In this document: piece by piece, positions 1 to 64,000 of the stretch
Layout of the letters: each line of letters opens with the position of its first letter
How positions within the stretch are numbered: the stretch's first letter is position 1
Assembly: GCA_023954475.1 (NCBI GenBank)
Contig: JAMLHW010000002.1
Location: 310,001-374,000 of the forward strand
Length of the DNA: 64,000 nucleotides
Source of the DNA: Anaerolineae bacterium
Lineage (GTDB): Bacteria > Chloroflexota > Anaerolineae > Promineifilales > Promineifilaceae
Reading direction: 5' to 3'
Made by a program: the position numbers and the translations under genes
Notes under the pieces: model-generated
The model's input: only the letters and a program-made list of their open reading frames with translations
What the model was told of the DNA's origin: nothing
Database searches by the model: none

Positions 1-3000
1 GAGCAAGATTGCAAATACTGTCAGCACCAGGATCAGAGTGAAGGCCAGATACGTCACCTGCAATGCGTGACCGTCGGCATCGGCCGATAACAAGGCCAAC
101 GCTGTTGGATCATCAGGGGTCAAAGCAAAATCAGTCGTCGTTGTCACGCCAGTCGTCACACTGACTGAAGCCTGCTCGGCAACATATCCGGGAGCCGAGA
201 CGGTAAGCAGATACGTGTCTGGGGGCAGATTAAGCGCATAATTTTCAACATTGACCAGAAATTCATAACCGGTTGCATTGCTGGCCTTAACCAGTGCCTG
301 CAGTGGAAGACCGGTGACGTCATCAGTAATCGCCCCGTCGACGGCACCGCATGTAACACAATCGAGATGCACCGCAAACGGTTTGTCGCTAACTGTATTG
401 AAATACGAACCGGCAAACTGCATATCGGCCGAAATATCAGTCGTCGATAACTCAACTGTGGCAGGCAAATCGCGCGTATCCAGCACGACCTCGATTGCGT
501 CTGTGCTGTCGGGCGGAATCGTCCCAATGGCCGGAAGCGCCCGCACCCAATTCGTCGTGGCAATCGCAAACGCATCCAGTTCATTAGCTGCAAGCGTACC
601 AATCAACGTCGATGCGCCTGTCACCGTGTCCGCCGTGTGCAACTCCGGCAAACCAGTACCCCCATTGTATGCTGCGAGATAAAGTACACCAGTTGAATCA
701 TCAAAATCCATTCCCTGCGCATAATTCGCATCAAAACCGAGCGATCCCAGCGGTGAAATAGCGCCTGTGGCAAGATCAATGGTCACCAGTTGATCAGTGA
801 TGATGTCCAGTCCAAACAACACACCGTCAGGGCTAATCGCAATGTCGATGACGCAATAACCCGAAGCGTCACTGCCTACCAGCGTCACCGCACCAGTTGC
901 CAAATCAACGGTGTACAATGTGCTTGTCACACAATCGGACGAAGCGGCGTACATTGTTTGCGTCGCAGCATCGGCCGACATGCCTGTCCATGTTTGACCG
1001 GTCACGGGAGTCATTGCACCAACGGCTGTCGCAACGCCGGTTTGCGTGTCAACTGCATACAGGAAATTAGATCCCGCATCGACAGCATACAGCGTGTCGA
1101 AGTCGCCGTCGTAGACCAGATCACCGCCAAAAAAGCTGCCTGGCGTGCTGCCGACGACATACACGCCGGAAGGATCATCGACTTCGAGATATGCCGCTAC
1201 TTGGGCCAGCAGATCGACGCTAAGCGCGGCAGAACCGACAACGGGCGTCGCATTTATGGCGGAGCCAGCAGGCACTGTTGAACGAGCTTGCGACGGTGCC
1301 AGACCCAGCGACGGATGGATTGCCGGATCGGCCGAATGCTGAATTGGTGCCGTCAACGCCTCAGGCAAGGTGAACGGCGGCGTATAGTGGCGCAATGTCA
1401 GGCTGTAGTCGAGTGGGATTGGACCCGTATTGGTCATTAACATTGTCGCTGTCAACACATCACCCGCATCCAGCCAGGCTTCTTCTCCACCGGGCGTCGT
1501 GCTGAGCAGCGAATTGAGCGTCGTAAAACTGACGGTCGGGCCAAATGCACCGGTTCCGCAACTATTCTCTGACCGTACATGCCAGTAATAGTGTGTCTCC
1601 GGTTCGAGGTCTATCGCCACCGTATGAACCGTATCCGTCACGCTCTGTGAGTAGACAATATCGGCAAACGCACTGTCGGTGGCGATTTCGATCAGGTAAT
1701 CGCCGGCTTGCACCGGTGTCTGCCAGGTAAGTTCGGGGGCAATGGCCACATCTATAGCGCCATCTGCGGGGAACGTTGTCACGACGGCTTCCGGTGCCGC
1801 ATCATATAAATTGAGCGCAGCGTCCACTGTATCGGCCGAGATCGGCCCGTCAATGACAACGGTCATGTCATATTGTCCCGGCAATGTGCTGCCGGTATCG
1901 CCAATCGTCAGCACACTGCGTCCTGGCGGCGTGACAGGATTCACGTCAAACGTTGGTGTTGCACCGGCAGGATAATCAAGCACACTCAGGTTGGCAGGAT
2001 CGGTATACCCGAGTAGCTGGCCGAGATCAACGTCAAACACAGCATCCTCGGGAGCGCACACGGACAATTCCGCTGGACGGACTTCGGCGACAAAGTCGGT
2101 GTCGAATTCGAAAATGGAATAGGCTGCTGTGGTAGCGACATCCAGCTTAAGTAAATTGGCACCGAGCGATTGGCCGAACATGAGCAGGTTTTTGACATAG
2201 TACGGGCCATCCACCCGATTATCGACAATCGCCGCGCCGTCAAAAGTAAACGTAATCGATTCTAGTCCGGCGGCAAGCGATCCCGATTGGGCATCAAAGT
2301 CTATGACGGTACCGTCACCATCGACTAATTCGGCCGACCATTCATAGAAATCGGCGTTTTTCAAATCGACTTCTACCGACACGTCAAGTTGATTGTAGTA
2401 ACCATCTGTATCGGTATCAATTCCGCTATCGGCCGAAATGCCCGTCAGAAAGATGTCCGGACGTTGAAAATCGGTCAACAGATACGGCGCTGTCGTATAG
2501 GCTACCGGCATGTAATCCACCATGAGCAAATCGGGATCGCCGTCTTCTACCAGCGCAAGCTGCGCGATTTCGTAGGGGCCATCCACACCATTGTCAAAGA
2601 TAGTCAAGCCGTCAAATGTGAGCGTGACAGTCTGCACACCTGTCGCCAAAACGCCGGCCATACTGCCCGTAGCGATGACTGTTTCGCCGCTGTCACGCAA
2701 TTGGGCGGTGACGCGATATGTATCGGCCGAATCCACATCAACTGCCACATCGACCTGCAGTTCATCGTACAAACCGTCGCCGTCATCGTCGACACCACGA
2801 TCCGCAAAATCGCCCGTAAACGAGGATCCGCCGGCAGCGACCGTCACCAGCACACCAGCCTCTCGTGAAAACACGGCACCAGTGTCGCGTGTGGCCACGA
2901 CCTGTACACTGTATGCACCCGATTGCAATGTGTCCGTAAACATATGTGTATACTGTCCGTCGCCGGCTGTGGGATCATTGTGCGTACCGTCATCGTACAA

Positions 3001-4953
3001 CTGAATGTCCGTAAACATCTGATCCGGCAATGCAACACGACCATACACAGTCGCATCAGTGACGGCCCCGGCTGTTTCGGTGAGTGTTGCCGTCATCGCG
3101 ATTGGTGCACCATTGGGATAGTAATTGGCATCACTTTCTACCGTCAGGAAAACATCGCTGCCGGTCACGTATCCGCTGACACCATAGCCTTCTCCATCCA
3201 CACTGCTGACCGAAACGCCGGCTACTGATACAAGCCACTCACCCGCTACAGGATTGACAATATAGTAGGTTTCCGATTTCATCCCTTCAATTGCTTCTGA
3301 GGCGACAAACTCCATATCAGGATCGGCACCGGCGATACTCGGATCAATGTGATTACCCAGCGGATCCGTCAATTCAAGATCGAGGTCGTCGATCCCCCAC
3401 ACGAGTTGTAGCGACAGTGCATTGCTGGGGTCAACCATGACCGTATGTGTCATGACCTCTCCCGCAGTAACATAGCCGACTTGCGTCGCGAGGAATTGTT
3501 CTGCTGCTGCCTGACGGCCTGGACGAAAAGAGGCTTCGGGATTCTCAGCAGTACGCGGCGATAACGGCACCCAGCCGCTGCCGACATAAGCGGCAGGGCC
3601 GGAAGTCTGCTGTAAATCACCGATCAAACGATTGTAAACAACTGCTGATCCGTGGATACCGGAATGCGTCGCTGTACCATCATCGGCCGAATGTGTCAGA
3701 TTGGCCGCATATGGCAAAGCATGAACACTCCACACAGGCACAATGGTGTCGTCAGGTCCGGCAAGAATGCATGAACCAGCACACCATCCACCCGGATCGT
3801 GGTCACCAGCCATCGTCTTGTAGGCTGTATTCGGATTCGGCGTGTCGCTCAGATTGTAAAGCGCCATATAAGGCGTTGTAAGCTGTGCGCCACAAGGCGT
3901 AGCGAAATAGTCAAGCAGCGCCGTCGGAATACCACCAAGCAACCACACAGCAACACCCTGCGCATAATCTGCTAGTGGTGATCCACCATTGGGCGAGGCT
4001 AATTGGGTCAATCGCTCCACATCATCATTTCCGCTAATATAATGGCGCGAATCCAGTCCACCTTTCGAGTGCCCTACCAGATGAATCTTGTCGACGCCGT
4101 ACATGTCGCGCATGATGGCAACCTCGGTACCAATCTCGGCGCTGTTGTTTTGAATACTGTCACATGCGCCCATATCGATGGCATGGTTCTTGATATTGAG
4201 CGCGTCCAGATTGGGCCGCCAGATATTCGACCAAATGCTACCGTTGCTGAAAATGCCGTGAGCAAACAGCACGGGTCGCCATGCCAATCCGTCAGATGAA
4301 GCCGGTTTGATGGCCACCCAGTCAATAGCTGTACACCAGCCCCCACCGAGAATATCGATGTCGACTGTAATAAGGTTGGTGCGTGGTGTAATCGACGCAT
4401 TGCGCGGCGCTGCTTCAGGAAATTTGATCTCGTCGATTGGAATTTGAAAGGTGTTGAGCTTCCAGACATTGTTGGAACCCGTTAAAAAGCCCAAACTACT
4501 CGTATTGAATTGCACGAGGTCGCGCTCTGGTGGAATATCAGGGTCTGGCGAAACGTAGTCAATGTCGTAAGCCGGCATCATGACCGTAATCGTGGGAGCT
4601 AAAATACCATCGTTGATCAATTGGTTGGGATTGACCAAGTAGCCATCCCCATCCACCTCGCCAACGTAGCGTGTCACATTCAGCTCGATTTCAAGAGGGC
4701 TGCCATCGGCAAAAGTGCAGCCTGTGTCGAGTCCACCGCCGTAATCGACGACAAACAGGCTGTCAGAAGCGTCAGGTGGCGTAAACGGCGAACTGGACAA
4801 CGCAGTATGCTGATTGTCGTTGCCACGCTGGCTTAGTTCGGTCGCTGTTGGAAAGGATGGCGACTGCGCTCGTGTCGCTTCGGCTGCACCGCTGATGACG
4901 ATGACCAACGCGAAAAGCAATAGAAATATGCGCGCAAATTGCTTTTTGTACAT
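1..4953 (-). CDS. Very large secreted lipase-like alpha/beta hydrolase with beta-rich modules (3' end outside window)
   Basis: One uninterrupted reading frame of 1,651 codons runs from an ATG at 4953 off the left edge. An AAGGGG Shine-Dalgarno precedes the start. The N-terminus is a signal peptide (residues 1 to about 30, ending near a TRAQ cleavage site). A hydrolase domain follows with the nucleophile elbow GHSKGG at 294-299 (Ser296), an acid-type GPDD at 399-402 and candidate His430/His434. Downstream are two similar modules with calcium-binding-like DxDxDG stretches at about 722 and 846, a fibronectin-III-like domain (about 1055-1150), a beta-propeller-like region with repeated YAVD/LYTVD phrases (about 1260-1450) and a carboxypeptidase-regulatory-like domain (about 1535-1600). 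The last residues in the window are strongly hydrophobic. Role inferred: extracellular or surface esterase/lipase; substrate unknown. It lies alone, divergent from the ABC exporter leader. Confidence 0.85.
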   Translation of the reverse strand, partial: MYKKQFARIFLLLFALVIVISGAAEATRAQSPSFPTATELSQRGNDNQHTALSSSPFTPPDASDSLFVVDYGGGLDTGCTFADGSPLEIELNVTRYVGEVDGDGYLVNPNQLINDGILAPTITVMMPAYDIDYVSPDPDIPPERDLVQFNTSSLGFLTGSNNVWKLNTFQIPIDEIKFPEAAPRNASITPRTNLITVDIDILGGGWCTAIDWVAIKPASSDGLAWRPVLFAHGIFSNGSIWSNIWRPNLDALNIKNHAIDMGACDSIQNNSAEIGTEVAIMRDMYGVDKIHLVGHSKGGLDSRHYISGNDDVERLTQLASPNGGSPLADYAQGVAVWLLGGIPTALLDYFATPCGAQLTTPYMALYNLSDTPNPNTAYKTMAGDHDPGGWCAGSCILAGPDDTIVPVWSVHALPYAANLTHSADDGTATHSGIHGSAVVYNRLIGDLQQTSGPAAYVGSGWVPLSPRTAENPEASFRPGRQAAAEQFLATQVGYVTAGEVMTHTVMVDPSNALSLQLVWGIDDLDLELTDPLGNHIDPSIAGADPDMEFVASEAIEGMKSETYYIVNPVAGEWLVSVAGVSVSSVDGEGYGVSGYVTGSDVFLTVESDANYYPNGAPIAMTATLTETAGAVTDATVYGRVALPDQMFTDIQLYDDGTHNDPTAGDGQYTHMFTDTLQSGAYSVQVVATRDTGAVFSREAGVLVTVAAGGSSFTGDFADRGVDDDGDGLYDELQVDVAVDVDSADTYRVTAQLRDSGETVIATGSMAGVLATGVQTVTLTFDGLTIFDNGVDGPYEIAQLALVEDGDPDLLMVDYMPVAYTTAPYLLTDFQRPDIFLTGISADSGIDTDTDGYYNQLDVSVEVDLKNADFYEWSAELVDGDGTVIDFDAQSGSLAAGLESITFTFDGAAIVDNRVDGPYYVKNLLMFGQSLGANLLKLDVATTAAYSIFEFDTDFVAEVRPAELSVCAPEDAVFDVDLGQLLGYTDPANLSVLDYPAGATPTFDVNPVTPPGRSVLTIGDTGSTLPGQYDMTVVIDGPISADTVDAALNLYDAAPEAVVTTFPADGAIDVAIAPELTWQTPVQAGDYLIEIATDSAFADIVYSQSVTDTVHTVAIDLEPETHYYWHVRSENSCGTGAFGPTVSFTTLNSLLSTTPGGEEAWLDAGDVLTATMLMTNTGPIPLDYSLTLRHYTPPFTLPEALTAPIQHSADPAIHPSLGLAPSQARSTVPAGSAINATPVVGSAALSVDLLAQVAAYLEVDDPSGVYVVGSTPGSFFGGDLVYDGDFDTLYAVDAGSNFLYAVDTQTGVATAVGAMTPVTGQTWTGMSADAATQTMYAASSDCVTSTLYTVDLATGAVTLVGSDASGYCVIDIAISPDGVLFGLDIITDQLVTIDLATGAISPLGSLGFDANYAQGMDFDDSTGVLYLAAYNGGTGLPELHTADTVTGASTLIGTLAANELDAFAIATTNWVRALPAIGTIPPDSTDAIEVVLDTRDLPATVELSTTDISADMQFAGSYFNTVSDKPFAVHLDCVTCGAVDGAITDDVTGLPLQALVKASNATGYEFLVNVENYALNLPPDTYLLTVSAPGYVAEQASVSVTTGVTTTTDFALTPDDPTALALLSADADGHALQVTYLAFTLILVLTVFAILL

Positions 4954-5307
4954 GGTTATTCCCCTTCTGTGGATTTCTAAAGTGACAAACCGTCGACTCG
5001 GCCGAAAATCGTTCTTCACACTCTGCTTTACCCCAAACAAGAAGAACATCAAGCCAGGTCAGTCGTTGTCACACCGTGCGCAAAGCATTGCTCCCGCACA
5101 GCAGCGACAGCACATTCATGCACTATCGCCGTGATTATCTGTGTCTGCTAACTCATTCTACCCCTGCAACAGCCAGGACACCTATAGTACAGAAATACTA
5201 ATATCTCCGTGTCATGCTCTATGCTACGCCGTATCAATATGTTTCTACTAGGAATATGGAGCAGTGTTTTGACATGAATAGGAGAGCAATCGGCCGAAAA
5301 TTCACGT
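4954..5307. other. Divergent intergenic region without a recognised gene
   Basis: This gap separates the start of the secreted hydrolase from the exporter leader. It holds two copies of TCGGCCGA (4998 and 5290) and, further in, an AT-rich stretch around 5170-5260. No ORF with a credible ribosome binding site was found. I could not pick a convincing -35/-10 pair for the leftward hydrolase gene. Confidence 0.5.
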
Positions 5308-5336
5308 TTGACCAATCTTCTGGCGTGTGCTATCCT
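5308..5336 (+). promoter_or_regulatory. Sigma70-type promoter of the ABC exporter leader
   Basis: TTGACC at 5308-5313 and TATCCT at 5331-5336 are separated by exactly 17 bases. A second -10-like hexamer, TACAAT, lies at 5338-5343. The first leader ORF starts at 5383, so the transcript would have a short 5' end followed by a long structured leader of about 290 bases before the exporter gene. Confidence 0.6.
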
Positions 5337-5382
5337 TTACAATGCATTTCAGATGCAATATTCAAAGGAGACAGTAGGCTGT

Positions 5383-5475
5383 ATGAACAACTTCCGCATC
5401 TTCATCATCCCGGACGCCGTTGGCCACACTGGCCTTGGTGAACTGCGCCTGCTGACCGATAGACGTAAACTATGA
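5383..5475 (+). CDS. 30-residue leader peptide (uORF1) upstream of ABC exporter
   Basis: This ATG-started 30-codon ORF has a good Shine-Dalgarno (AAAGGAG at about 5364-5370, about 12 bases upstream) and a promoter just ahead. The peptide begins MNNFRIFIIPDAVGH and ends in a Leu/Arg-rich tail (LRLLTDRRKL). It matches no protein family I know. Its stop overlaps the ATG of a second leader ORF by four bases (ATGA). Bases 5414-5420 (ACGCCGT), inside this ORF, are complementary to 5521-5527 in the left arm of the first terminator. A ribosome stalled here could therefore alter folding downstream. A role as an attenuator-controlling leader peptide is inferred from position; expression is not shown. 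Confidence 0.6.
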   Translation: MNNFRIFIIPDAVGHTGLGELRLLTDRRKL

Positions 5476-5693
5476 AGCGACTCCGATTCAAACGAATCAA
5501 GTCCGTTTACACAGGCGGTCACGGCGTAAAATCCCGTGACCGCTTTTTATTTGGGATGCAAACAGCACAGTCACGGGATCTGGAAAGAACCGTGGCTGTT
5601 TTTTTGTCTACTGAACAACAGCAGTCACTCAAACAGATAATATCCAACGTACATAATAAATGGATAGTGCAACATGACAGAAAAAACCTTTGA
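5472..5693 (+). CDS. 73-residue basic leader ORF (uORF2) spanning the tandem terminators
   Basis: The ORF opens with an ATG that shares four bases with the uORF1 stop (ATGA) and ends at 5693, twenty bases inside the exporter gene that starts at 5674. The N-terminus is strongly basic (MKRLRFKRIK). It reads straight through both terminator hairpins without a stop. It has no recognisable domain. A ribosome reaching it by coupling from uORF1 would keep the terminators unfolded and would deliver ribosomes to the exporter start, which itself lacks a clear Shine-Dalgarno. It could instead be a chance open frame; the overlap pattern is the only support. Confidence 0.4.
   Translation: MKRLRFKRIKSVYTGGHGVKSRDRFLFGMQTAQSRDLERTVAVFLSTEQQQSLKQIISNVHNKWIVQHDRKNL
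5515..5548 (+). terminator. Intrinsic terminator 1 in exporter leader
   Basis: Perfect 10-bp stem GCGGTCACGG (5515-5524) / CCGTGACCGC (5534-5543) with a 9-base loop, followed by TTTTT at 5544-5548. It lies between uORF1 and the exporter gene, so readthrough must be regulated if the promoter at 5308 drives the exporter. Confidence 0.8.
5568..5605 (+). terminator. Intrinsic terminator 2 in exporter leader
   Basis: 9-bp stem CAGTCACGG (5568-5576) / CCGTGGCTG (5590-5598) with one G-U pair and a 13-base loop, followed by seven T residues (5599-5605). Its left arm can pair perfectly for 7 bp with the right arm of terminator 1 (5534-5540), and its right arm with the left arm of terminator 1 (5518-5524). 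The two hairpins can therefore exchange partners. Confidence 0.75.
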
Positions 5694-7560
5694 TATGCGT
5701 GAAACAATTGCCGACAATCGCCTGCTCGGTCTGTGGCGGATGATGACCGGCTATCGCGCCCTCTATCTGGCTGCCGTTGTCTGCATCGGACTGGCGACAG
5801 TCGCTCGCAGCGGCATCTATTTCCTGCTCGCTTACTTCGTCGACGATGTGTTGCTGGCACAGTCCGCTACGGTTTCGGTGGCGCTGGTGGCGGCCGGCTT
5901 CATTGTGCTGGCTGTCTTGCAAGGTGGATTCACTTTCCTCGGCGGGCGTTGGGCGGCAAAAACATCTGAAAGTATCGTCAGGCGGCTACGTGATTACTTG
6001 TATGATCACGTACAGCGTCTGTCTTTTACCTATCACGACAAAATGCAAACAGGCGAACTGTTGCAGCGTTCAACGTCAGACGTGGATACGCTACGCCGCT
6101 TCTATGCAGAACAGACGATTGGATTCGGCCGAATAACACTCATGTTCGCCGTCAACTTCACCGCCCTGCTCTTGCTCGATGTGCGGCTGGCATTTTTGTC
6201 GATCATCGTCATACCAATCGTGATCATCATCTCGCTGTTCTTCTTCAAAAAGATGTACAGCGTTTTTGAAGCCTTTCAGCAGCAGGAAGCGGTGCTGTCA
6301 AACACACTGCAAGAAAACCTGACCGGTGTGCGCGTCGTCAAGGCGTTTGCGCGGCAGGCTTATGAAAGCGACAAGTTTGAAGGCGACAATATCGAAAAGT
6401 ACCGGCGCGGCATCAAACTGACCTACATGCATGCCGCCTACTGGCCGGCTACCGACATTTTGTGCAGCCTGCAGATGTTGTTCGGCTTTACGGTCGGCGC
6501 TTTGATGACGATTAACGGCACGATCTCCATCGGCATGTATCTCGCATACATGGGGTTGGTCGTTCAGATCATCTGGCCGATTCGCGGCCTGGGTCGTCTG
6601 ATTGCGGAAATGTCGACCGGGTTTGTCGCCTATCATCGCATCATGGAAATCATGCGGGTCGACCGTGAGCCGTTGGATGAAGGCAGCTTTGCACCGGTTC
6701 GGCCGATACAAGGCGCACTCGCATTCGAAAACGTCACTTTCGCTTACGAAGGTGAAGAACCTGTGCTGCACAACATCAGCTTTGCGGTCGAATCGGGGCA
6801 AACAGTCGCCTTTATGGGCAGCACCGGTTCCGGCAAAACATCACTAATGAACCTGCTGCCGCGATTCTACAACTTTCAGGAAGGACGCATCCTGCTTGAC
6901 GGCAAGCCTTTGACTGACTACCCGCGAGGTTACTTGCGGCAACACATCGGCATTGTGCAACAGGAGCCGTTCTTGTTCTCACGCTCAATCCGTGACAACA
7001 TTACGTACGGCGTAGACCGCCATGTGACTGACGACGAAGTCGAAGCTGCAGCCCGCGAGGCCGCTGTACACGATGTCATCATGTCGTTCCCGAAAGGGTA
7101 CGACACGATGGTCGGTGAACGCGGTGTGACCTTGTCCGGTGGACAAAAGCAGCGCGTCACGGTGGCGCGAATGCTTCTCAAGCAGCCGCAAATCCTGATC
7201 TTCGATGACGCAACGTCGTCCGTTGATACCGAGACAGAGGCTGTCATGCGCAAGGCTATCCTGGAGCAGAATGCGTCGCGCACGACACTGGTCATCGCCC
7301 ATCGCATCCAAAGTGTCATGTCGGCCGATCAGATATTCGTGCTCGACAAAGGGCGCATCGTCCAGCGCGGTACCCATCGCGAACTGGTTGTCGAAGAAGG
7401 TATCTATCGCAACGTATACGATTTACAGGCACGCATTGAAGACGAACTGCAGCGCGATCTGGCAGATGCAGCGGTTGCCGCTGGTAAAGCGAACGGTCGC
7501 AACGTAAACGGACAACCAGACGGCTCGGAACTTTCCACCGGAAAATTGTCCCTCGCATAA
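5674..7560 (+). CDS. ABC exporter half-transporter, degenerate-site subunit (BmrC/TM287 type)
   Basis: The 628-residue protein has an N-terminal six-helix exporter membrane domain (about 25-320) and a C-terminal ATPase. Walker A GSTGSGKT is at 382-389 and the signature LSGGQ at 487-491. Walker B ends in Asp511-Asp512 where the catalytic base is normally Glu. A D-for-E swap in one subunit with a normal signature is the hallmark of the non-hydrolysing half of heterodimeric exporters such as BmrCD, LmrCD and TM287/288. The partner follows 15 bases downstream. Likely role: efflux of drugs or lipophilic compounds at the cytoplasmic membrane. The ATG at 5674 has no strong Shine-Dalgarno and overlaps uORF2, which suggests translational coupling. 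The ATG at residue 8 is an alternative start. Confidence 0.93.
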   Translation: MTEKTFDMRETIADNRLLGLWRMMTGYRALYLAAVVCIGLATVARSGIYFLLAYFVDDVLLAQSATVSVALVAAGFIVLAVLQGGFTFLGGRWAAKTSESIVRRLRDYLYDHVQRLSFTYHDKMQTGELLQRSTSDVDTLRRFYAEQTIGFGRITLMFAVNFTALLLLDVRLAFLSIIVIPIVIIISLFFFKKMYSVFEAFQQQEAVLSNTLQENLTGVRVVKAFARQAYESDKFEGDNIEKYRRGIKLTYMHAAYWPATDILCSLQMLFGFTVGALMTINGTISIGMYLAYMGLVVQIIWPIRGLGRLIAEMSTGFVAYHRIMEIMRVDREPLDEGSFAPVRPIQGALAFENVTFAYEGEEPVLHNISFAVESGQTVAFMGSTGSGKTSLMNLLPRFYNFQEGRILLDGKPLTDYPRGYLRQHIGIVQQEPFLFSRSIRDNITYGVDRHVTDDEVEAAAREAAVHDVIMSFPKGYDTMVGERGVTLSGGQKQRVTVARMLLKQPQILIFDDATSSVDTETEAVMRKAILEQNASRTTLVIAHRIQSVMSADQIFVLDKGRIVQRGTHRELVVEEGIYRNVYDLQARIEDELQRDLADAAVAAGKANGRNVNGQPDGSELSTGKLSLA

Positions 7561-7575
7561 GACGGAGAAAATCTT

Positions 7576-9402
7576 ATGTCTGAGCTATATTACGAAGAAG
7601 AAGAATTTACAACCCAACATACCGGCAAAACACTGCGCCGCACGTTGAAGCAAGGCACGAAGCATTGGCCGCTCATGGTCGGTTTCCTGATCTTCATTTC
7701 GGCAGTATCTTTCGTCGATTCATACTTCACCTATCTCAGCAAGCAGATTATCGATGAAGGCATTCTGGCAAACAATACCGATGCACTGATGCGAATCATC
7801 GTGCAATACGGCATCTTCATACTGATTCAGGCTGGACTCGTGCTCGGTTTCATCTACTGCGCCGGCAAATTAGGCCAGCTCGTACAGTATGACCTGCGCA
7901 AGCGCATGTTCGACAAGCTGCAGAGTTTATCGCTGTCGTACTTCGACCGCACGCCGGTCGGCTGGCTGATGTCGCGTGTCACATCTGACTCGCAGCGCGT
8001 TGGTGAACTCGTGTCGTGGGGTTTTCTCGACATGACATGGGCAGTGACAAATATCGGTGTAGCAATCGTATTCATGCTGTTCATCAACTGGCAACTGGCG
8101 CTGATCATTATCGCCATCATTCCGATTCTGGTGATCGTCGCGGTCAAGTTTAAACAACGCATTCTGGTTGAATTCCGCAAGGTGCGCAAAATCAACTCGA
8201 AGATCACTGCGTCATTCAACGAAAACATCACCGGCGTACGCGTCGTCAAGGCACTGCGCCGCGAGGAAAAGAATCTGGAAGAGTTTCAAGACGAAACGAC
8301 GGCAATGTACAATGCGGGGTTTAAGGCGGCCTGGTTGTCGGCTTTGTTCTTGCCGGTTGTACAGATCATCAGTGCTTTTGGTGTTGCCATGGTTGTGCTA
8401 GTCGGCGGTTATCAGTACACCATTGGTGGGATGACGATTGGCGGTATCCAGGCGTTCATCTCGTATATCACGTTCATGTTGTGGCCGATTCAACAGTTGG
8501 CGATGGTTTATGCCAGCATGCAGCAGGCGGTCGCTTCGGCCGAACGGATTTTCTCGCTGATCGATGAAGAACCGGAAATCGTCGACGCTGATGGTGTGGC
8601 TCAGCCCGCCTCAATGCGCGGCGACATCGTATTTGACAATATGTCGTTTTACTACAACGCTGACGAGCCGATCATCAAAAACATGAACCTAACCGTCAAA
8701 GAAGGCGAAACGGTGGCGCTGGTCGGGCCGACCGGTGCGGGCAAATCGACGATTGTCAATCTGGTGGCCCGTTTTTACGAACCGAAATCAGGCTCCATTC
8801 AGATTGCGGGGCGTGATTACCGCGAATGGACCTTGCACGGCTTGCAGTCACGCATCGGCATGGTGCTGCAAACGCCACATCTGTTCTCCGGTACCGTGAT
8901 GGACAACTTGCGCTACGGACGGCTCGACGCAACGGACGAAGAGATTGTCGCCGCGGCCAAAATGGCCGGTGCAGACGAGTTTATCTCGAATCTCGAAAAG
9001 AAATACGAGACAGAAGTCGGTGAAGGTGGTGGTTTGCTGTCGGTCGGGCAAAAGCAGTTGATCAGCATTGCCCGTGCGATTCTGGCGCAGCCGGACATCC
9101 TCATTCTGGATGAAGCGACGAGTTCAGTTGATACGCTGACCGAAGCGTTGATCCAGCGCGGCATGGAATATCTGATGGCCGGTCGCACGAGCTTTGTCAT
9201 CGCCCACCGCTTGTCGACGATCAAGCGTGCCGATCGCATCATCGTGATCGAAGCCGGTGAAATTACGGAAAACGGTACGCACGCCGAATTGATTCGCGCA
9301 CGCGGCCATTACTATGATCTTTACACACGTCAGTTCCGCGAGGAAATGGCGCAAGGGTATGACACATTTGCATCGGCCGAATTACAGCCGATGCTCGCAT
9401 AA
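7576..9402 (+). CDS. ABC exporter half-transporter, catalytic subunit (BmrD/TM288 type)
   Basis: This 608-residue membrane domain plus ATPase is preceded by a GGAG Shine-Dalgarno. Walker A GPTGAGKS is at 384-391 and canonical Walker B Asp512-Glu513. The signature is LSVGQ (488-492) instead of LSGGQ. In an exporter heterodimer each nucleotide site combines Walker motifs of one subunit with the signature of the other. This odd signature and the D-for-E subunit before it therefore fall in the same, degenerate site, leaving one competent site. The complementary defects are strong evidence that the two proteins work as a pair. It is translated right after the first subunit. An ABC-F ATPase lies downstream. 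Confidence 0.93.
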   Translation: MSELYYEEEEFTTQHTGKTLRRTLKQGTKHWPLMVGFLIFISAVSFVDSYFTYLSKQIIDEGILANNTDALMRIIVQYGIFILIQAGLVLGFIYCAGKLGQLVQYDLRKRMFDKLQSLSLSYFDRTPVGWLMSRVTSDSQRVGELVSWGFLDMTWAVTNIGVAIVFMLFINWQLALIIIAIIPILVIVAVKFKQRILVEFRKVRKINSKITASFNENITGVRVVKALRREEKNLEEFQDETTAMYNAGFKAAWLSALFLPVVQIISAFGVAMVVLVGGYQYTIGGMTIGGIQAFISYITFMLWPIQQLAMVYASMQQAVASAERIFSLIDEEPEIVDADGVAQPASMRGDIVFDNMSFYYNADEPIIKNMNLTVKEGETVALVGPTGAGKSTIVNLVARFYEPKSGSIQIAGRDYREWTLHGLQSRIGMVLQTPHLFSGTVMDNLRYGRLDATDEEIVAAAKMAGADEFISNLEKKYETEVGEGGGLLSVGQKQLISIARAILAQPDILILDEATSSVDTLTEALIQRGMEYLMAGRTSFVIAHRLSTIKRADRIIVIEAGEITENGTHAELIRARGHYYDLYTRQFREEMAQGYDTFASAELQPMLA

Positions 9403-9470
9403 GTTGTTGGTTGGATAGTTTGCAGGTACGCCTGTGACTATCCAACCAGACAACTTCCCAGCTACTCAGC
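9401..9470 (+). repeat. Octamer-periodic hairpin directly before the ABC-F start codon
   Basis: AAGTTGT plus TGGTTGGATAGT (9401-9419) pairs with ACTATCCAACCA plus ACAACTT (9437-9456). This gives a 19-bp stem with one bulged G and a small inner CAGG/CCTG stem. From 9403 the sequence reads in 8-base steps: GTTGTTGG, TTGGATAG, TTTGCAGG on the left and CAACCAGA, CAACTTCC, CAGCTACT on the right. There is no U-tract, and no Shine-Dalgarno before the ATG at 9471. It could end the exporter transcript or control ABC-F translation. Confidence 0.6.
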
Positions 9471-11111
9471 ATGATCGCCCTTTCCCTCGACCGCGTCGCC
9501 GTCACCTACGCGACACTGCCCACGTTTACCGACATCTCATGGGAGATTCACGACAATCGCGTCGTCGGCCTCGTCGGGCCAAACGGCAGTGGCAAAAGCT
9601 CGCTGCTGAAGTTAATTTCGGCCGAACGAGAACCCGATCAAGGCCGCGTCATTCCACGCAAAGGGTTGCGCATTGGCTATCTGCATCAGAATCCACAGCT
9701 CAATCCGGAACACACTGTATGGCAGGAAGCGCTGACCGCATCGGCCGAATTAGCCCGCATTGAAGCCGAACTGAGCCATGTCGAAGCGCAGCTAAGCCGA
9801 CCCGCCGTCTACGGCGACGAAAAACGACTCACGCACGTTCTCGATCGGCAAGAGAAATTATTGGCCGCCTACGAAAATCTCGGCGGCGCCAACTACGAAG
9901 GCCGCGTGCACTCCACCTTGCTGCAACTCGGCTTTGCCGAAGTCGATTTGTCGTTGTCGGTCAACGTCCTCAGTGGCGGACAGAAGAAAATGGTTGGCCT
10001 GACCAAGCTACTCGTCAATCAGCCCGACTTGCTGTTGCTCGACGAGCCGGACAACCATCTCGATCTAAATGGCAAGGCGTTTCTGGAGCGATTTATCCGC
10101 AGCTTCAAAGGCGGCGTGATGATCGTCTCGCATGACCGCTATCTGCTTGACGAAGTCGCCGATGAAATTGCCGAAATGGAAGACGGTAACCTGACGCTCT
10201 ACAAAGGCAACTACACCGCCTACATTGCCGAACGCGAATTGCGTCGTCTGCGTCAGCAGCAGATGTACGCCGCGCAACAAAAGGAAATCGCCGGCATCGA
10301 AGCAGCCATCGCTCGCTTTGAACTGTGGGCTTCGCTCGTCGTCAACGAACGCCACATTCGGCAGGCGCGATCGCGCCAAAAGATGCTGGATCGCATGGAA
10401 AAAATCGAAGCTGTAACCGAACAACGCACAATGCGGCTGGAACTGGGCGGCTGGCGCGGCAGCAACAAGGTGGTTGAAATCATCGAGCTCGATAAATGGT
10501 TTCCGGCCAGCAACAACGGCGATGTCGTCATCGTGTTGGCCGGATTAAACTTGTTGATTCAGCGCGGCGAACGGGTTGGTCTGGTTGGCAAGAACGGATC
10601 GGGCAAATCGGTTTTGTTCCGGCTGCTGCTAGGGGAACTTGAACCGTCAGCGGGTGAAATCAGGATTGGGCCGAGTGTCAAAACAGGGTATTATGCGCAA
10701 GAACACGAGGTGCTGGATGGCGACATGACGCTGATCGACACAATTCGCCATGCAGCGACGTTGTCGGAAGGCAGTGCGGTCAGTTTTCTCGGCCGATTTC
10801 AGTTCACATATGAGCAGTGCCGCAGCAAAGTGAGTACCTTGTCAGGAGGTGAACGCAGTCGCCTGCAACTGGCGCTGCTGATGTTGGCGAACGTCAACTT
10901 CCTGCTGCTGGACGAGCCGACGAACAATCTGGACATCAAATCGGCCGAAGTGCTTGAAGCCGCCATCGAGGAGTTCGACGGCACCGTTCTCGTCATTTCA
11001 CACGACCGCTACTTCCTCGACCGCGTCGTCGATCGCATTGTCGAATTGGAAGATGGCGCACTAACCGAATACATCGGCGGCTACACTGATTATCAAAACG
11101 CAATGCAATGA
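9471..11111 (+). CDS. ABC-F family ribosome-associated ATPase
   Basis: The 546-residue protein has two ABC ATPase domains in one chain and no membrane segments. Domain 1: Walker A GPNGSGKS at 36-43, LSGGQ, Walker B LLLLDEPDNHLD. Domain 2: Walker A GKNGSGKS at 373-380, LSGGE at 457-461 and LLLDEPTNNLD. The charged helical linker between them (about 240-320) is where ABC-F proteins reach into the ribosomal E site. Family members act in translation (EttA, Uup) or give ribosome protection against antibiotics (Vga, Msr, OptrA). Which applies here cannot be told from sequence, but the place behind a drug-type exporter with an attenuator-like leader favours stress or antibiotic tolerance. No Shine-Dalgarno; an 8-bp periodic hairpin precedes the start. 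Confidence 0.92.
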   Translation: MIALSLDRVAVTYATLPTFTDISWEIHDNRVVGLVGPNGSGKSSLLKLISAEREPDQGRVIPRKGLRIGYLHQNPQLNPEHTVWQEALTASAELARIEAELSHVEAQLSRPAVYGDEKRLTHVLDRQEKLLAAYENLGGANYEGRVHSTLLQLGFAEVDLSLSVNVLSGGQKKMVGLTKLLVNQPDLLLLDEPDNHLDLNGKAFLERFIRSFKGGVMIVSHDRYLLDEVADEIAEMEDGNLTLYKGNYTAYIAERELRRLRQQQMYAAQQKEIAGIEAAIARFELWASLVVNERHIRQARSRQKMLDRMEKIEAVTEQRTMRLELGGWRGSNKVVEIIELDKWFPASNNGDVVIVLAGLNLLIQRGERVGLVGKNGSGKSVLFRLLLGELEPSAGEIRIGPSVKTGYYAQEHEVLDGDMTLIDTIRHAATLSEGSAVSFLGRFQFTYEQCRSKVSTLSGGERSRLQLALLMLANVNFLLLDEPTNNLDIKSAEVLEAAIEEFDGTVLVISHDRYFLDRVVDRIVELEDGALTEYIGGYTDYQNAMQ

Positions 11112-11142
11112 CCGTATCCGAACATTGTTGCGAGGGAAAAGA

Positions 11143-12666
11143 TTAGTCAAGTGGTCCGTCGATAACCTTGGCCAGTTCTCGCATACTTTCGGTTTCTCCC
11201 GAGTAAATTGCTTCAACCAGTAACTCGGCTGTCATACCTTGTTCTGCATACGCTGCATCTGTCACTTCACTAGCTTGCTCAATGGCATCGCTCAGAAATA
11301 GTTTCCACTCGCCATTCACCTCACCGAATCCGAAGAGGTGGACTATTGGTGTCTCTGGATCATCGGTTTCCAGTTGTACAAAACCACTATCCGATCTGAT
11401 GAGGTGAAGCAATAATCGATCGACATCTACATCAAATGTCTCTATCGTTTGTACATCTGATTGGACAATGGATATAAGAACATCCTTCGGTTCAAGGCTT
11501 TCAAGCTCTGTTCGGGTGTGATTTAGGCGCAAGGTCAATACTTGCAAAATGTTGACGATGGGTTCATCTGTGAAGTCTGATGCGCTGGCTTCTAGCGCAA
11601 GTTGCCTGAGATATTCATAATGCGCCAATGTGTCTTCACTAATCAGTGACGCAACAGTCTCACCATTTTGGGCGTTGATAGCCGCCATATAAGCGCTGAC
11701 CGTATCTTTTAACAGTGATTCTAGCTCTGCTATTGTAGGTGTAGTTGAAGTCAAAGGACCGTAAAATGACATATCATTGAAGTTGTCACCGTATTGCGCT
11801 TTCATTACCTCAGCGAGGAGAGAATTCTTGTCTTCGAATAAATTAGTATTTTCACTGCTCGAGTCAACGTCAGCAAAAAGCAAAGCTTCTTGTAATTCAA
11901 ATCGGTTTGATGACCCAATGCGCCAGACACCATCTTCAAACTGGAATTCGAATGTCAACTGCACATCGGCGACTAAATCGACTGTAGCTATGGCTCGATC
12001 TATAGCGGTCGACTCTATGGTCAATTGATCAAAATCAACCGGATCAATTGTAAGCAGAGGTGCTCCTATCTCTATTTGATGGACAAAAATCTCTAATCCA
12101 GTGAGCAGTTCAAGCTCGCTGCGCATGAATTCATGCCGCAATGCAAGCAGTTCTACTTTGGGCAGTGCCGCCATTTCGAATAGTAGCCATATGTTACCTT
12201 CAAGCAATGCTGCTTGGCGCAATTCTTCGTAGAATTTGACTACATCACTACTGACTACTGCCAATACTGCATCTGCATCCTTGTCAAGCATGGCTTTTCG
12301 GTAGGATTCATATGGGGGCTGGACTGCCGCTGTGATTTCTTCGGCCGACAACAGATCTGCCTGATCAACAGTTGGCGTAGATGTCGATGTGGGAGGACCG
12401 GCTGCTAGTGCATCAACTGTTTGTAATACGGGTGATTTCGTCGGTGTTTCTGCTGGTGTGGGTGTCGATGAGGAATCTCGTGTTGCAGTGGGTGCCATTG
12501 TTGACGGTACAACTGTAGCAGGTTCTACGGTCAGTGTAGCGGTTGCTGTGATTTCGACAATCGTCTGGGTCGGCTGCACGTCGGCCGAATCATCTTCCGT
12601 AGGAGATGAACAACCAACAGCAAATAAACCAATCACAGCAATGGTGCAGATGATTCGATATGACAT
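11143..12666 (-). CDS. Lipoprotein with two tandem NTF2-like-looking repeats
   Basis: The ATG at 12666 is chosen over the longer frame from 12714 because AAGGAGAG lies just upstream and the protein then starts as a clean lipoprotein signal (MSYRIICTIAVIGLFAVGC; lipid-bearing Cys19). A Thr/Pro-rich linker follows. Two regions are similar to each other: one around AAVQPPYESYRKAMLDK..FYEELRQAA and a second around VSAYMAAINAQNGE..HYEYLRQLA, each followed by an L.LR..R.ELE.L segment. This is an internal duplication of a domain that looks NTF2/SnoaL-like. Function unknown; probably anchored outside the cytoplasmic membrane. It converges with the ABC-F gene (31-base gap). Confidence 0.8.
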   Translation of the reverse strand: MSYRIICTIAVIGLFAVGCSSPTEDDSADVQPTQTIVEITATATLTVEPATVVPSTMAPTATRDSSSTPTPAETPTKSPVLQTVDALAAGPPTSTSTPTVDQADLLSAEEITAAVQPPYESYRKAMLDKDADAVLAVVSSDVVKFYEELRQAALLEGNIWLLFEMAALPKVELLALRHEFMRSELELLTGLEIFVHQIEIGAPLLTIDPVDFDQLTIESTAIDRAIATVDLVADVQLTFEFQFEDGVWRIGSSNRFELQEALLFADVDSSSENTNLFEDKNSLLAEVMKAQYGDNFNDMSFYGPLTSTTPTIAELESLLKDTVSAYMAAINAQNGETVASLISEDTLAHYEYLRQLALEASASDFTDEPIVNILQVLTLRLNHTRTELESLEPKDVLISIVQSDVQTIETFDVDVDRLLLHLIRSDSGFVQLETDDPETPIVHLFGFGEVNGEWKLFLSDAIEQASEVTDAAYAEQGMTAELLVEAIYSGETESMRELAKVIDGPLD

Positions 12667-12766
12667 GATTAGACTCTCCTTGCTGTTTTCGGCCGAAAGT
12701 GGCACACTTGACACAGAATGATCTACATTCTAGCATCAACGGGATAATACCGAAAGTCAGCACATT

Positions 12767-13102
12767 ATGAGCAAAAACAAACACTCTATAGAAGCCGACC
12801 TCCAACGTCTGTCAGATGAAAGTTTCCTGCAACGTATGGTACGCGACATGAAACTGGCCTTCTGGTTGTTCCAGCAACGCGAAGTGTCCCTGCTGGCCAA
12901 AGCGGTTCCAGTACTGGTACTGGCCTACACATTAGCACCGCTGGATTTGATCCCTGACTTCATACCGATTTTAGGGCAGCTTGATGACATCGCGCTCATC
13001 ATGCTCGGGGTGCGCTTCTTCCTGCGACTGGCACCGCCACAAGTCGTGGGTCGGTATGAAGCCGACAGGCGCGGTCTTGTACCGATTGACCCGGATCTTT
13101 GA
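12767..13102 (+). CDS. DUF1232 (YkvA-like) small membrane protein
   Basis: This 111-residue protein has the typical DUF1232 core: a hydrophobic segment followed by the phrase [11 protein letters not shown]-type, here [18 protein letters not shown], and a second hydrophobic stretch. Family members are widespread and of unknown function. The ATG has no clear Shine-Dalgarno. A phosphatase gene follows 15 bases later, so the two are probably cotranscribed. Confidence 0.8.
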
Positions 13103-13117
13103 CGCTCCACTGCCAAG

Positions 13118-13879
13118 ATGACTCTATCCAAAATGTATCCGGAAAAACGGAAACTCAACTGGCCCAATTGCCATAATGCGCGCGATTTAGGCGGATTGCC
13201 GCTGCCTGACGGCACTCAGACCCGTTGGCAAGCCATTGTACGCAGTGATTTGCCGGCGCGTTTAACCGCTGCCGGTCAACAGGCGCTGCTCGACTACGGC
13301 ATTCGCACCATTATCGACCTGCGTCGGCCGAACGAAGTGATCGAGCACCCAACCGAGTTCGGCCGAAATGCATTCACCGAGTATGGCCTGACCATTCTCA
13401 ACACCCCTGTCGAACGTACCGATCCCGCGTTTCGCCGATCAATGAAAGCTGCCGCCACGCGTGCCGACTTGTACTGTGGTGCACTGCAATGGATGGCAGC
13501 CGAGAATGCTGCCGCCATCAAGGCAATTGCCCATGCTCGGCCCGGTGGCATCTTGATTCATTGCCATGCCGGCAAAGATCGCACAGGCATCACAACCGCA
13601 CTACTGCTGAGCGTAGTTGGTGTGGCGGCGGCAGACATCGCGGCAGATTACGCGTTGACACAGAAGAATCTCTGGCCGCTTTATGCCAAATGGGTAGCAG
13701 AAGTTGGCGACGAAGCAGAAATCGACCCATGGTACAAACCAATTACCGCACCGGAAACGATGTTGGCGACGCTCGACTTTTTAGACAAGCAGTACGGAGG
13801 TGCAGCGGGCTACCTCCTGCAAGCGGGTGTGTGCGAGTCGGAACTGAGGTTGCTGCGCCAACGGCTGACAACGAATTGA
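13118..13879 (+). CDS. Tyrosine phosphatase family protein (Y_phosphatase3-like)
   Basis: In this 253-residue protein the active-site loop HCHAGKDRTG is at 148-157, with nucleophile Cys149 and phosphate-binding Arg155. The N-terminal phrase NARDLGGLPLPDG is the usual entry of the Y_phosphatase3 family (dual specificity / phosphoinositide-type phosphatases). Cytoplasmic; substrate unknown. The start is uncertain. The ATG at 13118 has no Shine-Dalgarno, and the next ATG (13133) is preceded by ACTGCCAA and CTATCCAA, which resemble the octamers seen in front of the ABC-F and RfbH genes. Confidence 0.87.
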   Translation: MTLSKMYPEKRKLNWPNCHNARDLGGLPLPDGTQTRWQAIVRSDLPARLTAAGQQALLDYGIRTIIDLRRPNEVIEHPTEFGRNAFTEYGLTILNTPVERTDPAFRRSMKAAATRADLYCGALQWMAAENAAAIKAIAHARPGGILIHCHAGKDRTGITTALLLSVVGVAAADIAADYALTQKNLWPLYAKWVAEVGDEAEIDPWYKPITAPETMLATLDFLDKQYGGAAGYLLQAGVCESELRLLRQRLTTN

Positions 13880-13908
13880 CGGACATTTTTCTCACACAAC
13901 TTCCACGG

Positions 13909-13914
13909 TAAAAT
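13909..13914 (+). promoter_or_regulatory. -10 element for a leaderless menB transcript
   Basis: TAAAAT is followed by exactly six bases and then the ATG of menB at 13921. RNA synthesis would start at or next to the A of the start codon. There is no Shine-Dalgarno. The -35 region (TTTTTC, 17 bases upstream) is weak. Confidence 0.45.
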
Positions 13915-13920
13915 AGACAT

Positions 13921-14763
13921 ATGAGCAAAGCAAACTGGGTTACAGTCAAAGAATACGAAGACATTACTTACAAAAAGTCAAATGGCGTCGCGCGGATCGC
14001 GTTCAATCGGCCGAATGTACGCAATGCATTTCGGCCGAAAACGGTCGGAGAACTTTTCGCAGCATTTGTCGATGCCCGTGAGGACACATCCATCGGTGTC
14101 GTACTGCTATCGGCCGAAGGGCCGTCGACCAAAGACGGCGTCTATTCATTTTGCAGCGGTGGTGACCAACGGGCGCGGGGTCACCAGGGCTACGTCGACG
14201 AAGACGGCATGCCCCGCCTTAACATTCTTGAAGTGCAGCGTCTGATCCGGTTTATGCCCAAAGTCGTCATCGCCGTCGTGCCCGGCTGGGCGGTGGGCGG
14301 CGGCCATAGCCTGCACGTCGTCTGCGATCTCACCCTCGCCAGCCAGGAACACGCCATCTTCAAGCAAACCGATGCCGACGTGACCAGCTTCGACGGCGGC
14401 TACGGCTCCGCATACCTGGCAAAAATGGTCGGGCAGAAGCGGGCACGCGAGATTTTCTTTCTCGGTCGCAACTATTCGGCCCAAGAAGCTTACGAGATGG
14501 GCATGGTCAATGCCGTTATCCCCCACGCTGAACTGGAAGATACGGCTTACGAATGGGCGCAGGAAATTCTGGGCAAATCGCCGACTTCGATCAAGATGCT
14601 CAAATTCGCCCTGAACCTCACCGATGACGGCATGGTCGGCCAGCAGGTATTTGCCGGTGAAGCGACGCGTCTGGCCTATATGACTGATGAAGCCAAAGAG
14701 GGTCGCAACGCTTTTCTGGAGAAACGCAAGCCCGATTTCCGGGACATCAAATGGATTCCCTAA
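13921..14763 (+). CDS. menB: 1,4-dihydroxy-2-naphthoyl-CoA synthase
   Basis: The 280-residue crotonase-fold enzyme closes the second ring of menaquinone by Dieckmann-type cyclisation of o-succinylbenzoyl-CoA. MenB-specific features are present: NRPNVRNAFRPKTV near the N-terminus, FCSGGDQ, the oxyanion-hole loop GWAVGGGHSLHVVCDL, the TSFDGGYGS stretch and the C-terminal KRKPDF. It is alone: no other men gene is nearby, so the rest of the pathway lies elsewhere. It converges with hutH, only eight bases separating the stops. It carries four copies of TCGGCCGA or near variants in the first 200 bases. Confidence 0.96.
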   Translation: MSKANWVTVKEYEDITYKKSNGVARIAFNRPNVRNAFRPKTVGELFAAFVDAREDTSIGVVLLSAEGPSTKDGVYSFCSGGDQRARGHQGYVDEDGMPRLNILEVQRLIRFMPKVVIAVVPGWAVGGGHSLHVVCDLTLASQEHAIFKQTDADVTSFDGGYGSAYLAKMVGQKRAREIFFLGRNYSAQEAYEMGMVNAVIPHAELEDTAYEWAQEILGKSPTSIKMLKFALNLTDDGMVGQQVFAGEATRLAYMTDEAKEGRNAFLEKRKPDFRDIKWIP

Positions 14764-14771
14764 AACAGTGC

Positions 14772-16316
14772 TTATTCGCCTAACGCGGCATCGACGGCGT
14801 CTTTGATGCGACCATTGTGAACGAGACGGCGCATTTGCTCGATGTAGGGTGCAAGAATGACATCGCCTGTGATAAACGGGACGCGTTTGCGGATAATATC
14901 GCAGGCGGTGCGCGTTCCCAGTCCGGGTTCGGCCGAGTTCCCTTCTCGCCGCAAATCAATGCCCTGTGCCGCTGCCATCATCTCGATACCCACAATCGTC
15001 TCGACGTGTGTCAATATCTGCTCGGTCTGCCGCACCGCCGTCGCCCCCATACTGACATGATCCTCAATATTGGCGCTGCTGGGAATGGTGTCCGCACTCG
15101 CCGGATGCGCCAACACCTTGTTCTCTGACGCCAGCGCCGCCGCCGTGTACTGCGCAATCATGAAGCCGCTTTCCAGTCCGCCCCCTTTCGTTAAAAACAT
15201 GGGCAATACACCGCCGTTGCTGTTGGCATCGACCAGTTGCGCAATGCGACGTTCGCTCATGTTGCCGATTTCCGTGAGTGCCAGCTTCATATAATCCATC
15301 GCCAGCGCAATCGGCTCACCGTGAAAATTCCCGGCCGAAATCACGTCTGGTTCGCCCGTTTCATTATCGATAAAAATGATCGGGTTATCGTTGACAGAGT
15401 TTAGCTCAATGTCTATGACCCATTGGGCATAGGCAATGGCATCGCGACACGCACCGTGAACTTGCGGCACGCAGCGCAGTGTGTACGGATCCTGTACGTT
15501 GTTTGAACCGGCGCCGCGTAGCATGGTGCTGCCCTGCAGCAGACGCATCAGCCAGGTAGCGCAATCGATCTGGCGTGGATGCGGACGCAGTGCATGCACA
15601 CGCGGATCGTATGCCTGATCGGTGCCATTGAGTGCTTCGAGCGACATACATGCAGCAATATCGGCCGAAAATGCCAGATTGATTGCTCGCCTGACCAGCA
15701 ACGCGCCCATGCCCACCATCATCGCCGTGCCGTTGAGCAGTGCCAACCCTTCTTTGGCTTGCAGTTCCAGCGGTTTGATACCAGCGCGACGCAACGCGTA
15801 TTCGGCCGAAATCACCTGCCCGCGATGATCGACTTCCCCTTCGCCAATTAAAGCCAGGGCCAGATGCGCCAACTGCGCCAGGTCACCGCTTGCGCCGAGA
15901 GAACCCTGCGATGGTACGCAGGGATGAATGCCCGCATTGAGCACGTCTATCAACGTCTGGACAACGACCGGTCGTACGCCGGAATAGCCACGAGCCAGTG
16001 TGTTGGCGCGGACGAGCAGCATGGCGCGGACAACGCTTTCCGGCAGATCGGGGCCGGTTCCAGCGGCATGTGAACGGACCAGGTTGAGTTGTAGTTGTCG
16101 CGTTTGTTCGGCCGAAATGATTTTGTCCTTAAATCGGCCGAATCCTGTCGTAATCCCGTATGCTACCTCGTCGCGTGCTACCAGCGCCTCCACCGCCTGG
16201 CGCGACTGCATAATGCGCGGCAATGTCGCCGGATCCAGCGCCACCGAGCGTCCATTGGCAACCGCAACCACATCGTCGACCTTCAACTGTGTGCCATCAA
16301 TCAGGAGTGGATTCAT
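14772..16316 (-). CDS. hutH: Histidine ammonia-lyase
   Basis: This enzyme converts L-histidine to urocanate and ammonia. With the start at 16316 (MNPLLIDG) it has 514 residues, close to the usual 500-510. The Ala142-Ser143-Gly144 triad that cyclises to the MIO cofactor sits in SLGASGDLAQL, the same numbering as in the Pseudomonas enzyme. An upstream in-frame ATG at 16358 would add 14 residues but lies ahead of a perfect TATAAT, so it is rejected. The gene diverges from hutU. Confidence 0.96.
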   Translation of the reverse strand: MNPLLIDGTQLKVDDVVAVANGRSVALDPATLPRIMQSRQAVEALVARDEVAYGITTGFGRFKDKIISAEQTRQLQLNLVRSHAAGTGPDLPESVVRAMLLVRANTLARGYSGVRPVVVQTLIDVLNAGIHPCVPSQGSLGASGDLAQLAHLALALIGEGEVDHRGQVISAEYALRRAGIKPLELQAKEGLALLNGTAMMVGMGALLVRRAINLAFSADIAACMSLEALNGTDQAYDPRVHALRPHPRQIDCATWLMRLLQGSTMLRGAGSNNVQDPYTLRCVPQVHGACRDAIAYAQWVIDIELNSVNDNPIIFIDNETGEPDVISAGNFHGEPIALAMDYMKLALTEIGNMSERRIAQLVDANSNGGVLPMFLTKGGGLESGFMIAQYTAAALASENKVLAHPASADTIPSSANIEDHVSMGATAVRQTEQILTHVETIVGIEMMAAAQGIDLRREGNSAEPGLGTRTACDIIRKRVPFITGDVILAPYIEQMRRLVHNGRIKDAVDAALGE

Positions 16317-16322
16317 AGTGCC

Positions 16323-16328
16323 ATTATA
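16323..16328 (-). promoter_or_regulatory. TATAAT -10 for a leaderless hutH transcript
   Basis: On the minus strand TATAAT is followed by GGCACT and then the hutH ATG. The six-base spacing places transcription start on the first base of the start codon. No Shine-Dalgarno exists. The -35 side is T-rich (TTTTCC, 16 bases away) but not a consensus match. Confidence 0.55.
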
Positions 16329-16388
16329 TCGCGGAATAGCGTGAGGAAAACATAACAATCGGCCGATGCGACGGCATCAAGAACGCGT

Positions 16389-16479
16389 TACAATTCAATA
16401 AACAGGCTGTGGGCCGGCCATTTCTTGCGATGGCCTAACAACACGGCTAACAACCTGCATTCAATCCCCGGAGGTTCAA
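16389..16479 (+). promoter_or_regulatory. hutU -10 element and structured leader
   Basis: TACAAT at 16389-16394 is a probable -10. The leader then contains a 6-bp hairpin GGCCAT (16416-16421) / ATGGCC (16430-16435) and ends with a strong GGAGG Shine-Dalgarno at 16469-16473. It resembles no riboswitch class I know. Confidence 0.4.
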
Positions 16480-18144
16480 ATGTCCCAACCACATACCCGC
16501 ACTGTCCGCGCCCCGCGCGGCACACAATTAACCTGCAAAAACTGGATGCTCGAAGCACCCTACCGCATGATCCAGCACAACCTCGAACCCGAAGTCGCCG
16601 GTGAACCCGATAAACTCGTCGTATATGGCGGTCGCGGCAAAGCAGCACGCAATTGGGAAAGTTTCGACGCCATTCTCCACGCGCTGCGCACGATGGAAAT
16701 AGATGAAACACTCCTCGTTCAATCCGGCAAACCCGTCGGCATCATCCGCACCCACCTCGATGCACCACGTGTCATCATCGCCAACAGCAACATCGTGCCG
16801 CACTGGGCAACACAGGAAAACTTCGACAAATGGGAACGCGAAGGATTGATTATGTACGGCCAGATGACAGCAGGAAGTTGGATCTATATCGGTACACAAG
16901 GTATTTTGCAGGGCACGTACGAAACGCTGGCATCATTGGCCAAACAACAAGGATGGGGCAGCCTCAAGGGGAAATTTACACTCACCGCCGGACTTGGTGA
17001 AATGGGCGGTGCCCAGCCGCTGGCCGTGACGATGAACGAAGGTGTCGCTCTGGTCGTCGAAGTGGCGCAATGGCGTATTGAGCGGCGTTTACACGACCGC
17101 TACCTCGACCGCGCGACCGATAACCTGGAAGAAGCGATGACATGGGTCGAAGAAGCAGTAGCGCATGAACAACCGCTCAGTGTCGGTCTGCTGGGCAATG
17201 CGGCCGAAATCCTGCCCAAACTGGTTGCACTGGGCGTCGTTCCCGATGTGGTGACCGATCAGACCTCGGCACACGATCCGTTCAAATACATTCCAATCGG
17301 CATGAGCGAAGAGGAAGCGCAACGCCTAACGGAAACGGAGGCAGGCCGCCGCGAGTTGACCGACCGTTCAATGGCCGCCATGGCAGAACACGTCAAAGCG
17401 ATGCTGGCGTTCCAGCGCGCGGGAGCTGTCGTTTTTGACTACGGCAACAACTTGCGCCAACGCGCATACGACTACGGTGTCAAAGATGCGTTCGATTATC
17501 CCGGTTTTGTACCGGCGTACATCAGACCATTGTTTTGCGAAGGCAAAGGCCCGTTTCGCTGGGTGGCACTTTCCGGCGATCCCGAGGACATCTACCGCAC
17601 CGACGAAGCAATTCTGGATTTGTTTCCCGATGACGAACCGCTACAGCGCTGGATTCGCATGGCGCGTGAGCAGGTTGAATTTCAGGGATTGCCGTCGCGA
17701 ATCTGCTGGCTGGGTTACGGCGACCGCGCCAAAGCGGGGTTGAAGTTCAATGAATTGGTGGCGACCGGTGTCGTCAGTGCGCCGATTGCGATTGGACGCG
17801 ACCACCTCGACTGTGGCTCAGTCGCCAGCCCAAATCGCGAAACGGAAGCGATGAAGGATGGTTCGGACGCGATTAGTGACTGGCCGCTGCTCAATTTTGC
17901 GCTAAATGCCGTTCAAGGCGCAACGTGGGTCAGTTTCCACCATGGCGGTGGCGTCGGCATTGGGTACAGCCAACACGCGGGACAGGTCGTTGTCGCTGAC
18001 GGCACGCCGGAAGCGGCGCTGCGGGTAGAACGAGTGTTGCGCGCCGATCCGTTTATGGGTGTCATTCGCCACGCGGATGCGGGCTACGAAGAAGCAATTG
18101 AAGTAGCGCGCAGGACCGACATTCAAATTCCGATGCTGGACTGA
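16480..18144 (+). CDS. hutU: Urocanate hydratase
   Basis: The 554-residue enzyme adds water to urocanate to give imidazolonepropionate, using tightly bound NAD. The NAD-binding [12 protein letters not shown] and the catalytic segment [17 protein letters not shown] with active-site Cys445 are intact, as is the [16 protein letters not shown] signature. It is the first gene of the rightward hut group; ftcD follows after 172 bases with its own -10 element. Confidence 0.97.
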
Positions 18145-18239
18145 GGAGACGCGTCACAGTCGGCACAAATACCCTCAATACGGCAAACTATTCGTGAGAC
18201 TTGCGTGACTTGTGACGTGGCAAAGGTTGGGCAGCGTGT

Positions 18240-18264
18240 ATTTTCGGCCGAAAATCCTTACAAT
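18240..18264 (+). promoter_or_regulatory. ftcD promoter region with 16-bp palindrome centred on TCGGCCGA
   Basis: ATTTTCGGCCGAAAAT (18240-18255) is a perfect 16-bp palindrome that lies four bases before a -10-like TACAAT (18259-18264). This makes it a candidate operator for ftcD-hutI, or simply an extended copy of the iterated palindrome. The ftcD ATG is at 18317 with AGGAG about 11 bases upstream. Confidence 0.4.
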
Positions 18265-18316
18265 GGCATCCACAATCCCTTCTTTTCAACCTTGAAGCAC
18301 AGGAGCTTCTTTCCGC

Positions 18317-19828
18317 ATGCAACAGATCGTAGAATGTGTCCCCAATTTCAGTGATGGACGCCGCCCCGAAGTATACGGTGCCATCGCCGACGCCATCCGC
18401 AGCGTGAACGGCGTACGCGTCCTCGACGTCAGCCCAGATCCGGACCACAACCGCACCGTCATCACGATGGTTGGTGCACCTGAAGTCGTTGAGGAAGCGG
18501 CGTTTCGCGGTATTGCCGAAGCGCAAAAACTAATCAATCTCGATTATCACAGCGGTGAGCATCCGCGTATTGGTGCAACCGATGTCTGTCCGTTTATCCC
18601 GGTGAGTGGTGTGACAACGGCCGATTGTAAGGCGATTGCGTATCGCCTGGGTGAGCGTGTCGGGCGCGAACTGGGTATCGCCGTCTATTATTACGGCACC
18701 GCAGCGTTACGACCGGAGCGTACGTTGCTTGCCGATATTCGCAAGGGGGAGTATGAAGCGTGGAAAGCTGAAATCGGTCGAAATCCCGACCGCGCTCCCG
18801 ACGCCGGCCCTGCTGAAGCGGCTCCCTGGGGTGCAACCGTCATCGGCGTGCGTCAATTTCTAATTGCGTACAACGTCTACCTCAATACCGATCGCGTCGA
18901 AATCGCTGAAGCCATCAGCAGCGCCATACGCAATCTCAGCGGCGGTTTCCGCTACGTGCAGGCCAAAGGTTTTCTCGTCGAAGGACAGGCACAGGTCAGC
19001 ATGAACTTCCAGTTCTACGAACGGTCACCGCTGCACCGCGTGCAGGAAGCCATTCGACGCGAAGCGGCGCGTTACGGCACGACCATCACCCACGCTGAAC
19101 TGGTTGGCCTGATTCCGCAACAAGCACTCATTGATGCGGCGCAATGGTATTTGCAGATCGACGGTTTCGATGAAAAACAGGTGCTCGAATACCATTTGCA
19201 GAGCACACCGGCTACCGAAGGAACGCTATTTGATTTCATTGACGCCACAGCCAAATCAACTCCGACTCCAGGGGGCGGTTCCGTCGCAGCCGTGGCGGGT
19301 GCACTGGGCGCAGCCCTGGCGCAGATGGTCGCGGGTCTTACAACCGGGCGCAAGCGCTACAAGGATGTACATGATGCGGCCGAAGCGATTCGCAGCCAGG
19401 CCGACGTGCTGCGCAAGCGGCTGACAGATGCCATTGCCGAAGATTCAGCGGCATTTGAGCAGGTCATGACAGTGATGAAGGATAAGCTACAATCGGCCGA
19501 AACGCGAGACGCCTTGCTTGAGGACGCCACCATTCACGCCGCAGAAGTGCCGCTACGCGTGGCACGATTGAGCCGCGATGCAGCCCGTCTGGCGCTGGAG
19601 ATCGCCAAAATCGGCAACGTCAACGCCGTTACGGACGGCGCTGCCGGTGTATTCATGGCACAAGCCGCCGTCCGTGCCGCCGGGCTAAATGTGCGTATCA
19701 ATGCGACCGGCGTTAAGAATCGCGAACTGGTTGCTGGCTGGCTGAGTGAATTGGAAGCGCTCGAAGGTGAAGTCGCGTCACTGGCGGAACTGGCTTCGGC
19801 CGAAGCGGGGCAGCGCGGCGGATTCTGA
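18317..19828 (+). CDS. ftcD: Bifunctional glutamate formimidoyltransferase / formimidoyl-THF cyclodeaminase
   Basis: The 503-residue protein fuses two activities. The N-terminal part (about 1-300; starts MQQIVECVPNFSDGR, contains YHSGEHPRIGATDVCPF) is the formimidoyltransferase that moves the formimino group from N-formimino-glutamate to tetrahydrofolate. The C-terminal part (about 305-500; contains TPTPGGGSVAAVAGALGA) is the FTCD_C cyclodeaminase that releases ammonia to give methenyl-tetrahydrofolate. In many bacteria these are separate genes; the animal FTCD is fused like this one. The stop overlaps the hutI ATG by one base (TGATG), implying coupling. It links histidine degradation to one-carbon metabolism. 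Confidence 0.93.
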   Translation: MQQIVECVPNFSDGRRPEVYGAIADAIRSVNGVRVLDVSPDPDHNRTVITMVGAPEVVEEAAFRGIAEAQKLINLDYHSGEHPRIGATDVCPFIPVSGVTTADCKAIAYRLGERVGRELGIAVYYYGTAALRPERTLLADIRKGEYEAWKAEIGRNPDRAPDAGPAEAAPWGATVIGVRQFLIAYNVYLNTDRVEIAEAISSAIRNLSGGFRYVQAKGFLVEGQAQVSMNFQFYERSPLHRVQEAIRREAARYGTTITHAELVGLIPQQALIDAAQWYLQIDGFDEKQVLEYHLQSTPATEGTLFDFIDATAKSTPTPGGGSVAAVAGALGAALAQMVAGLTTGRKRYKDVHDAAEAIRSQADVLRKRLTDAIAEDSAAFEQVMTVMKDKLQSAETRDALLEDATIHAAEVPLRVARLSRDAARLALEIAKIGNVNAVTDGAAGVFMAQAAVRAAGLNVRINATGVKNRELVAGWLSELEALEGEVASLAELASAEAGQRGGF

Positions 19829-21102
19829 TGGAACAAGTTGATCTCATTGTCCACAACACCAGTCAACTACTGGCAATGCCGTCACAAGACGGCGGCCCAC
19901 AGCGCAGCGCGGCCATGGGCAATCTCGGCGCAGTGGCAAACGGGGCAGTGGCAATCCAGGATGGGTTGATTGTGGCGGTTGGAGATTCGGCCGATATTCT
20001 GGCAGCATATTCGGCCGAACGAACAATCGATGCACAAGGCAACGCTGTTATTCCCGGCCTGATCGATTGTCATACCCACGCCATCTACGGCGGCGATCGG
20101 GCGCATGAATTTGAGATGCGCATACAGGGCGCGACATACATGGATATTATGGCAGCGGGTGGCGGCATCGTCAGCACGATGCAGAACACGCGCGACGCCG
20201 ACGAAGACGAACTGGCTGCCGCAGCGCAAAAACGGCTGGACGAGATGCTTCACCTGGGAACGACGACAGTCGAAATCAAGTCGGGATACGGTCTCAATCT
20301 GGCAACTGAGCTAAAAATGATGCGCGTGATGGAGCGGCTGAACAGCGTCGTTTCGGCCGAAATCATCCCCACCTTCCTCGGTGCACACACGGTCCCGCCA
20401 GAGTACAAAGGCAACGGTGATGGGTATGTTGATCTTGTAGTCGACGAGATGATTCCAGCAGTAACAGATTGGTTTGCCCAAAGTCAGTTTGCTGCAGACG
20501 GTAGCCCGCTTTTCATCGATGTGTTTTGCGAAGATCATGCGTTTGATGTACTGCAGACACAACGAATACTGCGCGCCGGTCAAGCGGCCTGCATGGGCGT
20601 CAAGATTCATGTCGACCAATTCAACGCGCTCGGCGGTCTACCGCTGGCGCTTGAACTGGGAGCAACATCGGCCGATCATCTCGAGGTGACGCGCGGCGCT
20701 GCTATCGGCCGAATGGCAGCCTCCAACACCGTCGCCGTGCTGCTGCCTGCTGTCAATTTCAACCTCGGACTGACAGAATTTGCCGACGGGCGCGCGTTGA
20801 TCGACGCCGGGGCTGCCGTGGCGCTGGCAACCGACCTCAACCCCGGTTCAGCACCGTGCCTGTCACTGCCGTTCGTGATGGGCGTGGCGTGTCGTTACAT
20901 GCGCTTGACACCGGCCGAAGCATTGGCGGCGTGTACGATCAATGCTGCGTATGCACTCAACGTGGGCGACCGGCTCGGTTCACTCGAACCGGGTAAACAA
21001 GCCGATCTACTCATCCTGGATTCGGCCGATTATCGCCATCTGGCGTATCAAATCGGTGGCAACCGCGTACAGACCGTGGTCAAACGCGGCCAGATAGTCT
21101 GA
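19828..21102 (+). CDS. hutI: Imidazolonepropionase
   Basis: This 424-residue amidohydrolase opens the imidazolone ring to give N-formimino-L-glutamate. It has the metal-binding HTH at 82-84 (His82, His84), IKSGYGLNLATELKMMR, LGAHTVPPEY, and the typical ATDLNPGSAP near the C-terminus. It carries five TCGGCCGA copies, the densest of any gene here. The start shares one base with the ftcD stop. A dihydrouridine synthase gene begins seven bases after it. Confidence 0.96.
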   Translation: MEQVDLIVHNTSQLLAMPSQDGGPQRSAAMGNLGAVANGAVAIQDGLIVAVGDSADILAAYSAERTIDAQGNAVIPGLIDCHTHAIYGGDRAHEFEMRIQGATYMDIMAAGGGIVSTMQNTRDADEDELAAAAQKRLDEMLHLGTTTVEIKSGYGLNLATELKMMRVMERLNSVVSAEIIPTFLGAHTVPPEYKGNGDGYVDLVVDEMIPAVTDWFAQSQFAADGSPLFIDVFCEDHAFDVLQTQRILRAGQAACMGVKIHVDQFNALGGLPLALELGATSADHLEVTRGAAIGRMAASNTVAVLLPAVNFNLGLTEFADGRALIDAGAAVALATDLNPGSAPCLSLPFVMGVACRYMRLTPAEALAACTINAAYALNVGDRLGSLEPGKQADLLILDSADYRHLAYQIGGNRVQTVVKRGQIV

Positions 21103-21109
21103 CAACGAG

Positions 21110-22099
21110 ATGCGCGTAAACCCAACCTTCTCGATCCGCGACGTGCCGGTATACGGCGATGTCATTCTGGCTCCCATGGCGGGCTATGCTGATGTACCGC
21201 ACCGGGCATTGTGCCGTTCATTTGGCTCGGCGATGAATTACACAGAATTTGTCGCCGCCGAAGAACTGCTCGGCAAAAAGCGAACCGGACCTGCATGGCA
21301 ATTGCTCGATTTTACGCCGGAAGATCGGCCGATGGTGTTCCAGATATTCGGCAATGATGCCGGGTTAATTCTGCAAGCAGCACAACGCATTGAGGAGCTT
21401 GGACCGGATATCATCGACATCAACATGGGGTGCTCGACGCACAAGGTCAGCGGACGAGGTGCCGGGGTTGCCATGATGCGCAATCCGGCGCTGGTGGCGA
21501 AAACGATGCGGCTGCTGACTGACAATCTCTCCGTGCCGGTGACGGCCAAGATCAGGTCGGGCTGGGAAGGCAATGAGAATTACCTGGAAATCGGCCGAAT
21601 TCTGCAAGATAACGGCTGTGCAGCGATCGCTATTCATCCCCGCACAAAAGAACAGAAATATGGCGGTTCGGCCGATTGGGATGCCATTGCCGCACTAAAG
21701 CAGACAGTCAACATCCCTGTAATCGGCAACGGCGACATCACTTCTGCTGCAGATATCGACCGCATGCTAGACCAGACGGGGTGTGACGCCGTCATGATTG
21801 GGCGTGGTGCTATCGGCAATCCCTGGCTGTTTGCACGGCGCGAACTAACTTCCGATACGCAGCATGAGTTGGTGACGACAATCCTGGAACACGCGACAGC
21901 CATGAACGCCTATTACGGCGAACGCGGCACGATTTTGTTTCGCAAATATCTCAAACAATATTTTCGTCATACCGCAATCGAACCTGAACATCTTTCTCGC
22001 CTGATCCAGGCTAAAACCGGTGCAGAGCGCGATTTACTGCTCCGACAACTGCTTCCAGAACAAACTTCTCACGCATTTTTCACCCTGTCACTGCCTTAA
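21110..22099 (+). CDS. tRNA-dihydrouridine synthase (DusB-like)
   Basis: The 329-residue FMN-dependent enzyme reduces uridine to dihydrouridine in the tRNA D-loop. It has VILAPMAGYADVPHR at the N-terminus, the catalytic-Cys motif NMGCSTHKVSGRGAG (other Dus proteins have NMGCP), IHPRTKEQKYGG and VIGNGDI. No Shine-Dalgarno is obvious; the ATG follows hutI by seven bases, so it is probably read as the last gene of the hut operon, though its function is unrelated. Confidence 0.92.
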   Translation: MRVNPTFSIRDVPVYGDVILAPMAGYADVPHRALCRSFGSAMNYTEFVAAEELLGKKRTGPAWQLLDFTPEDRPMVFQIFGNDAGLILQAAQRIEELGPDIIDINMGCSTHKVSGRGAGVAMMRNPALVAKTMRLLTDNLSVPVTAKIRSGWEGNENYLEIGRILQDNGCAAIAIHPRTKEQKYGGSADWDAIAALKQTVNIPVIGNGDITSAADIDRMLDQTGCDAVMIGRGAIGNPWLFARRELTSDTQHELVTTILEHATAMNAYYGERGTILFRKYLKQYFRHTAIEPEHLSRLIQAKTGAERDLLLRQLLPEQTSHAFFTLSLP

Positions 22100-22103
22100 T
22101 CTA

Positions 22104-22133
22104 TTGATTTTCACGTTGCGTTTATGCTACGAT
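22104..22133 (+). promoter_or_regulatory. Promoter of the DUF11-repeat protein gene
   Basis: TTGATT at 22104-22109 and TACGAT at 22128-22133 are 18 bases apart, about 80 bases ahead of the start codon at 22212. Confidence 0.45.
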
Positions 22134-22211
22134 GATCGCAGCGTTGACCATTTTGCCATTCTGTTGTGCTGCCTCACTTGTATGCAGCAACTGAAGAATA
22201 AGGAGTTTCAT

Positions 22212-23744
22212 ATGCGTGTCCCACGATTGTTAGGATTACTTTTAGCAATGGTTCTGGGCCTGACTCTGTTCACGCTTGTCGTTACTGCCACCAACGGGCC
22301 AGAAGAACAAGGGCCATCGCAGATTACGCTGACGATTACAGCCGGTGTCACACCCGGCTCTTGCGCAGCCAGCGAGTCATTGGTAGTCGTGCCCGGCACA
22401 GTGGTTACATACTGCTATACGGTAGCGAACATCGGAACGCTCACCCTGCCCTTGCACGCACTGTCGGACAGCCAGTTTGGTCTGCTGTTTGAAAACGTAC
22501 CGGTTATGCTGGGGCCCGGCGATTCGGTTGACAGTGTAACGTTAGGCTATGCACCAACGGCGACCATTTCGGCCGATACGACGACATCGGCTACCTGGAC
22601 GGCGTATCAATCCGGCCCCAGCAACGTCAACACAGCGATGGACAGCATTGACATCACAGTCGTCCCGCCGCTCGAACTGCAGAAAACGGTCGGGCTATCA
22701 CCCGGCATATGCGCGACCAAATCGACCGTCATCGTCACGCCGGGAACCGATGTGTACTACTGCTACACCGTCACCAACAACTCCTTTATGACGCGTACCG
22801 TCCACGATCTCGATGACAGCGAACTGGGTACGCTGCTATCCGGATACAGCTTTGCTTTAGGACCAGGTGCAACCATTTACACCGTAACGGGCAGCACGAC
22901 CATTGTTACCGATACCGTCAATTCGGCGACGTGGACAGCATACAATGCCGGCCCAACTGATGTCATTTCGGCCACGGCTCTGGCTACAGTTGAAATCGGC
23001 ATGCCATCAATTGTGCTGACCAAGACCGTCGGCGACGAAGCCGATGTCTGTGCCGGTACCGACAATTTTGAATTACCCCCTTACGGTGGCACGGTTTACT
23101 ATTGCTATACGGTTGAAAATACAGGCAATGTCACGCTGCCGCTACACACACTCGATGACTCGGAACTGGGCAATCTGTTTACCGATTTGGCGTATGATCT
23201 GGGGCCAGGAGCGTCTGTCGACACGGTCAGTGCCGGCCTGGAGTTCAGCGCTACGCTGACGAATATGACGGTCAACACGGCAACATGGACCGTGTCGAGT
23301 ACATTCGGTTCGGCCGATGCGACTGCCGTCGCTACAGTGACCATTGCCCCAATCATGCCTGCTATTGAGTTGACCAAAACCGTCGGCACAGATGCTGACA
23401 CGTGTGCCACAACCAGTTCAATCGAAGTTGGCCCGGACACACCGGTTTACTACTGCTTCACCGTTGAGAATACGGGCAATTACACACTGACGCTGCACGA
23501 TTTGGATGACAGCGCATTCGGCGCGTTGCTGACAGCTTTTCCGCTACCGCTGGGGCCGGGACAACGCATCAATTCGGCCGATATTGGGGGCCTGACATTT
23601 AGCCAGACGTTGTCAGCCACAACGGTAAATACAGCGACGTGGACAGCTTACAATCCAGGCCCGGTTCACACAGCAACGGCGACAGATTCAGCAACTGTTA
23701 CCGTAACATATCACGCTTATCTGCCGGCTGTTTTCAGGAAATAA
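22212..23744 (+). CDS. Secreted protein of four DUF11-like repeats
   Basis: The start at 22212 follows an AAGGAG Shine-Dalgarno; the longer open frame upstream begins inside the dus gene. The product has 510 residues. A signal peptide (residues 1 to about 27) is followed by four repeats of about 115 residues. Each has the plan: two Cys in CA....YCYTV, N.G..TL.LH.LDDS..G, LGPG, and ATWTAY. The paired cysteines probably form one disulfide per repeat. The C-terminus is TYHAYLPAVFRK, resembling the Y-L-P-x-V/L-x-R/K tails I recall on many Chloroflexota surface proteins. DUF11 modules act as stalks or adhesive repeats in cell-surface proteins. Attachment by the tail is a guess. Confidence 0.85.
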   Translation: MRVPRLLGLLLAMVLGLTLFTLVVTATNGPEEQGPSQITLTITAGVTPGSCAASESLVVVPGTVVTYCYTVANIGTLTLPLHALSDSQFGLLFENVPVMLGPGDSVDSVTLGYAPTATISADTTTSATWTAYQSGPSNVNTAMDSIDITVVPPLELQKTVGLSPGICATKSTVIVTPGTDVYYCYTVTNNSFMTRTVHDLDDSELGTLLSGYSFALGPGATIYTVTGSTTIVTDTVNSATWTAYNAGPTDVISATALATVEIGMPSIVLTKTVGDEADVCAGTDNFELPPYGGTVYYCYTVENTGNVTLPLHTLDDSELGNLFTDLAYDLGPGASVDTVSAGLEFSATLTNMTVNTATWTVSSTFGSADATAVATVTIAPIMPAIELTKTVGTDADTCATTSSIEVGPDTPVYYCFTVENTGNYTLTLHDLDDSAFGALLTAFPLPLGPGQRINSADIGGLTFSQTLSATTVNTATWTAYNPGPVHTATATDSATVTVTYHAYLPAVFRK

Positions 23745-23753
23745 CATCAGGCA

Positions 23754-23786
23754 AGACATCCGATTTTTCGGTGAAATCGGATGTCT
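23754..23786. terminator. Bidirectional hairpin between convergent genes
   Basis: Perfect 13-bp stem AGACATCCGATTT (23754-23766) / AAATCGGATGTCT (23774-23786), loop TTCGGTG. It lies ten bases after the DUF11-protein stop and nine before the end of the leftward nucleotidyltransferase gene. There is only a weak T-tract on the plus side. Confidence 0.65.
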
Positions 23787-23794
23787 GCTCACCC

Positions 23795-24565
23795 TTATTT
23801 TGCCATGGCCCGCTCAACACTGCGTTCAAATGCGCCGTCGGCGATGTAGGCGATGCGGTAGCGATTGACAACAGCAGTCCGAGCCAACTGATAAGCCGAC
23901 AACAACCGGCGCATATGCTCCAGTGTGGCATCCGCTTCAAGCGTATAACGCAAATTAACCAGTTCGCGATGTGCGGCATCATCCGGCGGCAATAATTGCA
24001 TCAGGGTCGGCAACGTCGCCGCCAACAGGTTCAGATATTCACCAAATGGCTTGACTGTATCGCCGCGCCGAACCTGTCGATAAACATCCCAAAACATGAC
24101 CCAGAATCGCTCGTCCAGCGCCGTCAAATCACGGCCACTGATTACCGGCTGTGTCTTGCCCATGCCGGCTGCCGCTTGCAGAAAACCGGCAGCCCAATTG
24201 GATGTATCTTTGAGAATCTTCAACTCACTATCCCATCCGTTGGGCTGCAATGATGCCGCCGTTTCATAGCGAAAATCAGCTTTCGTGCCGTTGCTGAACA
24301 GAACAATATGAAAATAGGGCCGAATATGCGCGGCATCAAACGATTTGGCGGGCACGTAGGCGAGTACGGAATGGGTGAAGTCGCGCCGGTTAGCCCAGGC
24401 ACGTTCACGCGCCTCGTCGCTGTCGAAGACGAGCACAATATCGACGTCAGAATAGGGATCGGCCGTATTTCGGCCGAAACTGCCACTCAAACAACACACC
24501 TGAATATCAGCTTCGCGCATCACGCGTTGCTGAAGGCGGACAACAAATCGATCTTGTTCAAACAT
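23795..24565 (-). CDS. Nucleotidyltransferase-domain protein
   Basis: This 256-residue protein has the nucleotidyltransferase fold signature GSFGRNTADPYSDVDIVLVF near residues 28-47: Gly-Ser, then the metal-binding Asp-x-Asp pair (DVD). The layout, with a helical C-terminal half, is that of streptomycin/kanamycin adenylyltransferase-like and MNT-type proteins. The substrate cannot be predicted. There is no HEPN partner gene beside it, so a classic HEPN-MNT toxin-antitoxin pair is not supported. The ATG at 24565 has no clear Shine-Dalgarno; a TAAGAT hexamer lies nine bases upstream. Confidence 0.8.
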   Translation of the reverse strand: MFEQDRFVVRLQQRVMREADIQVCCLSGSFGRNTADPYSDVDIVLVFDSDEARERAWANRRDFTHSVLAYVPAKSFDAAHIRPYFHIVLFSNGTKADFRYETAASLQPNGWDSELKILKDTSNWAAGFLQAAAGMGKTQPVISGRDLTALDERFWVMFWDVYRQVRRGDTVKPFGEYLNLLAATLPTLMQLLPPDDAAHRELVNLRYTLEADATLEHMRRLLSAYQLARTAVVNRYRIAYIADGAFERSVERAMAK

Positions 24566-24653
24566 AACGGCCTAATCTTATCACAACTGAGCAAACGCTT
24601 GACAAAGGGGCAACGCTTGTGCACCATTCAATAAACCTGTTCCGGAGAACGCG

Positions 24654-25100
24654 ATGTCAACTGACCCTACAGCCTTCACTCTCAAACTACACCGCACTTT
24701 CAATGCGCCGCGCGAATTCATCTTTCGCGCCTGGACTGAGCCAACCCTGATGCAGCAATGGTATTGCCCTAATCCTGCCTGGGGCATCAAAGCGCACAGC
24801 GCAGCAATGGCGAATGGCACGTGGCAAGTCGCCATGCTGCCTGCTGAAGGCGACCCGTATGTCGTTGCCGGCACATATCACGAGGTTACACCACCGTCAC
24901 GACTCGTTTTTACATGGCGGTGGGTTGCCGGTGATGAATCCATTGAGACGCTGGTGACGGTGGACTTGAGTGACTTATCGGCCGAAACCACCGAACTAAC
25001 CCTCATCCACGAGCGCTTTAGCGACCAGCAAGCCCTGGAAAACCACGAACAAGGCTGGAGCGGCTGCTTCGACCGGCTTGCCACACTGCAAATCGACTAG
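24654..25100 (+). CDS. AHSA1/SRPBCC family protein
   Basis: This 148-residue protein is preceded by CCGGAG. The opening phrase FNAPREFIFRAWTEPTLMQQWYCP, the GTYHEVTPPSRLVFTW middle and the C-terminal HERF..QQALENHEQGWSGCFDRLA are diagnostic of the AHSA1 (activator of Hsp90 ATPase homologue 1-like) group of the START/SRPBCC hydrophobic-pocket fold. Such bacterial proteins often bind small hydrophobic ligands; no specific role is known. Confidence 0.9.
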   Translation: MSTDPTAFTLKLHRTFNAPREFIFRAWTEPTLMQQWYCPNPAWGIKAHSAAMANGTWQVAMLPAEGDPYVVAGTYHEVTPPSRLVFTWRWVAGDESIETLVTVDLSDLSAETTELTLIHERFSDQQALENHEQGWSGCFDRLATLQID

Positions 25101-25110
25101 TCCAGCGCAA

Positions 25111-25160
25111 GCCCGATTCATCGGGCGCAATTCTGTAGCCCGGACGATTTTTCTCCGGGC
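25111..25160. terminator. Two consecutive hairpins between convergent genes
   Basis: GCCCGA/TCGGGC (25111-25126) and GCCCGGA/TCCGGGC (25138-25160, 9-base loop) lie between the AHSA1 stop and the end of the leftward PAP2-like gene. Neither has a proper T-tract, so they may be terminators or transcript-end stabilisers. Confidence 0.4.
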
Positions 25161-25178
25161 GTCTGCCCAGCTAACACC

Positions 25179-25796
25179 TTAAAAACACCCCGCCACCTGT
25201 AAACCCAACACCAGCATCGTCGCCAACGCAACGCCCCCCAGCAGTTGCGCAACCGTGTGCCGTTTCAGATAGTAGCGCAGCCCACAAACAATCAAGATCA
25301 AGGGCGACATCAGCCAGAAAACCGTACTGCCAAACACAGCCCCCGAAATCAAAACCATCCCTGTGACCGATGTCGCATGATTGCTGATTTGCCACCAGAT
25401 ATTGATGATTCCCATGATCAACAGCGCCAGAAACTCAAACAGAATCAAGCAGCGCATTACATCTGGCTGATCGAGCACAGCAAACAACACAAACGCAAAC
25501 AATGCAAATCCCGCACCCACAAAATACGGAATACGACGCTCCTTGCGCGTCATCGAAATATCCGTAATGCGCCCCGTTTGCAGCAGCCACACTACATACA
25601 AAATCGGCAACAGTGAGATGAGCAGTCCATGCAGCGCACCCCACAATACTCCTGCAACAAATGTAGGATAAGCATAGAAAGCAATGGCCCATCCAAGCGC
25701 AGCAAACATCGTTGGCGGACTGATAATATGGGTTATTGTCCGTGCCAATTTGACACGACCATCTGATTCAGCGTGGTCGCGAGGGGAGAAAGACAT
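25179..25796 (-). CDS. PAP2-like integral membrane protein
   Basis: With the start at 25796 it has 205 residues and about six membrane helices. Charged segments between helices resemble a degraded PAP2 phosphatase site: RKERRIP, then SNHATS where PSGH is usual, then RYYLKRHT where SR..H..H/D is expected. It may be an inactive or altered member of the family. Frames starting at 25835 or 25871 are also open, but they would run through a strong inverted repeat (25819-25869), and none of the starts has a good Shine-Dalgarno. It follows ahcY on the same strand. Confidence 0.6.
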   Translation of the reverse strand: MSFSPRDHAESDGRVKLARTITHIISPPTMFAALGWAIAFYAYPTFVAGVLWGALHGLLISLLPILYVVWLLQTGRITDISMTRKERRIPYFVGAGFALFAFVLFAVLDQPDVMRCLILFEFLALLIMGIINIWWQISNHATSVTGMVLISGAVFGSTVFWLMSPLILIVCGLRYYLKRHTVAQLLGGVALATMLVLGLQVAGCF

Positions 25797-25818
25797 TGTG
25801 ACGCGGTGATGACGCGAC

Positions 25819-25869
25819 GGGGGAGATACGGTCATGGAGCGAGCTATCGTCGCGTCACCGTATCTCCCC
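25819..25869 (-). terminator. 13-bp inverted repeat after ahcY
   Basis: GGGGAGATACGGT-type arms at 25819-25832 and 25857-25869 form a 13-bp stem with a 24-base loop. A second complementary pair (TGACGCGAC near 25809-25817 and GTCGCGTCA near 25848-25856) interleaves with it. The two stems could exclude each other or form a pseudoknot. It lies 15 bases beyond the ahcY stop and has no T-tract. Confidence 0.45.
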
Positions 25870-25883
25870 ATCTCGAAGTCACA

Positions 25884-27185
<1,302 letters not shown>

Positions 27186-28151
27186 TTAGTTGGTTGGTTT
27201 GAGGAGGGTATCCAGAGCGCCTTGGTCGTCGAAGTTGTGGCGGTAGCGTGTGACAAATTCGGCCGAATCATATTTGTGATTTTGCGTGCCGAAACTCTCC
27301 AACACATAGGTTGCGGCCAGCGCGCCCATACGCCCACAAATCGACCACGGTAAACCGAGCTGCATGCCCCGCATCAACCCGGCCCGAAATGCATCACCAG
27401 CTCCCGTCGGCTCAACCACCTTGTAAGGCGTCACCGTTGGGATGAAATGTTCTTCGCCGTCTATGCGCAAGAGCGAGCCTTTGCTGCCTTTGGTGATCAG
27501 GACACCTTTTGTTCGGCCGAGAATCTCTGCTTCAGACAAACCGGTTTTATCCATGATCAGGCCAAACTCGTACTCGTTGACGGTCAACAAGCGACTGCCG
27601 TCCAGCCCGTGCAGCAGTTGGTCACCGTTGAAACGGATCGTCTGCTGGCTGGGATCAAAAATAAAGTCAATGCTGTGGTCACGACATTCTTGCGCGTACT
27701 TTTCCATCGCATCGGGCGCAGTTGGTGAGACGATGACCAGATCAGCATCCGGCGCTAATTCAGCGATCGAAAGCATCGCGGCATGGCCCATGGCGCCGGG
27801 ATAAAACGACGCGATCTGGTTTTGTGACGTGTCAGTGGTGCAGAAAAAGCTGGCGCAAAACTCGTCTTCAATTTCGATAATGGCGTCTGTGTTGACACCG
27901 TGGCTTTCAAGCCATGTACGATAATCACCGAAGTCGATTCCGGCAGTTGCCAGTACATGCGGATTGCCACCGAGCAAACCCATCGTAAACGCAATATTGG
28001 TGGCCGTACCGCCGCGCTGGCGTTTCATCGAATCGACGAGAAAGCTCAAGCTGACATGTTCGATTGCGCCTTCGATAAACTGGTCGCTGATTTTGCCCGG
28101 AAACGACATGAGATAGTCGTAGGCAATAGACCCTGTGATAACTACTTTCAT
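27186..28151 (-). CDS. PfkB-family kinase, probably adenosine kinase
   Basis: This 321-residue ribokinase-fold protein has the N-terminal GG motif (QRGGTATNIAFTMGLLGG) and the C-terminal catalytic PTGAGDAFRAG with its Asp. The overall sequence is close to the actinobacterial/methanogen-type adenosine kinase (Rv2202c-like) rather than to sugar kinases. The gene pair with ahcY supports adenosine as substrate. It is read after the GT2 gene (12-base gap) and before ahcY. GAGG lies ten bases before the ATG. Confidence 0.85.
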   Translation of the reverse strand: MKVVITGSIAYDYLMSFPGKISDQFIEGAIEHVSLSFLVDSMKRQRGGTATNIAFTMGLLGGNPHVLATAGIDFGDYRTWLESHGVNTDAIIEIEDEFCASFFCTTDTSQNQIASFYPGAMGHAAMLSIAELAPDADLVIVSPTAPDAMEKYAQECRDHSIDFIFDPSQQTIRFNGDQLLHGLDGSRLLTVNEYEFGLIMDKTGLSEAEILGRTKGVLITKGSKGSLLRIDGEEHFIPTVTPYKVVEPTGAGDAFRAGLMRGMQLGLPWSICGRMGALAATYVLESFGTQNHKYDSAEFVTRYRHNFDDQGALDTLLKPTN

Positions 28152-28163
28152 AGAAATAATGCC

Positions 28164-28955
28164 TCAAAATAATGATTCTGCGCCCGGGATATGAATAGGT
28201 TTTTCGGTTTCGAGATCGATGATTTCGGCCGAATCCCATTCCGCTACATTCGAAAAAACAGATGAAAAGCCAAGCCTATCACGCAACATCGTCATGATGG
28301 CACGCAAACCATCAATCGCCTTGATCTTTTTACCTTCTTCATACGTCCGTGGATTGTAACTGATGGGAATTTCATCGATCTGATTGCCGGAAAGCAAAAT
28401 CTTGTTCGGCAGTTCAAAATCGAGATTGAAATCAGTCGTTGTCAGATTGAGCGCCTTGATCAAATCGCCACGCACCATCTTCGTCGCAGTGGCCACATCA
28501 GTCAAGTTGCCATCAAACAGCAGATTGGTCAATTCAGTCAGGACGCGATTGCCAAAAAACGTGCGCCAATATTCGGTGCGAATCTCACCGTCAAGGACAC
28601 GTGATCCGAACAACGCCGCCGGGTAATGTTCTGCAGCGTAAGCACAAAAACGGACATGTTCGGCCGGATCGTATTCGAGATCAGCATCTTGAATCAGCAT
28701 GTAATCACCGGTCATGTGGGCGATGCCGGTGCGAATCGACATGCCTTTGCCCATGTTTTGCGCGTGATAGATGACAGTAATTTCGTCGTCGTCGATCTGT
28801 TGCAATATTTCTTGCGTACCGTCGGTCGAACAATTATCGACGACAAGGATTTCACGCTCCCATTCAGGGCCGAGATTGACGTCTTGCGTCTTTTCGATCA
28901 CGTCCATGATGGTAGCGCGCTCGTTATAGCAACAGATGATGACCGACAATTTCAT
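28164..28955 (-). CDS. GT2 glycosyltransferase (dolichyl-phosphate-mannose synthase-like)
   Basis: This 263-residue protein has the GT-A fold start [12 protein letters not shown] and a metal-binding DADLEYDP. Its layout is that of polyprenyl-phosphate sugar synthases: a cytoplasmic enzyme without the C-terminal membrane helices seen in some relatives. It probably loads a sugar on a polyprenyl phosphate for envelope polysaccharide or protein glycosylation. AGGAG lies about 11 bases before the start. It heads the GT2-adenosine kinase-ahcY group; RfbH lies upstream. Confidence 0.87.
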
Positions 28956-28994
28956 AGACCCGTGTTCTCCTCACCGCAAACAAACCGACCGCCA

Positions 28995-29000
28995 ATTATA
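28995..29000 (-). promoter_or_regulatory. TATAAT -10 ahead of the GT2 operon
   Basis: A perfect TATAAT on the minus strand, preceded by GC, lies about 40 bases before the GT2 start. No good -35 was found. The same GCTATAATT string recurs at 30498 and 39317. Confidence 0.4.
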
Positions 29001-29075
29001 GCGCATGAAGTCCTGTACTGAAGATGATGGATTACAAGGTTCACGCCTCGTTATCCTTTACTATTTTCAATAATT

Positions 29076-30392
29076 TCATAATCGGCCGAAAAATCGCTTG
29101 AAGGTGTCCAGGATGTAATCGAGCTGTGGTGTGTCAAGGCCGGGATACACGCCGACAAAAAAACCGCCCCGCATAATGTCGTCTGCTCCTGACAAGTCGC
29201 CGACAACGCGGAAGTTGACGTGTTCGTAAGCCGGCTGTCGCGTGATATTACCGGCAAAAATGAGGCGCGTTTCCACCTTATTTTGTTCCAGAAAACGCGT
29301 CAATTCATGGCGCATAAACGGCGCTGAGGCACGCACAATCATCGGGAATGAGAACCACGACACATCCGCTTTAGATGACCATTCCGGCATTTGGATGAAT
29401 TCGCTGTATTGCTTCAAACCATCGTACAAGTAAGCAAAATTGCGCTTGCGGGTAGCGATGAAATCGGGCAATTTCGCAAGTTGGGCGACGCCCATTGCCG
29501 CTTGCGGATCGGTGATTTTGAGATTGTAACCGATTTCGGAGTAGAGATATTTGTGGTCGTAGTAACCGGGAATGCCGGGTACTTCGCGGTCGAAGCGAAT
29601 GCCGCATTTGCCATTGAACGGACTGTCGTAACCGCACCAACAGTCGCGGCCCCAATCACGGACGGCGCGGGCGATTTTGGCAATTTTCGGCCGATTCGTG
29701 AACACAGCCCCACCTTCGCCCATCGTGATATGATGCGCCGGATAGCAACTAAGTGACGCCATAACACCAAACGTGCCCAGCATCTTGCCGTCCCACTTTG
29801 AGCCAAGCGCGTCACATGTATCTTCCAGCAAATACAGGTCATGCTTAGTGACAAACGCCATGACAGCGTCCATGTCAGCCGGATTACCCAGAGTATGCGC
29901 AAAGAAGAGAGCCCGTGTGCGCGGTGACCATGCTTCTTCCAACTGATCGACGTTCAAGTTAAGATCAGACGGATTGCTGTCAACGAACACAGGTACCAGA
30001 CCATTCTGGATGATCGGGTTGACCGTTGTCGGAAAACTGGTAGCGGGCACAATGACTTCGTCACCGGCGACAAGCGGATTGTTGATTTGCCTGGAAAGCA
30101 GAGTCGTCATCATCACCAAATTGGCAGACGATCCACTGTTAACCGGCAACACTTCGCGCACGCCGAGAAAACTGCCCAAATCGCGTTCAAATTGCTGCGC
30201 CCACGGCCCGGCTGTCAACCAAAAATCGAGCACGGCACCGACCATGTTCTGCATTTCGTGCGCGTTGAATACGCGTCCGGCATATTGCACGCGGCTCTCA
30301 CCCGGCACAAAAGGCTGGTTGGCATGAGCGACTTCATAGTATTCGGCTACTTGCGCCAGAATTGAGCGACGCAGGCTCTCGGCATCGGGCAT
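29076..30392 (-). CDS. rfbH: CDP-4-keto-6-deoxy-D-glucose 3-dehydrase-type enzyme (RfbH/E1)
   Basis: This 438-residue protein has the fold of DegT aminotransferases, but the PLP-anchoring Lys is replaced by His in CYPAHHITMGEGG (His220-His221). That is the mark of the C-3 dehydrase that makes 3,6-dideoxyhexoses. It also keeps the [2Fe-2S] cysteines: Cys193, Cys251, Cys253 and Cys263. The first three match the numbering of the Yersinia E1 enzyme; the last is two residues later than its Cys261. The reaction needs a ferredoxin-type reductase (E3), which is not in this window. The start codon has no Shine-Dalgarno and abuts an octamer array. Likely role: unusual surface sugar with GT2 and RfbC. 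Confidence 0.92.
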   Translation of the reverse strand: MPDAESLRRSILAQVAEYYEVAHANQPFVPGESRVQYAGRVFNAHEMQNMVGAVLDFWLTAGPWAQQFERDLGSFLGVREVLPVNSGSSANLVMMTTLLSRQINNPLVAGDEVIVPATSFPTTVNPIIQNGLVPVFVDSNPSDLNLNVDQLEEAWSPRTRALFFAHTLGNPADMDAVMAFVTKHDLYLLEDTCDALGSKWDGKMLGTFGVMASLSCYPAHHITMGEGGAVFTNRPKIAKIARAVRDWGRDCWCGYDSPFNGKCGIRFDREVPGIPGYYDHKYLYSEIGYNLKITDPQAAMGVAQLAKLPDFIATRKRNFAYLYDGLKQYSEFIQMPEWSSKADVSWFSFPMIVRASAPFMRHELTRFLEQNKVETRLIFAGNITRQPAYEHVNFRVVGDLSGADDIMRGGFFVGVYPGLDTPQLDYILDTFKRFFGRL

Positions 30393-30396
30393 AGAT

Positions 30397-30472
30397 TAGT
30401 TGGATAGTTGGGTAGTTGGACAGTTGGGTCGTTGGGTTACCATCCAATCACCAGCCCATCAAACCAGCCAAC
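30397..30472 (-). repeat. Octamer tandem array (inverted halves) directly before the RfbH start codon
   Basis: On the plus strand five units run without a break: TAGTTGGA, TAGTTGGG, TAGTTGGA, CAGTTGGG, TCGTTGGG (30397-30436). Then come complementary-looking units built on CCATCCAA, CCATCAAA and CCAGCCAA (to 30472). Read on the minus strand the array ends four bases before the ATG and can fold into an imperfect hairpin. No Shine-Dalgarno is present. Confidence 0.8.
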
Positions 30473-30869
30473 ATTTGCTGGTAAAAATCGACTGGGAATT
30501 ATAGCACACGGACTACAGCCAAGGCATAGTCGTGCAGGACGCGCGTAGGGGGTTCTTGCCCTACGGCTCATCAACGTTGAACGGCCGCTAAACCGGTAAC
30601 TTCAAACACAGTCGAGACTACTTACAGACTGACAGATCTGATTTCGGCCGATTCCCGTTGTCAAGATCAGTTCGTACAATGCGTGCAAGTTGCTCAAATA
30701 CGCGACTTCGGCCCAATCAATCCGTTTGCTTAAAGTCAGAACTGTGCGATCATAAACAGTACGATGTTTTGTAACGCTTCAGCAAATCGGTGTGCGTTAT
30801 CATGGTCAAAGCCGTCTTTCACCTCGCAACAGAAAAGCCAGGTTAACGCAGCACCACAGAGGAGACCTC
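30473..30869. other. Intergenic region with rfbH -10 and upstream region of the next gene
   Basis: A perfect TATAAT on the minus strand (30498-30503) could drive rfbH across the octamer array. One TCGGCCGA copy is at 30644. A CCTACG-rich stretch near 30545-30570 (GTAGGG/CCCTAC) can form a small hairpin. I see no gene here; the open frame ahead of the ATG at 30870 is rejected because GAGGAG sits just before that ATG. Confidence 0.45.
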
Positions 30870-31535
30870 ATGCCAGACTTGAACCATGACCCTGATCTCG
30901 GTTACATCTTCTTTCCGCGTGAGCAACCAGATCATATCGGCTTCCCGCGACTAGATGTCATTATTCCGGCAAAACCAACTTATCGGCATTTCGATCCGCA
31001 AAACGCCAAATTTCAGATTGTCTCGGCAAGTCACGATATTGAACACATCATTGTTCATCATCCGTGGTCTTTGGATAAGCATTACCATGTCTGCGCTGGA
31101 AGAATTTACGCAGCCGACCGCAATGCAAAGCAATTTGAAGCGTTTTCTTTGGGTGGGCAACTGGAAATCGCGACTGAAATTGATCGAACCGTCTGCGCTT
31201 TGACATCGAATGCGCCGATCTTCCCAGTGACACCAGAACACGATTTACCCATGTGGATTGTCACTGAACTCGAAATCTTGCTGGCGCAACAAAGAGCACA
31301 CTGGGACCCGCAACATCCACACGCATTTGAAACCCATCTGAGCACAGTCGATCCGTTTACATTATATGCGAGTTGTTTGCAGGCGTTGCAGGCAAAATCC
31401 GCCCAGCCGGGCATGGGAATAACAGAAAGCGATCACCATGGATACCATTTCGTTGACAAAGAAATTACCTGGCTGCAGAAAAATGGAGAGTGGCCTATTC
31501 TCGTTCCACCGCTAGACAAACTTCTCAATCTGTAA
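30870..31535 (+). CDS. Hypothetical protein, 221 residues
   Basis: It starts at the ATG after GAGGAGACC. The product is a soluble, His-rich protein (several HH and HDI pairs, for example SASHDIEHIIVHHPW). It has no signal peptide, membrane segment or motif I recognise. The middle part alternates hydrophobic and polar residues as in a beta-rich fold. It stands alone, between two leftward operons. Its codon use and TCGGCCGA-poor sequence do not look foreign. Confidence 0.65.
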   Translation: MPDLNHDPDLGYIFFPREQPDHIGFPRLDVIIPAKPTYRHFDPQNAKFQIVSASHDIEHIIVHHPWSLDKHYHVCAGRIYAADRNAKQFEAFSLGGQLEIATEIDRTVCALTSNAPIFPVTPEHDLPMWIVTELEILLAQQRAHWDPQHPHAFETHLSTVDPFTLYASCLQALQAKSAQPGMGITESDHHGYHFVDKEITWLQKNGEWPILVPPLDKLLNL

Positions 31536-31625
31536 ACGGTCTGCTCAATCCATGAATTGACTGGATTGCCAACCGCAATAACGCAGTGAAAGGTGATATA
31601 TGTCGTATCGAGCTGATCGGCTCGG

Positions 31626-32165
31626 TCAAATCGGCCGATTTTCCTCCAACACATCCTTGAACAGTGGATTGTTCTGATCGCGACCCGATACAACTGGCTC
31701 CGTCAATCCCCAGTCAATTCCCAACGCCGGATCATTCCAAGCTACACCGTATTCGTCACTGCCGTCGAAATAGTTATCTACGACATAGACCAGCGACGCA
31801 TCCGTCAACGTTGCAAACCCATGTGCTACGCCAATAGGAATGAATAGACCGCGTTCATTTTCCTCACCCATGTCTACCGTCTGTGTCGCCATGAACGTCG
31901 GTGAACTGGGTCGCATATCAAAAAGGGCGGCACGAATCGTACCTTTAGGCACAAACCAATAATCGACTTGATGAAAATGGTAGTGCAGGCCGCGCAATAC
32001 GCCTGCTTTGGAATGTGAGCAATTGGTTTGAAGATCGTCCCAACTGCGCTGGGGAAACCATTCTTTGCGGAAAAACTCGCGAAAACTGCCGCGATCATCG
32101 CCAAACGACTGTAATTGGACGACGTATACGCCGGAGATAGTGGTGGATTCGGTAATGGTAGTCAT
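31626..32165 (-). CDS. rfbC: dTDP-4-dehydrorhamnose 3,5-epimerase family protein
   Basis: This 179-residue cupin-fold epimerase has the RmlC signature: DDRGSFREFFRKEWF, NCSHSKAGVLRGLHYHF (catalytic His in HYH), GTIRAALFDMR, GVAHGFATL and the WNDPALGIDW end. It acts on a nucleotide-4-keto-6-deoxysugar in surface-sugar synthesis. No rmlA, rmlB or rmlD is next to it, so it may serve another deoxysugar route, perhaps with RfbH. The ATG has no Shine-Dalgarno and follows a heptamer array by four bases. Confidence 0.93.
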   Translation of the reverse strand: MTTITESTTISGVYVVQLQSFGDDRGSFREFFRKEWFPQRSWDDLQTNCSHSKAGVLRGLHYHFHQVDYWFVPKGTIRAALFDMRPSSPTFMATQTVDMGEENERGLFIPIGVAHGFATLTDASLVYVVDNYFDGSDEYGVAWNDPALGIDWGLTEPVVSGRDQNNPLFKDVLEENRPI

Positions 32166-32169
32166 GGAC

Positions 32170-32204
32170 TGATAGCTGATAGCTGCCAGCTAATAGCTGT
32201 TAGC
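32170..32204 (-). repeat. Five tandem heptamers directly before the rfbC start codon
   Basis: Plus-strand units with exact 7-base spacing: TGATAGC, TGATAGC, TGCCAGC, TAATAGC, TGTTAGC. Only four bases separate the array from the rfbC start codon. The units contain AGCT-type self-complementary cores (GCTAA/TTAGC), so the transcript can form small hairpins. The array fills most of the 43-base gap to proline dehydrogenase. Confidence 0.85.
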
Positions 32205-32208
32205 TTCT

Positions 32209-33246
32209 TTATCTCCTGAAAAAATTACTGACAAAGAACCAGAGATTGGCCGGACGCTCGGCAAGGCGCCGCATAAAGTATGCATACCAAGCTGTGCCAA
32301 ACGGGACGTAAACGCGGACATTGTAGCCGTCAGCTACGAGCTGTTCCTGCCGCTCGCGGCGGATACCGTAGAGCATCTGAAACTCAAACGCTTCGGCCGA
32401 AATGCCATGCCTTTTTACATACGCTATCGTCTTGCGAATCATCTCATCGTCGTGGGTGGCGATGCCGGCCCGCACGCCATTGGCGCGTGCTTTTTTACTG
32501 AGCAACAGTTGCATCAAATTGACAAAATTGTTGTCAACAGCAGCCTTTTCGGGAAAAGCGACTCTTTCCGGCTCCAGATAGGCACCCTTGCAGAGACGGA
32601 CGCGCGCGCCCTCCTCAATCAGTTGCTTGATATCGGCTTCACTGCGGTAGAGATAAGATTGAATCACGACACCACTGTTGTCGAAATGGTCTTCATCGCG
32701 CAAGCGACGGAAAATATCAAGCGTAATATCCGTAGTAGGCGTGTCTTCCATATCAATGCGCACCCAGTTATCGTATTCGCGCGCGCGCTCGAGAATTTGA
32801 CGCATGTTATCGTAGGCTAGGTCAGGCGAGATAGCGAGACCCAATTGCGTCAATTTGACGCTGACATTAGAAGTAACCCCTTCTGATTTGGCAATGGCAT
32901 CGAGTGTTTTGAGGATTTCATCTTTGGCGGCAATGGCTTCGGCCGAATCATTGACACTTTCGCCCAAATAATCCAGCGAAACACGCATCCCTTTCGCATT
33001 CAGCGTGCGCGTTACATCCATCGCCTCCTCAATCGTCTCACCGGCCACAAAGCGGGCTGCGACAATGCGCGCCGGTGGCAGTGCACTGATCGTCTCCTTG
33101 GCCCAAACTGCGTGGCTTAAATAGAGCAATCCAGCTCGCATCCACTCTTCACCGTTGCGTTTGGTAACATACGCTGCTGCTGTAGCACCTGCGACAAATG
33201 GCAGAACTTTGATCAATGTTTGCGACTTGCTCCGTTCACCCATCAT
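32209..33246 (-). CDS. Proline dehydrogenase (monofunctional)
   Basis: This 345-residue FAD-dependent TIM-barrel enzyme oxidises proline to pyrroline-5-carboxylate at the membrane. It shows SLDYLGESV, SVKLTQLGL, RIDMEDT and the C-terminal FEFQMLYGIRRERQ with YVPFGTAWYAYFMRRLAERPAN, which is diagnostic. A hydrophobic N-terminal stretch may associate with the membrane. The P5C dehydrogenase partner is not in the window. GAGG precedes the double ATG. It follows the FabL-like gene by nine bases on the same strand. Confidence 0.93.
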   Translation of the reverse strand: MMGERSKSQTLIKVLPFVAGATAAAYVTKRNGEEWMRAGLLYLSHAVWAKETISALPPARIVAARFVAGETIEEAMDVTRTLNAKGMRVSLDYLGESVNDSAEAIAAKDEILKTLDAIAKSEGVTSNVSVKLTQLGLAISPDLAYDNMRQILERAREYDNWVRIDMEDTPTTDITLDIFRRLRDEDHFDNSGVVIQSYLYRSEADIKQLIEEGARVRLCKGAYLEPERVAFPEKAAVDNNFVNLMQLLLSKKARANGVRAGIATHDDEMIRKTIAYVKRHGISAEAFEFQMLYGIRRERQEQLVADGYNVRVYVPFGTAWYAYFMRRLAERPANLWFFVSNFFRR

Positions 33247-33255
33247 CCTTTTTCC

Positions 33256-34050
33256 TCATCGTTCGGTTTCTCGTTGCCAAAACAGCGATTCGCCGCCATC
33301 AATAACGATTGTTTGACCAACAATCATGCTCGCCTGTGGCGAACACAAAAACATGACAACATCAGCGACCTCTGCCGGCGTAACCAGGCGTCCGGCTGGT
33401 GTGCGCCGTGCCATTTCATCCAAAACATCAACCTGGCCTGCCGCATCGCGGAAAGCGGCAAATTTCGTCAGCGCATCGGTGGCGACAATGCCGGGTGACA
33501 CAGCGTTGACGACGATGCCTTGCGCTGCCAATTCTACGCCTAAATAACGCACAAGTGCCTCGATAGCTGCTTTGGATGCACCCACAGAAACATAATCAGG
33601 TATAACCCGTATTGAACCGAGGCTGGAAAGCGCCACAATAGCACCACCACCGCGCAATGCCATCAATCTGGCTGCGTGCTGCGCCCCAAACAGCAGCGAA
33701 CGGGCATTGATATTCATCGTCCAATCCCAGCCGCGTGGCTTTTGCTGCATGGCCGGACGATTGTAACCTGATGCTGCGTTGTGAATCAGGATGTCGAGAC
33801 CGCCAAATTCAGCCTCAGTTGCGGTAAAGAGCGCTTCAAGCTCATCGAGATCACCGACATTAGCTTTGACGACAAACGCACGTCGCCCCAATGCGCGTAT
33901 TTCGTCCGCAGTTGCTTCAGCCGGATCGCGATTGCGGAAGAAGTTGACGACGATATCACATCCGGCAGACGCTAATTTGAGCGCAATGGCGCGACCGATA
34001 CCGCGTCCGGAACCGGTGACAAGCGCGATTTTTCCGTCAAATGATTGCAT
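33256..34050 (-). CDS. Enoyl-ACP reductase FabL-like short-chain dehydrogenase
   Basis: The SDR has 264 residues from the ATG at 34050. It has the nucleotide-binding TGSGRGIG, the NNAG-equivalent HNAASG, and the SSLGSIR...VSVGASKAA segment with the active-site pattern of FabL. WDWTMNINA, NAVSPGIVATDAL, TPAGR and GQTIVIDGG also follow Bacillus FabL closely, so it probably reduces enoyl-ACP in fatty-acid elongation. FabI is a different SDR branch. The longer start at 34077 is rejected because TACAAT lies seven bases before the ATG at 34050, suggesting a leaderless transcript. Confidence 0.8.
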   Translation of the reverse strand: MQSFDGKIALVTGSGRGIGRAIALKLASAGCDIVVNFFRNRDPAEATADEIRALGRRAFVVKANVGDLDELEALFTATEAEFGGLDILIHNAASGYNRPAMQQKPRGWDWTMNINARSLLFGAQHAARLMALRGGGAIVALSSLGSIRVIPDYVSVGASKAAIEALVRYLGVELAAQGIVVNAVSPGIVATDALTKFAAFRDAAGQVDVLDEMARRTPAGRLVTPAEVADVVMFLCSPQASMIVGQTIVIDGGESLFWQRETER

Positions 34051-34057
34051 GTGGGCG

Positions 34058-34063
34058 ATTGTA
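34058..34063 (-). promoter_or_regulatory. -10 TACAAT for a near-leaderless FabL-like gene
   Basis: Minus-strand TACAAT is followed by seven bases and the ATG at 34050. A -35-like TTGCTC lies 16 bases upstream. No Shine-Dalgarno is present. Confidence 0.45.
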
Positions 34064-34131
34064 ACGCGGCTACGCATTTGAGCAAGCGGTTTTTGGTATA
34101 CTCTGACACATTATGACATGGAGAAGTGAAG

Positions 34132-34605
34132 ATGAACGCAGAGATGTTTCGGCAACTGTACGCATACCATTTTGCAGTCAATCGCAAGGTGTGGTTGGAT
34201 TGCGTTATGAAGCTTTCCGACCGACAGTTTCGCGAAAAAGTGGGCTACTCTGTCGGTTCGGTACGCAATCAGACCGTACACATGCTCAACGTAGATTCCC
34301 GCTGGTTTCATGCCTTGCGTGGTGAGCAAGTGCCCGGCCTTCTCAATCCTGTCTATTTTGGCACGAAAGCGAAAGTACGCTCAACCTGGGATCAGGTAGA
34401 GATCGAAATGCATACATATATGGAGGCGCTAACCGACAGCGATCTGATTCGGCCGATTGACAACGGTATGCCGGTGTGGCAAGTGCTTTTTCATGTACTC
34501 AATCATGGAACAGACCACCGCGCTCAACTACTGGCAGCATTGAACCGGCTGGGTATGCAGACCGTTTCACAGGATTACTGGCTGTTTACTGTCGGACGAT
34601 TGTAG
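34132..34605 (+). CDS. DinB-family protein
   Basis: The ATG at 34132 (157 residues) is preferred over an in-frame GTG at 34126 because GGAG lies eight bases before it. The four-helix DinB/YfiT fold is suggested by three metal-ligand histidines: one in TVHMLNVDSRWFH and two in HVLNHGTDHRAQLLAALNRLG. Such proteins are metal-dependent, often thiol-transferase-like, and many are of unknown role. A TATACT -10 lies at about 34096-34101. Confidence 0.8.
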   Translation: MNAEMFRQLYAYHFAVNRKVWLDCVMKLSDRQFREKVGYSVGSVRNQTVHMLNVDSRWFHALRGEQVPGLLNPVYFGTKAKVRSTWDQVEIEMHTYMEALTDSDLIRPIDNGMPVWQVLFHVLNHGTDHRAQLLAALNRLGMQTVSQDYWLFTVGRL

Positions 34606-34659
34606 GCATGACTTTGTCACAAACTGCACAAATGAATGTCACGTGGGGTTGGGCAAGTA

Positions 34660-34686
34660 GTACCCATTTTCGGCCGAATTGGGTAC
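34660..34686. promoter_or_regulatory. 27-bp inverted repeat containing TCGGCCGA
   Basis: GTACCC (34660-34665) and GGGTAC (34681-34686) flank an almost palindromic ATTTTCGGCCGAATT. The element overlaps a -10-like TACACT (34684-34689) and lies 66 bases ahead of the ATG at 34752. It is a candidate operator for that gene. Confidence 0.4.
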
Positions 34687-34751
34687 ACTAGATGTAATTA
34701 TGACGCACTGCACCAATGCAGTTTGTCATGAATTCAGTGGGGACAGAGCGC

Positions 34752-35381
34752 ATGCCCGATTCGATAGATGAGTTCGTACGACAACAAATCGAACTCACCA
34801 CAGCTCGCTACTATTCAACGCTTCCGGTTGAACAGCGAATTGCTGCCGCCCTGACGCAATACGGCGAATTTGACGAAATATTGACGGTGGAAGAGTTCGA
34901 GCTGGTTCTACGCGGCATCATTTACTGGTCGTTTGCCCAGCAGACCTTTGCCGGTGTCAATGTTGGCATGGTGCATAATGTCGTCACCATGGACATTGAA
35001 ATCGAGAATTTTGAGGCCCACATCCGCTGTGTCGTTCACATACACAAACCAATTATCGCGTTTATCGAGTTTGATTATACTCTGGAAAATGATCCGGATT
35101 CCGTGTGCGAGCGCATCCGCCTTAAAGCCGACACACTTAACATCGAAACCAAAACGCGCAAACTCGATGTCAAGGCCAAGACGGCGCTGGCTGCGATGAA
35201 CGTGCGGAAAATAACCATGCAGCAAATGAGCGATTTGACCGAGGTCATCGCGAGTACGCTGCCTCCTCAACTGCAGGCGCAAGGTGTCGATGGACGACTG
35301 GAAGACGTCGAAATCAAGTTATACGAAGATGGACTGCGCGTTCGCCTCTGCGGTACGTTTGTGCATTTAGTCACACCGTAA
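34752..35381 (+). CDS. Hypothetical protein, 209 residues
   Basis: The start at 34752 is chosen because GGGGACAG lies just before it; ATGs at 34716 and 34728 are in frame but have no Shine-Dalgarno. It is a soluble, acidic protein. The N-terminal part is helical, the middle alternates (FEAHIRCVVHIHKPIIAFIEFDYTLE is the longest beta-like run) and the C-terminal part is a two-strand segment. Nothing in it is recognisable. It ends in a convergent hairpin. Confidence 0.65.
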   Translation: MPDSIDEFVRQQIELTTARYYSTLPVEQRIAAALTQYGEFDEILTVEEFELVLRGIIYWSFAQQTFAGVNVGMVHNVVTMDIEIENFEAHIRCVVHIHKPIIAFIEFDYTLENDPDSVCERIRLKADTLNIETKTRKLDVKAKTALAAMNVRKITMQQMSDLTEVIASTLPPQLQAQGVDGRLEDVEIKLYEDGLRVRLCGTFVHLVTP

Positions 35382-35443
35382 CCCTCTGCGCCGGTGTCGC
35401 GCAGGGTGACATCGGCCGAATAGTCAACTTCCGCAAACAGAAA

Positions 35444-35473
35444 ATGGCCTTCAACGCGAGCGCGTAAGGCCAT
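35444..35473. terminator. Hairpin between convergent genes
   Basis: ATGGCCTT (35444-35451) pairs with AAGGCCAT (35466-35473). The 14-base loop includes a further ACGCGAGCGCGT foldback. It separates the rightward 209-residue gene from the leftward 58-residue gene and would serve both. No long T-tract. Confidence 0.5.
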
Positions 35474-35485
35474 CATAAAGTCAAC

Positions 35486-35662
35486 TCAATGCCGGAAAAA
35501 TTCGTAGTGTGGATGTGATTCGCGCGAAATGCCTGTCTTTTCGGCCGATACAGGCTGCTGTGCGGCAGGAAGATCGACAGCCATTCCGGAGGCAGATGCC
35601 GTAACAGGCGATGATGTGGACTGTTCTTGTTTGATCAGGTGGGCGCCAAAACGTTTGAACAT
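35486..35662 (-). CDS. Small hypothetical protein, 58 residues
   Basis: A strong Shine-Dalgarno (TTGGAGG, nine bases before the ATG at 35662) makes this very short gene credible. The longer frame from 35683 ignores that site. The sequence begins MFKRFGAHLIKQEQS and ends HPHYEFFRH. It is polar, low in structure-forming residues, with no signal peptide or motif. Function unknown. It lies between recA and a hypothetical gene. Confidence 0.55.
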   Translation of the reverse strand: MFKRFGAHLIKQEQSTSSPVTASASGMAVDLPAAQQPVSAEKTGISRESHPHYEFFRH

Positions 35663-35840
35663 ATCAGGTATCCTCCAAGACAATGAGCAGAATTTCGGCC
35701 GAATGCACGGTGTGTGCGCACTATCGCTGTTAGCGAATATTCGCTAGATAGGAGAAATTATCCATTGATGACCCAATTTGTCAAGTTCTGGCGCCAAATT
35801 GATTTAACTACGGCGTTTCGGCCGAAATAGCGCGTTATTT

Positions 35841-36866
35841 CTACGCAGCAACCTCCTCCGCCACAAAATCAACGACCGGCAATCCTGCCTCCCGCCGAAT
35901 CAAATATTCAATCTCATCCATGATCGGTGGATTTTCAGCCAAAAAGAGCTTGGCGTTCTCACGACCCTGGCCCAACAGTGTCTCACCATAACGGAAATAG
36001 GCACCGCGTTTGTCAATCAATTGATACGTAACACCTAAATCAACAATGTCTCCGGTGCGCGAAATGCCCTCGTTGTACATTATGTCAAATTCACACTCCG
36101 TGAACGGCGGCGCCACTTTGTTCTTTTTCACCTTGACGCGCGTGCGATTGCCGACCACTTCACCGCCTGCCTTAATTGCCTGGATACGGCGGATGTCAAG
36201 TCGCACGGACGCATAAAACTTGAGTGCATTGCCACCGCTGGTTGTCTCAGGGCTGCCAAACATGACGCCAATTTTACTGCGCAACTGATTGGTGAAAATG
36301 ACGATGGTATTTGTCTGCTTGATGGCACCTGACAGTTTGCGCAGTGCCTGCGACATCAAACGAGCCTGCAAACCAACATGGGAATCACCCATTTCCCCTT
36401 CGATTTCAGCGCGCGGCACCAACGCTGCCACCGAGTCGACGACGACGACATCCATCGTGCCGGAACGAATCAACGCCTCAGCAATTTCGAGTGCCTGCTC
36501 GCCGGTGTCGGGCTGCGAAACGTACAGATTATCAATATCGACGCCACACTTGGCGGCATAGACGGGATCGAGCGCGTGTTCCATATCGATAAACGCGCAA
36601 ACACCACCGCGCAGTTGGGCTTCAGCAATGACATGCTGGCACAATGTCGTCTTGCCCGATGACTCCGGGCCGTACACTTCAATGACGCGCCCACGGGGCA
36701 AGCCACCCACACCGAGGGCGATGTCGATGGAAAGCGACCCGGTGGGAATGGTATCGACAACCATGTGTTGCGCCTCACCCATTTTCATCAAAATTCCGTC
36801 GCCAAATCGTTTGGTTAATGTGTCAATCGTGCGTTGCAAAGTGGCCTCGCGTCCGTTGCTGCTCAT
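35841..36866 (-). CDS. recA: Recombinase RecA
   Basis: This 341-residue protein is the strand-exchange ATPase and LexA co-protease. Walker A GPESSGKT is at 66-73. The motifs [24 protein letters not shown], the L2 loop around [18 protein letters not shown], and the C-terminal domain are all present. The C-terminal acidic tail is short. AGGAG precedes the start. The promoter carries LexA-type boxes, so it should be SOS-induced. Confidence 0.98.
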
Positions 36867-36894
36867 GCTTTTTCTCCTGGTGTTATGTTCATTG

Positions 36895-36940
36895 CGAACA
36901 GATGTGCGACCAGTATAGCACGAATGTTCGAGGGGATCAA
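36895..36940 (-). promoter_or_regulatory. recA promoter with SOS (LexA) boxes
   Basis: Minus strand: TTGATC (36935-36940), a 17-base spacer, TATACT (36912-36917), then CGCACATCTGTTCG (36895-36908). The last differs at one conserved position from the Gram-positive/Chloroflexota-style LexA site CGAAC-N4-GTTCG. The spacer itself holds CGAACATTCGTGCT (36917-36930), a weaker second box. LexA bound here would block both the -10 region and initial transcription. Confidence 0.7.
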
Positions 36941-36997
36941 GATCGAATTTGATCTTTTGAACACCCGTTCAATTTGACACATTTGAACTTTAGGGGA

Positions 36998-38545
36998 TTA
37001 AGATTCGGCCGAAATTTGTGGGCTGCGCCGTGCAATATGCCATAGATCGACGAGTTCACGTCCGCCCAACAGAAAATTGATGCCGAAATAGGTGATGACA
37101 CTTGCGCCACCAGCGACGACGAGGAATGGCACAGTTGACAATCCTATGCGGCTTATCATCTGAATCACGATTGCCATCCCTGCTGCAGCAACTGCATTGC
37201 GGCCGAATGCCAGCGCCAGCGTGCGCCCGCCAAGCGGCCCGGCATACCAACGATTGAGGATCAACAGCGCAACCGCCAACAGTGTAAATGCCACCGTACT
37301 CGCTAACGCCAGACCGCCTACACCCAACTGCCCAAATAACTGATAGCTCAACCACGCATTGACGACAAACCAGCCGAGGTAAGCACACATCGGAATCCAG
37401 GTATTGTGCTGCGCGTAAAACATGCGCGCCAACACTTCGATGCTCGCTTCGCTGACCACCCGCACACTGAAAAAAACAAGGATAGCAGCCACTGCCGCTG
37501 TCGAAGCCGCGTCAAACGCACCGCGCTGCAGCACAAATTCCACCGCAGGACCGCCCAGCAGCACGAGAGCGACAGCCGACGGAATCGTCAGCAGCCATAT
37601 GATGCGCAACGAACGCATCGACAAACGCTTCATACCTGCCCGATCACTGGCGTTAAACAATTCCGACATGGTGGGAAAGACGACGATGGCCACGGCAGTG
37701 CCAAACAGCGTTTCCGGGAGTTGCATCAACGTATAGGCATAAAAATAGCCGGACACAGCGCCCCCCGGCTCTTGCGACGCCAACCGGATGATGATCAGGT
37801 CAGCAGCCTGAATTGCACCGAGCATCACAATGCGCGGCAGCATCAGCCAGATGATTTCGCGTACGCCGACCAGTTGCATCGCCAACGCCGGTCGCAGCTT
37901 AATGCGATACCTGATCAACCCGGGAACCTGAATACCGATGTGAAACAACGCGCCGATCACCGTACCCCATGCCAGTCCATAGACGCCAATGATGGGCACG
38001 AGCAAGAAGAAACCGATGAAGTACCCGATGTCGAGAGCAATCGGTGCCAAAGCCGGTAAGGCAAAGTGCTGGTGCGAATTGAGAATGCTGCTGATGACGC
38101 CGCTGATACCGAAGAGCATCGTGTTGAGCAAAATGATGCGCATCAGATTGGCGGTGAGGGTTTGCTGTTCGGCCGAAAACCGCGGAACGAGAAGTTGGCT
38201 GACAATCAACGGCGCAAACAAGGCGGCCAGCAAACTGATGCCACCTAAAACGAGGAAAACCAGTGTGAGAATTGTATTGGCTAACCGCGCGGCATCTTTG
38301 GCCTTTTCCTGATCCTTGAGATACGCCGTGTATACCGGGATGAACGCCGCCGCCAATGCGCCGCCGGCCACCAGAACAAAAAAGAGTTCCGGCAACTGGT
38401 TGGCTGCCGCGAACGCATCTGCTTCGGCTCCTGTGCCAAAGGCGTTGCCGACGAGTAGCAGACGCACAAAGCCGGTGACTTTGTTCAGGCCAAACAGGAA
38501 AACGACGAGGATTGTCGATTGCAGCAGGTGACGCGTGCGGTTCAT
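36998..38545 (-). CDS. murJ: Lipid II flippase MurJ
   Basis: This 515-residue MOP-superfamily membrane protein has about 14 helices and moves lipid II across the cytoplasmic membrane for peptidoglycan synthesis. N-terminal features are typical: a first helix with FLFGLNKVTGFVRLLLVG, then FFVLVAGGALAAAFIPVYT. Its presence implies a peptidoglycan wall. The ATG touches a heptamer array with no Shine-Dalgarno. It is the gene between the F420-type reductase and recA on the same strand. Confidence 0.95.
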   Translation of the reverse strand: MNRTRHLLQSTILVVFLFGLNKVTGFVRLLLVGNAFGTGAEADAFAAANQLPELFFVLVAGGALAAAFIPVYTAYLKDQEKAKDAARLANTILTLVFLVLGGISLLAALFAPLIVSQLLVPRFSAEQQTLTANLMRIILLNTMLFGISGVISSILNSHQHFALPALAPIALDIGYFIGFFLLVPIIGVYGLAWGTVIGALFHIGIQVPGLIRYRIKLRPALAMQLVGVREIIWLMLPRIVMLGAIQAADLIIIRLASQEPGGAVSGYFYAYTLMQLPETLFGTAVAIVVFPTMSELFNASDRAGMKRLSMRSLRIIWLLTIPSAVALVLLGGPAVEFVLQRGAFDAASTAAVAAILVFFSVRVVSEASIEVLARMFYAQHNTWIPMCAYLGWFVVNAWLSYQLFGQLGVGGLALASTVAFTLLAVALLILNRWYAGPLGGRTLALAFGRNAVAAAGMAIVIQMISRIGLSTVPFLVVAGGASVITYFGINFLLGGRELVDLWHIARRSPQISAES

Positions 38546-38615
38546 GAAGATTGCGGATTTTTGATTTCAGATTTCGGATCGGAGATGTCAGTCCGAAATC
38601 CGAAATCCCACATCC
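38546..38615 (-). repeat. Ten-heptamer inverted array filling the murJ 5' region
   Basis: Starting on the base next to the murJ start codon, the plus strand reads in exact 7-base steps: GAAGATT, GCGGATT, TTTGATT, TCAGATT, TCGGATC, GGAGATG, TCAGTCC, GAAATCC, GAAATCC, CACATCC. The first half is built on GATT, the second on its complement AATCC. The array therefore folds back as a hairpin. Together with six more bases it makes up the whole gap to the upstream gene. Confidence 0.85.
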
Positions 38616-38621
38616 GAAATG

Positions 38622-39248
38622 TCATCTGCGGAGCAGCTTGAACGCGATTTCCGGGCCGTTGTGCATGGTAAAGGCGAGTTGCATCCAGAGAACGGCCAGC
38701 GGTTCGAGATACCGGGCGTGTTTGATTGGGCCGCAGTCGACGGGATTAAAGCCAATTTCGGCCGAAAGCTGCGCCGCCACCGCCTTGGCCTGATCATCAT
38801 TGCTGCAATAATATGCATCAGCTTGCACACCGTCGAATTCCGGCTGTTCCAGCAGTTGCCAATAAATGTGATTGAATACTTTGACCACTTTGGCGCGATG
38901 CCAGGTGCGCGCGATTTCTTCACCAGCCGACCATTTGTGGCCCAGCGCCAGGCTGCCGGATGATTTGAGCGGATTGATACAATCAAAAACGATCTTGCCG
39001 TCGACCGCGTTACCGACGGCACGTTCGACGTCGGTGAAGGCGTACCAGGGGAAGGAAAGCAGGAGTACCTCGCCAAACTCGGCCGAATCCTTCAAACTGC
39101 CGCCCTGCGTACCTTCACCAATGTCAGCAGCCAACGCCTGTGCGCGCACTGCCTCACGGCTGCCAAACATGATCTCGTGCCCATTCTGTGCCCACAATTT
39201 GCCCAGCGTGGTTCCCATTCTTCCCGTTCCCAATACTCCAATGCGCAT
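38622..39248 (-). CDS. NADPH-dependent F420 reductase-like oxidoreductase
   Basis: This 208-residue Rossmann-fold protein has the dinucleotide-binding GTGRMGTTLG at residues 7-16, followed by GSREA, which favours NADP. The overall pattern (KVVKVFNHIYW, CSNDDQAKAV, DCGPIKHARYLEPLAVLWMQLA) matches the F420H2:NADP oxidoreductase / NPDR-like family. Many bacterial members do not use F420, so the cofactor is uncertain. GGGGGT lies about eight bases before the start. Confidence 0.82.
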   Translation of the reverse strand: MRIGVLGTGRMGTTLGKLWAQNGHEIMFGSREAVRAQALAADIGEGTQGGSLKDSAEFGEVLLLSFPWYAFTDVERAVGNAVDGKIVFDCINPLKSSGSLALGHKWSAGEEIARTWHRAKVVKVFNHIYWQLLEQPEFDGVQADAYYCSNDDQAKAVAAQLSAEIGFNPVDCGPIKHARYLEPLAVLWMQLAFTMHNGPEIAFKLLRR

Positions 39249-39316
39249 GTTTTTTTACCCCCGGGCGCGGTCTTTTTCTCTTTGAATCTGATGAGCAACA
39301 GCGCCTTCAAGTCGGA

Positions 39317-39322
39317 ATTATA
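39317..39322 (-). promoter_or_regulatory. TATAAT -10 ahead of the F420-type reductase gene
   Basis: Perfect minus-strand TATAAT preceded by GC, about 70 bases before the start at 39248. Its position is back to back with the rightward promoter at 39330-39358, making a compact divergent promoter pair. Confidence 0.4.
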
Positions 39323-39329
39323 GCGTGTC

Positions 39330-39358
39330 TTGATACAATGCACGGCGCTTGCTAGAAT
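39330..39358 (+). promoter_or_regulatory. Promoter of the M23 lipoprotein gene
   Basis: TTGATA (39330-39335) and TAGAAT (39353-39358) with a 17-base spacer. It lies 35 bases ahead of the TTG start at 39393. Confidence 0.6.
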
Positions 39359-39392
39359 GACAAGCTAATCGAGTTCATGGAATCATTCAATT

Positions 39393-40526
39393 TTGAAATC
39401 TTCAAGTCATCTTTTAGTTGTCTTGTTTTTAATCGCAGTTAGTGTAGGGGTAGTCGGTTGTCAGGTGGATTCGGCCGAATCCAGCGCCGTCTTTACCGTA
39501 GTACCAACATCCCTTCCCACAGAAACACCTAAACCGCTGGCACCGCCCGTGATCTCAACATTGCCGCCGGAACCGGCTCAGCACGCATTCACACTCCCAT
39601 CGGCTGACGAGCTGCAACCTACACCGACCAATACCGCGCAGCCACCAACAGCCGACCCGGCGACACCGACACCGCTTCCCACCGAGACACCGACACCCCA
39701 GCCGACATTTACGCCCCCCGCCCTGCCCGGCACATCCGAAAACGAGCACTACTGGCTGCGCCGTCCCGTTCCCGACGGAAACCCCATCTGGACAAACAAA
39801 ACATATCCATACGGCAGTACACGCGGCGGGCAATTGCGCACCCATACCGGCGTCGAGTTTGACGTCGTCGCAGGTACGCCGATTCTGGCGGCGGCGACTG
39901 GTACCGTCGTTTTTGCCGGCAGCGATGACGGCGAGATCATTGGTCCACAGCGCGATTTTTACGGCAACGCCGTCGTCATTGAACACGAAACACTGTTTGA
40001 AGGGCAACCGGTCTACACATTGTACGGCCATTTGTCGGAAATCTTCGTTCAGGTAGGACAACAAGTGGACGCGGAAGAAATCATCGCCTTCTCCGGTGCA
40101 ACCGGCGTTGCCGACGGCCCTCACCTGCATTTTGAAGTGCGTGTCGGCAACAACGATTACGCGAGTACGTACAACCCGCTGCTATGGCTCTATCCATTTG
40201 AAGATCGCGGCACCATTGCCGGTCTCGTGCTATGGCCGGATGGAGCCAGAGCACACAATGTACCGGTCAGCATTAGCCGCATCGACGCCCTCAGTCCTTA
40301 CAAAGCGACGACGACCTACGCTGATGAGAGTGTCAACTCGGACAGTGGTTGGGGCGAGAACTTTGTCATTGATGATGTGACCGCGGGCTACTATGAGGTT
40401 GTGGTTACACAGGGCAAGAAAAAGCTTAAACAAGAGCTGTGGGTGTATCCGTACCAGACCAGTTATATCGAATTCACGCTCGAAGCAATCAGCGGTGCAC
40501 CGACTATCGATCTCGAAGAGAATTGA
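39393..40526 (+). CDS. M23 (LytM-type) peptidase lipoprotein
   Basis: The start must be TTG at 39393: the nearby ATG at 39377 is in another frame and stops early. The protein has 377 residues with lipoprotein signal VGVVGC (Cys23), then a Thr/Pro linker (about 35-110). The LytM domain follows, with zinc ligands His151, Asp157 and the HLHFE motif (His244, His246); His213 is the extra active-site residue. The catalytic set is complete, so it is likely a working peptidoglycan endopeptidase rather than an activator. A C-terminal beta-sandwich (about 270-360) resembles a carboxypeptidase-regulatory domain. The linker holds a 16-bp palindrome GGATTCGGCCGAATCC (39467-39482). Confidence 0.88.
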   Translation: MKSSSHLLVVLFLIAVSVGVVGCQVDSAESSAVFTVVPTSLPTETPKPLAPPVISTLPPEPAQHAFTLPSADELQPTPTNTAQPPTADPATPTPLPTETPTPQPTFTPPALPGTSENEHYWLRRPVPDGNPIWTNKTYPYGSTRGGQLRTHTGVEFDVVAGTPILAAATGTVVFAGSDDGEIIGPQRDFYGNAVVIEHETLFEGQPVYTLYGHLSEIFVQVGQQVDAEEIIAFSGATGVADGPHLHFEVRVGNNDYASTYNPLLWLYPFEDRGTIAGLVLWPDGARAHNVPVSISRIDALSPYKATTTYADESVNSDSGWGENFVIDDVTAGYYEVVVTQGKKKLKQELWVYPYQTSYIEFTLEAISGAPTIDLEEN

Positions 40527-40792
40527 GACGCGCGACAGATCATGGCCGGAGACGAGGTTCGGCCGAAAATCCAGCATCGGACAGCAGCTACCAAATTGAA
40601 AGTATGGTCGCAACGCGCGTCGATCTCGCTTCTACGCTGCAAACAACGCCAATAACACCCTTCGCCATTTTGTCCTTTCTGCCATCGACTTGAGTTCTGT
40701 CGATACTATCATCTTCTGCTTGCGTGGAAAACGCACTGGTAAGAAAATAAGCAGCAACAATGCCACAACACAACCAATGGAGTATGACAGCC

Positions 40793-41557
40793 ATGAAAGT
40801 ACAAGGGAAAACTTTTCTAGTTACTGGCGGTAGTTCCGGGTTGGGTGCGGCATGTGTCCAGCGCTTTGCTGACCATGGTGCGAATCTCATCATACTCGAC
40901 CTGAATGAAGAAGCCGGCATCCAATTAGCAGCAGCCCACGAAAACGTCTGGTTTTCGCGCTGTGATGTCAGCAGCGAGGTAGATGTGCAACGAGCCATTG
41001 ACCTGGCGCTGGAAAAAACTGGCAGCCTGCATGGAGCCATTAACTGTGCCGGTATCGCCATTGCCCAGAAAGTGGTCAGTTCACGCGGTATCCACCCGCT
41101 CGACGCGTTTGCCAGAGTTCTGACTGTCAATGTTGTCGGAACATTTAACGTGATGCGGCTGGCGGCAACGGCGATGGCCGAACTGGAGCCGGATGAAAAC
41201 GGCGAGCGCGGCGTCTTCATCAATACGGCGTCGGTGGCTGCCTACGATGGGCAAATTGGACAGGCGGCATATGCCGCATCAAAAGGTGGCATTGTCGCGA
41301 TGACCTTGCCAATTGCACGCGAGCTGGCTCGTTACGGCATCCGCGTCATGACGATTGCGCCGGGCATTTTCAAAACGCCGATGCTCGCCGGCCTGCCGGA
41401 GAAAGCGCAGATTTCGCTGGGTCAACAGGTCCCGTTTCCGTCACGGCTTGGTGATCCCGACGAGTTTGCCATGCTGGCGCAGCAAATCATCGAGAATCCA
41501 ATGTTGAACGGCGAAGTGATTCGTCTTGATGGTGCGATTCGCATGGCACCGCGCTAA
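40793..41557 (+). CDS. Short-chain dehydrogenase, 3-hydroxyacyl-CoA dehydrogenase type II-like
   Basis: The start at 40793 has GGAG ten bases upstream; upstream ATGs at 40760 and 40784 fit less well. The SDR has 254 residues with nucleotide-binding GGSSGLG, Asp after the second strand (LDLNEEAG, which favours NAD), NCAG, the catalytic Ser in NTASVAA and YAASK. It resembles human HSD17B10 / bacterial 2-methyl-3-hydroxybutyryl-CoA dehydrogenases, which act in branched-chain and short-chain acyl-CoA oxidation. The 266 bases before it contain no gene, only one TCGGCCGA. Confidence 0.85.
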
Positions 41558-41660
41558 CTCATCTACGCGTCGGTGCAACGGGTTATAGGGCAACGGTGCT
41601 GAAACAAGATATCAGTGGGGTTCGAGCTGTCTGTTCTGCTGCGTTGATACTGTAATGGGT

Positions 41661-41666
41661 TACAAT
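41661..41666 (+). promoter_or_regulatory. TACAAT -10 ahead of transketolase
   Basis: GTTACAAT, 40 bases before the tkt start. The same T-TACAAT string lies before hutU (16389), ftcD (18259), the desulfurase-like gene (47987) and the aminopeptidase (59117), so it looks like this organism's usual -10. Confidence 0.4.
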
Positions 41667-41706
41667 AGCTGTTGACCAAAACCGTATAGCGTTAAACAGG
41701 GAAATT

Positions 41707-43692
41707 ATGAGCGACTTACCTCTCGACATCATGCGGCTTTCGGCCGATACAATTCGCACGCTAACCATGGACGCCGTCCAGAAAGCCAACATCGGTCATC
41801 CCGGCATGCCGATGGGCACGGCTGATCTGAGCGTCGTCTTGTGGACACAATTTCTCAAACACGACCCCACAGCACCAAACTGGCCGGACCGCGATCGTTT
41901 CGTCCTTTCCGCCGGACACGGCTCAATGCTGCTTTACAGCTTGCTGCACCTGACCGGCTACCCTCTGCCACTTGAAGAGCTAAAGCAATTCCGCCAGTGG
42001 GACAGCAAAACACCCGGTCATCCCGAATACGGCCACACCGTTGGCGTGGAAACGACAACCGGGCCGTTGGGGCAAGGCATTAGTACAGCAGTTGGCATGG
42101 CATTGGCGGAACGCCATTTGGCAGCGCGTTACAATCGGCCGAATCATACCATCATCGATCACTACACCTACGTCATCGCCAGTGATGGTGACCTGATGGA
42201 AGGCGTCTCCCATGAAGCCAGCGCCATTGCCGGCCATCTCGGCCTGAGCAAATTAATCGTCCTTTACGACGACAACAGCATCACCATCGACGGCTCAACG
42301 GCATTGTCAATGAGCGAGGCGGTAGTACAGCGCTATGATGCCTACGGCTGGCACACACAGCGCGTTAACGGACATGATATGGCAGCAGTCTATGCTGCTT
42401 TGGAAGTTGCACGAATCGCCAACAAACCAGCCTTCATCGCCTGCCGCACGCATATTGGCTACGGTAGCCCCCACAAGCAGGACACCAGCGCGGCTCATGG
42501 CTCCCCACTTGGCGAAGAAGAAGTTGCGTTGACCAAGCAGGCGCTTGGTTGGTCGTATCCCGAACCGTTCACCGTGCCGGACGAAGTGTATGCCTTTATG
42601 CGCGATTCAGTTGTCGCCGGGCAAACGGCGCATCTGGCTTGGGGCGAAAAACTGCACGCTTATCAGGAAGTCTATCCGGATGAAGCCACCGAATTGACAG
42701 CCGCCCTGCACGGTGAGCTGCCGGAAAACTGGCAGGAACATTTGCCGACTTTCGAACCGGGAACAAAAATGGCGACTCGTGCCGCCTCCGGAAACGTATT
42801 GGACGCTATTGCGCCTGTCTTGCCGATGCTGGTCGGTGGTTCGGCCGATTTAACCGGTTCCAACAATACCCGCGCCAAAAGCCAGACCACGCTCAACCGC
42901 GACAACTATGGCGGCAGCTACATCCACTACGGTGTACGCGAGCACGGCATGGGTGCAATCATGAACGGATTGTACTTGCACGGCGGCATCCGGCCTTACG
43001 GCGGCACATTCCTCGTTTTCTCTGATTACATGCGTGGCGCTGTGCGTTTGGCGGCGTTGATGGGAATTCCCGTCATTTATGTTTTTTCGCATGACAGCAT
43101 CGGACTGGGCGAAGATGGCCCGACGCACCAACCGATTGAACACCTGCCTGCACTTAGGGCTATGCCCAATCTGCACGTATTCAGGCCCGCAGACGCCAAC
43201 GAAACAGCCATTGGCTGGAAAATGGCTCTTGACCGTCAGGATGGACCAACAGCGCTGATTTTGACACGGCAAGGCGTCACAACAATTTCCGCCGACACGA
43301 GCGGTGCTGCACGCGGTGGATATGTCATTGCGGACAGTGACAATCCACAGGCATTGATTTTGGCGACGGGGTCCGAAGTTGAAATTGCCCTCGCGGCCAA
43401 AGCGCAATTAGATGAACAGGGAATCGCGACACGGGTAGTCTCGTTACCGAGTTGGGAATTGTTCGAACAACAATCGGCCGAATATCGCGCATCTATCATC
43501 CCACCACACATCACAGCCCGCGTTTCCATCGAAGCGGCAGCACCGTTTGGCTGGGAGCGCTACGTTGGCCCCTACGGCACAATAATCGGCATCGATCGCT
43601 ACGGGGCTTCGGCGCCTTTCCAAACCATCTACAAAAAACTGGGCATCACCAGCAAGGCTGTGGTTGACGCAATCAATAAACTGCTGTCGTGA
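41707..43692 (+). CDS. tkt: Transketolase
   Basis: The 661-residue thiamine-diphosphate enzyme transfers two-carbon units in the pentose phosphate pathway. GHPGMPMG, the ThDP-binding [14 protein letters not shown] segment, [16 protein letters not shown] and the C-terminal [11 protein letters not shown] are all in place and the length is usual. AGGGA precedes the start. Phosphoglucose isomerase and aldolase follow, making a sugar-phosphate cluster. Confidence 0.96.
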
Positions 43693-43713
43693 GTGAATCG
43701 CGTTCCAGGGTTT

Positions 43714-43950
43714 CTACAAACCCCGGGATGCTTCTTGATCATTCTTCGATCGGCGCTTGCGCGGACCGCGTCGCCACAATTCCGCCAACGTGATTTTACC
43801 GTCGGCAACTTCTTGAATTTCATCCCATTCATAGCCGGCCATCTTCAAATCACGCACATCATAGCCGACACGAACGCTGAGATCGCCAATACTGCCCGGC
43901 GGCCAGCCAGTATCAGTTCGTTTTCGGTTTGCGTCTTGTTTGTCAGTCAT
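43714..43950 (-). CDS. Small hypothetical protein, 78 residues
   Basis: AGGAAGGG lies directly before the ATG at 43950, so the gene looks real although short. It is charged, with a central helical-looking stretch (DVRDLKMAGYEWDEIQEVADG) and a basic C-terminus (RRGPRKRRSKN). The basic end suggests nucleic-acid contact, but nothing identifies a family. It converges on tkt. A GGGTTT/AAACCC hairpin (43708-43723) overlaps its stop. Confidence 0.6.
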   Translation of the reverse strand: MTDKQDANRKRTDTGWPPGSIGDLSVRVGYDVRDLKMAGYEWDEIQEVADGKITLAELWRRGPRKRRSKNDQEASRGL

Positions 43951-44050
43951 CGCCCTTCCTCAGCATCATTTGATAGGTGACATTTGTCATAATACATCAA
44001 ATGACTGATTGATGACGATGAAAAGCGCGATCGGGCGCGATATTTGGTAA

Positions 44051-45745
<1,695 letters not shown>

Positions 45746-45829
45746 CAGCAATATGCAAGTATAATCAGGGCAAACGTTAACCTAAAACAGTAATTGGCTA
45801 TTCGCCACTTGAAATGGAGGTTTTGATTC

Positions 45830-46906
45830 ATGTCAAACAGAAAATTCCCCGCCGGTGTTGCGACCGGTGATATGGTGCAAGAAATATTCGCATTTGCGAA
45901 AGAGAAACAGTTTGCCCTGCCCGCCGTCAATTGTGTCGGCACAAACAGCGTCAATGCAGCGATGGAAGCGGCGCGGGATGTCAATTCGCCGTTTATCCTG
46001 CAATTTTCCAGCGGCGGTGCCCAATTTTTTGCGGGCAAAGGCTTGAACAACGCCAATTATGAAGCCGCAATTGCCGGCGCCGTTTCCGGTGCACACCACG
46101 TTCACCAACTCGCTGAACTGTATGATGTGACTGTCATTCTGCACACCGATCACTGTGCCAAAAAGCTGCTGCCGTGGGTAGACGGCATGCTGGACGCTGG
46201 TGAGGCATTTTATGCCATACACGGCATACCACTCTACAGCTCACACATGCTCGACCTGTCAGAAGAGCCAATTGAAGAGAATATGGAGATTTCGGCCCGC
46301 TATCTGGAACGCATGAGCAAAATGGGCATGACATTGGAGATCGAACTGGGCATCACCGGCGGTGAAGAAGACGGCGTTGACAACACCGGTGTCGATAGCT
46401 CACGCCTCTACACTCAGCCTCAAGAAGTTGCCTATGCATACGAGCAGCTGATGAAAGTCAGTCCGCGCTTCACGGTTGCGGCAGCATTCGGCAATGTGCA
46501 CGGCGTCTACAAGCCCGGCAACGTCAAGCTGACGCCTGTCATCCTGCACAACTCACAAGTATATGTCCAGAAGAAATTTAATACCGGACCAAAGCCAATC
46601 GATTTCGTTTTCCACGGTGGTTCCGGATCGAGCCAGGAAGAGATCCGCGAAGCGATTTCGTACGGGGCGATCAAAATGAATATCGATACAGATACGCAGT
46701 GGGCGTTCTGGGACGGCGTGCGTGGCTACGAAGCCAAAAATCACGATTATCTACAAGGGCAAATCGGCAACCCGACGGGTGATGATGTGCCAAACAAGAA
46801 GTATTACGACCCGCGCCAATGGCTACGAGCAGGTGAAGTGGCATTTTCAACGCGTTTGAAACAAGCGTTTGAAGACCTGAACAACATCAATACACAAGCA
46901 CTGTAA
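45830..46906 (+). CDS. fba: Class II fructose-bisphosphate aldolase
   Basis: The 358-residue zinc enzyme is of the FbaA type. Zinc/active-site regions are present: LHTDHCAKK, LEIELGITGGEED, FGNVHGVY and FHGGSGSS, followed by KMNIDTDTQWAFWDG. It cleaves fructose-1,6-bisphosphate in glycolysis. GGAGG lies before the ATG and a TATAAT hexamer at 45760-45765. A strong terminator follows. Confidence 0.97.
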   Translation: MSNRKFPAGVATGDMVQEIFAFAKEKQFALPAVNCVGTNSVNAAMEAARDVNSPFILQFSSGGAQFFAGKGLNNANYEAAIAGAVSGAHHVHQLAELYDVTVILHTDHCAKKLLPWVDGMLDAGEAFYAIHGIPLYSSHMLDLSEEPIEENMEISARYLERMSKMGMTLEIELGITGGEEDGVDNTGVDSSRLYTQPQEVAYAYEQLMKVSPRFTVAAAFGNVHGVYKPGNVKLTPVILHNSQVYVQKKFNTGPKPIDFVFHGGSGSSQEEIREAISYGAIKMNIDTDTQWAFWDGVRGYEAKNHDYLQGQIGNPTGDDVPNKKYYDPRQWLRAGEVAFSTRLKQAFEDLNNINTQAL

Positions 46907-46963
46907 CACAATCGCAATAGAGCCGGGTTTCTGACAGAAAGACGGTTTCATGACATTAAGGAT

Positions 46964-46994
46964 GAGCTTTCGGCCGAAACCGAAAGCTCTTTTT
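46964..46994 (+). terminator. Intrinsic terminator of fba (with TCGGCCGA in the stem-loop)
   Basis: 10-bp perfect stem GAGCTTTCGG (46964-46973) / CCGAAAGCTC (46980-46989), loop CCGAAA, then TTTTT. A copy of TCGGCCGA (46970-46977) forms the stem top and loop. It ends the transcript before the APH-like gene and shows that the ATG at 46950 is not that gene's start. Confidence 0.85.
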
Positions 46995-47006
46995 CATTCA
47001 TTTGCC

Positions 47007-47924
47007 ATGCCCGAACTTGTTTTGCCGGACAGCGTTAAACGTCAAATTAGCGCAACCTTTGCCGGTGGTGTTGAATGGCTGGATAATTTACCGGTACTTA
47101 CTTTACTATGCGAAAAACGCTGGTCGTTGCAATTAGGAGATTTGTTTCCGGCATTGAGCTACAGCGTCGTCATGTCCGCTGCATCGGCCGATGGCAATGA
47201 AGTTGTCCTCAAATTGTGCGTTCCCAACCGCGAATTGACCACTGAAATTGCCGCTTTGCGTCATTTCGCCGGGCGCGGCTGCGTGCGACTCATCGATGCT
47301 GACGCCGATCTCGGGGCCGTTCTGCTCGAGCGGCTGCACCCGGGCCACATGCTAACCACTGAATCAGACGATGAAACGGCAACGCGTATCGCTGCGCAAG
47401 TGATGCTGCAGTTGCAACAACCGCCACCTGCCGCACACAATTTTCCGACTGTTGCTGACTGGGGACGCGGCTTCGGCCGATTGCGTGCCCATTTTGACGG
47501 TGGCACAGGCCCGTTTCCGCAGAAACTGGTCGACGCGGCCGAACTCATCTTCTCAGAATTGGTGGCAGATTCGGCCGAAGCAATCCTCCTCCACGGTGAT
47601 CTCCACCACTACAATATCTTGCGTGCAAAACGAGCGCCGTGGCTCGCCATAGATCCCAAAGGTGTCGTCGGCGAACCGGCCTATGAAGTCGGCGCGTACC
47701 TGCGCAATCCGCTGAGCGGTTTTTTCGAGCAGCCAGATGCGCAGCAGCAGATGGCACGACGGGTTGCCGTATTTGCCGAAACACTTGACCTCGAACGCGA
47801 ACGAATCATCGGCTGGGGTTTCGCACAAGCCGTGCTCTCAGCCTGGTGGAGCGTGGAAGACGGGAGCACAGCTTGGCTAGGTTGCGCAGAAATCCTGGAC
47901 ACTTTGCGGCGCAGCACCACATGA
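47007..47924 (+). CDS. APH(6)-like phosphotransferase
   Basis: The start at 47007 gives 305 residues; an earlier ATG at 46950 lies ahead of the fba terminator. The kinase-like fold is of the streptomycin 6-phosphotransferase / hydroxyurea-resistance family. It has LLHGDLHHYNIL (catalytic Asp) and AIDPKGVVGEPAYE (metal-binding Asp). The N-terminal lobe contains VVLKLCVP with the ATP-binding Lys. Substrate unknown; chromosomal members often are not resistance genes. No Shine-Dalgarno is seen. Confidence 0.82.
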   Translation: MPELVLPDSVKRQISATFAGGVEWLDNLPVLTLLCEKRWSLQLGDLFPALSYSVVMSAASADGNEVVLKLCVPNRELTTEIAALRHFAGRGCVRLIDADADLGAVLLERLHPGHMLTTESDDETATRIAAQVMLQLQQPPPAAHNFPTVADWGRGFGRLRAHFDGGTGPFPQKLVDAAELIFSELVADSAEAILLHGDLHHYNILRAKRAPWLAIDPKGVVGEPAYEVGAYLRNPLSGFFEQPDAQQQMARRVAVFAETLDLERERIIGWGFAQAVLSAWWSVEDGSTAWLGCAEILDTLRRSTT

Positions 47925-48021
47925 GCAAACCCTTTTGACCTGTGCCTAATCGGCCATTCTCTTTGCCTCGCGCCCGCCTCAGCCGCTACAATCACGGGAA
48001 ATCAACTTCGGAGCAACCTAA

Positions 48022-49278
48022 ATGTCCATGCTTGATACGGCGCAAATTCGAGCGCAATTTCCAGCCCTGCAACAACAAGTAAACGGTCAACCGGCCATAT
48101 TCTTCGATGGTCCGGCTGGGACGCAGTCACCGCAATCTGTCATCGATGCCATGCGCGATTATCTGGCGACCGGCAGCAGCAATCTGGGCGGTGAATTCGT
48201 CGTCAGCCAACGCACAGGCCAGGTTGCTGCGGCGGCGCGGCACGCAATGGCCGATATGCTCAACGCACGTCGCCCGGAAGAGATCAGCTTCGGTCAGAAT
48301 ATGACCAGCCTGACATTTGCCGTTAGCCGTGCCATCGCCCGCACGTGGCAAGCCGGGGACGAAATCATCGTTACGCGACTCGATCACGATGCTAACATTG
48401 CGCCCTGGCTGCTGGCGGCTGAAGACAAAGGTGTGACGGTGCGCTGGCTGGACTTTGATTCGGCCGATTGCACGCTCCAACTCGATACCTTGCCCGACTT
48501 ACTAACCGATAAAACCCGTTTATTGGCGATCACACTGGCTTCAAACGCCGTCGGCTCCATTACCGACATCCGTCGTGCCGTCGACAGCGCCCACGCCAAC
48601 GGGACACTCGTCTACGTCGATTCCGTCCACTACGCGCCACACGGCCTGATCAACGTGCAGGCATTTGACTGCGATTTTCTTGTATGCAGCGCCTATAAAT
48701 TCTACGGGCCGCACACCGGCATTCTCTACGGTAAATACGAGCACATGGCGGCGTTAACTGCGTACAAAGTACGCCCCGCCCCCGCCCTGCCACCCGGCAA
48801 ATGGGAAACCGGTACACAGAGTTTCGAAAGTCTGGCCGGCGTGACCGCAGCCGTCGATTATCTGGCTGGTCTCAGCACGGTAAACGGTGATCGGCGCACG
48901 CGCCTCAGCCAGGCCATGGCAAACATCAACTTGCACGAAACAGCGCTCAGTGAACGCTTTTTGCGCGGTGTAACGTCTATTCCCGGCCTGAAAGTGTACG
49001 GTATTACTGACATTGAGCGGCTCGATGAACGTGCGCCGACATTTGCGATCAGTCTCGAAGGCTACACAGCGGCGGAATTGGCACAGCGATTGGGTGCAAC
49101 CGGTATTTTCGTCTGGGACGGCCACTATTACGCCGTCGCTGTGATGGAACGGCTCGGTCTGCTCGAATCGGGCGGCCTCGTGCGTATCGGTTTTGTCCAT
49201 TACAACACATCGGCCGAAGTTGATCGGCTGCTCGACACGTTGCACGCACTTGCGGCCGAAATTACAGAGATTAACTGA
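48022..49278 (+). CDS. Cysteine desulfurase-like PLP enzyme (class V aminotransferase)
   Basis: This 418-residue protein follows CGGAG. It has the fold of NifS/IscS/Csd, with the PLP-binding Lys in CSAYKFYGPHTG and FDGPAGTQSP at the N-terminus, typical of the 'cysteine desulfurase-like' subfamily TIGR01976. That subfamily lacks a proven desulfurase role. No iron-sulfur assembly genes adjoin it. A -10-like TACAAT lies at 47987-47992. The stop is six bases before the next gene. Confidence 0.87.
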   Translation: MSMLDTAQIRAQFPALQQQVNGQPAIFFDGPAGTQSPQSVIDAMRDYLATGSSNLGGEFVVSQRTGQVAAAARHAMADMLNARRPEEISFGQNMTSLTFAVSRAIARTWQAGDEIIVTRLDHDANIAPWLLAAEDKGVTVRWLDFDSADCTLQLDTLPDLLTDKTRLLAITLASNAVGSITDIRRAVDSAHANGTLVYVDSVHYAPHGLINVQAFDCDFLVCSAYKFYGPHTGILYGKYEHMAALTAYKVRPAPALPPGKWETGTQSFESLAGVTAAVDYLAGLSTVNGDRRTRLSQAMANINLHETALSERFLRGVTSIPGLKVYGITDIERLDERAPTFAISLEGYTAAELAQRLGATGIFVWDGHYYAVAVMERLGLLESGGLVRIGFVHYNTSAEVDRLLDTLHALAAEITEIN

Positions 49279-49283
49279 GATAT

Positions 49284-50195
49284 ATGAGTTCAGACAACAA
49301 ATCTAACAATTCCATCCTGATCATACTGGTAGGCGGCCTGGCAGTTGTGCTGGCGCTGTTGGGCGGTGTACTGCTGTTCGGCGCAGTTGGCGAAACTGAT
49401 CCGGAACCGGTGGCAGCCAATATGGGTGCCGTTTCGGCCGAAGCGGATACAGTGCGTTCGGCCGATTTGCCCCAGGTAAACGCAACCCTGCCCCCACCGG
49501 CCGAACCGACAGACCTGCCGGTAGCGACCGTTACCAATACGCCGATTGCGACCGACACGCCGGTTCCCACAGCAACGCCGCTACCGACCGCTACACCAAC
49601 ACCGGCACCGGTCGTGCAAGCACCTGCAGCAGCCGTTGCCGCGCCAACTGACACGCCTGTGCCGGTTCCGGCCGGCCCATGCCACCTCGCCGAACAAAAC
49701 GGCATGTTACTGATCGATATCGACTCAGCACCGGCGGTTGGCGGCTGGGTATTTGAAAACAGCGCCGCCGGATTCTTTGGCGACGGCTATTACACCTATC
49801 GCGGTGAAGAATCACTGCGTCAACCCAACAATTCTGTACTCAGCTACCCGATTTATATCAACAATCCGGGCGTCTACGAAGTGCACCTCTGGAACTACCA
49901 CGACCACCCGGACACGTCTGAAGGCAACGACGCCTGGCTGCAAATTAGTGGCGGCGTGCGCTCATGGGTGAAAACGTTCTCCGGCTTTCGTGACCAGTGG
50001 AACTGGGACAATCTATTCGAGCCATCACCCGGCAACCACACTGAACCGGTCGTCTCGTTCCCGGCTGCCGGCGCGTATACGCTGGAAGTCACCGGGCGCT
50101 CGCATGGCTTTAGCATCGACCGCATCATAGTCGTGAAACCGGAAATGCTCATTCACGGTCGCAATCCGGATTTACCGCAATCAGGCTGCCAATAA
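49284..50195 (+). CDS. Membrane-anchored beta-sandwich protein, copy 1 of a tandem pair
   Basis: This 303-residue protein has a short cytoplasmic start (MSSDNKSNNS), one membrane helix (about 11-34), a long Thr/Pro/Ala linker (about 40-135) and a C-terminal domain of about 165 residues with GGWVFENS, YYTYRG, YPIYINNPGVYEVHLWNYHDHPD, NDAWLQI and SFPAAGAYTLEVTGRS.GFSIDRI. This pattern resembles galactose-binding/CBM-like domains such as the C-terminal domain of GH115 enzymes, so it may bind carbohydrate outside the cell. The linker holds two TCGGCCGA copies. A closely related copy follows. Confidence 0.78.
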   Translation: MSSDNKSNNSILIILVGGLAVVLALLGGVLLFGAVGETDPEPVAANMGAVSAEADTVRSADLPQVNATLPPPAEPTDLPVATVTNTPIATDTPVPTATPLPTATPTPAPVVQAPAAAVAAPTDTPVPVPAGPCHLAEQNGMLLIDIDSAPAVGGWVFENSAAGFFGDGYYTYRGEESLRQPNNSVLSYPIYINNPGVYEVHLWNYHDHPDTSEGNDAWLQISGGVRSWVKTFSGFRDQWNWDNLFEPSPGNHTEPVVSFPAAGAYTLEVTGRSHGFSIDRIIVVKPEMLIHGRNPDLPQSGCQ

Positions 50196-50272
50196 TCGGC
50201 CGAAATAGCAAACGGGTCAGAAACCAGTTTTTTCAGACAGGCATGACTATTTTCGGTCGATAATTTTTCTCT

Positions 50273-51184
50273 ATGACCAACGATCACCATTCCAACAATA
50301 CGATCTTGCTTGTGCTCGTCGGCGGTCTGGCAGTTGTGCTGGCATTGCTCGGCGGTTTGCTGCTTTTTGGCGATCTGGGCCAATCAGACCCGGAGCCAAA
50401 AGCAGAAACAACTGTTGCTTCGGCCGAAAATGTGCCAAAATCGGCCGAAGTCACGCAACCGCCTGCCACCCTCCCACCGCCACCACAACCGACGCTGGCA
50501 GCCGTAGCCACAGCAACGAACACGCCGATAGCCACTGCGACGCCGTTGCCGACCGCAACGCCACTACCGACCGACACGCCAACACCGGCTCCTGTCGCAC
50601 AAGCACCGGTCGCCGCCGTCGCGCCCACAGACACACCGATTCCGCCAACACCGACAGCAGTCGGACCATGCACACTAGCTGAACAAAACGGTATGCTCAT
50701 TATCGACGTCGAAGCGGCAGCACCTGCCGGTGGCTGGCAATTCGAAAACAGCGCGCCCGGCCACATCGGATCAGGCTACTACACCTATCGCGGTGCTGAG
50801 TCACTTGGCAGTCCCGGCGGTACAGCACTTACCTATCCGATCTTCATCAACAATCCTGGCTTGTATCAGGTGCGCATTCACAATTATCACGACCACCCCA
50901 ACAGCACCGAAGCGAACGATGCCTGGCTGCAAATCAGCGGTGTGCAAAGCTGGATCAAGACATGGTCGGGCGAACGGGCGTTGTGGAACTGGGGCAATAA
51001 TTTCGAATTGTCACCAGACAATCACACCGGCCCGGAAGTCACTTTCCCCGTCGCTGGCGCGTATACCCTGCAACTTGCCGGACGGTCACCCGGTTTTAGC
51101 GTCGATCGCGTCCTCATCGTGACGCCCGATCAATTCATCGCCGGTACTAACCAGGCCTTGCCGCAATCTCCATGCCAGCCATGA
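50273..51184 (+). CDS. Membrane-anchored beta-sandwich protein, copy 2 of a tandem pair
   Basis: It has the same length and plan as the gene before it: NNTILLVLVGGLAVVLALLGG helix (about 8-32), Thr/Pro linker with two TCGGCCGA copies, and the same C-terminal domain (GGWQFENS, YYTYRG, YPIFINNPG, NDAWLQI, GFSVDRV). The membrane helix is nearly identical while the linker and domain have drifted, as after an old tandem duplication. The stop overlaps the UbiA start by four bases (ATGA). Confidence 0.78.
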   Translation: MTNDHHSNNTILLVLVGGLAVVLALLGGLLLFGDLGQSDPEPKAETTVASAENVPKSAEVTQPPATLPPPPQPTLAAVATATNTPIATATPLPTATPLPTDTPTPAPVAQAPVAAVAPTDTPIPPTPTAVGPCTLAEQNGMLIIDVEAAAPAGGWQFENSAPGHIGSGYYTYRGAESLGSPGGTALTYPIFINNPGLYQVRIHNYHDHPNSTEANDAWLQISGVQSWIKTWSGERALWNWGNNFELSPDNHTGPEVTFPVAGAYTLQLAGRSPGFSVDRVLIVTPDQFIAGTNQALPQSPCQP

Positions 51185-52059
51185 CGCCCACGACAACCAC
51201 ACGGCTGCGATTGCGTGACATCTCGCTCTTGCTGTTCAACCATGCCGATGCGTGGATTGTGACGCTGGTTGTCGTGTTGATGGCGCTACTCATTCACAAT
51301 GCGGTGACGTGGCCCAATCTCTATTTGATGATAGGCATTACAGTTGGCTACTGGCTGGCATTTGCCATGAATGACTACTACGATGCCCCACATGACGCGC
51401 TAGAACCATCGAAGGCGGCACGCAACTTCTTCGTCCGGGCCCATCCGGGTAAACTGCTTATCGGCAGCGTCATTGCTGTTCTCGCTGTGCTACTGTTTCC
51501 GGCGTTCGCGCAATTTGGCTTGCCGGGCATTTTGGTGGTGGCTGTGTCACTATTTTTCATGTGGGCTTATTCGGCCGAACCGCTGCGTCTCAAATCCCGA
51601 CCCGGGCTCGATCTACTCACTCATATCGTATTTGTCGAAACGTACCCATATGTAGCAACCTTGTTTTTGATCGGTGCGGCATGGTTGCAAGTCGACAGCG
51701 TCGTCGTCGTTTGTGCCATGCTGGCATCCCTGACCGCGCAACTGGAACAACAAATTCGCGATTATGATGTGGACATTCAAAGTGGACGCACATTCACGAC
51801 TGTGGTCGGCATTCCTGCCAGCGCGCGCCTGCTGCGGTTGGCTACGGTCGCATTGATCATCATAGCGACTATTTTTCTGCTCAACGGCACGATCCCCCTG
51901 GTTTTTCTACCGGTAGCATTGATTCCACTGCCGGCCCTGCTGCACCGGCTCATCCGTGAACCGGGCGCGCCGCGTTCGCAACGCTACGTGCACGTAGCCG
52001 TGATCATGGGCGTTCTTTACGCACTGTTTGTGCTTGGATATGTTTTGATGAGTGCGTAA
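51181..52059 (+). CDS. UbiA-family prenyltransferase-like membrane protein
   Basis: The start at 51181 uses the ATGA overlap with the preceding stop (292 residues); an ATG three codons earlier is also possible. It has eight or nine membrane helices. The two polyprenyl-diphosphate-binding Asp motifs are NDYYDAPHD (64-72) and DYDVDIQSG (second cytoplasmic loop). These enzymes join a prenyl chain to an aromatic or sugar acceptor within the membrane (quinones, haem O, chlorophylls, decaprenyl-phosphoribose). The acceptor is unknown, and coupling to sugar-binding-like proteins is unexpected. Confidence 0.8.
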   Translation: MTPTTTTRLRLRDISLLLFNHADAWIVTLVVVLMALLIHNAVTWPNLYLMIGITVGYWLAFAMNDYYDAPHDALEPSKAARNFFVRAHPGKLLIGSVIAVLAVLLFPAFAQFGLPGILVVAVSLFFMWAYSAEPLRLKSRPGLDLLTHIVFVETYPYVATLFLIGAAWLQVDSVVVVCAMLASLTAQLEQQIRDYDVDIQSGRTFTTVVGIPASARLLRLATVALIIIATIFLLNGTIPLVFLPVALIPLPALLHRLIREPGAPRSQRYVHVAVIMGVLYALFVLGYVLMSA

Positions 52060-52085
52060 ACCGAGGGAATTGTGGCTGAAGGTGC

Positions 52086-52478
52086 TCACCCGACGTAACT
52101 GCCGACCACAGCGCGACCCAGCCGCGTTCCGAGCCAGTAGGAGCGTGTCAAAAGCATTGTGAGTGCACCGGCCGAATCGATCAAGACATCTGTAAAGCGT
52201 CCATTGCGGCCAACTACGGTGGTTTGGTGCAGTTCATCGCTCACGGCATAAACAAAGGACAATGCAAAGGCAGCCCACGGATTACGTGTTGCCCGCAGTG
52301 CCAGCACATAAAACAGCGCGTAGGCAGCAAAATGTCCGGCCTTCTTGATGAATATATCCCATGCGCCAAATTGCGGAACCGACGTGCTAGCCTGACCCGA
52401 TACAACAAAAATCGCTGCCATCCAGAGCAGGAGTGGCAGCCAACGGTATACGAGCGAGCGGAGTTTAGATGGCTTCAT
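52086..52478 (-). CDS. VanZ-family membrane protein
   Basis: This 130-residue protein has about four helices with the VanZ pattern: KAGHFAAYALFYVLAL and SDELHQTTVVGRNGRFTDVLIDSAGA (conserved Lys-x-x-His and Glu-x-x-Q). VanZ proteins modestly raise teicoplanin resistance in enterococci, but most chromosomal ones have no known function. The ATG follows the stop of the substrate-binding protein directly (TAAATG), so the two are translated as a pair. Confidence 0.85.
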   Translation of the reverse strand: MKPSKLRSLVYRWLPLLLWMAAIFVVSGQASTSVPQFGAWDIFIKKAGHFAAYALFYVLALRATRNPWAAFALSFVYAVSDELHQTTVVGRNGRFTDVLIDSAGALTMLLTRSYWLGTRLGRAVVGSYVG

Positions 52479-54197
52479 TTACTGCTCGGGACAATTGACA
52501 GCGACTTCGCGCGTAGCGATTGTCCAATCAGGTAAGGTACGATAGCGGTCGCGCGGCGTGTTGATCAAACCAATTTCGGCCGAATTGACCACATCACTCA
52601 ACCCATAACTGGAAACATATTGCAGGAGTGTGTAGGCAGGCAGGGCTTGATCATACCACCTGAGAAAATCCCCATACACTTGCTGGCGTTCTTCTGACGG
52701 CCATATACGGCGACCGTCTTCCAGCGCTTCACTAGCCTGACGCGAATTCCACCCAGCGTAATTCTGACCGCGCACAATCGCTTCCTGACTCCAAAAATCA
52801 TATAAATCGGGATCCGCAGGTGGACGCACATCGACCAGCGCCAGTTCAAATGCCCGGTTTTGCAATGCCACGGCTAAATCATCGCCGGATAAAGCCGTTT
52901 GCGTCACGCTTATTCCAATTTCGCGCAGCGACGCCACAATTGCAGCGCCAAGCGCCTGATGCACAGCCGTATCGGAAGTAAGCAGGCGCAAAGTCAAGGG
53001 AACCGGTGTCTCGGATTCGGCAGATTGGACACGCGTCGCACTACCAGACAGCCACGGCCACCCCGCTTCGTCGAGCAGTTGTCCAGCTGCAGCGGCATCC
53101 GGCACAAAGGCCGTTACGCCGGGCCGGTACGCCAGCGAAGTCGGCAAATACGGGCCGTCGAGCAACAACGCCTGCCCATTCAACGTTGCGTCAATCAACG
53201 CCGACCGATCCAGTGATAGTGCTACCGCTTCACGCAAACGGTTGTCAGCCGTTACAGTCGGCTCAAATGAATTCACATTAAACAACAACTGCGCGTAGCG
53301 CGGTTCGGCCGATGTGTAGAGTCGCATGCCCGGCAGCGCTGCGATTTCGGGCAAGGCTTCACGCGAAACAGTAGTCATTGCCTGGATTTCGCCAGCCAGG
53401 TACGCATCGATTAATGCCGTATCATCTCGGTAGAAGTGCAAGTCGATGGCATCCAGCGCAATATCCCACACGTCGGGATTGGCTTCAAGGCGCAAATGGC
53501 CGTCACGGGACCAATTGCTGCCTTCAGCCACACGCAAAGGGCCGGTTCCGACTGGAGCAGCGTTAAAGGCCGTAGTCGTCAAATCGGCCGAATTGACGTT
53601 TTGCAATAAATGGGCAGGCGTGATACCGCGTGTCGTCAGTTCCATGAATGGACTATACGGCTGCGGCAGCACAAACTCAACCGTGCGCACGCCCGTAGCC
53701 GTCATCTGCACCGGCTGCCAGGAACGTGCTAAAACCGGATCACCGGGAAAATCATCCGCTTGCATCAGGCCGTACGTAAAAATAACATCGGCGGCAGTGA
53801 CAGGCTCACCATCATGCCAGCGGGCATCTTCGCGCAATGTAAATGTGACACGGGTTCCATCCTCACTAACAACCCAACTCTCAGCCAGTGCCGGTTCCAG
53901 TTCACCTTGCGCATTGTAGCGCGTCAAACCATCAAAAATGAGTGCAACAATCTGGGAGTCAACCGGATTGGCGTCGGCTAATAGCGGGTTGGGATATTGT
54001 GGTGAACCAACCAATCCCTCGCTTAGAACACCACCGGGAGCAGCTACGAGCATGGTGCAGGCACCATTTTCCACAACGACCGGTGTCGCAACCGGTTCCA
54101 CTTCAGGTTCCGGAGGCCGCTGAACAGCAAGTAATGCAGCCACCAGGATGAAGCAAACAACCGCTAATGCAATTTGCCAGCGCATAGAAGAGCGCAT
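52479..54197 (-). CDS. Peptide/nickel-type ABC substrate-binding protein (SBP_bac_5), orphan
   Basis: This 572-residue protein has an N-terminal membrane helix (about 7-25) that serves as anchor or signal; there is no lipobox Cys. The SBP_bac_5 features are present: LVGSPQYPNPLLA, QIVALIFDGLTRYNAQGELEPALAESW, RWHDGEPVTAADVIFTY and the two-lobe length. It binds oligopeptides or similar ligands outside the membrane. No permease or ATPase gene is next to it, so it must serve a transporter elsewhere or act as a sensor. VanZ follows without a gap. Confidence 0.9.
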   Translation of the reverse strand: MRSSMRWQIALAVVCFILVAALLAVQRPPEPEVEPVATPVVVENGACTMLVAAPGGVLSEGLVGSPQYPNPLLADANPVDSQIVALIFDGLTRYNAQGELEPALAESWVVSEDGTRVTFTLREDARWHDGEPVTAADVIFTYGLMQADDFPGDPVLARSWQPVQMTATGVRTVEFVLPQPYSPFMELTTRGITPAHLLQNVNSADLTTTAFNAAPVGTGPLRVAEGSNWSRDGHLRLEANPDVWDIALDAIDLHFYRDDTALIDAYLAGEIQAMTTVSREALPEIAALPGMRLYTSAEPRYAQLLFNVNSFEPTVTADNRLREAVALSLDRSALIDATLNGQALLLDGPYLPTSLAYRPGVTAFVPDAAAAGQLLDEAGWPWLSGSATRVQSAESETPVPLTLRLLTSDTAVHQALGAAIVASLREIGISVTQTALSGDDLAVALQNRAFELALVDVRPPADPDLYDFWSQEAIVRGQNYAGWNSRQASEALEDGRRIWPSEERQQVYGDFLRWYDQALPAYTLLQYVSSYGLSDVVNSAEIGLINTPRDRYRTLPDWTIATREVAVNCPEQ

Positions 54198-54222
54198 CTC
54201 TGGAATAATAGGTGGAGAAGGT

Positions 54223-54244
54223 AAAAACGGAAGAGGGTTCCGTT
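54223..54244 (-). terminator. Intrinsic terminator of secG
   Basis: On the minus strand AACGGAA, loop CCCTC, TTCCGTT and a short T run (TTTTT counting the stem end). It lies 25 bases beyond the secG stop. Confidence 0.65.
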
Positions 54245-54269
54245 CTCTACAGGTGGTCGCTGCCCCCTG

Positions 54270-54509
54270 TTAAAATCCCCAAAGGAAAAATGTGAAGAGT
54301 GTGTTGATGAAAAACACTACCATGAAGATGATTGTAACCCGGTGCATTAATGCCTCAACACCACGGCGCGTGCGCACCTGTGCCTCACCACCACCGCCCC
54401 CGAGAAAACCGCCCAGGTCAGCGCCTTTCGATTGCGTCAAGACCAAAACGATGATGACGATAGCCAGAATAATCTCAATAATGCCGAATGCGAGATCAAT
54501 TGTGTTCAT
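54270..54509 (-). CDS. secG: Preprotein translocase subunit SecG
   Basis: The 79-residue protein has two membrane helices (about 5-25 and 55-76) joined by the conserved TQSKGADLGGFLGGGGG loop. SecG helps SecYEG and SecA push proteins across the membrane. AAGAGG lies before the ATG. Confidence 0.95.
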   Translation of the reverse strand: MNTIDLAFGIIEIILAIVIIVLVLTQSKGADLGGFLGGGGGEAQVRTRRGVEALMHRVTIIFMVVFFINTLFTFFLWGF

Positions 54510-54802
54510 TAAGTAGCCTCTTGCTTTTCCGGCAGCGCAGCACCGGTTTGTTTGTCACGTATGTTCCGGCATGGCTTCGGCCGAAATCAATTCGTCGAGC
54601 ACACCGACGGGAAATTATAACAGCCGCACCCAACCCCGTCGAATTGTATCCACCATTTCCATAACGGAGATTAAGATCGCGCAAGTAACCACCTGGATTG
54701 GCACAACAATGGCCAGACAACTCGGTGGCGACAAACGCAACCTCCTGGCAAAGACAACGCGCGATCATTGATTTTTGCTGCTCTTGACAGACCACAGTAA
54801 AT
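54510..54802. other. Divergent intergenic region between secG and the ABC transporter
   Basis: A minus-strand TATAAT (54614-54619) is the probable secG -10, about 105 bases before its ATG. One TCGGCCGA is at 54577. The short open frames across this gap have no Shine-Dalgarno and are not called. A perfect TTGACA at 54784-54789 has no matching -10 at the right distance. Confidence 0.45.
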
Positions 54803-54832
54803 TTGTTGGCGATCATGACCGTGTGGTAAACT
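54803..54832 (+). promoter_or_regulatory. Promoter of the two-gene ABC transporter
   Basis: TTGTTG (54803-54808) and TAAACT (54827-54832), 18 bases apart, 35 bases ahead of the GTG start at 54868. Confidence 0.4.
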
Positions 54833-54867
54833 TCAACAGCACTGCATTCACGGGAGCAAAACTACCT

Positions 54868-55743
54868 GTGCTCGAAGTCAAAAACGTCACCAAACGATTT
54901 TTCAATCTCGTTGCCCTTAACGACGTATCATTGCAAATCCCACGTGGAGAAGTTGTTGGTATTCTGGGACCAAACGGTGCGGGTAAATCAACGCTGTTCA
55001 AAATCATCAGTGGCATTCTCAATCCTGACGGCGGTTTTGTCCGTCCCATCGGCCCAGCCTGGCCGGCCATCGCCTACAAACCTGATCGCCTCCATTTTCC
55101 AAGTCAGATGCGTGTGCGGGAGTATCTCATTTTGACCAGTCGCGTTTGCGATGTGCCGCAGCGAAAGGCAAAAACGGCAGTGGATAATGCACTCGACCTG
55201 GTTAACTTAACGTATGCGGCCGAAAAACGGGTAGCGACTTTGTCCAAAGGAATGCGTCAGCGGCTTGGGTTGGCACAAACGCTGATTGGCAATGCACCGC
55301 TGCTGTTACTCGATGAGCCATCCAATGGACTGGATCCGGAAGGGCAAATCGAGATTCAAGGTGTCATTAAAGCGCTGCATGCAGCGGGCAAAACCGTACT
55401 CCTCAGTTCGCATCAGTTGCAGGAAGTCACCGACATTTGCACCCAACTTATCATCCTCAACAATGGCACAATTCGCTATCGCAGCAGTATGGAAGCTGCA
55501 CTGGCGACGCGTCCGCATGTCACCATTGAAGTTGATCGCGATCTATTCGCGATCACATCGGCTTTGCAGCACTTACATTCAGACATTACTGTTGATGAAA
55601 AAAAGGTGTTTTTGCACGATGATGCGATTGCCTTGCGCCGCCGCATATTGACGCTGCTGCTAGGGGCGGGGTACGATGTGGTGCATGTGGAGCAGCAACG
55701 CACAACCTTGGCCGAAATCTACTCAAAGGCGATCAACGAATGA
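54868..55743 (+). CDS. ABC transporter ATP-binding protein (CcmA/NatA type)
   Basis: The GTG at 54868, with CGGGAG upstream and the promoter just before, is preferred to the open frame that extends to 54775, which would start ahead of the promoter. It has 291 residues. Walker A GPNGAGKST, signature LSKGMRQRLG, Walker B LLLLDEPSNGLDPEG, and a C-terminal domain of about 80 residues typical of exporters that pair with a separate membrane protein. It overlaps the permease gene by four bases (ATGA). Substrate unknown. Confidence 0.9.
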   Translation: MLEVKNVTKRFFNLVALNDVSLQIPRGEVVGILGPNGAGKSTLFKIISGILNPDGGFVRPIGPAWPAIAYKPDRLHFPSQMRVREYLILTSRVCDVPQRKAKTAVDNALDLVNLTYAAEKRVATLSKGMRQRLGLAQTLIGNAPLLLLDEPSNGLDPEGQIEIQGVIKALHAAGKTVLLSSHQLQEVTDICTQLIILNNGTIRYRSSMEAALATRPHVTIEVDRDLFAITSALQHLHSDITVDEKKVFLHDDAIALRRRILTLLLGAGYDVVHVEQQRTTLAEIYSKAINE

Positions 55744-56576
55744 TGAGTCGCATTATTGCGCTGACGGGCTATTTGCTGCGCAACGTCGTGTTGTCGGTAG
55801 CTGGTGTGTTGTACATCTTGTCAATCATACCGATGCTGATTTGGTTTTTTCCGTTTGGGCAAAGAACTCCGGAACTGTCGTATTTCATTACGTTGATCGC
55901 CATTTATGGTGCCATTCTGATTTTCCTGGTGACTTTGACCATTGCCGGACGTGCCAATCAAGCAGCCAGCTATGCTTTGATCGTGCGGTTACCAAGTCGG
56001 GTTGAGTATTTGGTGGCGGTGCTGCTCGCCGCTATCGTGTTTGCGACGGCAATCCAGACTGGATTGGCGGTAATTGTTCTGTTACAACCGGCGGGCCCGG
56101 AAGCCAGTTTCGGCCGATTATTGGAAATTCCACCACTGTGGCTATCGATCAACATCTTCATGGCAGTGCTGGCTTTGCATGCCACTGACTTCGTCATGTC
56201 CAACTGGTCGCGGGTAATCGTATTTGGACTCCTCACGATTCTGCTCTTCACGCAAAGCGTCAATGCACGCACATTGTCATGGTTTTCGACCCGCTTAAGC
56301 ATAATGGCTCAGTTCTTTGCGCGGCAAGGCATGCTGGGCTTAACGCAATTCTTCAATAACGCGTCAGGCTGGGTCACCGACAGCGGCGGCGGTTTCTTCA
56401 GTCAGGTCATCGGCTTTATTTTCTGGCCTTTTCGCGCGATGTCGGACGCGGTGAAAACAGGATCATTTGACAGCGCTCAGGCGCTTGCTCCAGCGATTGT
56501 GCTGCTTTACGCAACCATTTTGTTTATGATTGCATCTGATTTGTTTGCCAATAAGGATCTACATTTTGTAGAGTGA
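55740..56576 (+). CDS. ABC transporter membrane subunit
   Basis: The 278-residue protein has about six hydrophobic segments and no sequence signature beyond that. It is assigned by the ATGA overlap with the ATPase gene and the usual two-gene layout of ABC-2-like exporters. A homodimer of this protein plus two ATPases would form the transporter. Confidence 0.78.
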   Translation: MMSRIIALTGYLLRNVVLSVAGVLYILSIIPMLIWFFPFGQRTPELSYFITLIAIYGAILIFLVTLTIAGRANQAASYALIVRLPSRVEYLVAVLLAAIVFATAIQTGLAVIVLLQPAGPEASFGRLLEIPPLWLSINIFMAVLALHATDFVMSNWSRVIVFGLLTILLFTQSVNARTLSWFSTRLSIMAQFFARQGMLGLTQFFNNASGWVTDSGGGFFSQVIGFIFWPFRAMSDAVKTGSFDSAQALAPAIVLLYATILFMIASDLFANKDLHFVE

Positions 56577-56634
56577 TGCATTCAAACAAGCAACTGTTCG
56601 GTATCGAGCTTGAGGCAAAACGGCATCCCCAACG

Positions 56635-57201
56635 CTAATCAAACATATCATCTTCACTATCATCATCAGCGAATGGAAAGAATCGCCGATTCAGAAATGC
56701 GATGAGGGTAGTGGCTTCGGCCGAATTTAGTCCCTGACCAAACAAGTGATGGTGTGCCTTGCCGTATTGAAACGCCGGGCAATTGTGTTTCTCGTGAAGA
56801 TAAAATGGCGACATGTAACGCATATCGTACGCATCACTCAGACCACGCACGACGGCTTGTCGCACAACGGCGAACCGGTCCTGATTGATGAACAGCGTTT
56901 CTTCATAAGCCACACTGAACAGCCAGCCACGCCACACCGTTCGGCCGACATAGCGCACCCACAACACCAGCCACACGATGACAATCAGATACCACGTAAA
57001 CAGATATCCAAAGGAAAGTTGAACCGTGGTCGGCAGCAGAGGACGGACAAGAAAATAGATCGTGACACCCAGCATCACAACCCAGATAACCAACAAAACA
57101 GAATAGAACAGTACCAGCGCCGATCGGCGATTGACCGGCAGCGTCACAGTCAAAAATTCGTCGTCTTCACTGAACTCAATACGGGTGTTTTCAAGACGCA
57201 T
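56635..57201 (-). CDS. Hypothetical membrane protein, 188 residues
   Basis: It has two close membrane helices (about 27-50 and 63-85) after a short cytoplasmic start that looks like a beta-strand pair (TRIEFSEDDEFLTVTLPV). The cytoplasmic part resembles a PH-like fold, with the phrase YEETLFINQDRFAVVRQAV..GLSDAYDMRYM. The C-terminus is acidic (FADDDSEDDMFD). Not a known family to me. A TATAAT lies upstream on the minus strand near 57230. Confidence 0.65.
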   Translation of the reverse strand: MRLENTRIEFSEDDEFLTVTLPVNRRSALVLFYSVLLVIWVVMLGVTIYFLVRPLLPTTVQLSFGYLFTWYLIVIVWLVLWVRYVGRTVWRGWLFSVAYEETLFINQDRFAVVRQAVVRGLSDAYDMRYMSPFYLHEKHNCPAFQYGKAHHHLFGQGLNSAEATTLIAFLNRRFFPFADDDSEDDMFD

Positions 57202-57301
57202 AGCTTAGGCAATGGTGCCGCTTCTCATTATAAAATCCACATTTGAACTGAGTGCGGATTATACGATCAATGTTGTCCAAAGCTCAACCACGCGTAAGAT
57301 A

Positions 57302-57348
57302 GTGGCGGGCAATTTCCGCCACCATTGCAGCGTGTCATCACGCTGCAA
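57302..57348 (+). promoter_or_regulatory. Two adjacent perfect hairpins in the 5' region of the DinB-like gene
   Basis: GTGGCGG/CCGCCAC (57302-57322, 7-base loop) is followed at once by TTGCAGCGTG/CACGCTGCAA (57325-57348, TCAT tetraloop). No T-tract follows, and the only downstream gene is the one starting at 57389, about 40 bases on. They could be a structured leader or protein-binding sites. Confidence 0.5.
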
Positions 57349-57388
57349 TAAGCTAATTTAGCACATATCAACTGAGGAACTAAAGCGT

Positions 57389-58021
57389 ATGTCCCCCAAC
57401 AATCAATCATTCCCAATCGACTTCACGCCGATCTGGAACCGCGAAGCTACCTATCTGCAACTGGCAGAAACGGTAACCAAACAACAGCTTGCAGATGCAT
57501 CCACCACTTCCATTAACGCGATGTTGAGTATGCTCACCGGACTATCTGATGCCGACGTGGTCTTTGAGCCGGACGATGAAGCGGCCCATGACCCGTATGC
57601 TGTTGCCGGTGAAGAAACAATCGGCTGGAATTTGGCACATCTCATCGCCCATGTGACTGCCAGCAGCGAAGAAGGCGCTTCCATTGCCGCACGGCTGGCA
57701 CGTGGCATCGCAGTCGAAGGACGCGACCGGTATGAAACGCCGTGGCGCGACATCACGACAGTCGCACACTGCCGTCGTCGCCTGGCTGAAAGTTTGCGGA
57801 TGCGCTTGGCATTACTCGATGCCTGGCCAAACGAACCGCACCTGGATGTGTATCGCATCGTGTCGCCGCGCTATGAAGCCCGTGTCGGCCGAATGAATGC
57901 GCCGGCGGCGTTTTTATCCGGCTTGAGTCATGAAGTCGGCCACTGGGAACAGATGCAAGAAGTGCGTCGCCAGGCACTGGCAGCCCGCTCTCCTCAATTG
58001 GTGCGAAACGGAAATCAGTAA
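57389..58021 (+). CDS. DinB-superfamily protein
   Basis: This 210-residue protein has four-helix DinB/YfiT features: LAHLIAHVTASSEEG with two candidate metal His, and GLSHEVGHWEQMQEVRRQ with two more. GAGGA lies before the ATG. It may be a metal-dependent thiol-transferase-like protein; no substrate can be inferred. The stop shares one base with the DUF2461 start (TAATG). Confidence 0.75.
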   Translation: MSPNNQSFPIDFTPIWNREATYLQLAETVTKQQLADASTTSINAMLSMLTGLSDADVVFEPDDEAAHDPYAVAGEETIGWNLAHLIAHVTASSEEGASIAARLARGIAVEGRDRYETPWRDITTVAHCRRRLAESLRMRLALLDAWPNEPHLDVYRIVSPRYEARVGRMNAPAAFLSGLSHEVGHWEQMQEVRRQALAARSPQLVRNGNQ

Positions 58022-58713
58022 TGGACAGTTTCAACGGATTTCCCGAAGCAGGTTTACAGTTTCTCGCTGACTTGCGTGACAACAATGATCGCGCCTGGTT
58101 TAACCCGCGCAAGGCGCAATTCAAACGCGATCTGCAAACACGCGCCATTGCATTTGTCGAAGCACTGGGTGCACGTCTGCAATCGATTTCGCCAGGCATC
58201 AACTTCGATACGCGCACAAATGGTGCCGGATCATTGATGCGAATCTACCGCGATACGCGTTTTTCCAACGACAAGACGCCCTACAAGACAAACATAGGCA
58301 TCGTTTTCTGGGAAGGCGCAGGCAAAAAGACAGAAGTGCCGGGTTTCTACTTCCACCTATCACCAGATGAGACATGGATCGGTGGTGGTTTATACGTTTT
58401 TCCCCGCGATGTGTTGACTGCGTATCGTCAGGCCGTTGATGATGATCGCAGTGGCAACGCCCTGGCCGAAGCGATTCATGCCGTCGAAGCAGCTGGCTAC
58501 CCTATTCAGGGCGAGATGTACAAACGCGTTCCGCGGGAATATGACGCCGAACATCCTCGAGCAGATTTATTGCGCTACAAAGGTATGTTTACAACCTCAG
58601 GCCAAATTGCACGCGCTGTTGTTACGTCACCGGAATTGGTCGATGTCTGCTTTGCGCATTGCCAGGCAATTGCACCGCTGCAACAATGGTTTGTGCGCTA
58701 TGTTACAGGCTAA
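58021..58713 (+). CDS. DUF2461 family protein
   Basis: This 230-residue protein has the DUF2461 signature FLADLRDNNDRAWFNPRKAQF near the start, RIYRDTRFSNDKTPYKTNIG and YFHLSPDETWIGGGLYVFP. Function unknown in the family. It is translated from a start that overlaps the DinB-like stop, so the two proteins are probably made together. Confidence 0.92.
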   Translation: MDSFNGFPEAGLQFLADLRDNNDRAWFNPRKAQFKRDLQTRAIAFVEALGARLQSISPGINFDTRTNGAGSLMRIYRDTRFSNDKTPYKTNIGIVFWEGAGKKTEVPGFYFHLSPDETWIGGGLYVFPRDVLTAYRQAVDDDRSGNALAEAIHAVEAAGYPIQGEMYKRVPREYDAEHPRADLLRYKGMFTTSGQIARAVVTSPELVDVCFAHCQAIAPLQQWFVRYVTG

Positions 58714-58723
58714 TAGCAGCGAG

Positions 58724-58954
58724 TCAGCCCCAGGTCTGATCAAATTCTGACGGCATATGCGTTTCGGCCGATTCTTCCGGTTCGCCTTCCATTGCAGACA
58801 GGCCCAGATGCACCACACCACCCAGAATGAGCAGGATAAGCAGAATTTGGGCAGGTCCGCGCCAGTCCAGATTTACTCCTTTGAGGGCGGCCAGCAGCGT
58901 CATTACCAATAGCGAAAACGCAAGTAAGGCATAATTAAACGCTTTCGTATACAT
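58724..58954 (-). CDS. Small two-helix membrane protein, 76 residues
   Basis: The start at 58954 is fixed by a GGAGG Shine-Dalgarno a few bases upstream; a longer frame from 58996 is rejected. It has two membrane helices (about 6-25 and 34-52) and a Glu-rich tail (EGEPEESAETH). No family recognised. It converges on DUF2461. Confidence 0.65.
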   Translation of the reverse strand: MYTKAFNYALLAFSLLVMTLLAALKGVNLDWRGPAQILLILLILGGVVHLGLSAMEGEPEESAETHMPSEFDQTWG

Positions 58955-59116
58955 GGCATCCTCCAGGCAGACGCCGTCTGCGACACATTGCGGCATTTAT
59001 ATTGTAGTGGAAAACCTGATCAGCCCGGAAGTGACTTTTCTCCCCATTTCCGGGTGACAGTTGGCGCAAAGCATTGCTGAATTCGGCCGAATCAAGCTTA
59101 CGCGTCCCCAACATGT

Positions 59117-59122
59117 TACAAT
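59117..59122 (+). promoter_or_regulatory. TACAAT -10 ahead of the aminopeptidase gene
   Basis: TTACAAT ends 31 bases before the ATG at 59154, and AAGGA follows as Shine-Dalgarno. Confidence 0.4.
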
Positions 59123-59153
59123 TGAGTCACCTCATCGATGTAAGGAAAACGCT

Positions 59154-60407
59154 ATGTCGTCCACATTTGAAGAACAATTGTCCAAGTACGCCGACTTGAT
59201 CGTGCGCGTCGGCCTCAACTTGCAACCCGGACAAAACCTACTCGTAACAGGTGTCGGCAGTAGTGTCGAAGCCGCACCACTGGTGCGAGCCGCCGCCGAG
59301 AGCGCCTATCGCGCCGGAGCAAATTACGTCGACGTCTTTTGGAGTGACCAATATTTACTTCAGTCACGACTGCGCTATGCTTCGGCCGAATCACTGAACT
59401 ACGTCCCGGCATGGCGACTCAAAGCGCTCATGGAATATGCCGAACAGGATGCTGCGCTGCTGGCGGTTTTTGCTGAAGACCCGACCTTACTAGCCGACGA
59501 AAACCCTGAATACATGGCTGTGCAGCGCCGGGCGGTAAGCGAAGCGCTCAAGCCGTTCAACGATTATCGGCGTAAAGGGACAATCAATTGGACAGGTGCA
59601 GCGGGTGTCATTCCCGGGTGGGCAAAACAGGTTTTTCCCGATTTACCGCCGGACGACGCTGTTGCCAAATTGTGGCAAACTGTTTTCGAAGTATGTCGTA
59701 TCAACGAAGCTGACCCGATAGCAGCATGGCAATCACATATCGGCCGAATCATGGCCCGACGCCAATACCTCAACGCCAAACAATACGACGCACTGCACTT
59801 TACCGGCCCCGGTACTGACCTGAAAGTTGGGCTGGTCGCCAATCACCGCTGGCTTGGTGGACAGGGCGAAACGACCCAGGGCATATTACATACCCCCAAT
59901 TTACCGACCGAAGAGACATTTACCATGCCACATTGCGAGCGCGTAGACGGCGTGGTGACAGCTTCCAAACCGTTGTCCGTCTCCGGTACGCTGATTCGTG
60001 AATTCAGTATGACCTTTGCCGACGGCGTTGTGCAAAATGTAACCGCCAACCAGGGTGAATCGATTTTGCGCAAACTGACCGAGTTTGATGAAGGTGCAGC
60101 GCGGCTCGGCGAAGTCGCTCTCGTACCGCACAGTTCACCTATTTCCCAATCGGGCATTCTTTTTTACAACACGCTGTTCGACGAAAATGCCGCCAATCAT
60201 ATCGCCATCGGCGCGGCTTACGCCGAGAGTGTGGAAAATGGCACCAAGTTGTCAAAGGAAGAATTGCGTGCCATCGGCGGCAACGACAGCATGATCCATG
60301 TCGATTTCATGATCGGTTCGGCCGAAATGAATGTCGACGGCATCCTTGCAGACGGTTCGGCCGAACCGGTGATGCGTAACGGCGAGTGGGCGTTCGACGT
60401 CATGTAG
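59154..60407 (+). CDS. Aminopeptidase, peptidase family M29
   Basis: It has 417 residues from the ATG at 59154, which has AAGGA upstream; the open frame from 59061 is too long. M29 (thermophilic aminopeptidase T / AmpS) features are present: EEQLSKYADLIVRVGLNLQPGQ start, NEADPIAAWQSHI, FTGPGTDLKVGL, NLPTEE and the C-terminal MIHVDFMIGSAEM with its metal ligands. It is a cytoplasmic metallo-aminopeptidase for peptide turnover. TauE follows eight bases later. Confidence 0.94.
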   Translation: MSSTFEEQLSKYADLIVRVGLNLQPGQNLLVTGVGSSVEAAPLVRAAAESAYRAGANYVDVFWSDQYLLQSRLRYASAESLNYVPAWRLKALMEYAEQDAALLAVFAEDPTLLADENPEYMAVQRRAVSEALKPFNDYRRKGTINWTGAAGVIPGWAKQVFPDLPPDDAVAKLWQTVFEVCRINEADPIAAWQSHIGRIMARRQYLNAKQYDALHFTGPGTDLKVGLVANHRWLGGQGETTQGILHTPNLPTEETFTMPHCERVDGVVTASKPLSVSGTLIREFSMTFADGVVQNVTANQGESILRKLTEFDEGAARLGEVALVPHSSPISQSGILFYNTLFDENAANHIAIGAAYAESVENGTKLSKEELRAIGGNDSMIHVDFMIGSAEMNVDGILADGSAEPVMRNGEWAFDVM

Positions 60408-60414
60408 CTGCCGC

Positions 60415-61203
60415 GTGCACATACCTGACCTCCCCACCCAATTCTGGATAGCGGCGATTACATCAGTGCTGTTCGTCGGCATCGCCAAAGCCGGTTTCGG
60501 TGGTGGCGTCGGCGTCTTGGCAACCCCTTTGCTGGCGCTGGCTGTGCCGGTCAGTGAAGCCGCCGCGCTGCTGCTACCGATCTTAATCGTCGTCGATATT
60601 TTCTCCGTTTATCATTATCGTGGGGATGTAGACCGTCTCAGTATCCGCGTATTGCTGCCCGCTGCGCTTGTCGGTGTTGCCGTCGGCGCTTTGTTTTTCA
60701 ACTTGTTCAGCGACAACGAACGTGTCCTGCAAATCCTGATTGGCCTGATTGCACTGGCATTTCTGGCGTATCAACTCGGCCGAAACCGAATTACTGCCGC
60801 CGTCGCTGGAAGCCGACCGTCGCGCAATGTCGGCAGGGCACTCGGTGTAACCGCCGGGTTCACATCGACATTGGCGCATGTCGGCGGCCCGCCTATCGCC
60901 ATTTACCTGCTTCCCCAACGGTTGCCGCGTACCCTGTATGTCGGTACGACCGCGCTGTTTTTTCTGATTATCAATGTCGTCAAATTGATTCCGTACGCGG
61001 CGCTCGGCCTGCTGCGCATCGGCAATGTGCCCGTTACGTTGCTGCTCATTCCCGTTGCTTTTATCGGTGTGCGCCTGGGCATCTGGCTCAACCACCACTT
61101 TACTGATGTGTGGTTCAATCGCGTGGTCTATGTGCTGTTGTTCGTCACGGCTGTCCAGTTGATCCTCGGTGAGAGCATTATCGCTCTGTTTGCGACTTCA
61201 TAA
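60415..61203 (+). CDS. TauE/SafE-family anion exporter
   Basis: It has 262 residues from a GTG start and about eight membrane helices. The two-repeat TauE pattern is clear: GIAKAGFGGGVGVLATPLLAL near the start and GFTSTLAHVGGPPIAIYLLPQ in the second half. Family members export sulfite, sulfoacetate or similar organosulfur anions. The substrate is open. It is cotranscribed with the aminopeptidase. Confidence 0.9.
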   Translation: MHIPDLPTQFWIAAITSVLFVGIAKAGFGGGVGVLATPLLALAVPVSEAAALLLPILIVVDIFSVYHYRGDVDRLSIRVLLPAALVGVAVGALFFNLFSDNERVLQILIGLIALAFLAYQLGRNRITAAVAGSRPSRNVGRALGVTAGFTSTLAHVGGPPIAIYLLPQRLPRTLYVGTTALFFLIINVVKLIPYAALGLLRIGNVPVTLLLIPVAFIGVRLGIWLNHHFTDVWFNRVVYVLLFVTAVQLILGESIIALFATS

Positions 61204-61424
61204 CGCAACTGTTTCGGCCGAAATCCGCAAATTGTTGGACAGGGTAAGCCAAATCGATTATGCTAGCAGTAGAGTTATCCGCCGCTGCAGTATTCCCGTT
61301 TCCCGTTCTGTGCGGCAACCCGACCATCCAGGTCAACCGGAAGACCATCCAACGCACCATCCAGGCTCGGCACGATTGGTGTCGGCATAAGTATCCAAAA
61401 ACCGATTAACGTTCTGATCGCTTC
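61204..61424. other. Intergenic region with three ACCATCCA repeats
   Basis: ACCATCCA occurs three times between about 61321 and 61365 with 21- and 12-base spacing. The string is related to the CCATCCAA units in the rfbH array. One TCGGCCGA lies at 61214. No Shine-Dalgarno precedes the LivG-type start. No gene seen. Confidence 0.45.
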
Positions 61425-62222
61425 ATGACTTCTGTCTTGCTCGACGTCAGCAATATCTCCCTAAGTTTCGGCAACAACCGCGTATTGCACGACATCAACT
61501 TTGCCGTGTTGGAGCACAGCATCCACGCCATTATCGGTCCCAACGGTGCGGGCAAAACATCGCTGCTCAACTGCATCAGTGGTTTTTATCGCCCACAGGA
61601 AGGGTCGATCACTTTCGGTGAACACGACCTGACCAAAACGCCGACAACACAAATCGCACCGCTCGGCATTGCTCGCACCTTTCAAAATATCGCCCTGTAC
61701 ACTGGTCTGAACACCGTCGATAACCTGATGGCCGCGCGTCACATCCATATGAAGCAAAACAGTATCCAAAGTATGCTCTACTGGGGACGTGCCAAACGGG
61801 AGGAAATTGAAAACCGCCGCTTTGTCGAAGAGATCATCGATTTTCTCGAAATTACCGAGATTCGCGAATCAATTGTCGGTACGCTACCCTACGGTTTGCG
61901 CAAACGCATTGAGTTGGGGCGCGCGCTGGCGCTGGAGCCGACTGTGTTGCTGCTCGACGAACCGATGGCAGGCATGAATGCAGATGAAAAAGAGGATATG
62001 GCGCGGTTCGTACTCGACATCCACGAGCGCAAAGGTGTCACCATTGTCCTCATCGAACACGACATGGGCGTGGTGATGGATATTTCGGATCAGGTCGTCG
62101 TGCTGGATTTCGGCCGAAAAATCGGTGAAGGCACGCCCGACGAGGTCAAGAACGATCCTGGTGTGATTCGTGCTTATCTCGGTGAAGCCCATCGCGTAAG
62201 TGAGACTGTTGCTGATGGCTGA
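61425..62222 (+). CDS. Branched-chain amino acid-type ABC transporter ATPase (LivG-like)
   Basis: This 265-residue protein has Walker A GPNGAGKTS, then the LivG-specific RTFQNIALYTGL (Q-loop), a degenerate signature LPYGLRKRIELG, Walker B VLLLDEPMAGMN and switch His in IEHDMGVVM. The C-terminal RAYLGEA is typical of LivG. It overlaps the ligase start by eight bases. A Liv-type ATPase encoded with an acyl-CoA ligase suggests import and activation of a carboxylic acid rather than of amino acids. Confidence 0.9.
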   Translation: MTSVLLDVSNISLSFGNNRVLHDINFAVLEHSIHAIIGPNGAGKTSLLNCISGFYRPQEGSITFGEHDLTKTPTTQIAPLGIARTFQNIALYTGLNTVDNLMAARHIHMKQNSIQSMLYWGRAKREEIENRRFVEEIIDFLEITEIRESIVGTLPYGLRKRIELGRALALEPTVLLLDEPMAGMNADEKEDMARFVLDIHERKGVTIVLIEHDMGVVMDISDQVVVLDFGRKIGEGTPDEVKNDPGVIRAYLGEAHRVSETVADG

Positions 62223-64000
62223 AACATTTTCGCAGCATTATATTCAGAATGTGGAGCGATTTTCGGCCGAAAAAGTAGCCGTGCGCCAGAAAGAACTGGG
62301 CATCTGGCAAGAATACACGTGGCAACAATCCTATGAGCAGGTGCGCCTAATCGGCCTCGGGCTGATTGTATTGGGCATGCAGCGCGGTGAACACATCGCC
62401 GGCATCAGTGATAACGATCGACACTATTTGTGGAGCTATATTGGGGCGCTCTCGATCGGCGGCGCATTTGTCGGACTCTATACTGATGCCAGCCCCGATG
62501 AATCCGCCTATATCATCGATCACGCCGACGCAAAGTACGTGCTCGCTCAAGATCAAGAGCAGGTCGACAAAATGCTCGAAATACGCGACAAAATTCCGCA
62601 AGTTCGTCGCGTAATTTACTGGGAGGACAATGGGCTCTGGAATTACAACGATCCATGGCTCATTTCGCTTGAAGAACTGTCTGCCCTTGGCGCTCAGTTG
62701 CTGCAGCGAGAACCATCTCGTTTTGAAACCGAGATCAAAATCGGCAGGTCCGGCGATCTCGCTATCATCAGCTACACATCTGGCACTACGGGTGTTCCCA
62801 AAGGTGCGATGCTAACCCATTTCAGCTTGCTCGAAGCATCGCGTTTATTTGATCAGATCGATCCACGCCTCGATACCGACAACCACGTCAGCTTCTTGCC
62901 AATTGGCTGGATTGCCGAAAATGTCCTGGGAATCGCGACACATTGTGCTTTCGGGCTTATCATCAACTTTCCAGAAAAGCCGGAAACAGTGCGGCAGAAC
63001 ATCCGTGAAATCGCGCCGGAAACAGTCGTCTACCAGTTCCGGCTGTGGGATGCGCTCGTCAGCTCAATTCAGGTGCGTATGCTCGACGCGACATGGCCCA
63101 ATCGCTTGTTGTACAAATTGTTCATGCCCATCGGTTACCGTGCAGCAGAGGAAACCTTGAGTGGGGCCCGATCAGGGATTGGCCTGCGCCTTCTCAACAA
63201 GCTCGGCGATTTATTATTCTTTGCGCCACTCCGTGACTCATTGGGATTGTCCAATGTGCGGACTGCAATAACAGGTGGCGCTGTACTCAGCCCGGATGTG
63301 ATTCGTTTTTTTCATGCGATTGGCATCAATCTCAATCAAGTGTACGGTGCAACTGAAACGGCAGCAACCGGGGCAGCTCATCGTGTCGGTGATATTAAGT
63401 ATGCCAGTGTGGGCAAACCGGTGCCAGGCGTAAATATTAAAGTCGGTGACGATGGCGAAATTCGGATCGCTTCGCCCAGCATGTTTGAAGGCTACTACAA
63501 GGCAGACAATAAATCGGCCGAAGTGATCAGAGTCGACGAAAACGGCAAACGCTGGTTTCTGACAGGTGACGCCGGCTATATCGACGAAGACGGCCATCTG
63601 ATCTACCTCGACCGCCTCAAGGACATGATCGAACTGTCACATGGTGACCGCTTTTCACCCCAGTTCATTGAGGGACGTCTCAAATTCAGCCCGTACATCA
63701 AAGACGTGATGGCAATTGGCGATCCGACACGCGACTTTGTGACCGCGCTGATCATCATCGAGTTCGACAATGTCGCCCGTTGGGCAGAAAAGCGCGGCCT
63801 CGGCTTTACCACAATGGCCGATTTGTCACAGAAACAACCGGTCATTGCGCTTGTCAGCAATGCCGTGCGCGAAGTCAACGCCAACTTGCCGTCAGGTGGA
63901 CGCGTGCGTGCATTCGTCCTCATGCCGCGCGAGTTCGACGCAGACGAGGCGGAAATGACCCGTTCACGCAAACTTAAACGCAAGGTATTGCTCGACAAAT
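62215..64000 (+). CDS. AMP-forming acyl-CoA ligase (long-chain type), cut by the right edge
   Basis: The ATG at 62215 overlaps the LivG-like gene; 595 codons are in the window with no stop yet, near the full length of the family. ANL-superfamily motifs are present: the AMP-binding P-loop YTSGTTGVPKG starting at residue 187, the NQVYGATET stretch, LTGDAGYIDEDGHL and the hinge/C-domain start YLDRLKDMIELSHG. It is of the long-chain type (FadD15-like). It activates a carboxylic acid with ATP and CoA. Further liv permease genes would be expected to the right. Confidence 0.92.
   Translation, partial: MAETFSQHYIQNVERFSAEKVAVRQKELGIWQEYTWQQSYEQVRLIGLGLIVLGMQRGEHIAGISDNDRHYLWSYIGALSIGGAFVGLYTDASPDESAYIIDHADAKYVLAQDQEQVDKMLEIRDKIPQVRRVIYWEDNGLWNYNDPWLISLEELSALGAQLLQREPSRFETEIKIGRSGDLAIISYTSGTTGVPKGAMLTHFSLLEASRLFDQIDPRLDTDNHVSFLPIGWIAENVLGIATHCAFGLIINFPEKPETVRQNIREIAPETVVYQFRLWDALVSSIQVRMLDATWPNRLLYKLFMPIGYRAAEETLSGARSGIGLRLLNKLGDLLFFAPLRDSLGLSNVRTAITGGAVLSPDVIRFFHAIGINLNQVYGATETAATGAAHRVGDIKYASVGKPVPGVNIKVGDDGEIRIASPSMFEGYYKADNKSAEVIRVDENGKRWFLTGDAGYIDEDGHLIYLDRLKDMIELSHGDRFSPQFIEGRLKFSPYIKDVMAIGDPTRDFVTALIIIEFDNVARWAEKRGLGFTTMADLSQKQPVIALVSNAVREVNANLPSGGRVRAFVLMPREFDADEAEMTRSRKLKRKVLLDK

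Follow-up and report, generated by a model that had tools for sequence, protein, structure and literature searches.

Degenerate-heptamer hairpins in gene spacers and protein linkers of an Anaerolineae genome: the murJ spacer element as a probable tolerated copy of a dispersed class

Over-representation of heptamers in bacterial genomes has been noted for years, and to our knowledge its origin and spread are unexplained. Several described systems come close to the element studied here, a hairpin upstream of murJ in the genome of an Anaerolineae bacterium. In Geobacter metallireducens, 49 copies of four GGACCGG units lie within and between genes, and class 3 hairpins are built of five MTYCTGA units (PMC2700814). 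Like the arrays described below, these have 7-bp units, opposite-strand hairpin pairs and many copies in and between genes, but they use other words, belong to one genome and were interpreted as regulator binding sites, with no cross-phylum class or word replacement described. TAACTGA direct repeats occur in Beggiatoaceae, Cyanobacteria and Bacteroidetes, and control of translation has been proposed for them in Beggiatoaceae (PMC4679880). They are likewise heptamer arrays that abut start codons, mostly without a Shine-Dalgarno sequence, with a patchy phylogeny, some copies in genes and an unexplained spread; however, they are direct and rarely inverted, are limited to a single word, and lie strongly upstream of starts in one orientation. 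The GGGAATC arrays of Xanthomonas and Nostoc (PMC4692102) resemble ours in lying near ORF ends, in including some inverted pairs and in occupying the same ORF pairs in two species with unit variation, whereas their word forms G-quadruplexes and they are generally not hairpin-based. As a type, STRR, TAACTGA and GGGAATC arrays share with ours tandem 7-bp units that are dispersed and mostly intergenic, but they are direct, one-orientation repeats upstream of starts, whereas the arms found here are paired and inverted in one constant order, with no preference for spacers that hold a start.

Three further systems are similar in other respects. The arms of the P6b stem in the Nostoc trnL(UAA) group I intron are built of heptamers of the classes TDNGATT and NNTGAGT (PMC4476775); TDNGATT resembles GATTTNN, units are gained and lost, and one word class is replaced by another with the structure kept, yet this is a single, non-dispersed RNA locus whose structural role is known. 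Rickettsia palindromic elements, of several families, are palindromic repeats that have entered housekeeping genes in frame (PMC10969869), as have some of our arrays, but they are ~100-150 bp long, with a conserved encoded peptide and no 7-bp periodicity, whereas GATTTCG elements are 28-82 bp long and periodic, and many other words exist. REP/REPIN sequences with their RAYT are, like ours, palindromes dispersed in intergenic DNA; here, in contrast, the RAYT (Y1_Tnp) genes are not flanked by a repeat of their own and no conserved unit is copied whole. The literature searched, mostly outside subscription journals, yielded no description of GATTTCG hairpins, of a many-word, many-phylum class or of in-place word replacement, and searching by literal sequence returned human primer papers only. 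Heptamer arrays as such are already known.

The window (the whole 64,000-nucleotide stretch that was analysed) comes from a 5.12-Mb genome in 26 contigs. The + strand of its murJ spacer (38546-38621) reads GAAGATTGCGGATTTTTGATTTCAGATTTCGGATCGGAGATGTCAGTCCGAAATCCGAAATCCCACATCCGAAATG and consists of 29-nt inverted repeats, 83% complementary and 13 nt apart, with four GATNNNN units on the left, four reverse-complement units on the right and a loop between them (Table 1). The transcript of the spacer is predicted to fold at -32.9 kcal/mol (z = -4.65; none of 200 shuffles as good). An earlier note, made from the sequence alone, had described ten heptamers arranged as an inverted repeat whose transcript folds back. 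The arms and the fold bear out the inverted repeat, and eight of the heptamers, four a side, belong to one family, whereas units 5-7 (TCGGATC GGAGATG TCAGTCC) are loop and edges. The extent of 70 bases given there, ending six short of the upstream stop, was a choice of register, and the element in fact runs on to the stop codon. The sequence agrees with the same note that no Shine-Dalgarno-like string precedes the murJ ATG, though only about half of the genes of this genome have one. Among the Rfam 15 covariance models, the best match to the hairpin scores 20.8 bits against a cut-off of 50, and an intrinsic terminator scan for a G+C-rich stem followed by a T run found two terminator-like sites, neither in the murJ element.

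Table 1. Features of the murJ spacer and other periodic arrays (positions in the window)
Feature	Position	Strand	Remark
Whole hairpin element	38546..38621	.	Fills the spacer between the F420-oxidoreductase ORF and murJ
Left arm, four heptamers GATTGCG GATTTTT GATTTCA GATTTCG	38549..38576	+	
Central loop, non-heptameric	38579..38591	.	13 nt between the arms
Right arm, four reverse-complement heptamers	38594..38621	-	+ strand CGAAATC CGAAATC CCACATC CGAAATG
murJ (lipid II flippase), downstream gene	36998..38545	-	ATG directly abuts the element; Pfam MurJ E=1.4e-83
F420-dependent NADP oxidoreductase-like ORF (F420_oxidored domain), upstream gene	38622..39248	-	Stop codon directly abuts the element
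Period-7 array, other word (GCTGATA / TATCAGC type)	32166..32208	.	Fills another spacer
Period-8 hairpin, TAGTTGGA arm then ATCCAAT...CCAACA arm	30397..30474	.	
Period-8 type hairpin, GTTGGTTGGATAGTTT ... ACTATCCAACCAGACAAC	9403..9470	.	Fills a codirectional spacer

The murJ element has many counterparts in the same genome. With at most 3 mismatches, ATTTCGGATTTCGGATTT has 102 matches against 1 for a reversed control, so that the pattern is far above chance; the matches form 39 clusters, of which ~35 are real elements. A position weight matrix trained on the copies yields GATTTCG, in which GAT hardly varies and the other four positions are loose. Nineteen copies lie in codirectional spacers, often spanning the gap from stop to start edge to edge as at murJ, 2 in divergent spacers, 12 inside genes and 3 in convergent spacers, two of these three in multi-kilobase gaps where gene calling failed. 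Self-match segments in 1.24 Mb number 19 at lag 7 and 8 at lag 8, against 0-3 at lags 4, 5, 10, 11 and 13, while counts at multiples of 3 are raised because of coding repeats. Other array words of this genome are GCTGATA, CACTGAC, GAATAGT, GAAGGAT, GCAAGGG and the 8-bp AGTTGGAT (window 30397-30437) and CCAATCTC, and many of these non-GATTTCG arrays have an inverted second arm. The three further arrays of Table 1, which start at 32166, 30397 and 9403, each lie within or near a gene spacer. Codirectional spacers of the window's genome, G000, also repeatedly contain another palindrome, GAAACCGGGTTTTT...AAAAACCCGGTTTC (C12:7257-7322, C12:151712-151820 (L228) and C12:511620-511670).

The position of the arrays relative to genes bears directly on murJ. 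The earlier note had taken the array either as a control of murJ translation or as a selfish sequence that the site tolerates, and had proposed comparing arrays with start codons. Under cis control, the array would stand in for the ribosome binding site, with initiation gated by the hairpin itself or by a protein; this suits an element that abuts the ATG, shows no Shine-Dalgarno sequence and folds strongly, in a genome where no more than 8 nt separate 19 of the 24 intergenic copies from a gene edge. Convergent spacers, however, hold no start codon, and with genes called by a simple codon-usage caller they are occupied as often as the others, both in the same-family genome G012 (codirectional 35/215, 16%; convergent 7/36, 19%; divergent 5/33, 15%) and in the window's genome (17/671, 2.5%; 2/129, 1.6%; 4/131, 3.1%). 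There is thus no preference for start-bearing spacers. Arrays also occur inside genes (13/75 in G012, 7/30 in the window's genome), and since ~85% of the DNA is coding, these small numbers indicate that arrays avoid coding DNA. Array edges adjoin stop codons as much as starts, and a Shine-Dalgarno string is as common next to arrays as elsewhere (6/16 against 413/917; 11/22 against 133/282). In the relatives' loci, the pair of F420-oxidoreductase and murJ genes was not found and murJ stands without a GATTTCG hairpin; the pair of an EPSP-synthase-family gene and rsgA was not found in those loci either.

Short distances to gene edges arise mainly because the gaps are short. Targeted insertion at edges was considered and set aside: GATTTCG copies of the window's genome clearly lie close to edges even in spacers of 315-880 bp, the same test in the long spacers of G012 is weak (combined p = 0.02), and most edge-hugging is occupation of short gaps. 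Taken together, the positions and the Shine-Dalgarno counts fit removal of harmful insertions and not a rule of translational control. Spacer occupancy, in-gene copies and Shine-Dalgarno counts therefore speak for the tolerated-repeat half of the earlier note and against control as a general rule or as the reason for the array, and we regard cis control of murJ as improbable. Judged from sequence, the murJ element is probably a tolerated spreading repeat and no murJ control switch, although the array may have an incidental effect on murJ expression. Heptamer-hairpin spacers should not be taken as gene-specific regulators.

Copies inside proteins follow the same words. The GATTTCG array is stop-free in all six frames, with ISDFGFR or SEIRNPK as the repeated peptide; in-frame inserts are present in a RecD-like helicase, an adenine deaminase, a P-type ATPase, a molybdopterin oxidoreductase and, twice, in PurL. 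The PurL of the window's genome carries three arrays, two of GATTTCG and one of another word, and the PurL proteins of seven relatives (55-65% identical) align around the same three linkers, where they have short linkers or arrays of other 7-bp words. The linker words read SALRTPHS and VNRQSPIVNRQSS in G001, SVSSEQYSV in G012, FTIHHSPF and VSSEQ in G013, and VAEWRSGEVAERRSG in G007. Five period-7 arrays, differing in word, lie in frame in the purL gene of G012 (L396:11368-13210). Periodic peptides such as SEIRNPKSEI and VSSEQYSV in proteins of metagenome-derived genomes are DNA-level repeats and call for caution.

Arrays of this kind extend well beyond the window's genome, most of the genomes compared being metagenome assemblies. 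G012 is far denser in them, with 75 in 387 kb. An exact search of public genomes for the two arms together, GATTTCGGATTTCGGA-N(0-30)-CCGAAATC, gives at least 116 matches, and among the matches listed these hairpins are found in at least 10 phyla, with Bacteroidota, Methylomirabilota, KSB1, Chloroflexi, Latescibacterota, Acidobacteria, Nitrospirae, Planctomycetes, Omnitrophica, Verrucomicrobia and Proteobacteria as hosts. In the 842 kb around public GATTTCG sites, other words account for 118 segments at lag 7, compared with 6-13 at control lags; because these loci were picked for GATTTCG, the counts show co-occurrence of words and not overall frequency. Among 58 long non-GATTTCG hairpins, the arms have period 7 in 24 and period 8 in 5, and any other period in 0-2. 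AATGAAC/AATGAGC arrays of 177-197 bp (25-28 units) in G012 (L397:295-491, L402:1-177 and L386:16931-17123) are far above the typical length, which suggests local expansion. Two different words at one place, hairpin-like or as neighbouring arrays, are seen at L183:5326-5395 and L052:2985-3066.

Comparison between species reveals different words in the same gap. The paaA-paaB spacer (PaaA 71-78% identical) holds a GATTTCG hairpin in the window's genome, an AGCACTC array in G005, an AAAACGC hairpin in G012, a TAATTGG hairpin in G004 and mixed words in G017, and measures just 14-38 bp in G002, G008 and G013. The livJ-livG spacer holds GATTTCG in the window's genome, GGACGGA in G007, TCAGTTT in G012 and GATTAGC in G017. 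Among public genomes similar enough to be aligned as DNA, a hairpin is kept at one site in the Algoriphagus pair L105/L132 (flanks 73% identical), units are rearranged at one site in L115/L122 (flanks 90% identical), and two Nitrospirae contigs (L150/L157; 81% over the region) carry at the same spot a GATTTCG hairpin and an unrelated GGAGT/ACTCC hairpin, respectively. L161 has a 110-bp 8-mer hairpin that L155 lacks at the same site (flanks 96 and 83%). Arrays are thus present or absent, or changed in word, between species whose flanks are 81-96% identical. Unit number also differs between orthologous copies (L130/L171, L114/L184), and the loops of such copies diverge faster than the arms. Presence/absence and word-exchange pairs, re-used junctions and in-frame copies make it testable what copies a 7-bp word to new places, and why the number is 7.

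The hairpin inherited at one site in L105/L132 and the junctions re-used with new words raise the question of function, as a hairpin could be useful there. The REP sequence between malE and malF of E. coli is a precedent for a hairpin that serves as mRNA stabiliser or processing site. A useful operon hairpin of this sort, needed at certain junctions and rebuilt from the current word of the lineage, would suit the re-occupation of the same junctions and the L150/L157 pair, where the word is swapped and the hairpin kept, much as words are replaced with the structure kept in Nostoc P6b (PMC4476775). Convergent and divergent spacers are nevertheless equally occupied, arrays with one arm are roughly as numerous as those with two (57+51 = 108 against 128), copies lie in frame in PurL linkers and several relatives have a short hairpin-free spacer at the same junction, and we consider this explanation unlikely.

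The reading we favour, and think probable, is that the murJ spacer is one copy of a dispersed class of short hairpins with degenerate tandem-heptamer arms (GATTTCG / CGAAATC), tolerated where it stands and spread by insertion or overwriting. Copies are spread genome-wide, in any gene orientation, and lie in frame in linkers of essential genes. We infer from these patterns that an insertion or overwriting process would place period-7 hairpins in constraint-free DNA and that selection would purge gene-breaking arrays; the survivors would be arrays fitted exactly into short spacers and protein linkers, with unit number and word turning over by slippage and by hairpin-assisted copying between arms or arrays. 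At murJ, any transcript crossing the gap is predicted to carry a stable hairpin, which may incidentally modulate murJ translation or the stability of the mRNA. More doubtful is a wider proposal, that a single undescribed DNA process in many phyla writes period-7 (or 8) hairpins into every unconstrained gap, with lineage-specific words and fixed polarity, overwriting older words. If true, spacers and protein linkers would be shaped by a self-propagating sequence, or a scar of DNA repair, that belongs to a new class.

Several features of the arrays bear on how they might move. GATTTCG invariably forms the left arm and CGAAATC the right one (128:0), and the polarity of other words is kept 39:7. 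Loops are not shared among GATTTCG copies and arm lengths vary. Flank matches of at least 4 bases occur at 12 of 125 elements against ~7.6 expected by re-pairing flanks, so target-site duplication shows no clear excess. The lack of standout duplications and the unshared loops are unlike ordinary transposition, although privacy of loops is weak evidence because loops diverge fast between orthologues. Movement in trans by a REP-associated tyrosine (Y1) transposase, in the manner of a MITE or REPIN, would agree with dispersed palindromes, with the fixed arm order and with the presence of Y1_Tnp (RAYT) genes in the window's genome and most relatives. Three of the four Y1_Tnp loci (L071-L073), however, have no array in their ~1.5-kb flanks and the fourth (L074) has one, within a neighbouring gene; together with private loops, duplications in no clear excess and dozens of unrelated words, this makes such movement unlikely, the transposase being widespread but not linked to arrays. 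The one array near a Y1_Tnp locus of the window's genome lies in frame in a restriction/methylase-like gene (L053:492-3578), just upstream of the RAYT-like gene (L074:1225-1821).

Alternatively, broken DNA ends might be extended with a repeat word and then joined, so that the word runs inwards on both strands and the loop is the join. Fixed word polarity, private loops without a clear excess of duplications, half-arrays with a few mixed-word neighbours, and gap-filling edges would all follow, but such polarity is trivial for any copied element too. Ku is absent from all 36 genomes searched and RVT_1 reverse transcriptase from the array-bearing G000 and G017, which supports neither as an array-making enzyme, and we know of no polymerase that would write many words; we hold end extension to be very unlikely. 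None of the candidates examined (Y1 transposase, RVT_1 and Ku) could be identified as a mobilising enzyme. Simple slippage of heptamers during replication, which a polymerase footprint of ~7 bp would favour (an idea of Mrazek 2007, as cited in PMC4692102), agrees with the differences in unit number at L130/L171 and L114/L184. It does not account for a second, inverted arm, for words shared by dozens of sites or for the rise of new sites, and as the whole explanation it is extremely unlikely; slippage is insufficient alone and may add length variation to the insertion or overwriting that we favour. A compositional rule by which the left arm is always C-poor proved a tendency only (81 G and 42 C in 39 distinct non-GATTTCG words, with AACAATC as an exception), and in-register complementarity between arms (51 better, 14 worse) was set aside as biased by the selection of hairpins.

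A separate repeat was met in the same DNA. The decamer palindrome TTCGGCCGAA occurs 41 times in the 64-kb window (from 6124 to 62271, for example at 38757-38766) against 0.08 expected, and 822 times in 1.24 Mb of the window's genome, 683 of these inside called genes; the 387 kb of the same-family G012 and the 842 kb of public loci contain one copy each. HIP1 is a highly iterated palindrome of cyanobacteria, and TTCGGCCGAA looks like a comparable, lineage-specific one.
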